A stretch of DNA of 31,088 nucleotides, taken from positions 1 through 31,088 of IMG/VR virus record IMGVR_UViG_3300044637_000676; one strand, written 5' to 3'. Shown here piece by piece: positions 1 to 31,088 of this stretch. Position 1 is the stretch's first letter, and every line of letters begins with the position of its first letter. The notes under the pieces were generated by a model that saw nothing but the letters and a program-made list of their open reading frames with translations, ran no database searches and was not told where the DNA came from. Source of the stretch: a virus. The translations under genes were made by a program, and so were the position numbers.

Positions 1-703
1 CATCACCACCTCCACCATTTTGAAAATATAAACTATTTTCTATCCAAGTGTTTCCATTGACAAATAGTTTATATCCAGCATCCGTAGTAGTACCAATAAG
101 TACATTACCACTACCAAAAATGGTCATTGCAGTAACTGGAGTAGCAGCAGTTTTCATTCTAAACTGCATTATTGCACCACTACTATTATAGCGGCTGTCA
201 AAACTTGTAACAGTAGAACCTGAATCAAGGTATGTAATATCCATACCTTCATTAATAGCAGATGCACTATAATTAATTCTTATACCTCCTGTAACTCCAC
301 TACCTACTGAAAGTTCAAGTTTTTGATTAGGATTTGTATTTCCTATGCCTACATTACCAGTAGATGCAACTATAAAATGAGGAGTAAACGAAGAATTGAA
401 TACTTTAAACCCACTATCGTCTGCACCAATATACATATAACCTGCACTTGTAGAGGTCCTTTCTAATTTTAATTGAGCAGAACCACTTTGTACAGCTATT
501 GTACTATAATCCAAACCTGATGCTGAAATTCTTCCTGCAACATTTATAAGACCACTACTTTCAGATATAATACTATTACCAATAGCAGTAGACCCAGTAA
601 ATTTAGGCAAGTAATTAGTTGTACCACTTCCGCTTAATACAGAAGTTATAGCCGTGCCACTGTCAGATAAGATGTTGTTTGTTATTAATGCTATATTAGC
701 CAT
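1..703 (-). CDS. Tail fibre-like protein, N-terminal part (cut by window edge)
   Basis: The minus-strand frame is open from an ATG at 703 to the left edge, giving 234 codons with no stop. The protein is rich in Ser, Thr, Gly and Asn. It carries the same motifs as the 1728-residue fibre to its right: [15 protein letters not shown] near residue 31 and [16 protein letters not shown] near residue 205. Such repeats are usual in long host-binding fibres or appendage proteins of Bacteroidota phages, so I infer a second receptor-binding fibre or a paralogue of the first. It lies 19 nt beyond the homing endonuclease gene, so the endonuclease sits between two related fibre genes. The C-terminus is outside the window. 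Confidence 0.75.
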   Translation of the reverse strand, partial: MANIALITNNILSDSGTAITSVLSGSGTTNYLPKFTGSTAIGNSIISESSGLINVAGRISASGLDYSTIAVQSGSAQLKLERTSTSAGYMYIGADDSGFKVFNSSFTPHFIVASTGNVGIGNTNPNQKLELSVGSGVTGGIRINYSASAINEGMDITYLDSGSTVTSFDSRYNSSGAIMQFRMKTAATPVTAMTIFGSGNVLIGTTTDAGYKLFVNGNTWIENSLYFQNGGGGD

Positions 704-722
704 ACTATATAATTGATCTTTT

Positions 723-1352
723 TTATACCATTGTTAGATTTTCTTCATACTTCCATTTATAACCATATGCTGATTTTATTTTGTTATTACAGCAATTTAT
801 AATGTTACCTTTTTGTTTATTCAACTGCCGGCCTGCTTCAGATGCACTATGAAATTTTTTTATAAAATCTCCACTTTTACTAAACATCAATACTTCTTTA
901 TTTTTTGGGTTCTTATCACTGCTTAATACTTCTGATAAATGCTTTTTTCTTTCTTCAGACATTTTTTTACCAGCTAACCAATGACCGCCATTTTCTTTTG
1001 CTTTTTGTGCAGCAAGTTTAGATTTTATAGATATTTTCTTTTTAGTTTCATCTGAAGTTTTAAAGTTATTTTCACCACCTATTTTTATATTATAACCATA
1101 ATTATCATCAATAGCTTTATACAGTTGTATATATTCAAGTTCTTTATTATCTAATTCTTCTATATTACAGCTACATATTTCTCCAAATATAAAATTATGA
1201 AAACCATATTTATTTAAAGCTCTTGCTATTTTAGTATTTTTACCTCTTTTTGCATCAGCAATATGACCTTTTCTCCTTTTAAGTAAGGAGTTTACAGTTT
1301 GCCCAATGTAAACTTTATTATTGATCATATTTTTAATCATGTATATTCTCAT
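723..1352 (-). CDS. GIY-YIG homing endonuclease with NUMOD domains
   Basis: This 209-residue protein has a GIY-YIG nuclease domain at residues 1-93. The IY of the first motif is at 3-4, VYIGQT is at 14-19, basic residues follow near 25-28, a candidate catalytic Glu lies at 71 or 73, and GYNIKIGG is at 86-93. Lys/Ser-rich NUMOD3-like DNA-binding repeats follow at about 97-113 and 128-142. A NUMOD1-like helix-turn-helix module is at about 151-200, with the pattern SASEAGRQL then a GYKW end. These enzymes cut a recognition site and spread their own gene by recombination. The gene starts one base from the stop of the long fibre gene and ends 19 bases before the next fibre gene. That is the arrangement of a free-standing homing gene; I see no intron around it. 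It is richer in A and Lys codons than its neighbours, consistent with separate acquisition. Confidence 0.9.
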   Translation of the reverse strand: MRIYMIKNMINNKVYIGQTVNSLLKRRKGHIADAKRGKNTKIARALNKYGFHNFIFGEICSCNIEELDNKELEYIQLYKAIDDNYGYNIKIGGENNFKTSDETKKKISIKSKLAAQKAKENGGHWLAGKKMSEERKKHLSEVLSSDKNPKNKEVLMFSKSGDFIKKFHSASEAGRQLNKQKGNIINCCNNKIKSAYGYKWKYEENLTMV

Positions 1353-1353
1353 A

Positions 1354-4300
1354 CTAGGTCATTGTTAGAGCCTTCCAGCCACTGCTTGTGTAAACATATA
1401 AACCTTCTACACCATCTGTTTGATATACAACTAGACCAACAGCTGGTGCTGATATTGCACCTCTTTGTGTAGCTGTCATACGTGGAGGTAAAAAACCTTT
1501 AGTGGTACTATCTGCTTGTAATATTGCCGACTCTAAAGGAGTGTCTGATAAGTTTAAATTCCATCCACCTCTAATGTTTACACCTCTATATCCTGCATAG
1601 TTTGAAACTAAACCATACGTAGAATTACCTATTGCAACACCTAATGTAGTAGCAATTGTTGTTTGAGAACCTAATAATCTAACTGCAAAACTATCATTAT
1701 TAATATAAATATGATCTGTACCATTTTTTTGTAATTGTATTACCCCAGATGTAGCATTTATAACTGTACCTCCAGCAGATACTGTTAAACTATTAGATAC
1801 AGTTAAACTTGATTGTACCCTTGCAGTACCTGTTACATCCAACATATATCCAGCATCAGTTGTTGTACCAATAGCAACATTACCAGTTGAGAATATTGTC
1901 ATTCTAATTGATTGTGCTTGTATGTTTGTTGCACTTGATCTAAAACTTATACCACTATAACCAGATATGTTAGTTACATTACTATTAAACCATAAACCTG
2001 CTGAATCACTTGCTGCTCCATTATATAACTTATGTGCTCCAAGATTAATATGTCCTCCAAGAGATAACATATCAGTTCCAGATGGTGCAATACCTATACC
2101 AACTTTACCTGATATAGATCCAAAATACACATCACCTGTAACAGTCTCAATAGCTCTATGAGTTACTCCTGTTACAGATGTTAACACTGGATTATAATAT
2201 ATACCTCTAACAACACCTGCATAAGTTCCAGAAGTATTTATAGTATTATCAATATTAATTACATTTAATGTTGCATTACCAGATGAAGGTGTCCAAGCAG
2301 AATAGTTTGTTCCAGCAGCAGGTAAAACTCCTACAACATTTAATGTTCCTGATGTTGGATTGTGTCCTCCTGCTGCAAAATCAGAAGAACTACCTAACCA
2401 AACCATAGTTCCTGTACTTGTACCTGCTACAGTACCATAAAGTTTTAATTGACCATCTGAAGTTCCAAATCTACCATTTGCCCCAGACATTATTAATCTT
2501 CCACCACTAGGATGAGCAGTTAATCTAATTACACCTAATCTTAATACAGGGTTATTTGCTGTATTAGAACCTAATCCAATGCTATTACTTGCTCCCCAAT
2601 TTACAGTTAATATATCTTCATTGTCAGTTCCTAATACATATAATCTATTACCTGCAACACTTCCTCCAATTCTTGCTGTACCATTAACATCTAGTTTGTA
2701 TCCGGCATCTGTAGTTGTTCCTATAAGTACATTACCGTTTCTTCGAATTACTAATCTTGCATCATTTGTTCCATGAGCCCAAAATCCAAAATTACCATCT
2801 CCAATTGCAGAGCCAGGACCTCCTGCATAAATAGCCCATCCATAAGATCCATTTGTAACAACACTTGCTGATGGTTTTAATGATAATGATGCACCTACTG
2901 TATTTGAATTTTCAAATATAACTCCACCACCAGATACATTATCCCATTCTGTACCAACAACATAAAGTTTTCTATTTGGACTTGTAGTGCCTACACCAAT
3001 GTTTGTTCCATCATCATATATAACACTACTTCCTACTGCACTTGAACTAGTCCATTTTGTAACATAGTTGGTTGTACCAGTTCCTGTTACAGGATTAGTT
3101 AATACAGATTGGTATTGAGGAATATTCAATGTAGCTCCCACTAATGTAGCGGCTCCACTTGTACCAGTTGTAGTTAATGTTAAAGCATTTTGTTTAGCAT
3201 TCCATGTAGATGCTGAACTAATATATGTATCTGTTATTGCTGTACCATTCCAAACACCTGTTGTAATTGTACCTAATGCTGTAATAGTATTACTATTATT
3301 ACTGTGATAAATTGTATATCCACCATATGTTAAAGCACCAGTTCCTGATCTACCTAAAGCTGTAAAATTACTATTACCAAATATAATGTAACCATTAGCA
3401 GCATTTTGCTGACCCATCACCATAAGTGTATCAGCTGTATTTACATCACCTATCCATGCATCATCACCCACTTTAAAGTTGGTACCATTACCATTATTTG
3501 TTGCAAATACTTGGTCAAATGAAGGTGTAGCAGATGTTGCTACAGATTGACCAATAGATACTGTTACATTACCTGTAGTAGAACTTACTGAAACCCCAGT
3601 TCCCGCATTAACTGATGTTACGGCACCAGATGGAGCAGTAACTGTTAATATATTACCAGAAGAGTCAAATGCTAAATAACCAACAACAGTACCTGAAAAT
3701 GAACTTGTAGTAGTATATGCAGGAAGTATTAACTGTCTATTAGACATAGCAACAGCTAATGCTACACCAGTAGAACCAGTATCTGTACCATATAAAATCC
3801 TAAACTGATCTGTATAGTTATCTAGGTGAGTAGCATATGTTTGAGATGTACCTTTTTGTAATGTTAACTGACCACCTTCTGTTGTACTTTTAGCACCTAA
3901 ATAAAGGTTAGCCTCAGTACTTAAAGTAGTTGTTCCAATACCTACAACACCAGAAGTTGTACCAAACAATACGTCACCTGCAACAGTTTCTATAGCCCTA
4001 TGAGTTACACCTGTGGTAGATGTCAATGTAGGGTTATAGTAAAAACCTCTAACTACACCACTATAAGTACTACTTGTATTAATTGAAGGTAAAATACTAA
4101 ATAAATTATAAGTAGCATTTCCAGATGAAGGAGACCATATTTCATTTCCACTATTGCCTATTACAACTGTACTTTGTGTTCCACTTGTTGCAGTATAAAC
4201 TCCTTGGTCAATAGTATTAGATGCTAATCTTACACTTGTACCTAAACTAGAACCTCCAAAAGCACCATTTACAAAAAAAGTACTTGGAGTAGCTAATCTA

Positions 4301-6540
4301 CTTGTATTAATAAAAAGAGCATTAGACCTTAGTGATATAGCAGAAGTCCCATTTCTATGTATTTCTACTATACCTACACCTGCTGCACTTCCATTTCCTA
4401 TTACAATTTCTGCATATGTTCCATTGCTATGAGTAAATATAGCACCTCTTTCAACAGTTCCATATTGTACTCTTTGAGTACCATTTACATCTAACTTATA
4501 CCCAGCATCTGTAGTGGTCCCAATTGCTGTATTACCATTTGCAAATATTCTTAATTTTTCTGTATTATTTGTATAAAATTTTAATGCATAATTTTGAATA
4601 TTACCAAATTCCACATCTCCTGTTCCTCCATCATATCTCCAAAAAGAAGAGTCAGCACCATAAAATATTTTAAAACCCATTGTACCAGAAGAAGAAATTC
4701 TTTTATGTACAAAATAGTTTAATTCACTAACCAATGCAGTATTTTGACTACTAGTTGCAAAAATACCTCCTGAAGAAAATAATTGATATCCATTTAACCT
4801 TAAAGCATAATTTTGAACTCCTGTAAATGCACCATTGGTAAATGTAGGAGTAATATCTAATCCAACTAACACATCATTATTAGCGGCAGCAACCATTGTT
4901 GGGTTAACCTGTAACCCTTTTAATACACCTGATATATTATCACTATTTGTAGTTAATAATAAACCATTTGCATTAATATATTGAAATGAAGCTTTTGAGT
5001 TATTAGCTGCATTAAACATTTGAAATGCAGCAGCACTAAATATCTGAACTTGACCATAACTTTGAATACCAGTATATGCAACTACATTTCCTGTTATTTC
5101 AGCACCACCAGTTGTAATAGTTAATTTACCTTGAGACCTTGTAGTTCCGTTAACATCAAGTTTAAACCCAGCATCTGTTGTAGTTCCAATTAGTAAATTG
5201 TTTCCTGTGCTCAATCTCATAGCTGTTGAGCCATTTTGAGTCCAGTTAAAATACCACCCACCTCCAGAACCATTGTTAAAATCAAAGTTGCCACTTGAAG
5301 AACCAGATATTGATTGCCCTCCAGCAATAGTTGACCCATAACTTGAAACAAGTAAACCTGAAGTAAGTATAGTTAATCCACTAACTCTTGTAGTACCATT
5401 AACGTCTAGTTTATAACCTGGGGTAGCTGTACCTATACCAATATTGGTTCCATTATCATATACTAAGCTATTTCCTAATGCTGTTGATCCTGTAAATTTT
5501 GGAAGGTAGTTTGCTGTACCTGTACCTGTTATAGGATTTGTAAGAGCATCTTGTTTATTATTAAATGTTGTCCAATCTGCAGAAGATAAAGCACCTCTAT
5601 TTGTAGCAGATGCTGTAGGAAGATTAAACGTATGTGTATCAGTAACAGATAATATATTAAAATCTGTACCTGATGTTCCAACAGCAAGATATTGTACTTG
5701 AGCAGTTAACCCATTTAAAGCGGTTAACCCTGTTGAGAATGTTGTAAGTACTTCACAAAGATTTCCATTCTCTGTATGTAGTGTAATAGTTCTTCCACTT
5801 GTAATTACATAAATACGAATTGCTATTCTATCAGTAATAAGTAATGAAGTTTGTGGAACAGGAATTGAAGTGAGATATTGGTCAACAGTTGTACCATTTG
5901 TAATACCTTCAGGATTTGCTGAACCACTTGCAACAAGTGTAAATACATTTGCAGCACTAACTTTGTAAATTTCACCATAAAATTGTGGACTTCCTCCTGT
6001 TGCACTTGATTGAAAATAAAATTCTAAATTCCAATTGCCACCTGGTATATTCAAAAGTGAAGGGTCCCCTGCGTCAGTTATAAATGATGCAATATATCCA
6101 TCACCTTGTCCATTTGTTCTTGTAAAATCAGTGCCTGCTCCAAGTATTGGAGTTCTACTCATTTGATAATAAGTATCTCCTCCAAATGTACCTTGAGAAA
6201 TACTACCATTAAGGTAGTAATTAAAAGATGAACCTCCACCTGTTGATGTTGGAAAATTTGCAAGCGTACCATCTCCTCTTATATATTGAGCTGTTGTACC
6301 AGCACCTGTTACAGTTAATGTACCAGCACCAGTTACAGGACTATTTGTTACTGTAAAGGCAGATGGCATAGAAAGGCCCACACTTGTAACCGTACCTGTA
6401 GGAATTGCTTGTGTTGACACTGTGCCAGCAGAGTTCACTATAAGCATTCTATTACCTACACCAGCTAGTGATGTAAGTGATAGAGTGCTAGAAAAAGTTG
6501 CATCAATACCGACTAGTGATGTTAATATTCTATGAGCCAT
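1354..6540 (-). CDS. Very long repetitive tail fibre / appendage protein (1728 aa)
   Basis: This is likely a trimeric host-recognition fibre. The sequence is dominated by Thr, Ser, Gly and Asn with no membrane segment. A short motif, roughly [16 protein letters not shown], recurs at least five times along the chain, with more diverged copies such as [16 protein letters not shown] longer unit of about 68 residues (SPSSGNAT to GDV-FG) occurs twice, near residues 802-868 and 1416-1484. The C-terminal 60 residues contain [16 protein letters not shown] and end with [11 protein letters not shown], a C-terminus seen in many Bacteroidota phage and surface proteins. Its start lies 8 nt beyond the stop of the 399-residue fibre gene, so the two are probably co-transcribed. 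The receptor cannot be read from the sequence. No self-cleaving peptidase S74 domain is visible. Confidence 0.85.
2090..2294 (-). repeat. Internal fibre repeat, copy 2
   Basis: This encodes the second copy of the roughly 68-residue unit of the long fibre ([35 protein letters not shown]). It corresponds to the copy at 3935-4136. Boundaries are approximate. Confidence 0.7.
3935..4136 (-). repeat. Internal fibre repeat, copy 1
   Basis: This encodes the first copy of the unit ([35 protein letters not shown]). It is alike at protein level and partly at DNA level to 2090-2294. The copies could allow recombination within the fibre gene. Boundaries are approximate. Confidence 0.7.
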
Positions 6541-6548
6541 TTAAAGTT

Positions 6549-7748
6549 TTATTTTTTGATTACTACACGGTATGCATTAGAAGCTGGAGGAGTTGCAAAA
6601 CTTACTGTTACAACTGTAGTGGATGTTAAAACAACATCAGCAATTACTTCTTCATACGTAGCATTATCATATATCATTACAATTACATCTCTTGTATTTA
6701 AGCCATGTGTAAGTGCAAATGATGAGTTTGATCCATTACCTACATTAGCTGCATAACCACCTACGGCTGCATTTAAGTAAGTGACCATTTTTAAAGGGGT
6801 AACAATGCGGGTATCATCTGTACCTGTATTTACTTCCGCTTGTGTAGCAATTTCTGCAATACCGGTTCTTGTTTCTGTAGCTGTTACAGTTGCTAAAGAA
6901 GCTGGTGTTAAAACAGCACTAGCTTCAGTTAAACCTTGAGCTTCTCCAGTAGTAGCCAATCTAACAACACCAAGAATAGTAGTTGTAGCTTGGTCACGGT
7001 TTGATTCTAAGAAAATCCAATCTGCAGAACTTGTAGGAGATGCATTATCTACATTAGCAATTAATACATCACCAATATTTAATATAACACCTTGTACTGT
7101 ACCAGCAGAAGTTACATACCAATAGTCACCTTTCTTAGTACCACCGGCAGCTGTAGGAAAGTTTGTTGCAGAACCTGCAGCAAAACTACCTTCTAAATTA
7201 CCTAAACCTGCTACAACTGTATCAACATAGTTTTTAACAGCTAATGTAGTAGGTAAGTTTGTATTTAAAGGAGAAGTAAAATCAGTTACAACACTGACTG
7301 CAGAAGGTGTACCAGAAGATCCTGTTACATTACCTATTACAGTCATTGATGCAATATCTTGGATTTTTGCAAAGGTTACATTCTTATCTGTAATTTTGAT
7401 TGTAGTAACTGCACCGTCAGCTAATTTACCTGTGCTAACTCCTAAATCTTTAATACGTACAATATCAGAGTTAACCTCTAATGTAACGTTATCTGTGTTA
7501 ACATCTAAAGTAACTGAACCAGATGTACCACCACCAGTTAAACCGGCACCAGCAACAACTGCAGTGATATCACCAGAAGTGATGTCTAACCAAGTTGTAC
7601 CATTCCACATATAGATAACATTATCTGTAGTGTTATAGTAAATTTGTCCAGATAGTGGACTGCCTGGAGGGCCAGATAAATTTTGTAAAACTACATTGAG
7701 TAGTTGATTTTTATTGAGGTCTAAATTAACTAAAAACTTTTTTGCCAT
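6549..7748 (-). CDS. Tail fibre protein with N-terminal anchor motif and shared C-terminal domain
   Basis: This is a 399-residue fibre-like protein. The N-terminus ([19 protein letters not shown]) matches that of the next gene upstream (MPIKKYLHDIDLDLNQLLNV), so it is probably a common virion-anchoring segment. It is followed by a Gly/Thr/Ser-rich middle containing [15 protein letters not shown] and the fibre-type phrase [12 protein letters not shown]. The last 60 residues ([17 protein letters not shown], ending AYRVVIKK) form a domain also found at the C-termini of the next two upstream proteins. The protein probably sits at the tail tip or is a fibre subunit. It could equally be the base to which the 1728-residue fibre attaches. 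Confidence 0.75.
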
Positions 7749-7763
7749 TTTTATATATATTTA

Positions 7764-8285
7764 CTAGTTTATAAATGCTTTACCACTAAATGCTGCTGTA
7801 AAAGTTATTGTTACAGTGTTACTATCATTAAAATGTACTTGTCCTATAACCTCATCCCCAGCAGTATCTACAATTGATACAGATGGAAACTTATCTAAAT
7901 TATGTACTACAGTCCAAGTTGCTGATGCCACTTGCTGATCATGAACATATGATAATGTAACAGTATCACTTATAGTTGTAGTATCTTGTCTAGTTAATGT
8001 AATAGTTTTTACATCACCTGGGCCAGTAATACTTATAGAATTAACTGTTTTATCATAAGCATAGTTCCAGTTTGTAATATCTTGAGGAGTAACACTAGCT
8101 TGATTCCAAGCCGTTCCATCCCAAATAAACAATACATCAAGATCTGTATCATAAACCATAAATGCCACATCACCTGTTGTTGGGGATAAGGCAAGTCTTG
8201 CTACTGTAGTGATAGGATGTATCCTAACATTAAGCAGCTGATTTAAGTCTAAATCAATGTCATGTAAATACTTTTTTATTGGCAT
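7764..8285 (-). CDS. Short tail fibre/appendage protein
   Basis: This 173-residue protein has the anchor-like N-terminus KKYLHDIDLDLNQLLNV. A segment FMVYDTDLDVLFIWDGTAW follows at about residues 42-60, typical of phage fibres. The C-terminal domain (TWTVVHNLDKFPSVSIVD to FSGKAF) recurs in both neighbours. The start codon overlaps the upstream stop as TAATG, which suggests translational coupling. It is likely a virion appendage component. Confidence 0.7.
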   Translation of the reverse strand: MPIKKYLHDIDLDLNQLLNVRIHPITTVARLALSPTTGDVAFMVYDTDLDVLFIWDGTAWNQASVTPQDITNWNYAYDKTVNSISITGPGDVKTITLTRQDTTTISDTVTLSYVHDQQVASATWTVVHNLDKFPSVSIVDTAGDEVIGQVHFNDSNTVTITFTAAFSGKAFIN

Positions 8286-8902
8286 TATGATAAATATGCT
8301 GTACCTGCTACAGGGTTACTAAATGCTATTTCTATTGTTGTTGAACTTATTACACTAACAACACCGTCAATTTCATATCCGTTAGTGTCTAATACATATG
8401 CATTTGGTGTAAATGATAATCCGTGTACAATTGTCCATAATGTAGACGGAGTAGTTTGAACAAACTCTTTAGCTATTTCTGCTGCACCATTATAAATTGT
8501 AGGATTAATATTGATTGTAGGATTTACACAAATACGTGTAATACAACCACCAACACTTACATCAATAATATTTTGAGTTTGACCACTTCCATAAGGAAAT
8601 CCCATAGACACAGTTTCTTCTTCTGTCATATAGGATTGTGTAGATAGGCCGCCAATTCCTGCAGTGGTAACACCTTTATAAGTGACTGGTAACCAAGCCA
8701 TAAAGTTAACACTAACTTCTGTCAATGCTCCAGCATCTTCATTCTTTTGCCATTCTAATAATAGATGTCTAATATCAGTTAGCATAGGGTTTACAGCACA
8801 TGCAGGTATAGTTAAACCAAATCTGTCCAACTTGTATCTTTGATACATCAAGTCAGCAAATTCTTCATTATATCTATCCTTATATATTAAAATGTTACTC
8901 AT
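8285..8902 (-). CDS. Virion protein with shared C-terminal domain
   Basis: This is a 205-residue protein. The N-terminal 145 residues contain no motif I recognise; they begin MSNILIYKDRYNEEFADLMY and include several Cys (CAVNPM, GGCITRICV). The last 55 residues (LWTIVHGLSFTPNAYVLD to VAGTAYL) are the same domain that ends the two downstream fibre proteins. It overlaps the upstream Cys-rich gene by 8 nt and shares the TAATG junction with the gene downstream. It is probably a baseplate or tail-tip adaptor; the specific role is unknown. Confidence 0.65.
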   Translation of the reverse strand: MSNILIYKDRYNEEFADLMYQRYKLDRFGLTIPACAVNPMLTDIRHLLLEWQKNEDAGALTEVSVNFMAWLPVTYKGVTTAGIGGLSTQSYMTEEETVSMGFPYGSGQTQNIIDVSVGGCITRICVNPTININPTIYNGAAEIAKEFVQTTPSTLWTIVHGLSFTPNAYVLDTNGYEIDGVVSVISSTTIEIAFSNPVAGTAYLS

Positions 8903-9092
8903 TTACATTATTATTTGTCCAAATAGTTTCTTCAACATTGTTTACCGGGGCTGTTGTTTTCTTAGCTAATTTAATTAAGCTTGCTTCATATTCTGTTATG
9001 CAATGTGCACATACAGAGTTCCCGTTAGAAGCTGTTCTTTTTTGACATCCACATGAAAGTGATGTTCCACAATTTTGACAAGATGCTGCCAT
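8895..9092 (-). CDS. Small Cys-rich zinc-ribbon-like protein
   Basis: This 65-residue protein has six cysteines in an ordered pattern: CQNC at 5-8, CGC at 14-16 and CAHC at 28-31. The pattern suggests a zinc-binding ribbon. The C-terminal half is unremarkable and ends in an Asn-rich tail. Its position inside the fibre operon, with 8-nt overlap to the next gene, suggests a virion or assembly role, but no function is recognisable. Confidence 0.65.
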   Translation of the reverse strand: MAASCQNCGTSLSCGCQKRTASNGNSVCAHCITEYEASLIKLAKKTTAPVNNVEETIWTNNNVNE

Positions 9093-9111
9093 GGTTTATT
9101 GGTTTAATTGG

Positions 9112-9693
9112 TTAACAATTTTTGCATCCACCTATATACTTATCCAATCTTCTTTTAGCATATAGTAAAAGTTCCATACCTTTTGAAGGATCATTACAAT
9201 CTTCCACCTTCACTTTTGCTGCATCCACATAAGCTTTTATAAGACGTAATTCATCTAATCTAGCTCTAATTTCTGCTGTAGGTTCACAAGCAGCAAGTTC
9301 TAATTTACACAACTCATTGTTGTAAATGTTCAATGTTTGTGTAACTCTTAAAAAATTATACTCTACATACACCTTATCATTAGGAGATACAGAATATCTA
9401 ACATGGAAAATACCATCTGGTAAAGCCGGGCTATCTGCATCACAACCTGTGTTTACAATACCTAAAGTGCATGCATTTAATACCAAGTTAAAATTTGGTA
9501 AAACTTCTATCTCAACAGGAGTTGTAAACCCTGGGGAAGTAATATGAAGAACACCACATTTAACTTGTAGTGCTTCAGTGTATATGCTTGTATCTGCAAC
9601 CCTGAATATCTTTACATTATTTGTATCAGGAATTTCCAGACTTAACTGATGTCTTAAGGCCATGAGGATTAAATTTTTATGTATAGAAGACAC
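9112..9693 (-). CDS. Hypothetical virion protein
   Basis: This 193-residue protein is not recognised. The first 110 residues look beta-rich. A helical region follows at about 125-185, with LCKLELAACEPTAEIRARL and LLLYAKRRLDKYIG, and a CKNC ending. It is the first gene after the terminator that ends the 524-residue gene, and a TATATTATTAATG motif lies just upstream. It may therefore open the fibre transcription unit. Its place between a major virion protein and fibres suggests a tail or neck component. Confidence 0.6.
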   Translation of the reverse strand: MSSIHKNLILMALRHQLSLEIPDTNNVKIFRVADTSIYTEALQVKCGVLHITSPGFTTPVEIEVLPNFNLVLNACTLGIVNTGCDADSPALPDGIFHVRYSVSPNDKVYVEYNFLRVTQTLNIYNNELCKLELAACEPTAEIRARLDELRLIKAYVDAAKVKVEDCNDPSKGMELLLYAKRRLDKYIGGCKNC

Positions 9694-9704
9694 AATATAG
9701 TCTT

Positions 9705-9720
9705 CATTAATAATATACTC
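9705..9720 (-). promoter_or_regulatory. Candidate late promoter motif TATATTATTAATG
   Basis: On the minus strand this reads GAGTATATTATTAATG, between the terminator at 9743-9773 and the start of the 193-residue gene. The 13-base core is identical at 11413-11425. The genome is AT-rich, so two copies alone are weak evidence. Confidence 0.3.
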
Positions 9721-9742
9721 AAAAAACTAGACAATCCCAAAT

Positions 9743-9773
9743 AAAAAAAGAGCTCCTTTTGGGAGCCCTTTTC
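9743..9773 (-). terminator. Intrinsic terminator after the 524-aa virion gene
   Basis: On the minus strand a 7-bp stem (GGGCTCC with GGAGCTC, one G-U pair) closes a 5-nt loop. Seven T follow directly. It lies 20-50 nt after the stop codon at 9795. Confidence 0.85.
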
Positions 9774-9794
9774 TTAATAAGAGTATACTATTGA

Positions 9795-11369
9795 CTAGTA
9801 AGTTTCTTTAACATCAGAAATTAATGCACCATTTGCAATACTGTAATTTCCAGCAGATTGTAACAAACGGTTAATTGCAGTTACAAATGTACCCATATTT
9901 GTACCAGTAGGAACTACAATTTCAACTAAGTATTGGTCATTATCAAATGTACCAGTTGGGTTGTAGAAACGTGGAACACTATGTAACAAGTAGTATTTGT
10001 CATAGAAACCATTACGGTCAATTGTAGCTAATGCTGGATCAGCTTCAATTTCTCTCATACGTAAGTGATCTACATGAGAACTATCAGGGTATGCAATTTG
10101 TGCATAACGGTCAGATAAGATCAAGTCACGTAATACAGTTTCACCAATACCAGATGCTTGGATAGGAGCTTGTAATTCTACAGCATTACCTAAAGTACCT
10201 ACAGCACCAAAACAGCTAGTTAAACATGGGTCACCAGACTCATCAGTTACTGAAGTGTAGATATTTAAAGGAGCAATATCGTACATATCTGTAGGAGTGA
10301 AAGTACAAGAACCAAATTTAGTTTCAATGTAAGCAGCAGTTAATTCTAACATACAATCTACAGTGAAAGTAGCAGCATCAGCAGAAGGAGTGTAAATTAA
10401 AGCACCAGAAGCTGAAGTAGCAATTGTAGCACCAGTTGCAATACCATTAGAAATTACAGCAGAACCACCAACACCGGTTTGAGTACCAGTACCAGCAATG
10501 TAAGTTGCAGTTCCAACAATTGTAGGTAAACCTAAAGAAGTTACATCATTGTATAAATCACTGTAGAATTTCATGCTTACAGCAGCACCAATAGTAGGAG
10601 CAGTAGCTTGTACAGGGTATTTAATAACAATTGAAGTGTTTGTAGTAACTGTAGTTACAAATGCATTAGCAGGAATACCAGTTCCTACAACATGTTGACC
10701 AACTAAAACACCAGTAGTGCTAGACATTGGAATAGTTGTTTGAGCAGTAGTAGCTGTAACAGCACCTGTAGCAGATAAAGTTGTAACTAATTTGTAAACA
10801 CGTGCTTGGATCATATTGTTTAAATATGGAGAAGCATTGATTTGATCTTTCCAGTTTAACAAAGTAACAACAGGATCTTTCAAATAAGTAGGATTGTCAG
10901 TATTACAACATCCTGTGTAAGAATCCATTGTTCTGTAAATGTTGTGGCTTAAGAAACGTAAAGCTGGAGAACCTTTAACATCTATACGTAGACGGAAAGT
11001 AGTGTCACAAGCTAAACCACAGTTAGTAACTGCAACTTTAACAACTTGTTGTTGAGGTTTTTTAGCAGCAACACTAAAGAAACGTGTAACATACTTAGGG
11101 TTAATCAATTTAGATTTTACAGACTCTTTGTAGCCACCTAAAGCAGGGCTAATTTTGTCAGATGTAAAATAGCTACCCATTACAATATAGAATGGAGTGT
11201 TTACCGAAGGTACACCACCAACTGATTGTAAGTTAACATAATTTTGGTCATAAAGACCCACTTCACCAGCAGCTAAAGCTGATGTAGCTGTGTTAGTAAC
11301 AACATAACTTAAACTTCCAGTTGACGTTGCAGGAAGGAAAGTCTTTTTAAATGCATTAGGAAAATACAT
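9795..11369 (-). CDS. Large virion structural protein (unknown specific role)
   Basis: This 524-residue protein is not recognised with certainty. The N-terminal part (1-110) and C-terminal part (about 400-524) look like a conserved structural core. Between them is a Thr/Ala/Gly-rich insertion at about 195-340 containing TTGVLVGQHVVGTGIPANA, a beta-sandwich-like segment seen in phage surface and tail proteins. Several Cys occur (GLACDT, TGCCNTD). A dedicated leader resembling that of the capsid gene and a strong terminator after the stop suggest high expression, so a major tail, tube or decoration protein is possible. I see nothing diagnostic of a contractile sheath. Confidence 0.65.
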   Translation of the reverse strand: MYFPNAFKKTFLPATSTGSLSYVVTNTATSALAAGEVGLYDQNYVNLQSVGGVPSVNTPFYIVMGSYFTSDKISPALGGYKESVKSKLINPKYVTRFFSVAAKKPQQQVVKVAVTNCGLACDTTFRLRIDVKGSPALRFLSHNIYRTMDSYTGCCNTDNPTYLKDPVVTLLNWKDQINASPYLNNMIQARVYKLVTTLSATGAVTATTAQTTIPMSSTTGVLVGQHVVGTGIPANAFVTTVTTNTSIVIKYPVQATAPTIGAAVSMKFYSDLYNDVTSLGLPTIVGTATYIAGTGTQTGVGGSAVISNGIATGATIATSASGALIYTPSADAATFTVDCMLELTAAYIETKFGSCTFTPTDMYDIAPLNIYTSVTDESGDPCLTSCFGAVGTLGNAVELQAPIQASGIGETVLRDLILSDRYAQIAYPDSSHVDHLRMREIEADPALATIDRNGFYDKYYLLHSVPRFYNPTGTFDNDQYLVEIVVPTGTNMGTFVTAINRLLQSAGNYSIANGALISDVKETY

Positions 11370-11373
11370 AGTT

Positions 11374-11394
11374 TTTAAATTTAAGGGTTAATAA
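11374..11394 (-). promoter_or_regulatory. Leader motif shared with the capsid gene
   Basis: On the minus strand this is TTATTAACCCTTAAATTTAA just before the start codon at 11369. Almost the same string precedes the capsid gene (15424-15443). It may be a translation-enhancing leader or part of a promoter. Confidence 0.4.
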
Positions 11395-11412
11395 ATAAAT
11401 AAATAAAGTTTA

Positions 11413-11425
11413 CATTAATAATATA
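11413..11425 (-). promoter_or_regulatory. Candidate late promoter motif TATATTATTAATG, second copy
   Basis: This is identical over 13 bases to the motif at 9705-9717. It lies about 45 nt upstream of the 524-residue gene start, in an intergenic gap of about 60 nt. Confidence 0.3.
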
Positions 11426-11430
11426 AGGAA

Positions 11431-11871
11431 TTATTTTAAAAATAACAACTTATACTTGATACTGTTCAAGGTTGATTTTACATTGTCTAGGTCATTAACT
11501 AGTTCACTATAAGGCATTTTGTCTTGTAAACCGTTAACCATACCATAGATTTCTCTCATATAAGATATAGCTTCTGCTACAGTGTCAATCACTCTAGGAG
11601 CCACATCTTTATATACTAAGATCTTTTCTGCAGCACCTTGGAAACCTTCTGCTAAATCATCAGCATGTCCTGGTAATGCATCATATAGTTCATTTAAAGC
11701 TTTATGTGCAGCATATGAACCAATGCCTTGCACTTTTAAGTGTAATTTATGAAAGCTAGTTGCAGCATTCATAAGTTCTGTTACACAAGCAGCTGTCATA
11801 GTTTCTACAGATCCGTTAGAAGCTGTTCCACCATATTCAAACTTACTTGAAGGTCTAGCAATTTTTTGCAT
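11431..11871 (-). CDS. Ferritin-like (Dps-like) small protein, DUF5856 type
   Basis: This is a 146-residue, almost entirely helical protein. The stretch FHKLHLKVQGIGSYAAHKAL at about 41-60, followed by LNELYDALPGHADDLAEGF, has the helix-bundle and His/Asp/Glu spacing of Dps-like four-helix proteins. Several phage families carry such a protein, annotated as DUF5856. A second helical pair fills residues 85-146. Metal-site residues cannot be confirmed by eye. It lies between a connector-like gene and a major virion gene, so it may be a virion-associated protein rather than an iron store. Confidence 0.55.
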   Translation of the reverse strand: MQKIARPSSKFEYGGTASNGSVETMTAACVTELMNAATSFHKLHLKVQGIGSYAAHKALNELYDALPGHADDLAEGFQGAAEKILVYKDVAPRVIDTVAEAISYMREIYGMVNGLQDKMPYSELVNDLDNVKSTLNSIKYKLLFLK

Positions 11872-11881
11872 TTTTTATATT

Positions 11882-12586
11882 TTAAGAGTTAATGTTTGTA
11901 TCCTGTGTAAGTCTTTGATACTGAGTGATTGACTCAATATCACCTGCTAAAATTGCTGCAGCCTCATCTATTAAAAGCTCCACTATATTATCTTTAAACT
12001 CACACTCTACGTTTGCTGTAGCTATTGAGTTTTCTTCTAAATTTAAACAACCTTCAAACTGTATAGAAAGAGGTTTTCTATAATAAACAAGTTTTGGATT
12101 AACAACATCAAAAACTCCGTTTGTATATATTCTAAGTTTGTTTCCTATAAGTGTACCAAAGGTTTCACCCCATTCAAAACTAGGCTCAGAATTTTTATCT
12201 ATAAGTAACATATCTGCATCAGATTCTGCTGCTAAATACACTACAAAAGGTCTTGCCGGACAAGTGCTGTTTTTACCATAAGTTGATATTCTTTTAAAAC
12301 CTATGTAGTTTTCTGGTAAAACATCACTCTCAAAGTATAATGGGTTATTAGTATTACCTGTTATACTCTGCTCTGTTATCAAAACTCTTAACTCATCTAT
12401 AGTGTGAAGATTGCTCTCACCACCTTGTTTAGAAGGATTAAGACCATATATTTGTCTATTCACCCATTGCATCTGAGCTTTATTAAAAGCTTCAGCAATC
12501 TGCCAGCATTGAAGATTATCATAGTCAAAGCTGCCAAGTTTATTAAGACGTTCCTTAATCTTTATTTGTAATAGACTATTATTCAT
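11882..12586 (-). CDS. Putative head-tail adaptor / tail tubular-like protein
   Basis: This is a 234-residue protein. The N-terminal helix pair (about 20-50: QIAEAFNKAQMQWVNRQIYG) is followed by a beta-rich middle. A helical C-terminus (NIVELLIDEAAAILAGDIES, about 201-220) completes it. This helix-beta-helix layout, and the phrase AGDIES then Q/Y residues, recall the short head-completion or tail tubular proteins that follow the capsid gene in crAss-like and related phages. The assignment is by pattern and gene order only. It lies 10 nt from the ferritin-like gene. Confidence 0.5.
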   Translation of the reverse strand: MNNSLLQIKIKERLNKLGSFDYDNLQCWQIAEAFNKAQMQWVNRQIYGLNPSKQGGESNLHTIDELRVLITEQSITGNTNNPLYFESDVLPENYIGFKRISTYGKNSTCPARPFVVYLAAESDADMLLIDKNSEPSFEWGETFGTLIGNKLRIYTNGVFDVVNPKLVYYRKPLSIQFEGCLNLEENSIATANVECEFKDNIVELLIDEAAAILAGDIESITQYQRLTQDTNINS

Positions 12587-12602
12587 ATATGTTAAATTGA
12601 CC

Positions 12603-12630
12603 CAGGTGCAGTTCTCATGGTATGCACCTG
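12603..12630 (-). other. Intergenic 8-bp hairpin without T-tract
   Basis: CAGGTGCA pairs perfectly with TGCACCTG across a 12-nt loop, in the 53-nt gap between two virion genes. No run of T follows on either strand, so it is more likely an RNA processing or stability element than a terminator. Confidence 0.5.
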
Positions 12631-12639
12631 AGTACTATT

Positions 12640-13656
12640 TTATTGATTCCAATACTTCTCTACTGCTTTCTGTACATCTACAAGAATTTGCTCATTTAAT
12701 GGGTTTTTCAAAAACTCTACAGCATCTGCCGGTGTTCTTCCCATCATAGTAGATGAATTTAAATGATAAATAAATCCATCAGCTTTTGTAGCAATAAACT
12801 TATAATATGTGGCATCTTTTACAATAGCCTTAATCTTTAATGTTTCTAGATCTAACTGAGCAGCATCCAAGAATCTTTGTGCTGTTCTACGTTTATCTTT
12901 ATCCACTGATTCACCATTAATGTACTTATCCATGTTATCATAAACAATGTCATTAGGTGTTGACTTCTTGTATTGAGCACTATTTGGATCTAAAATTTTA
13001 GCAACATACAACAATTTGTTTTGGTTCTTGTTGTAAAGTTTCTCCAATTCAGAAAGAGCTTTATTTCTTAATTTCTTAACTTCTGTATTTGTAGAAGCTG
13101 TTTGTTCCAATTTATCCAAGTAAAACTTTGGAGGTGTTGGCATATTACGGGCATCATCTAATGACTTAGCAATCATACTAAATCCACCTGCCTCAATTGC
13201 ATATAATTTAATTAAATCATATGGGTCCTTTTCAGGATCAAGATGTAATGGTTCATTACCCACTCTTATCTTGATTTGATCCCAGATGTCTGAATTGTTT
13301 GGTAACATCAATTTGATCTTATTCCAAAATTCAGGATCATCTGCACTTACTACATTAGCAGCTAATGTTCTCTCTAATTGAGATACCACCACTCTAATTT
13401 GTCTAATTTTTGCTTCTCTTTCATCAGAAGGTAAGTCATTGATTTCTGGAGCAAATTCATTTAAACCTGTAAGGTATCTTTTAATACCATTAACTTCCAA
13501 GCAAGAAAGTTGTTCTTCATGAAATGCACCGTCAAATAAACTTAAACCGTAGTTCTGAAGTCCCATATTATCCACTTTAGGATTAAAGTATGGACGGATA
13601 GCAATGGTTGATTTTTTATTCTGTGGGTAACCTTCCACAATTGTTACTGTACTCAT
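12640..13656 (-). CDS. Hypothetical head-associated protein downstream of capsid
   Basis: The chosen start gives 338 residues beginning MSTVTIVEGYPQ. An in-frame ATG at 13728 would add 24 residues of low-complexity basic sequence that look like untranslated leader. The N-terminal 90 residues look beta-rich and structured. Residues 100-338 are strongly helical and charged, with runs such as LRNKALSELEKLYNKNQNKL. I do not recognise a family. Its place directly after the capsid terminator suggests a minor head, vertex or head-completion protein. Confidence 0.6.
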   Translation of the reverse strand: MSTVTIVEGYPQNKKSTIAIRPYFNPKVDNMGLQNYGLSLFDGAFHEEQLSCLEVNGIKRYLTGLNEFAPEINDLPSDEREAKIRQIRVVVSQLERTLAANVVSADDPEFWNKIKLMLPNNSDIWDQIKIRVGNEPLHLDPEKDPYDLIKLYAIEAGGFSMIAKSLDDARNMPTPPKFYLDKLEQTASTNTEVKKLRNKALSELEKLYNKNQNKLLYVAKILDPNSAQYKKSTPNDIVYDNMDKYINGESVDKDKRRTAQRFLDAAQLDLETLKIKAIVKDATYYKFIATKADGFIYHLNSSTMMGRTPADAVEFLKNPLNEQILVDVQKAVEKYWNQ

Positions 13657-13745
13657 GTTATGTTTGGTTTTGGTTTTGGGTAAGTAGTGTTTAATAAGGG
13701 CTGCCAGTCCTTTTTTGCAGGCATGCATTAAACAAAATGAGAAGG

Positions 13746-13774
13746 AAAAAACTGGGGATTTTTATCTCCCCAGT
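13746..13774 (-). terminator. Strong intrinsic terminator after the capsid gene
   Basis: On the minus strand ACTGGGGA pairs perfectly with TCCCCAGT (8 bp, 8-nt loop) and a run of T follows. It lies about 20 nt after the capsid stop. It would end, or partly end, transcription of the most abundant head protein before the downstream genes. Confidence 0.9.
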
Positions 13775-13792
13775 CTTTACACATCTCAAGAA

Positions 13793-15415
13793 CTAGAATG
13801 ATCCACCAGTGATAGGGTTTCTCATAACTATTTTTAACACCTTGGTCGGGTCTTTTACCCAGATTGCAGGCATTGTTTGTGTCATAAATACACGGTATCC
13901 AGAGAAGTTTCCAGAAGATTGGAATCCTTGTGTACGGCCCATGTAATCCATTGTACCATTTTGATAGAACCATTTCAATTGATTGTCCCATCCTAATTTC
14001 AACAAGAAGATGTTGTCATTAGTGTTATCAGTGATATCAAAAATGATAAAGTTGTAAGAAGATAATGGGAAACCATCAATGATTGGGTTCTCAATATCAT
14101 TTGTGTGAACGTTGTCAAATGCAGGGTTCAATACAAACTTAACATTAGCTAAGAATGGAATTACATATTGAGTGTAAGCAAATCCAAAGTTCAAGTCCAT
14201 TCCTTTACCAGTGATTGCACCAACTTCAGAAGCATTGATAACAAGACCAGAATTGATAGCTTCACGTTTGATAGCTTCATTTACTAATCTCATACCACCC
14301 ATACCAGTTTGTACAACTAATGATCTTTGTGGATCTGGTCCTTTAAACTCAACTTTACCGTTGAAGAAGTTAAAGATTTCAGATTTGAATAGATCTAGGT
14401 TGAAAGAACCTTTATTGTAGATACGTTTGTAAGAGTTGTCTAATTGTTTCCAAAGACCCACAGATAAACGGATATCATCTGGACCATCTTGTTTAACACG
14501 GCCACCTTGACCCCACATTAAGTAGGTTTCAATGTCATTAGCAATCTTAGTTAAGTGAGCAGCTTCTAAAGTAGTTAAGAAAGTACGAGTTAATTGACCA
14601 GAAGAGTATGCTTTTTTAACATAATCAGGACCCATTTTCTCAGCCATTTTCTCTAAAGAAGTGATTGAAGGATCTAAAGATTTGTCAAAGTTTCTCCATA
14701 ATTCAATAACTGGAACTGTACCATCAGCTTTCATACCACCTTTCATCATCATGTCAGCTTTAGAGCTAATAGAATAATGAACGTGAGCTTCAGCACCACC
14801 AACATAGTTGTAGAACTCACGGAAACCAGAGTTTACATTACCAATGTCAGAGAATCTTTCTCCATAATCTCCTGAACGTGCAGAACCTTTACGGAATACT
14901 TTAGTACCAACTTTTACATATTTGTTATCCAAATATCTTAAGTTGTCATTGTTCACTAATTGAACAGTGTAGATGAAACCATCACCTGCTGGTAAGATGT
15001 CATCTTGAGTGATGTACAACTCAGCTCCGTTATATTTGTCATAAGTGATAATATCACCATGTCCAAATTGACGTTTGTTAAGTTTAATTTTGAAAGTAGT
15101 ACCATCAATACCTTTAGTAACGTTAGCAGTTTCAATATCCTCAACAATGTAAGGTAAATCTTGAGCTACCGGAATTTGCCATTTGTATTCTCCACGTGCA
15201 TTATCTACATTGATAACGTTTTTACCGCCAAAAGAAGACATTTGGTAAAGAGGCATTTCTACTTTTTGGACCATTGCCCAAAGATCCACTGGACCTAAAT
15301 CCATTGGTTCTGCTGATTTCAGCATGTTTGTCATGTGATATGAATCCACATGTGAGCTAGTTTTGTACTGGCTATCACGTAGAAATATCCCATTGTTTAA
15401 AACTGGTGTTGACAT
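13793..15415 (-). CDS. Probable major capsid protein
   Basis: This is a 540-residue soluble protein with no membrane segment or enzyme motif. It is placed right after an acidic scaffold-like protein in the order terminase, portal, PhoH, scaffold, capsid. The mixed alpha/beta composition, long N-terminal arm (SSHVDSYHMTNMLKSAEPMD) and length fit an HK97-fold capsid protein of crAss-like or similar phages. Its own leader motif upstream and a strong terminator downstream fit high expression. The sequence itself has no motif that proves the fold, so the call rests on position, length and expression signals. Confidence 0.75.
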   Translation of the reverse strand: MSTPVLNNGIFLRDSQYKTSSHVDSYHMTNMLKSAEPMDLGPVDLWAMVQKVEMPLYQMSSFGGKNVINVDNARGEYKWQIPVAQDLPYIVEDIETANVTKGIDGTTFKIKLNKRQFGHGDIITYDKYNGAELYITQDDILPAGDGFIYTVQLVNNDNLRYLDNKYVKVGTKVFRKGSARSGDYGERFSDIGNVNSGFREFYNYVGGAEAHVHYSISSKADMMMKGGMKADGTVPVIELWRNFDKSLDPSITSLEKMAEKMGPDYVKKAYSSGQLTRTFLTTLEAAHLTKIANDIETYLMWGQGGRVKQDGPDDIRLSVGLWKQLDNSYKRIYNKGSFNLDLFKSEIFNFFNGKVEFKGPDPQRSLVVQTGMGGMRLVNEAIKREAINSGLVINASEVGAITGKGMDLNFGFAYTQYVIPFLANVKFVLNPAFDNVHTNDIENPIIDGFPLSSYNFIIFDITDNTNDNIFLLKLGWDNQLKWFYQNGTMDYMGRTQGFQSSGNFSGYRVFMTQTMPAIWVKDPTKVLKIVMRNPITGGSF

Positions 15416-15423
15416 GATTAGTG

Positions 15424-15443
15424 TTTAATTTAAGGGTTAATAA
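15424..15443 (-). promoter_or_regulatory. Leader motif upstream of the capsid gene
   Basis: On the minus strand this is TTATTAACCCTTAAATTAAA, ending 8 nt before the capsid start. It is nearly identical to 11374-11394 before the 524-residue gene. The whole gap to the upstream gene is about 40 nt, so a translation or RNA-processing role is as likely as a promoter. Confidence 0.4.
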
Positions 15444-15454
15444 TAATTGTTAAA

Positions 15455-16726
15455 CTATCTTTTAAATATATTTGTTGATCTAGGTATTTTTCTAGACGGT
15501 TCTCTTGATGGTTCATATGAGTTACTAACAGCTCCTTTACTTCTAGCTTGCTCAGTTTTTAACTGTCTCACTGTGTTCTCAACTGCTGCATTTCCACCTT
15601 GTCTTTTCAAGTTGTTACGGTAGTCTTCAGGATTTGATAACAACCATAATGCTTCAGCAATAAGAGAGTAGTTAGGTTCTACATATTGGTATTTCTCTAA
15701 CAAGTGTCCTAAAAGGTTAGTACCACGGCCACTCATTGAAGGGTATTGAGGTTGTGTAAGTCCATTATACAAGAAAGATTGCACTTTCTTATCTAACTTT
15801 AAGCCATTCAACTCACCAGGTCTCAATGCTTCAAATACATTTTGTACATAAGCTTGAGCAGCCTGCTCTTGTTGTTGTTTAGCATATTCTTGCTCAGCTA
15901 ATTTTCCTTGAACCATTTCCTCTTGCATTTGATCCAATTTAGGTTTATATTGTCTAGCTTTCTTTTCTAGGTTACCTAAATCTTTGATGGTATTAATCTC
16001 ATCTTCAATATCTTCTGCAGATTCACCTCTAGCTTGTAAGTAAGATCTTACAATATACTCTTGGTCTGTTTCAACTTCTGGATTTAATTCTCTCACTTGT
16101 TCCACGTGGGACAATGCTTGGAATAATCCTTTTAAATCTCTTCCACCGTCCATTACATACTTTGCAGCATATTGTAATTCTTCTGGTAAAGATTCAAAAA
16201 ATTCAGCTGGTGTTTGGGCAGCCACTTCTTGTTTCATATTAGAAATGTTTGCTTCCCACAACTCATCAACATCTTTTTCACTCAAAGAACTTAAATAGTC
16301 ATCTAAATCTTGTTTGGTCTCATCATAATCATCAAAGGCAAACATCTCTTTAGATTCTATTCTTTTTTTCAGGAAGTTAACTAAGCCTGATTTTTCTGTT
16401 TTAGGACGGCCACCTTTCGCAGGGGTTGGGTCTTCAAACTCTTCTTCATCTTGGTTAATATCAGCATCAATGATATCACTGATAATTTCTTTTCCTGTTG
16501 GAGCTTTTTCTTCTCCATCTTCAGAGCCCTCTTCTCCATCTAAAAATGACAAGTCTGTTTCATTTTTTGAAAAGATGTTATTCTTTGCAGGTTCATCTTC
16601 TTTGTCATCTCCACTGTTTGGAGTTACAATGGCATCTGCTCCCGGAGCTCCTAACCAGCTATCAATATCAAGATCTACTTCTTGTACTGATGCCTGGTTA
16701 CCTTGTTGGTTTAAATTGGTTTCCAT
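15455..16726 (-). CDS. Acidic coiled-coil protein, probable capsid scaffold
   Basis: The N-terminal third is very acidic and disordered-looking (LDIDSWLGAPGADA, then DLSFLDGEEGSEDGEEKA). A helical middle has a Gln/Glu-rich coiled coil near residues 260-300 (MQEEMVQGKLAEQEYAKQQQ). The C-terminus is basic (SREPSRKIPRSTNIFKR). An acidic, helical protein directly before the capsid gene with a basic tail is the classic plan of a scaffold that binds capsid protein and is then lost. I chose the start at 16726 because ATGGAAACCAAT there is identical to the start of the neighbouring PhoH-like gene; an ATG at 16753 would add nine residues. No protease motif is visible. Confidence 0.65.
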   Translation of the reverse strand: METNLNQQGNQASVQEVDLDIDSWLGAPGADAIVTPNSGDDKEDEPAKNNIFSKNETDLSFLDGEEGSEDGEEKAPTGKEIISDIIDADINQDEEEFEDPTPAKGGRPKTEKSGLVNFLKKRIESKEMFAFDDYDETKQDLDDYLSSLSEKDVDELWEANISNMKQEVAAQTPAEFFESLPEELQYAAKYVMDGGRDLKGLFQALSHVEQVRELNPEVETDQEYIVRSYLQARGESAEDIEDEINTIKDLGNLEKKARQYKPKLDQMQEEMVQGKLAEQEYAKQQQEQAAQAYVQNVFEALRPGELNGLKLDKKVQSFLYNGLTQPQYPSMSGRGTNLLGHLLEKYQYVEPNYSLIAEALWLLSNPEDYRNNLKRQGGNAAVENTVRQLKTEQARSKGAVSNSYEPSREPSRKIPRSTNIFKR

Positions 16727-16833
16727 AATTGATTGGTTTTGTGATCTGTACATATAGAATATACTAATTAAACTCTAAATATTTACTTTCCACCCAAAAT
16801 TTTAAATTGAGTTACGGATTATAGAGCTATAAT

Positions 16834-17505
16834 TTAGTTGTATCCTTTCAAAGTTTGTAGTATTTCTTCTACAATAGGGTCTCTATGATTGGTTGTCAAG
16901 CATATACTGTTAACACCAGGGATGGTAGAAAGTATTCTAGACATGAAGTCAAACCCGCTTTGTTTCTTATCTTTAAGATCTATTTGAGCTGTATCACCTA
17001 CAAATATCATTCTGGCTCCAGAACATAAACGTGTTATGATAAGTTCAAGTTGATTCTGTGTAACATTTTGAGATTCATCTATAATAACACAGCAATTAGA
17101 AAAGTTACGGCCTCTCATAAAGCCAATAGGAATAACTTCTATATTACCCTCTGCTAGTTCTTTATCAATCTTTTCCTTACTGTAAAGTCTATACATATTA
17201 TCATAAATAGATGCTGTATATGGAGCAAGTTTATCATCCTTACTGCCTGGAAGAAATCCTATGTCTTCTCCTGCAGTGACAGCCGGTCTAGTTAGAATAA
17301 CCTTTTCTATATCCTTACGGAACAATAGATCAAGAGCTATTTGTGCAGCCAGCATTGATTTACCAGATCCTGCTGCACCTTTTAAGAAAGCCACCTTAGA
17401 ACTTAATATCTTCTCCTTAGCAATCTTTTGTTCTTCATTTAAAGCTATATTAAACTTAATAGGATGTTTTAGCTTTTTTGACCCTGAGGGTTTATTGGTT
17501 TCCAT
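16834..17505 (-). CDS. PhoH-like P-loop ATPase
   Basis: This is a 223-residue protein covering the PhoH ATPase domain and little else. The Walker A motif GAAGSGKS is at 43-50. The phrase VILTRPAV lies near 69-76, Walker B with VIIDESQN is at 140-147, and FVGDTAQIDL follows near 167-176. PhoH-like ATPases are related to the ATPase core of superfamily 1 helicases and are common auxiliary genes in phages, with uncertain function in RNA or phosphate metabolism. Finding one between portal and scaffold is unusual. It begins 4 nt after the portal stop, so it is co-transcribed with the packaging genes. Confidence 0.9.
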   Translation of the reverse strand: METNKPSGSKKLKHPIKFNIALNEEQKIAKEKILSSKVAFLKGAAGSGKSMLAAQIALDLLFRKDIEKVILTRPAVTAGEDIGFLPGSKDDKLAPYTASIYDNMYRLYSKEKIDKELAEGNIEVIPIGFMRGRNFSNCCVIIDESQNVTQNQLELIITRLCSGARMIFVGDTAQIDLKDKKQSGFDFMSRILSTIPGVNSICLTTNHRDPIVEEILQTLKGYN

Positions 17506-17509
17506 CTAT

Positions 17510-20254
17510 TTATTTTTTGGTAGGTTTCTCTTTTACATCATATTTATTCTTATTCTCTCTAGCTATCTGTAACTGCTTGTCAGCTATTTCTTTCTGAACA
17601 TTCATTCTCTCTCTTTCTATATTTAATTTTTCAGCCTCAGTTCTGTTTTTATTAACTTCTTGCTCTCTTTTAAAACTCATTGTATCAGTGTAGTTTTGCT
17701 GTTTTTGAATTTGAGCTAAAGCATCTTGATAATCAGACATTTGGTTCTGATTAATATCTACACCAGCTCCCATACCAGCAGCTCTGATTTCAGCAACAAG
17801 TAAATCTCTCTGAATAAACTTATTATCTCTTTCAGCTTGAGCCTGAATATCAGCTTGTTTTTGTTTTTCTTGAGCAGCAAGTTGTTGTTCCTGCATTTGC
17901 TGTTCTTGCTGAGCTTGTTGTTGACGGATTTTATCAGCTTTTTCCTCAGATGCTTTAAGAACATTTGTAAGTTCAGCAATAGATTCTGACTTAATAATGT
18001 TTCCTAAGTCATATATGCTAGCACCTGTAGTGTTGTTATTTAATGCTAACTGTTTAAGTTGTTCCATAACAGAACGGCTATTCATCTTAGTTGTACAGAA
18101 TACATTTAAATCTCTCATTAACAATTGAGTTCCGTTAAGTGAAAAATTCTCTTTTTCTGCAGCAGATGTAATATACTGTAATCTTATAGAAGGCTTGTTA
18201 GAATTATAATACTGAGCAAGCTCTGTTCTCATCTGATGTACACGTGGCATTAAATAGTCAGTGTGTTGTACAAAGTACATTTCAGTTTGAGTGTAAGAAG
18301 CATTTAAATTTTGCTCCATACCAGTTGCTGTTTGTTGACCCATTTGCTGACCCATACGTTGTGGTGTAACACCAATAACTTCAAAAGCTTGTTGTTTGAA
18401 ATAACTAGCTAATTGAATACGGGACATTAGACGTTGAGTTTGTTCTAAGTTTAACACTTGGTAGTGTTGGAAATTAAGAGCATTCTCTGTATTAGTAATT
18501 GTAGTGTCTAAAGGTAACATTTGGAAATTCTTCATTGCTACATAAGCATTCTGTAAGTTTCCTTTACCCCAATCTTCACCCATTGAATGTCTTGGTAAAG
18601 CATTCTGGTCAAACATAATAACAGTTCCTAATTCATCCACTAAGATGTCTGCTATTTGGTTATTTACAATGTTATATCCAATTTGATATGGTTTCATTAA
18701 ATCTACCATTGCAACACTCTTAGTGTTACGGTCAGAGAATACAGCTCCTTCTACAGGTATTTTACAACCATACAATGAACTATCTCCTTTAAACTGAAAA
18801 GGTACACGGCTTGGGCGGCCACCTTGCATACCTAAATATATTGGATTTAAACCTCCAGGATTATTCATACCCCAGAATGATGGACGGTTAGGACCCACTT
18901 TAACACCACCCCAAACTTCATTAATCCAAATCCAATCAATATGATCACCAAATACTAGGTTATCTTTTGTTTTATTTTTATAAACTGTAGTATCATATAA
19001 AGGTTTATCTGTCACTTTATAATCTTCACCTACAATTTCTTGAATCATTTCACCTGTTTCTGTAATCTTAGTTAAATGACCCACTTTACGTTGTGACTTC
19101 CAATAAGCTGTAGTTACACGTAACATATGTGCATTACCCCAGTCCATTAAATCCTCAGATTCATTAAGAATCATATGGATGATATCCCCAGTGTTTTGCT
19201 TATTATCATATAAGCTCATAAACTGACGGTATTGTAATGAAGGAGTTTGTGTATTCCATTCATGAGATCTTGTAGGATCATAGTATGTACCATCATTTTG
19301 GAAGCCTTGTACAGCATAACCAGCAGAACGTACAGGATAGATCACCTCTAAAGCTTCTAATTGCTCTTGGTTCATCATCCAACCATACTTGTCAATAACA
19401 TCTGCAATAGACATTAAGTCCATCATACCCACCCATTGAGCTTCAGATATATATCTAGCTCCTGGAGATTTATGATAGAATGTTTGTACTGGATTCCAAA
19501 GTTCTAATTGATAATCATCTTCTAACATTTTAAAATGCCAGAACTCACGGTCAGTGATAAGCATATCACGGAATGCTCTTTCTTCTAATTCATCTATTCT
19601 AAATCTTTCTACGTCAACATTATGTTGGTGTGTAGCCCATTCTTCATAAAGATTTCTATAATCTTTTCTAAAGAATGATTCAATTTCAGGTAGGCTTTTT
19701 AAGCTTTCAGGAGACATTTGTTGTTGAAACTCTTCAGATTGAGGATCCATACCCATTTGAGTGAGCTTAGCAATCATCTTAGCTTGTGCTTTTTGAATAA
19801 GCACTTCTTCAATCATACTCTTTTTTTCTTCTAACATCTCATTATATGAAATGTCATCTACAGCACGGTACATGATTTTAGATGCTCTTTTACTGAATTC
19901 AGCACAAAGAACATTAATAACGGTAGGAATGATTGGATAGAATTTTAATTCAAATGCTGATGCATCCTCTTTTGTAAGGATGTCAATAATTTCTGCATGC
20001 TCATTGTTTTCTTCAACAACATAGTCAGTTTTGTCTATAATACCTTTAGCAAGCTTGTAGTTTTTAAGTAGACGGATGGCATTTCTACGTAGTTGTTTCA
20101 TACCCTGCCACTCAAGCCAGTCAAGGTTCCATGCTCTCCATTCCTCATCTTTTTCCTTTTCAGATAAAAACTGAATAGGCTGGGTGAGGGTACCCATCTT
20201 ATTATATTCTACTTTCTTACCTGCTTTGAGATCAAGGGCATTATATATTTGCAT
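17510..20254 (-). CDS. Portal protein
   Basis: This 914-residue protein lies directly after the large terminase. It would form the dodecameric ring at one capsid vertex through which DNA enters and leaves. The N-terminal half carries many Trp/Tyr-rich segments (WRAWNLDWLEWQGMKQLRRN near 38-57) and a helical hairpin. A core region runs to about residue 690. The C-terminal 150 residues are an extreme Gln/Glu/Lys coiled coil (RQQQAQQEQQMQEQQ near 780) ending in a basic tail. Length and gene order match portals of crAss-like and related large phages. The identification is by context and composition; no short catalytic motif exists for this family. Confidence 0.85.
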   Translation of the reverse strand: MQIYNALDLKAGKKVEYNKMGTLTQPIQFLSEKEKDEEWRAWNLDWLEWQGMKQLRRNAIRLLKNYKLAKGIIDKTDYVVEENNEHAEIIDILTKEDASAFELKFYPIIPTVINVLCAEFSKRASKIMYRAVDDISYNEMLEEKKSMIEEVLIQKAQAKMIAKLTQMGMDPQSEEFQQQMSPESLKSLPEIESFFRKDYRNLYEEWATHQHNVDVERFRIDELEERAFRDMLITDREFWHFKMLEDDYQLELWNPVQTFYHKSPGARYISEAQWVGMMDLMSIADVIDKYGWMMNQEQLEALEVIYPVRSAGYAVQGFQNDGTYYDPTRSHEWNTQTPSLQYRQFMSLYDNKQNTGDIIHMILNESEDLMDWGNAHMLRVTTAYWKSQRKVGHLTKITETGEMIQEIVGEDYKVTDKPLYDTTVYKNKTKDNLVFGDHIDWIWINEVWGGVKVGPNRPSFWGMNNPGGLNPIYLGMQGGRPSRVPFQFKGDSSLYGCKIPVEGAVFSDRNTKSVAMVDLMKPYQIGYNIVNNQIADILVDELGTVIMFDQNALPRHSMGEDWGKGNLQNAYVAMKNFQMLPLDTTITNTENALNFQHYQVLNLEQTQRLMSRIQLASYFKQQAFEVIGVTPQRMGQQMGQQTATGMEQNLNASYTQTEMYFVQHTDYLMPRVHQMRTELAQYYNSNKPSIRLQYITSAAEKENFSLNGTQLLMRDLNVFCTTKMNSRSVMEQLKQLALNNNTTGASIYDLGNIIKSESIAELTNVLKASEEKADKIRQQQAQQEQQMQEQQLAAQEKQKQADIQAQAERDNKFIQRDLLVAEIRAAGMGAGVDINQNQMSDYQDALAQIQKQQNYTDTMSFKREQEVNKNRTEAEKLNIERERMNVQKEIADKQLQIARENKNKYDVKEKPTKK

Positions 20255-20269
20255 ACTCTTAAATGTTTT

Positions 20270-22483
20270 TTATTTAATATTCTTAAAAGGATTTCTATTA
20301 GGCTTAAAATTTAAACTTTTGGAGTTTACACCCATATTTCTAAAAGCACTCCTCATACTTAATTTACTTAATTTTTGGGAGTTTACCAATTTATCTGATG
20401 TAATCTCCACTCTTTTAGCCAATCCACGGTTATTTTGCTGGATTTGGGCAAATGCTACAAGAGCACAGAATGATACAAGTCTATCCACATTGACACCTGG
20501 TTGATATTGTTTCATCTCTTCTAGTAACATTGGATCTGGAATTCTTTCCACTCCATAGTAGATTTTCTTAGTTTCACCATTCTCATCCATATCTTTATCT
20601 ATTTCCTCTGTAAGGAATTGAATACCATAGGATAACAAATGCTGCTTAAACAAAACACCGGTATTTTTCCAGCCGTATGTAGCATATACATTAGCATTAG
20701 ATGAAAGTTCTTTAAGGAAAGGAATTTGATCTTTAGGAACTAAATACTTTTGTTTTCTTCTAGATATCATATATTGTATGAACAAACTTACGTTATTTTC
20801 ACATAATGTCCAAGCATTATACCATTCTACAATAAGTTCTAGTCTTTCATGAGTTTTTTGTAAGTCATCAAACCTACCACACCAACTTGCTACAATAGCA
20901 TCTCTTTCAAAATGTGTGGATATCTTACCTTGACCATCATCTTTTATAACTTCTGTAGCTGTTTTGTACACAAATATAGAGCACAATGAATCAGATGTTG
21001 TTGTCTTACCTTCACCTACAGGGTCAATTGAAGCATAATATGTTCCCCATGGAACATTTTTAATAGGTCTTTCATACACACATATCACTCCAGATTTATC
21101 CTCCATAGTTTTGTCTACAGGGAATCTGTTGATTGGTCTTTTATTAGAAGTTTTAGCTTCCACTTTACCGTCTGCATCATATCTTAAATCCAAATATTCT
21201 ACAGGATAAACACCTTCTTCAATTCTTTTACTTTGATGTGATAGAAGATGTGGAGGAAATACAGATTCTTTTCTAGTTGCAAAAGCCTCTTCTATATTAG
21301 TGGGCTTTTGGGATATCCTAAGTTGATATTGCTCAGGACTTAAATCTTTTTTCCACTGTTTTCTTTCTTCATATATAGCTTCTAAAGCTTCCACTACAAG
21401 AGAGTTACCAAACTTATCTATATATGGAGGCATAGACCATTGTTCTGGAATAAATAAACCAGTTTCTCCAATAGTTTTATTATTGTCTATAAGATTGGTT
21501 GTAATAGCCTGCATACCATATTTATGTGGATAGAGAACCATTTCCTTTAAAGGATGACATTGATCCAAATCACCCACAGATCCTGCAGCAATAAAGGTTC
21601 CTGTTGTCACCATACCTGATTGCATGGCTGGTCTCATAAACTCATAAGTGTCCATCATTTTAGGGGCAATACCAGCCTCTTCATGAAAGAAATATGTTAC
21701 AGGTCCACCGACACCATTTGTAGGGTCTTTCTCAAAAGATGTACCTGTTATAATACTTTTATTACCTTTGTATGTATCACGGCCCTGAATCCTCACTTTA
21801 ATCCTTTGTTGCCATGAGAAAATCTTATCTGGCTCTGAAGGTCTATACCATGCAGTGTGTTCATTCAAAAAGTTACGGTATTCATTTAACATCCTCCAAG
21901 ATCCTTTCTCAGAAATGTAGTCTTTTAAACTAGCTCCTATTTTATTTACAGATCCTTCTTCAAACCAATATTGGTTTATAAGTTTACCCATATGGAAATA
22001 AGAAGATGCAATCTGACGTTTTTTAAGAACAGGAACATGCTTATAATTTAATTCAGCAAGCCATTCATAAAGAGCCATATGGTATTGAGCATCCCTCACT
22101 TTAGCAAAGTCAAATCTTTTTTCCTCTTTATCATAAATTGGTAAAAAGTTCAACCACATGTAATAGTCTCTAGTTAGATACCATGTGTTACCATTGTTCT
22201 TATATATCACTCCGTTTTTACACTTTGCTTTTTGGTCATCCCAATAATGTACAAAGTCTTTACTTTTTATAGGAGCATTACAATAATATCCTTGTTGCTG
22301 AAACTTTTTAGCTTCAGCATTGAATAAAAATGATGTTTCATCAAAATTATATCCTTCATCTGGACCGGCATCTTTAAATACACTTCTTACAAAGTCACGG
22401 AAATCATTTCTTTCCACAAACTCTGTAGTGGTCCAGGTGCCATTATCATAAGTGGGGATGGTTATGTAGGCTTTATTTAGCAT
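20270..22483 (-). CDS. terL: Terminase large subunit (packaging ATPase-nuclease)
   Basis: This is a 737-residue DNA-packaging motor. The ATPase half has the phrase YYMWLNFLPI near 107-116, then VLKKRQIASSYFH near 152-164, where a degenerate Walker A normally lies. VTYFFHEEAG at 262-271 serves as Walker B with the catalytic Glu. The nuclease half has the RNase H-like first Asp in YYASIDPVGEG (Asp 487), an acidic candidate near 562 (LCENN) and a third in GVNVDRLVSF (Asp 667). It cuts concatemeric genomes and drives DNA through the portal encoded 15 nt downstream. The start overlaps the upstream small gene by 11 nt. Confidence 0.9.
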   Translation of the reverse strand: MLNKAYITIPTYDNGTWTTTEFVERNDFRDFVRSVFKDAGPDEGYNFDETSFLFNAEAKKFQQQGYYCNAPIKSKDFVHYWDDQKAKCKNGVIYKNNGNTWYLTRDYYMWLNFLPIYDKEEKRFDFAKVRDAQYHMALYEWLAELNYKHVPVLKKRQIASSYFHMGKLINQYWFEEGSVNKIGASLKDYISEKGSWRMLNEYRNFLNEHTAWYRPSEPDKIFSWQQRIKVRIQGRDTYKGNKSIITGTSFEKDPTNGVGGPVTYFFHEEAGIAPKMMDTYEFMRPAMQSGMVTTGTFIAAGSVGDLDQCHPLKEMVLYPHKYGMQAITTNLIDNNKTIGETGLFIPEQWSMPPYIDKFGNSLVVEALEAIYEERKQWKKDLSPEQYQLRISQKPTNIEEAFATRKESVFPPHLLSHQSKRIEEGVYPVEYLDLRYDADGKVEAKTSNKRPINRFPVDKTMEDKSGVICVYERPIKNVPWGTYYASIDPVGEGKTTTSDSLCSIFVYKTATEVIKDDGQGKISTHFERDAIVASWCGRFDDLQKTHERLELIVEWYNAWTLCENNVSLFIQYMISRRKQKYLVPKDQIPFLKELSSNANVYATYGWKNTGVLFKQHLLSYGIQFLTEEIDKDMDENGETKKIYYGVERIPDPMLLEEMKQYQPGVNVDRLVSFCALVAFAQIQQNNRGLAKRVEITSDKLVNSQKLSKLSMRSAFRNMGVNSKSLNFKPNRNPFKNIK

Positions 22484-22682
22484 TTAATTCTGCTTTGATT
22501 TTCTTGATGTCCCCTTGGTGCTTGACCACGAGCTTTTTGATGGGCTCCACATTGGTATGGAAGATAATACTTGGGTGGTTGATATCAGACCAATAGTGCT
22601 GGTAAAAGTCTCTGTGAATTCCGGCCCATAAGCCATTGTAAGGGTTGTAGTGAAATACCCAGTCTTGTAAGATTTCATTATT
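22473..22682 (-). CDS. Small conserved protein overlapping terminase start
   Basis: The chosen start gives 69 residues from MNNEILQDWVFHYNPYNG. Earlier in-frame ATGs would overlap the upstream gene. The aromatic-rich core (WVFHYNPYNGLWAGIHRDF) is a compact domain I have seen in Bacteroidota phage proteins without known function. The C-terminus is a basic helix. It ends 11 nt inside the terminase gene, which implies coupled translation. Confidence 0.6.
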   Translation of the reverse strand, partial: NNEILQDWVFHYNPYNGLWAGIHRDFYQHYWSDINHPSIIFHTNVEPIKKLVVKHQGDIKKIKAELNAK

Positions 22683-22695
22683 CATAATTTTTATT

Positions 22696-23208
22696 TTATT
22701 GGTCATAAGCAAGATTTTGTCCACCTCTTACAGAACTTTGTTGTTCTTCTTGTAAGTCACGGTAGACACCTTTAAAAGATTGTCTAACAGAATCAAATTT
22801 CTCAGCTATTCTTAACAAAGCTGTAGCTGATCCATCTCTACCAAAGGTAAAAACTTCTGTAGCCATAACCTTTGCCATATTATCTAAAGCAATCTTAATA
22901 CCATTATATGCTCTTGATGTTGGTGTTTCATATAGTTTACTAGTGATGTCTATTGCATATTGTATTTTATCATCTTCAGCATCAAAATCTCCACCCACTT
23001 CTCTTCTAATCATTTCTTCTTTGTCCGTTTCTGGTACATCAAAGAAAGGATTTAAGTCTGGGTTTGGACATGTAAGATAGTGAATATATGCATATATCTT
23101 TAAATATTCATCTGGATATTCATCCATTATATCTTTGTAGCACATCATTGTATAACAATGTTCTGATGCCACAATCTTTCCATTTTGTATATCAAATATT
23201 CTTACCAT
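22696..23208 (-). CDS. Hypothetical helical protein; candidate small terminase
   Basis: This 170-residue protein is largely helical after a short beta start (MVRIFDIQNGKIV). It contains YPDEYLKIYAYIHYLTCPNP near 31-50 and ends in a long helix. Two genes before the large terminase, with this size and helical content, it could be the small terminase that recognises phage DNA. However, I see no clear helix-turn-helix. The upstream gene ends by a one-base overlap with its start codon. Confidence 0.5.
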   Translation of the reverse strand: MVRIFDIQNGKIVASEHCYTMMCYKDIMDEYPDEYLKIYAYIHYLTCPNPDLNPFFDVPETDKEEMIRREVGGDFDAEDDKIQYAIDITSKLYETPTSRAYNGIKIALDNMAKVMATEVFTFGRDGSATALLRIAEKFDSVRQSFKGVYRDLQEEQQSSVRGGQNLAYDQ

Positions 23209-23405
23209 TAGTTTATACTTATTAATATGTCTCTATCATAAGACAGTTCAAAATCATAAAAGTGTGATGTACTGGAGTTTCTAGAAACAGAATATAATAT
23301 ATCCCCAGGGTTAACTTGTATGCATGTTATTATTCCTGGTGATTGATCAACATCAGTTTTTACATAAACCGTGTCTCCAATATTAAATTTATTGTTTATC
23401 ACCAT
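23208..23405 (-). CDS. Small SH3-like beta protein
   Basis: From the ATG at 23405 the product is 65 residues, nearly all short beta strands with the pattern FNIGDTVYVKTD then GIITCIQV and LYSV. This resembles small SH3/KOW-like barrels in phage operons. An in-frame ATG at 23429 is possible but lengthens the overlap with the upstream gene. It shares a TAATG-type junction with the downstream gene. Function unknown. Confidence 0.55.
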   Translation of the reverse strand: MVINNKFNIGDTVYVKTDVDQSPGIITCIQVNPGDILYSVSRNSSTSHFYDFELSYDRDILISIN

Positions 23406-23916
23406 TCCAGTGTTTGTTCGGTTTTTCATAATAGAACGTTAAGTCTTGTTCATCATCATCATAGTAGTTAGCTACAACATCTGATTTAAATTTACTGTTT
23501 ATATTTTCAAACATAGCTACGGTTACAATATCTCCTACCACCATCTCTTTTAAAAGATTGGTAAGCCATGTATAATTACCGCCTCTAATCACTCCAGCTT
23601 CCACTAAAAGATAGTTAGAATATTTTACATCTGAAAATCTAAAATGATTTAGAATGGCTAATTTAGCTTTTTCTATATAAGGAGCAGCATCTTCATCTGG
23701 ATAGGGTACATCAATAGGTAGGATGTCTGCCATTTCTCCTGCATAACTTAACTCATGTGCAATGTGCATAGCAACGGTGGCTGAATAGTCAGGAGACACC
23801 ATTAAAACTAATGTATTGCTAGCATTTAAATGAGGAAAGCGGGCAGACAATCCCAATGTTACATGAATAATTGCTGACATTTCAGCTGTCCTATTCACCA
23901 TTAAATCCATTCTCAT
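23389..23916 (-). CDS. Hypothetical protein, phosphoribosyltransferase-like pattern
   Basis: This 175-residue protein alternates strands and helices: TLVLMVSPDYSATVAMHIA near 36-54, ILPIDVPYPDEDAA near 65-78, and YLLVEAGVIRGGNYTWL near 102-118. The last segment sits where a PRPP-binding loop would be in type I phosphoribosyltransferases, but the acidic pair of that loop is not intact. It may be a non-catalytic relative. The start overlaps the upstream stop as ATGA, which fixes the start. Confidence 0.5.
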   Translation of the reverse strand: MRMDLMVNRTAEMSAIIHVTLGLSARFPHLNASNTLVLMVSPDYSATVAMHIAHELSYAGEMADILPIDVPYPDEDAAPYIEKAKLAILNHFRFSDVKYSNYLLVEAGVIRGGNYTWLTNLLKEMVVGDIVTVAMFENINSKFKSDVVANYYDDDEQDLTFYYEKPNKHWNGDKQ

Positions 23917-24131
23917 ATGTTAAAAAAATTATCTAATGCTTTAGACTCATGTTCTAAACCAACAGTAGATTCACCTTGTTTAAAAGAAACTCCCGAAATA
24001 AACACGGTGGTTGTACCGTCACTTACAGATTTGTTTAAATACTTGTTCTTCATATCCTGAGGAACACCTTCAGAAGGTATATACCATGTATTTCCTTCTT
24101 TTTTAATTGGACTCACTTTTAATACTTCCAT
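23913..24131 (-). CDS. Small hypothetical protein
   Basis: This 72-residue protein is not recognised. It looks like a compact beta fold (EGNTWYIPSEGVP, then TTTVFISGVSF). It overlaps the next gene by 4 nt (ATGA) and follows the previous gene by 10 nt, so it belongs to the same operon. Confidence 0.55.
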   Translation of the reverse strand: MEVLKVSPIKKEGNTWYIPSEGVPQDMKNKYLNKSVSDGTTTVFISGVSFKQGESTVGLEHESKALDNFFNI

Positions 24132-24141
24132 ATTATAGGTT

Positions 24142-24363
24142 TTAATTGTTTACATTGGTTTTTGGATTTCTTAGTAAATCCCTCTCAGCACTCTTAGCTA
24201 TTTTTCTAAGTGTTGACTGCACAGCTAATTCATGGGTGTGTATCCAACTTACATTATCAAATGCTTTGTGTTGTTCAGTTAAATAATACTTATGTGCACT
24301 CTCTTCTAAATTAAGGGTGCCATTTTCATATTCATCAAGAAGCTCTGCTAATGTAGGTATCAT
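24142..24363 (-). CDS. Small helical hypothetical protein
   Basis: The start at 24363 (MIPTLAELLDEYENG) overlaps the nuclease stop as ATGA, which makes it preferable to the longer frame starting at 24402. The product is 73 residues and mostly helical, with ESAHKYYLTEQHKAFDNVSW. No family recognised. Confidence 0.55.
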   Translation of the reverse strand: MIPTLAELLDEYENGTLNLEESAHKYYLTEQHKAFDNVSWIHTHELAVQSTLRKIAKSAERDLLRNPKTNVNN

Positions 24364-25199
24364 CCTTTTGCTTTTATTTTGTCTCTGTTTTCTTTCAACC
24401 ACTTAATCAATGCTATCACTTCTTGTTTTAAATAAGGCACTTCATATTGCACCACCTCTTCTACAATAGGATCACCATGTGAATTTAGTTCTGCAATTGG
24501 ATTACCAAATTTGTCTTTTCCTGATTCTTTAAATATAATGTGATGTAACACCATTTTACCAGGAGAATATAAATGATTGTGTTTAAGAATAATGTACATA
24601 TACATGCTTAATTGCAGTGCATAGTGTATAAAATTACAATCATCTAAATGACTTACAGGACTGCTCATCTTTTGCACCTTACCATCCCAGCTAGTGAATC
24701 CTTCTGTTTTAATTTCTTTATTAGTTTTGTAGTCGGTGATATTCACTTTACCTCTAACCACTTCCACTAAGTCTGACTGACCACAAAGTCCAGCTGATTT
24801 CAAATAAACCATATGTTCTGGATAGATGCCCTCAGTGAGCTTTTGATCTGGTGCTTGTTTAGATCCATCTGTATTTATTAATGGAGTGAACACTGGTATA
24901 GCAACACCTTCTCTATCTAATGTTTCTAATTGGCATATATCTTCTTCACGTTGATTATGATACCAAGTTCCTAATGTTGTTGCTCTATTTGCTTCATTTT
25001 TCCATGCCTCTTTAATTTCATCAGGAGTCATTCCAAACCATTTAGATTTTTTAGACTTTGACACTTTAGAAGCTACAGAGTCTGCATCAAACGGTTGTTT
25101 AAAATTACCTATAAAACTTGTGACACTCAACCATTTTATATCTGATTCAGGATCAAGGGAAACATATTCATGTTTCTCTGGTTTAAATACTATTGCCAT
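24360..25199 (-). CDS. PD-(D/E)XK nuclease (RecB/Cas4-like fold)
   Basis: This 279-residue protein has catalytic signs in the order expected for the PD-(D/E)XK superfamily. A helix with LGTWYHNQREED lies near 76-87, Glu 128 is in IYPEHMVY, Asp 143 is in GLCGQSDLVEV, and Asp 156 and Lys 158 are in NITDYKTNK. A Tyr/His-rich helix (HYALQLSMYMYIILKHNHLY) follows, as in RecB-type exonucleases. It would cut or trim DNA during replication, recombination or genome processing. It sits in the operon upstream of packaging, so a role in preparing DNA for packaging is possible but inferred. Confidence 0.8.
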   Translation of the reverse strand: MAIVFKPEKHEYVSLDPESDIKWLSVTSFIGNFKQPFDADSVASKVSKSKKSKWFGMTPDEIKEAWKNEANRATTLGTWYHNQREEDICQLETLDREGVAIPVFTPLINTDGSKQAPDQKLTEGIYPEHMVYLKSAGLCGQSDLVEVVRGKVNITDYKTNKEIKTEGFTSWDGKVQKMSSPVSHLDDCNFIHYALQLSMYMYIILKHNHLYSPGKMVLHHIIFKESGKDKFGNPIAELNSHGDPIVEEVVQYEVPYLKQEVIALIKWLKENRDKIKAKG

Positions 25200-25201
25200 A
25201 A

Positions 25202-25531
25202 CTATTGGTTTTTGCTATTAAAATCATCTTCTTCCTTTTCTGTAAGCATCTTGTTCCATTTAGGAACAGGTAGAGGACATTCTGAACTTAAGCTTCTTGT
25301 TTTTAGTTTTAAGCTACATCCACATCCCCCTAATTTCTTGTTACAGCAAGGCTGGGTGCCGGGCATTTCACAGCCTGCTCCAGTTATATCATAAAATGTG
25401 CATCTTTTACAGATTTCCATTCTATCATTTGCTATTATTTCTACATGCTCTGTTTTGAACATGTTATTTTTTATGCCTTCCAAGATCTGGGATCGGGAGT
25501 TCCATATCTTTTTTATTGAGCTTGGTTTCAT
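25202..25531 (-). CDS. Cys-rich zinc-binding-like protein
   Basis: This 109-residue protein has ten Cys in its centre: CKRC, AGCEMPG, QPCC, GGCGCS and SSEC. That looks like a metal-binding domain. The phrase CGCSLKLKTRSLSSECP is characteristic of a protein seen in crAss-like and related phages. The 5' end overlaps the IHF-like gene by 68 nt. An ATG at 25462 would avoid that, but the longer N-terminus (IWNSRSQILEGIKNNMFK) looks like part of the domain, so I keep the long start with moderate confidence. Confidence 0.65.
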   Translation of the reverse strand: MKPSSIKKIWNSRSQILEGIKNNMFKTEHVEIIANDRMEICKRCTFYDITGAGCEMPGTQPCCNKKLGGCGCSLKLKTRSLSSECPLPVPKWNKMLTEKEEDDFNSKNQ

Positions 25532-25874
25532 GTATAAATCTTTTGTGTGTTTTTATAAATTCTTTTCTTTGTTGTTCCTCAGCCATCATCCCTTTCAACA
25601 TCTCCATCTTTTTAATATACTCATCTAGATGCTCTTGCTCAGGATATTTTATCTTAGTCTTTTGCAACATATCTATTGTATTGTCCAGCTTCCAATGTTT
25701 GATGGTAAAATCCCCAAGATTGGTTACATGCACACGGTCTTGCTTTAAATCAGAAAGAGATTCTCTCACCTCTCTCCAATATTCCTGTGCAATAGTGGTT
25801 ACAACAGACACAGGGAGGTTAAGCTCCATGGCTGTGCTAACTAATAGCTCCTTAGATTTAATTGGCCTCAACAC
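25464..25874 (-). CDS. IHF/HU-like DNA-binding protein
   Basis: This 136-residue protein starts with an HU/IHF-like helical half (about 7-42: KELLVSTAMELNLPVSVVTT then IAQEYWREVRESL). It continues into the signature strand pair RVHVTNLGDFTIKHWKLD at 47-64, which matches the NLG-F-hairpin of the family. The C-terminal 60 residues are a charged helical extension. Such proteins bend DNA, and IHF-like genes are a recurring feature of crAss-like phage genomes. The DNA-contact arm appears shortened. Its start overlaps the winged-helix gene by 17 nt. Confidence 0.8.
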   Translation of the reverse strand: MLRPIKSKELLVSTAMELNLPVSVVTTIAQEYWREVRESLSDLKQDRVHVTNLGDFTIKHWKLDNTIDMLQKTKIKYPEQEHLDEYIKKMEMLKGMMAEEQQRKEFIKTHKRFIHETKLNKKDMELPIPDLGRHKK

Positions 25875-26220
25875 TTAATATCTTGTAATTTAAAAGTATA
25901 TTACCTGTAGACAATACAGGAATATTGTTAAGAGATATTTTCTTTCTATTGATGCCGTCTTTTGTCACTAGGTTCATTTTCTCTAATTTAGCCAAAGCAT
26001 TTCTTACAGACTGAGGGCTTTTGAATATGTTCTTTTCAAAAGCTTTTACACAGAATGTAGAGATCTCAGACTCCTGCTCTATTCCTAATAATGTAAGACA
26101 TTCAATTTCTGCCGGAGATAATTGTACATCATTTAAAAAACAATGTGTTAGGATTTGAAACTTAACACAGTTCCAATTACTCACTAATGCTTTTTTTTCT
26201 ATTTGATTTACTTTTGCCAT
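25858..26220 (-). CDS. Winged helix-turn-helix DNA-binding protein
   Basis: This 120-residue protein has SPAEIECLTLLGIE near 36-49, then FKSPQSVRNALAKLEKMNLV near 67-86. That is a recognition helix pair followed by a short beta wing (RKKISLNNIP). This fits a MarR-like winged helix and suggests transcriptional control. It overlaps the upstream gene by 44 nt and the IHF-like gene by 17 nt, in a compact operon. Targets unknown. Confidence 0.7.
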   Translation of the reverse strand: MAKVNQIEKKALVSNWNCVKFQILTHCFLNDVQLSPAEIECLTLLGIEQESEISTFCVKAFEKNIFKSPQSVRNALAKLEKMNLVTKDGINRKKISLNNIPVLSTGNILLNYKILSVEAN

Positions 26221-26530
26221 TTGGTTTTGGTTTTATTACACTCATTGATTCTAGGAGTGTTACTAGTTGATGGTTCTCAATCCACCAAACTTTATCCATT
26301 TTTTTAAAACTCTCTGATACATAATAAGGAGTGATGCCTTCTGTAGGAATTCTCATATGTCCTTTTACATACATCTCATGGAGTTCTGTTAATGTAAATA
26401 TCTTTCTGTAAGTTAAAGAATGCATCCAGCATCCCATTCTATATAATATAGAAGCTATGCGGCCTTGCTCATTGAAATACAAGGCCCATATGCATAGTCT
26501 ATCTCCAATTATTCTTAATAGAGAATACAT
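26177..26530 (-). CDS. Hypothetical protein
   Basis: This is a 117-residue protein without a recognised family. The N-terminal 35 residues are hydrophobic and aromatic (RLCIWALYFNEQGRIASILY) but not a clean membrane helix. A middle region has TLTELHEMYVKGHMRIP. The C-terminal 20 residues are basic and Ser-rich and overlap the winged-helix gene by 44 nt. It follows the previous gene by one base. Confidence 0.55.
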   Translation of the reverse strand: MYSLLRIIGDRLCIWALYFNEQGRIASILYRMGCWMHSLTYRKIFTLTELHEMYVKGHMRIPTEGITPYYVSESFKKMDKVWWIENHQLVTLLESMSVIKPKPNGKSKSNRKKSISE

Positions 26531-26531
26531 C

Positions 26532-26873
26532 TTATTTTTTTAGTTTTCTTTTTGGAGATGGTACGGATACTGTGTCACCGGCTTTGTAGCCTTGTTCTTT
26601 AATTGAAGGATTTTCCTCAATGTCTTTTTCCGTTATAGTGTAAGGCACCATTTCTTGACCTTCCTCTTCAGGAGCTAAAGATAATTGAGACATTCTGTAA
26701 AGAGCCTGCATTTCTCTAGCCTTCAACTCTGTAAGAGCTGTGTTTAATTCTGCTAGTTGCACTTGTACAGTTTTGAATTCTATTTGCTCTTTCATCCAAG
26801 ACAACATCTCTTCTCTAGATGGTTGAGCTTGCTCTTCTTGTGGAGCTTCTGGGATTTGGTTTTCTTCTGTCAT
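26532..26873 (-). CDS. Short acidic coiled-coil protein, first gene of operon
   Basis: The start at 26873 (MTEENQIPEAP) gives 113 residues. The longer frame from 26966 would begin upstream of the predicted promoter and is rejected. The protein has an acidic, Gln/Pro-rich start, a helix of about 50 residues with coiled-coil spacing (FKTVQVQLAELNTALTELKA), and a basic end (SPKRKLKK). It is the first gene after the promoter at 26921-26953. Function unknown. Confidence 0.6.
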   Translation of the reverse strand: MTEENQIPEAPQEEQAQPSREEMLSWMKEQIEFKTVQVQLAELNTALTELKAREMQALYRMSQLSLAPEEEGQEMVPYTITEKDIEENPSIKEQGYKAGDTVSVPSPKRKLKK

Positions 26874-26920
26874 GTTTGTGTGGTTTATATTAAAAATATA
26901 CTTAAAAAGTTTAAACTTTA

Positions 26921-26953
26921 CAAATTTAACTATATTAACTAACAGTGTCCAAA
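26921..26953 (-). promoter_or_regulatory. Bacteroidota-type promoter
   Basis: On the minus strand TTTG (26950-26953) and TAAATTTG (26921-26928) are 21 nt apart, matching the -33 and -7 elements (TTTG, TAnnTTTG) of the primary sigma factor of Bacteroidota. A transcript would start near 26914, before the gene starting at 26873. Confidence 0.65.
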
Positions 26954-26985
26954 TATTCTTATCCACTAATTATTAACACAAACAC

Positions 26986-27009
26986 AAAAAAGTCCTTATT
27001 AAAAGGACT
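26986..27009 (-). terminator. Intrinsic terminator between two minus operons
   Basis: On the minus strand AGTCCTT pairs perfectly with AAGGACT around a 5-nt loop and six T follow. It would end transcription from the divergent region, just before the next promoter. Confidence 0.85.
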
Positions 27010-27030
27010 GTAATATAAGAGAGGAATTGC

Positions 27031-27105
27031 TTAGTCTTCACATAAGCATGTGCTGCCCTCACACACTGGGCATGTTAGCTTTAAGCCGTTGATTTTCTTG
27101 TTCAT
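27031..27105 (-). CDS. Candidate 24-residue Cys mini-protein
   Basis: This short frame encodes MNKKINGLKLTCPVCEGSTC then LCED. Its Cys spacing (CPVC, then C-L-C) resembles the start of the 65-residue protein at 8895-9092 (CQNC then CGC). It sits between the PGDYG-like gene and the terminator, so it would be on the same transcript. With 24 codons it may be chance; the Cys pattern is the only support. Confidence 0.4.
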   Translation of the reverse strand: MNKKINGLKLTCPVCEGSTCLCED

Positions 27106-27147
27106 AAAAAAAAGGGAATTTTGTACGTTCTGTACAATAATAATATA

Positions 27148-27420
27148 CTAAATCTTTGGCTCATCACCAAGTGGAATGTATTGAGTTTCAAACTTATGTC
27201 TCATAACTGGGTAGGTGCCGTAAACAGAGTCCTTACATATATAATCATCAATAAATGCTAAGAGGGTGCCGTTTTGTGTCTTCACCATAATAATATTTAA
27301 TGAATCATGGGGAGAGACATGATCTCCTCCCCATTTTTCAATATCCCTTAAATTACTCTTAGTGTATTGTATTGCTTCTACAACGTCTCCGTTTTCTAGA
27401 TGCTTATACTTTCCTACCAT
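27148..27420 (-). CDS. Small PGDYG-like phage protein
   Basis: This is a 90-residue protein. The sequence GTLLAFIDDYICKDSVYGTY near 51-70, then MRHKFETQYIPL near 73-84, is typical of small phage proteins with a PGDYG-type domain, whose role is unknown. It overlaps the upstream GroES-like gene by 7 nt. A small beta-rich fold is likely. Confidence 0.6.
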   Translation of the reverse strand: MVGKYKHLENGDVVEAIQYTKSNLRDIEKWGGDHVSPHDSLNIIMVKTQNGTLLAFIDDYICKDSVYGTYPVMRHKFETQYIPLGDEPKI

Positions 27421-27689
27421 ACAATAGCAATATCATGTTCTCCCACCATCATTTTTGGGCTGCCGTCAATATCAATCCTCTCAGCATTCTCTAGAGAAGA
27501 AATAGTGAGATAGACAGAATCTCCCACTTGGACAGACTCAACATTTTCTCCTACAGCAAACACTGTAAGCTTTTGCCATTTCTTATACTCAGCCTTTAAT
27601 AGATCCTCTTGATCTTTCTCAGAAAGCTGTATTACGGATTCCTTTTTCTCAGGAACATTCAATAGAATTCTTCTACCTTTTAATTTCAT
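27414..27689 (-). CDS. GroES-like co-chaperonin candidate
   Basis: This is a 91-residue protein, close to the usual GroES length of about 95. The N-terminal RRILLNVPEKKESVI matches the start of the co-chaperonin fold. LTVFAVGENVESVQVGDSVY at 41-60 matches the central strand with the GD turn. DIDGSPKMMVGEHDIAIVW at the end matches the closing strand. The mobile loop at about 20-35 is Lys/Glu-rich. Phage co-chaperonins (such as T4 gp31) help the host GroEL fold capsid protein. The match is by pattern only. Confidence 0.55.
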   Translation of the reverse strand: MKLKGRRILLNVPEKKESVIQLSEKDQEDLLKAEYKKWQKLTVFAVGENVESVQVGDSVYLTISSLENAERIDIDGSPKMMVGEHDIAIVW

Positions 27690-27694
27690 GTGTA

Positions 27695-27931
27695 TTAGTT
27701 TGTGTCATACCACTTCCAGCTCAATAAGACCTTAGTGAATAGACGGTGAATAAAATGCGGCTTGGTTTTAAAATAAATACATAATGCCTTATCCCCTATA
27801 GAATAATACCCAACATACTTAGGATAGATGAAAGGGCTGGCACCGCCTTCAATCTTAACATTAGTTCCATACACCTGATCACCACCGTATATAGGCTGTT
27901 GATCATAGGAAGGATTGATATCAGTATTCAT
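27695..27931 (-). CDS. Small hypothetical protein, first gene of leftward operon
   Basis: The start at 27931 (MNTDINPSYDQQPIYGGDQV) gives 78 residues. A longer frame would run through the promoter and is rejected. The protein is Tyr-rich in its first half and basic-aromatic at the end (LLSWKWYDTN). No family recognised. Confidence 0.6.
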   Translation of the reverse strand: MNTDINPSYDQQPIYGGDQVYGTNVKIEGGASPFIYPKYVGYYSIGDKALCIYFKTKPHFIHRLFTKVLLSWKWYDTN

Positions 27932-27946
27932 AATAATATATTTCTG

Positions 27947-27978
27947 CAAATATAATATCCCCCCGGGCTGTTTCCAAA
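27947..27978 (-). promoter_or_regulatory. Bacteroidota-type promoter of the leftward operon
   Basis: On the minus strand TTTG (27975-27978) and TATATTTG (27947-27954) are 20 nt apart, an exact match to the Bacteroidota -33/-7 promoter pattern. The transcript would start near 27940 with a leader of about 10 nt before the ATG at 27931. Confidence 0.75.
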
Positions 27979-27994
27979 TCAACTTACCCCCACC

Positions 27995-28003
27995 TTATCC
28001 ACA
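27995..28003 (+). other. DnaA-box word TTATCCACA in divergent region
   Basis: This is a perfect match to the classical DnaA box. It lies in the 225-nt gap between divergent transcription units, which is unusually C-rich on the plus strand. A one-mismatch copy (TTATCCACT) is at 26959-26967. A single box can be chance, so an origin is only a possibility. Confidence 0.35.
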
Positions 28004-28088
28004 TATTAAGACACCCCCTTCCGGTGGGGAAAACTTGGATGATGGAGATAGTGGTGGGTACTTCTCTAAATCAACCCCAACGCAAATC

Positions 28089-28123
28089 CGGTATGTGTGA
28101 TCCCCCGTGGTTCTCATATACCG
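28089..28123. repeat. 9-bp inverted repeat in divergent region
   Basis: CGGTATGTG pairs with CATATACCG (one G-U pair) across 17 nt, followed on the plus strand by TAATATTTTTTT. It could be an operator, or an attenuator or terminator acting before the plus-strand gene at 28157. Confidence 0.5.
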
Positions 28124-28156
28124 TAATATTTTTTTCACATATTAAATCTTTTTCTT

Positions 28157-28447
28157 ATGAAACTGAAAGTAACCTTGATGGCTAACAAACAAATGCGTGG
28201 TGGTAATTCCATTTTAACTTTAAGAGTAGACGGTTCTACTGTTAAAGATTCTTTGGGAACAACTACGGGACTTGGTAAAACTTACTACCGTTATGTTGAC
28301 GGTTTAAGTCCTGCTGCTGTGGGTAGCAAGCACGAAATTGAACTTGATTCTTTTGACCAAGTGGTAAGACCTTTGGAAATCACTGACAAAGAAACAGGTG
28401 AAATCCGTACTGTGGAGCTTACAATGCTTTATCCTAAACGTGGTTAG
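28157..28447 (+). CDS. Small beta-rich protein, first plus-strand gene
   Basis: This 96-residue protein begins MKLKVTLMANKQMRGG. It appears beta-rich, with a Gly/Thr-rich loop (TVKDSLGTTTGLGKTYYRYV near 29-48) and a C-terminal strand (VELTMLYPKRG). I do not recognise it; size and composition would suit a small single-strand nucleic-acid-binding or regulatory protein, but no motif proves that. A strong terminator follows directly, so it forms a single-gene unit. It opens the presumed early region divergent from the virion genes. Confidence 0.7.
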   Translation: MKLKVTLMANKQMRGGNSILTLRVDGSTVKDSLGTTTGLGKTYYRYVDGLSPAAVGSKHEIELDSFDQVVRPLEITDKETGEIRTVELTMLYPKRG

Positions 28448-28454
28448 CCATAAC

Positions 28455-28493
28455 ACCCTGTGTATATATAATGTATGCACAGGGTTTTCTTTT
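28455..28493 (+). terminator. Intrinsic terminator after the 96-aa gene
   Basis: ACCCTGTG pairs perfectly with CACAGGGT (8 bp) around a 15-nt AT-rich loop, followed by TTTCTTTT. It lies 8 nt after the stop codon. Confidence 0.85.
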
Positions 28494-28503
28494 ACACTCC
28501 CTT

Positions 28504-28542
28504 GATTGTCAGTGTAACTTTTCACTGATTGTCAGTGTAACT
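28504..28542. repeat. Two direct copies of GATTGTCAGTGTAACT
   Basis: Identical 16-base copies lie at 28504-28519 and 28527-28542 (23-nt period), with a partial third (GATTGT) at 28547. The spacing of about two helical turns suggests tandem binding sites for a repressor or replication protein. Confidence 0.65.
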
Positions 28543-28570
28543 CCTTGATTGTGTGGGAGTTAGAGTGTGG

Positions 28571-28660
28571 GTGGGAATAGCTCCCACAATTCTCCACATT
28601 TTCACACAAGCCATTAAAAACCCAGAGTGCCTGCGGACTAAATGGCTATAATAACATATT
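28571..28660 (+). ncRNA. Structured leader element, copy 1
   Basis: Hairpin GTGGGA/TCCCAC (28571-28576, 28582-28587, 5-nt loop) runs into CTCCCACAATT. Stem AGCCATT/AATGGCT (28609-28615, 28641-28647) follows, then AATAACATATT. The same order of words occurs at 28981-29096. The 372-nt gap 28448-28819 also holds the terminator, the direct repeats, a further hairpin CATGC/GCATG (near 28740-28758) and a 14-codon frame at 28675-28719 that could be a leader peptide. I see no longer gene in it. Confidence 0.5.
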
Positions 28661-28819
28661 GTTAAATTCTCACAATGGTAAAACTTATACTGACATATGA
28701 GTTCACATCCTTACACTGAATGTAAAGGTTCTTGGTTCCATGCTAGTGGCTTGCATGTAAAATATTAAGACAGCTATATGATAAGATATTTTCTCTCTCA
28801 CTAATTAAACCCATATTAT

Positions 28820-28945
28820 ATGTCACAAGAAATCAAATTAGTAGGTATGATGCACATACCTGGAGTTAATGATGAAGCATATGCTGCATATATTAACAAC
28901 CTACCTATTGTAGAGAGTAATAACTTATGGTACACTCTTCCTTAA
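28820..28945 (+). CDS. Small hypothetical protein (41 aa)
   Basis: This 41-codon frame begins MSQEIKLVGMMHIPGVNDEA and ends NNLWYTLP. It has balanced, protein-like composition, lies in line with the other plus-strand small genes and has an AT-rich upstream region. Function unknown. Confidence 0.55.
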   Translation: MSQEIKLVGMMHIPGVNDEAYAAYINNLPIVESNNLWYTLP

Positions 28946-28980
28946 AGTTTGTTATTTCTCTTATAGATAATTCTCATAAC

Positions 28981-29096
28981 GGGGGCTTAGGCTCCCACAA
29001 TTTAATGCACCATTTCAGTTTCCCAAGGGCTGACAGATGAGTTGAGGATCAAATGACTACCTACCTCACATTTGAGTGCAGAGGGAATAACATATT
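28981..29096 (+). ncRNA. Structured leader element, copy 2
   Basis: Hairpin GGGGGC/GCTCCC with a TTAG loop (28981-28996) runs into CTCCCACAATT. Then TTCCC/GGGAA (29020-29024, 29083-29087) encloses CAAATG/CATTTG (29050-29055, 29069-29074), followed by AATAACATATT just before the gene at 29112. Together with copy 1 it suggests a duplicated regulatory leader. Confidence 0.5.
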
Positions 29097-29111
29097 AAAA
29101 TTATTTACATT

Positions 29112-29270
29112 ATGAAATTATCAGATTTAATCTTCAACAAGTGTGTAGACTTGTTAGAATGTACAGCAAAGAAACTCAGAATGACATACAATCAAATAAA
29201 TGTATTAGTCTTCTGTATTATATGGCCAATAGTAACACTGCTACTATTATATTATTATGTCACCAACTAA
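29112..29270 (+). CDS. Small membrane protein (52 aa)
   Basis: The first 28 residues are polar with a basic patch (CTAKKLRMTY). One hydrophobic segment follows at about 31-50 (VLVFCIIWPIVTLLLLYYYV), so a single-pass inner-membrane protein is likely, N-terminus inside. It follows leader copy 2 and lies 11 nt before another membrane protein. Confidence 0.6.
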   Translation: MKLSDLIFNKCVDLLECTAKKLRMTYNQINVLVFCIIWPIVTLLLLYYYVTN

Positions 29271-29281
29271 ACTAAACACAT

Positions 29282-29497
29282 ATGAAAACTTTAACTCTTA
29301 CATTTACATTCTTATTTGTACACATGCTTTTATTCACAGCATTGTCTGCTATTGGTTCTATCTTCTCAGGAAGTTTCACCAACATAATAACCAATGGTAA
29401 TTGGTTCTTTATTTATAGCATATTATTCTGTTGTATACCAATTGCTGTAACAGCAGAAGTACATGACATATTAGAAAAAAAACAAAAGTATTATTAA
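29282..29497 (+). CDS. Small two-pass membrane protein (71 aa)
   Basis: Two hydrophobic segments lie at about 7-29 (TFTFLFVHMLLFTALSAIG) and 40-58 (NWFFIYSILFCCIPIAV). A charged tail (ILEKKQKYY) follows. It could act at the host membrane, for instance in superinfection exclusion or lysis control, but nothing specific is recognised. It is the last gene before the 460-nt structured non-coding region. Confidence 0.65.
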   Translation: MKTLTLTFTFLFVHMLLFTALSAIGSIFSGSFTNIITNGNWFFIYSILFCCIPIAVTAEVHDILEKKQKYY

Positions 29498-29499
29498 AC

Positions 29500-29957
29500 T
29501 TATTTCCCGTAAAAGATTCTGCTCTTTGAAATCTTATTGGGGTGGATGTTGATGTCCCAACCAAAATTATCTTCAAGGACGGTCTGTGGAAATATTGTTT
29601 CCCATAATGGTCCATGCTCTCCTTTTATTGCACGTGCAAAATGCTAATAAATAAGACGTGGACCTGGGGAAAGATCTAGAGCTTCAACCTGCTCAACGGT
29701 GGGGAAGGGTAACCAAGCCTTCCAAATTAACAGTAGAAACTCATAGTCTTCTAAGTTTCTTGACAAATACATACACAATGTAATTGAGAGGATTTAACGG
29801 AAGATTAATTCTGATGCACAGTATAGGGCATGGCCAGTCGGCTAGAAGTGCTTAGTTGGCCAACACAGAATTAATAATTGTGTTGTTCCCTTGAGAAAGG
29901 AAACGTAAGAAAGTAGGGAGAAATCCCGTCTTTACAACACAGAGGTTCTCAATCTCA
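29500..29957 (+). ncRNA. Large structured RNA candidate upstream of tRNA-like genes
   Basis: No gene-length frame runs through these 458 nt. Stems seen by eye, left to right: AAGATT/AATCTT (29513, 29530), TTGGG/CCCAA (29537, 29556), GGAAA/TTTCC (29588, 29598), GGTCCATG/CGTGGACC (29609, 29657) enclosing the palindrome TTGCACGTGCAA, GAGC/GCTC (29679, 29691), GGAAGG/CCTTCC (29703, 29718), GAAACT/AGTTTC (29736, 29754) and TACAT/ATGTA (29768, 29778). A closed junction follows. ATTGAGA/TCTCAAT (29783, 29947) encloses ATTAATTCTG/CAGAATTAAT (29804, 29866) and GTGTTGT/ACAACAC (29880, 29934). The second arm holds GAGA and GAAA tetraloop hairpins (29889-29900, 29916-29927). It ends 4 nt before a tRNA-like gene. 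Position recalls GOLLD/ROOL RNAs of phages, but family membership is not shown. Confidence 0.65.
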
Positions 29958-30037
29958 AGTCAGGTGGCGGGATTGGTAGCCGCATTGATGGGCAGTAAAT
30001 CCATTAAAACTTGCAGGTTCGAGTCCTGCCCTGACTG
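29958..30037 (+). tRNA. tRNA-like gene 1 with atypical anticodon arm
   Basis: The 7-bp acceptor stem (AGTCAGG with CCTGACT) is perfect. So are a Leu-like D-arm (GCGG, loop GATTGGTAG, CCGC) and a T-arm (GCAGG, loop TTCGAGT, CCTGC). The anticodon arm is odd: a stem of up to 8 bp (29985-29992 with 30000-30007) and the loop CAGTAAA. By normal numbering this gives anticodon GTA (Tyr) but with A where U33 should be. No CCA is encoded. It is either an unusual tRNA or a tRNA-like signal. Confidence 0.65.
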
Positions 30038-30108
30038 CACTGACTGTGATGTTGGTTGTGTGAGTAACATAACTAAACAGTATGACAGCTTGGAAAGACA
30101 AGCAACAT

Positions 30109-30198
30109 AGTCAGGTGGCAAATGGTGTCACAGCTGCTTCGGGGGCTGTATAACACTCCCTGTAATGGGGAGTACAGGTTCGAATCCTGTCCTGACTA
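30109..30198 (+). tRNA. tRNA-like gene 2, same acceptor stem as gene 1
   Basis: The acceptor stem is again AGTCAGG/CCTGACT and the T-arm is ACAGG, loop TTCGAAT, CCTGT. At 90 nt it has class II size. A likely D-arm is TGGC/GTCA. An arm CAGCT/GGCTG has an 8-nt loop (GCTTCGGG), and a long arm ACTCCC/GGGAGT has the loop TGTAATG. I cannot place a normal anticodon in either. The 70 nt between the two genes shows no gene. Confidence 0.55.
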
Positions 30199-30236
30199 CT
30201 ATTATTCATTAACAATTAAACAAAAACACATTAAAC

Positions 30237-30410
30237 ATGAAAAAATTAATCTATTTCATTTGGCTTGCTCTTGTAGCATCTTTCTCATTCATTTGGTCAT
30301 TCTGTGTAGAACAAGGTAATATAGGAGATGTATTAGTTCTCCTTATTTCTCTACTTACATTGGTTATAACCATAGCATATGGACAATTCACTAACCTTGA
30401 AAAGGAATAA
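30237..30410 (+). CDS. Small two-pass membrane protein (57 aa)
   Basis: It starts MKKLIYFIWLALVASFSFIW, which could be a signal-anchor. A second hydrophobic segment lies at about 31-48 (DVLVLLISLLTLVITIAY) and a short charged tail follows. It has no lipoprotein Cys in the right place. It lies 38 nt after tRNA-like gene 2 and 3 nt before the next small gene. Function unknown. Confidence 0.6.
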   Translation: MKKLIYFIWLALVASFSFIWSFCVEQGNIGDVLVLLISLLTLVITIAYGQFTNLEKE

Positions 30411-30413
30411 GAA

Positions 30414-30596
30414 ATGACTAAATATCTACTAATCCAATGGCCTGAATCTGATAAAGTGTTAGAAATAGCACGGCAGCAAGGCTGGCAGGAAGAATGTTTC
30501 CTTGCCGTTGGCTTGACAGAAAACCAAGACAAGTTCTTAGGTGATCAAGCCTATTTTGTCCCTGTAGGACGATATTCAAATATTGTAAACCAATAA
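30414..30596 (+). CDS. Small conserved-looking soluble protein (60 aa)
   Basis: It starts MTKYLLIQWPESDKVLEIA and contains QGWQEECFLAVG and then GDQAYFVPVGRY. This is a compact alpha/beta arrangement resembling small phage or host proteins of unknown role. It directly follows the membrane-protein gene, so both are co-transcribed. Confidence 0.6.
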   Translation: MTKYLLIQWPESDKVLEIARQQGWQEECFLAVGLTENQDKFLGDQAYFVPVGRYSNIVNQ

Positions 30597-30609
30597 AAAC
30601 CAATCTCTT

Positions 30610-30750
30610 ATGAGAATTAGAAATCTGAAATTCAGAACCTATCAGCAATTTGTAAGCTGGTATAGCACCATTGTCAAAAGATTCAATGACATTAAAGTGG
30701 TGTTCTTAAAGAAATCATTTGACGCATTATATGTGTCATTAAGCTATTAA
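30610..30750 (+). CDS. Small basic protein (46 aa)
   Basis: This 46-codon frame begins MRIRNLKFRTYQQFVSWYST and ends YVSLSY. It is rich in basic and aromatic residues, as in small nucleic-acid-binding or host-takeover peptides. It begins 13 nt after the previous gene. Confidence 0.5.
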   Translation: MRIRNLKFRTYQQFVSWYSTIVKRFNDIKVVFLKKSFDALYVSLSY

Positions 30751-30764
30751 CAGTATTGTTTAAT

Positions 30765-30844
30765 GGTGAATAAGGACTTGGACCGGTTGGACTTCACACA
30801 ACTAGCAGTTTATGGTAATCTCCAAACCATATTTTTTATTCACC
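30765..30844 (+). ncRNA. Closed structured leader before the right-edge gene
   Basis: GGTGAATAA (30765-30773) pairs perfectly with TTATTCACC (30836-30844). It encloses at least one inner hairpin, TATGGT/ACCATA (30811-30816, 30826-30831). It ends 16 nt before the ATG at 30861, a place where a riboswitch-like or protein-bound leader would act. Confidence 0.5.
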
Positions 30845-30860
30845 CAAAAAATTAAATGAC

Positions 30861-31088
30861 ATGCAATCATGCTGGCAAGTATCAGGTAATCAATATAAAC
30901 CTGATGAAAAAAGTTCACAAATTGATATATTACCTCCTGGTATATATACAATACAAAATCACCCTATGTTAGGACTCTATCTAACTAAAACAGGGGAAGA
31001 CTTTAAATTCAACCATAAAATATATGGGGTTGAAAAAGATTTTATAAACCGAGTGACTAAATCATACAGTGTTATGACTGATAACATG
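30861..31088 (+). CDS. N-terminal part of a larger protein (cut by window edge); possible AAA ATPase
   Basis: The frame is open for 76 codons to the right edge. It begins MQSCWQVSGNQY and contains DILPPGIYTIQNHPMLGLYL and KIYGVEKDFINRV. This recalls the segment just before the Walker A loop in AAA ATPases of Bacteroidota phages, but the P-loop itself would lie outside the window. The family call is therefore tentative. Confidence 0.5.
   Translation, partial: MQSCWQVSGNQYKPDEKSSQIDILPPGIYTIQNHPMLGLYLTKTGEDFKFNHKIYGVEKDFINRVTKSYSVMTDNM

Follow-up and report, generated by a model that had tools for sequence, protein, structure and literature searches.

A kissing-loop RNA motif ahead of tRNA-like structures without anticodon arms in a putative phage stable-RNA operon

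The present study describes an array of structured RNAs in a virus contig, of which the whole analysed stretch of 31,088 bp is called here the window. Comparison between phages shows that the non-coding region at 29498-29957 ends in a conserved motif with pairing between its loops (motif K), that the genes which follow belong to a family of tRNA-like structures (TLS) without anticodon arms, and that K stands just ahead of a TLS. We read 29498-30199 as the probable beginning of an operon for stable RNAs in which the phage follows the plan of the rRNA and tRNA operons of the host. We give this reading a probability of about 60%, with processing, stability and function as the parts of it that are presumed from sequence. 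All features below lie on the plus strand unless stated otherwise.

The portal, terminase and major capsid genes of this virus record match head-and-packaging families, and we take the window to be a contig of a crAss-like phage. The structural genes are on the minus strand, and 29498-30199 lies on the plus strand, surrounded by small genes without a known function. A minus-strand ORF (723-1352), flanked by two long tail-fibre-like ORFs, resembles by eye a GIY-YIG homing endonuclease (MRIYMIKNMINNKVYIGQT...). The close relatives of the window are further metagenomic virus contigs, and no isolate with readable annotation is at hand, because BLAST against annotated phages gave only chance or tRNA matches. 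The boxA leaders described below, together with promoter-like sequences of the TATCTTTG type in related arrays, suggest that the hosts are Bacteroidota. Directly upstream of the region in the window, a scan for host-type promoters, using a set that held neither Bacteroidota nor phage promoters, returned promoter-like sites at chance level only.

An earlier note, made from the letters of the DNA, had described the region as free of genes, structured and ending at a tRNA-like gene, and this was right. The sole ORF of at least 50 aa that reaches into 29498-29957 is an implausible 68-aa frame on the opposite strand (29409-29615), and the tRNA-like gene starts at 29958. The predicted fold of 29498-29957 beats 100 of 100 dinucleotide shuffles (z = -3.42; opposite strand, z = -2.09), with z scores of -3.20 for 29498-29676, -2.57 for 29677-29876 and -2.74 for 29877-29957. 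The candidate RNA is real in our judgement, with evidence that is uneven along its length. The note had also seen in it a single ornate RNA candidate of roughly 460 nt. It is structured, but it is not one conserved fold: comparison divides it into three parts (29498-29676, 29677-29876 and 29877-29956), of which only the last 80 nt belong to a widespread family.

The 5' leader module (29498-29676) is 97-98% identical to that of the near relatives L004 and L006, beyond which no homologues were found. Both of its flanks differ in these relatives, that is, the upstream coding end and everything downstream. It includes a helix (29609-29616/29657-29664) in which two substitutions in L006 retain pairing (U.G to U-A and U-A to U.G). 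The middle module (29677-29876) is unique to the window phage, with no homologue found outside the identical contig L003, and it carries the 10-bp stem of the earlier note (29804-29813/29866-29875). L004 and L006 have a different sequence of about 110 nt in place of the middle module and motif K, and a different TLS insert. Cassettes are swapped among near relatives. Since these relatives lack K, it is not essential at the window site.

The last 80 nt (29877-29956) are a copy of motif K, type 1, which itself spans 29879-29956 and forms a three-way junction. Its stem P1 (GUGUUGU/ACAACAC; 29879-29886/29934-29941) surrounds hairpin A (UCC-C-UUGAGAA-A-GGA; stem 29887-29889/29899-29901) and a variable arm hairpin (29910-29933). 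Hairpin B (GAGG-(ac)UUCUCA(u)-CCUC; stem 29942-29945/29953-29956) comes after P1. The hairpin-A loop UUGAGAA is complementary to the hairpin-B loop UUCUCAA, giving seven potential kissing pairs between 29891-29897 and 29946-29952. The window copy thus has all the parts by which K is defined, namely P1, hairpins A and B and complementary loops, and a covariance model built without this copy finds it with 66.1 bits (E 1.1e-10).

This structure changes how some of the stems drawn earlier are to be read. Hairpins capped by GAGA and GAAA are both present in the sequence, but GAGA lies within the 7-nt stretch that pairs with the hairpin-B loop. The loop-loop complementarity and the compensated variants given below favour a kissing partner over a GNRA tetraloop as the reading of loop A. 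Likewise, the 7-bp closing stem over 170 nt (29783-29789/29947-29953) can be drawn in the sequence, but it is seen in the window phage only and shares bases with hairpin B and its loop, both of which are conserved in dozens of other phages. It was set aside because of this competition and is probably not a functional pairing. A closed three-way junction is supported, through P1 around hairpin A and the variable arm rather than through the 170-nt stem.

Comparison of copies shows that K is a conserved structured RNA with loop-loop pairing. Homologue covariation, which the earlier note had named as a check, was found for K; for 29498-29676 and 29677-29876 the only homologues are near-identical contigs. 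Among 14 divergent K copies, seven pairs changed on both sides against a shuffled mean of 2.0 (0 of 500 shuffles reached seven), and 92.8% of cells pair as compared to 40-49% with the partner slid. Most K copies were collected by a pattern that fixes loop A; of the 106 covariance-model hits with canonical loop A, 103 have 5-7 contiguous loop-loop pairs, and at least six such pairs occur in 84% of them versus 9% for shuffled hairpin-B sequence. Scans of viral sequence with loop A left unconstrained gave 0 and 1 hits. Loop A is therefore nearly invariant, and for this reason the rare variants carry weight: UUGAUAA occurs with UUAUCA in L161, UUUGGAA with UUCCAA in L224, and L363 shows a double loop change with compensation and one mismatch left. 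The K counts were taken from covariance-model hits. Those from two structure-descriptor searches were discarded, being mostly false positives and selected on the very pairing under test.

The exact 21-nt K pattern has at least 120 matches in virus contigs, and in 85,000 prokaryote genomes it was found in 2 contigs, both of them metagenome bins. The virus contigs in which K recurs beside TLS number about 100 or more. K is present both where a close crAss-like terminase occurs (the window, L069 and L259) and in large contigs, for example of 170 and 270 kb, in which no such terminase was found. No description of K or of such TLS arrays was found in the open-access literature searched. K may be included, unnamed, among the thousands of candidate structured RNAs from viruses and phages that were catalogued in 2023.

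In 33 of 74 distinct type-1 model hits a TLS or tRNA begins within 12 nt, as compared to 17 of 3700 random positions, and in many copies K ends 1-6 nt ahead of the TLS. Ten of the 74 begin right after the 3' end of a TLS, and 30 have no TLS or tRNA within 130 nt. A second type of K (33 hits) mostly does not adjoin a TLS. K is thus more than a TLS leader, given these 30 type-1 copies and the location of most type-2 copies elsewhere. Type-2 K forms the core of a larger RNA (about 275-560 nt) in which other blocks are conserved too: a AAACAUUGA hairpin with covarying stems, ACAUAAAGAUACUA, and GUGACCCUACUC..GAGGGUGCUAA. This larger RNA matched no Rfam family. It was seen in L174, L242, L274, L281, L303, L314, L334, L354, L355 and others, where a conserved UAAACAUUGA loop is carried by covarying stems and a block GUGACCC..GGGUGCUAA is also present. 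Another recurrent element is a spacer between K and TLS (CUAUUAGUGAACUUCGGUACCC...) in L163, L263, L302 and L357, with variants in L344 and L378; its closing stem varies among phages yet stays paired.

The position of K just before the TLS could be taken to mean that K is a processing element or a self-cleaving ribozyme responsible for cutting the transcript at the 5' end of the TLS, and small ribozymes typically show such nested pairing with a pseudoknot. We regard this as improbable. RNase P would already cut at that place, for 30 of the 74 type-1 copies no TLS or tRNA begins within 130 nt, the type-2 copies almost all lie elsewhere, and no known ribozyme family was matched in Rfam.

The element at the end of the region is not an ordinary tRNA. 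The first TLS (29958-30038) scores 36.7 bits with the Rfam tRNA model and is called tRNA-Ala(ggc) by ARAGORN. The second (30109-30199; 31.5 bits) is called tRNA-Pro(cgg), and two stem-loops replace its normal anticodon arm. Both have the acceptor, D arm and T arm of a tRNA, and the two share their T arm and the acceptor AGTCAGG/CCTGACT. Neither shows, in the sequence or in the fold, a canonical 5-bp anticodon stem with a 7-nt loop and U33. The spacer between them (30039-30108; z -3.68) carries a hairpin GCTTG-GAAAGA-CAAGC (30088-30103), and 23-26-nt matches to it lie ahead of TLS in L191, L259, L172, L284, L198 and others. An identical TLS core is present in L259 (crAss-like), L191 and L241.

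Among the frame-pattern matches listed there are 312 distinct TLS in 181 contigs. Their acceptor and T-arm positions are mostly 94-100% conserved, a value partly imposed by the search pattern, which contained the constant frame; the result for the anticodon arm is not affected by this. A canonical anticodon stem-loop occurs in 18 of the 312 (6%; shuffled, 7.2 +- 2.8), versus 432 of 524 ordinary tRNAs at the same loci (82%), and ARAGORN rejects 215 of the 312. The inserts are hypervariable (241 clusters, 196 of them singletons), and in those that recur 26 pairs are compensatory, as compared to 5.6 when alignment columns are shuffled. Since the frame is constant, the anticodon arm absent and the inserts compensated, the TLS frame appears to be kept without decoding and the inserts to be RNA domains rather than products of decay. 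That the TLS are pseudogenes is ruled out by the compensatory changes. Another explanation would see the region as debris with no working RNA, left by the decay of tRNA genes and by recombination between repeated TLS. The middle module unique to the window phage and the swapping of cassettes between near relatives would fit this. Against it stand the conservation of K across phages with compensatory changes, the nearly invariant frames with structurally constrained inserts, and fold z scores of -2.6 to -4.4, and we consider it very improbable.

With respect to known RNAs, the TLS resemble tRNA (RF00005) and especially tRNA-Leu in the acceptor, the T arm and a tRNA-Leu-like D arm. They mostly have A73 and no encoded CCA, and they differ in the anticodon arm, which is replaced by variable structured inserts. 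They share with tmRNA (RF00023) a tRNA-like domain with a long insert instead of an anticodon arm, and tmRNA genes occur in the same phages. Unlike tmRNA, they have no match to the tmRNA model, another acceptor, no recognised tag frame, and inserts (about 20-120 nt) that vary from copy to copy. In the window no tmRNA match was found with Rfam. L006 carries a phage tmRNA gene (2347-1793, minus strand; 78.9 bits, 555 nt) about 3.3 kb downstream of its TLS with a tag reading ...ETPVALAA-stop, and the equivalent place lies past the right end of the window. L342 and L351 have tmRNAs after type-2 K RNAs. A homologous 95-nt TLS insert (UGUGAGAGUAUGUAUAUGGUG...) was observed in L006 (5830-5685), a crAss-like contig, and in L249 (7829-7685), a 170-kb phage contig. 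This common insert points to the exchange of single cassettes between phages.

Near the start of the leader, at 29520-29531, there is a boxA-like element, TGCTCTTTGAAA, which matches the boxA consensus in a position upstream of the presumed stable-RNA transcript. It resembles the boxA of the E. coli rrn operons, TGCTCTTTAACA. In 18 of 20 sampled Bacteroidia rRNA operons an element like GTTCTTTGAAA (at most 2 mismatches) lies 69-157 nt ahead of 16S. In 230 TLS/K loci the boxA pattern occurred 18 times on the array strand versus 6 on the other, and the reversed pattern 3 times on both strands together, which is a moderate enrichment. In L313 a promoter-like TATCTTTG, a boxA and K follow in direct succession. 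The boxA element and this order support an rRNA-like leader, in which antitermination would be the presumed activity. The window is like a Bacteroidota rRNA operon leader in that a long stable-RNA transcript without translation carries a TG[CT]TCTTTGAAA element close to its beginning, and unlike it in being phage-borne and in leading to K, TLS and tRNAs rather than rRNA.

The stable-RNA operon could work in the following way. The boxA-like element near the 5' end of the transcript would recruit host Nus factors, which would prevent an early stop of RNA polymerase. RNase P would then cut the 5' ends of the TLS, and host tRNA 3'-processing enzymes their 3' ends, so that structured RNA is freed. 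In the window the expected RNase P cut lies between 29957 and 29958, where the acceptor stem AGTCAGG starts, and the product would be a leader RNA, at most about 460 nt long, with its 3' end at 29957. The earlier note had proposed such an RNase P-defined end; the region does end exactly at the TLS start, and the cut itself is presumed from this. The kissing-loop K would close the 3' end of this RNA and could shield it from 3' exonucleases, present it to a partner, or both. The TLS may serve as processing handles and carriers rather than as decoding tRNAs, because the acceptor stem, D arm and T arm are kept while the anticodon arm is exchanged for variable inserts.

The same hypervariable anticodon region within a constant frame would also be expected if the TLS arrays and spacers were counter-defence RNAs, that is, decoys absorbing or evading host tRNA-cutting nucleases or toxins. 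The anticodon region is the usual target of tRNA-cutting nucleases. However, this explanation leaves K without a role, and inserts that are structured and recurrent between phages fit carriers equally well as decoys. We consider it unlikely as a whole, and it is compatible with the TLS half of the stable-RNA-operon explanation.

GOLLD and ROOL are structured non-coding phage RNAs that contain kissing loops and are located close to tRNA islands (PMC12286853). Because of this common setting the window RNA could be a related ornate RNA, forming an RNA cage in which K is a kissing module among others, and type-2 K inside a 275-560-nt RNA with covarying stems would agree with this. The earlier note had offered membership of GOLLD or ROOL, a distant relationship to them or a new class, and had named the GOLLD, ROOL and HEARO models as a check. 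Rfam gave no match to these up to E 10, and a new class agrees with one of the options of the note. On 28800-31088 the GOLLD and ROOL models reached neither the gathering score nor E <= 10. In the window tRNA alone reached threshold, with nothing else meaningful up to E 10, and HEARO, introns and other Rfam families gave no credible match even at E 10. GOLLD, ROOL, OLE and HEARO had no match in the window or in 27 related loci. The window RNA also differs from GOLLD and ROOL in its K core of about 80-130 nt rather than a single fold of 600-800 nt, and in its tie to anticodon-less TLS, and most of the 460 nt is unconserved even in the nearest relatives. A cage of this kind is thus a poor prospect. 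Structured phage RNAs beside tRNA genes are a known kind, and the TLS-array system has a real chance of being categorically new.

A broader proposal goes beyond the stable-RNA operon of the window, and we hold it only tentatively, at odds short of even. Several unrelated phage lineages, probably on Bacteroidota, may share a modular RNA system of a new kind, in which TLS frames display hypervariable inserts and are combined with K modules, rRNA-style antitermination, exchange of cassettes via the constant parts and release by host tRNA processing. In such a system, exchange through the constant parts would turn the array into a set of small RNAs that keeps diversifying. The usual view of tRNA arrays in phages is that they serve as a codon supply, and here most tRNA-like genes with an acceptor of the AGTCAGG type cannot decode normally. 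K and TLS add two searchable RNA families that are missing from Rfam 15. If the TLS are indeed handles and carriers, widespread phages would be making sets of small RNAs by borrowing the rRNA antitermination and the tRNA maturation of their hosts.
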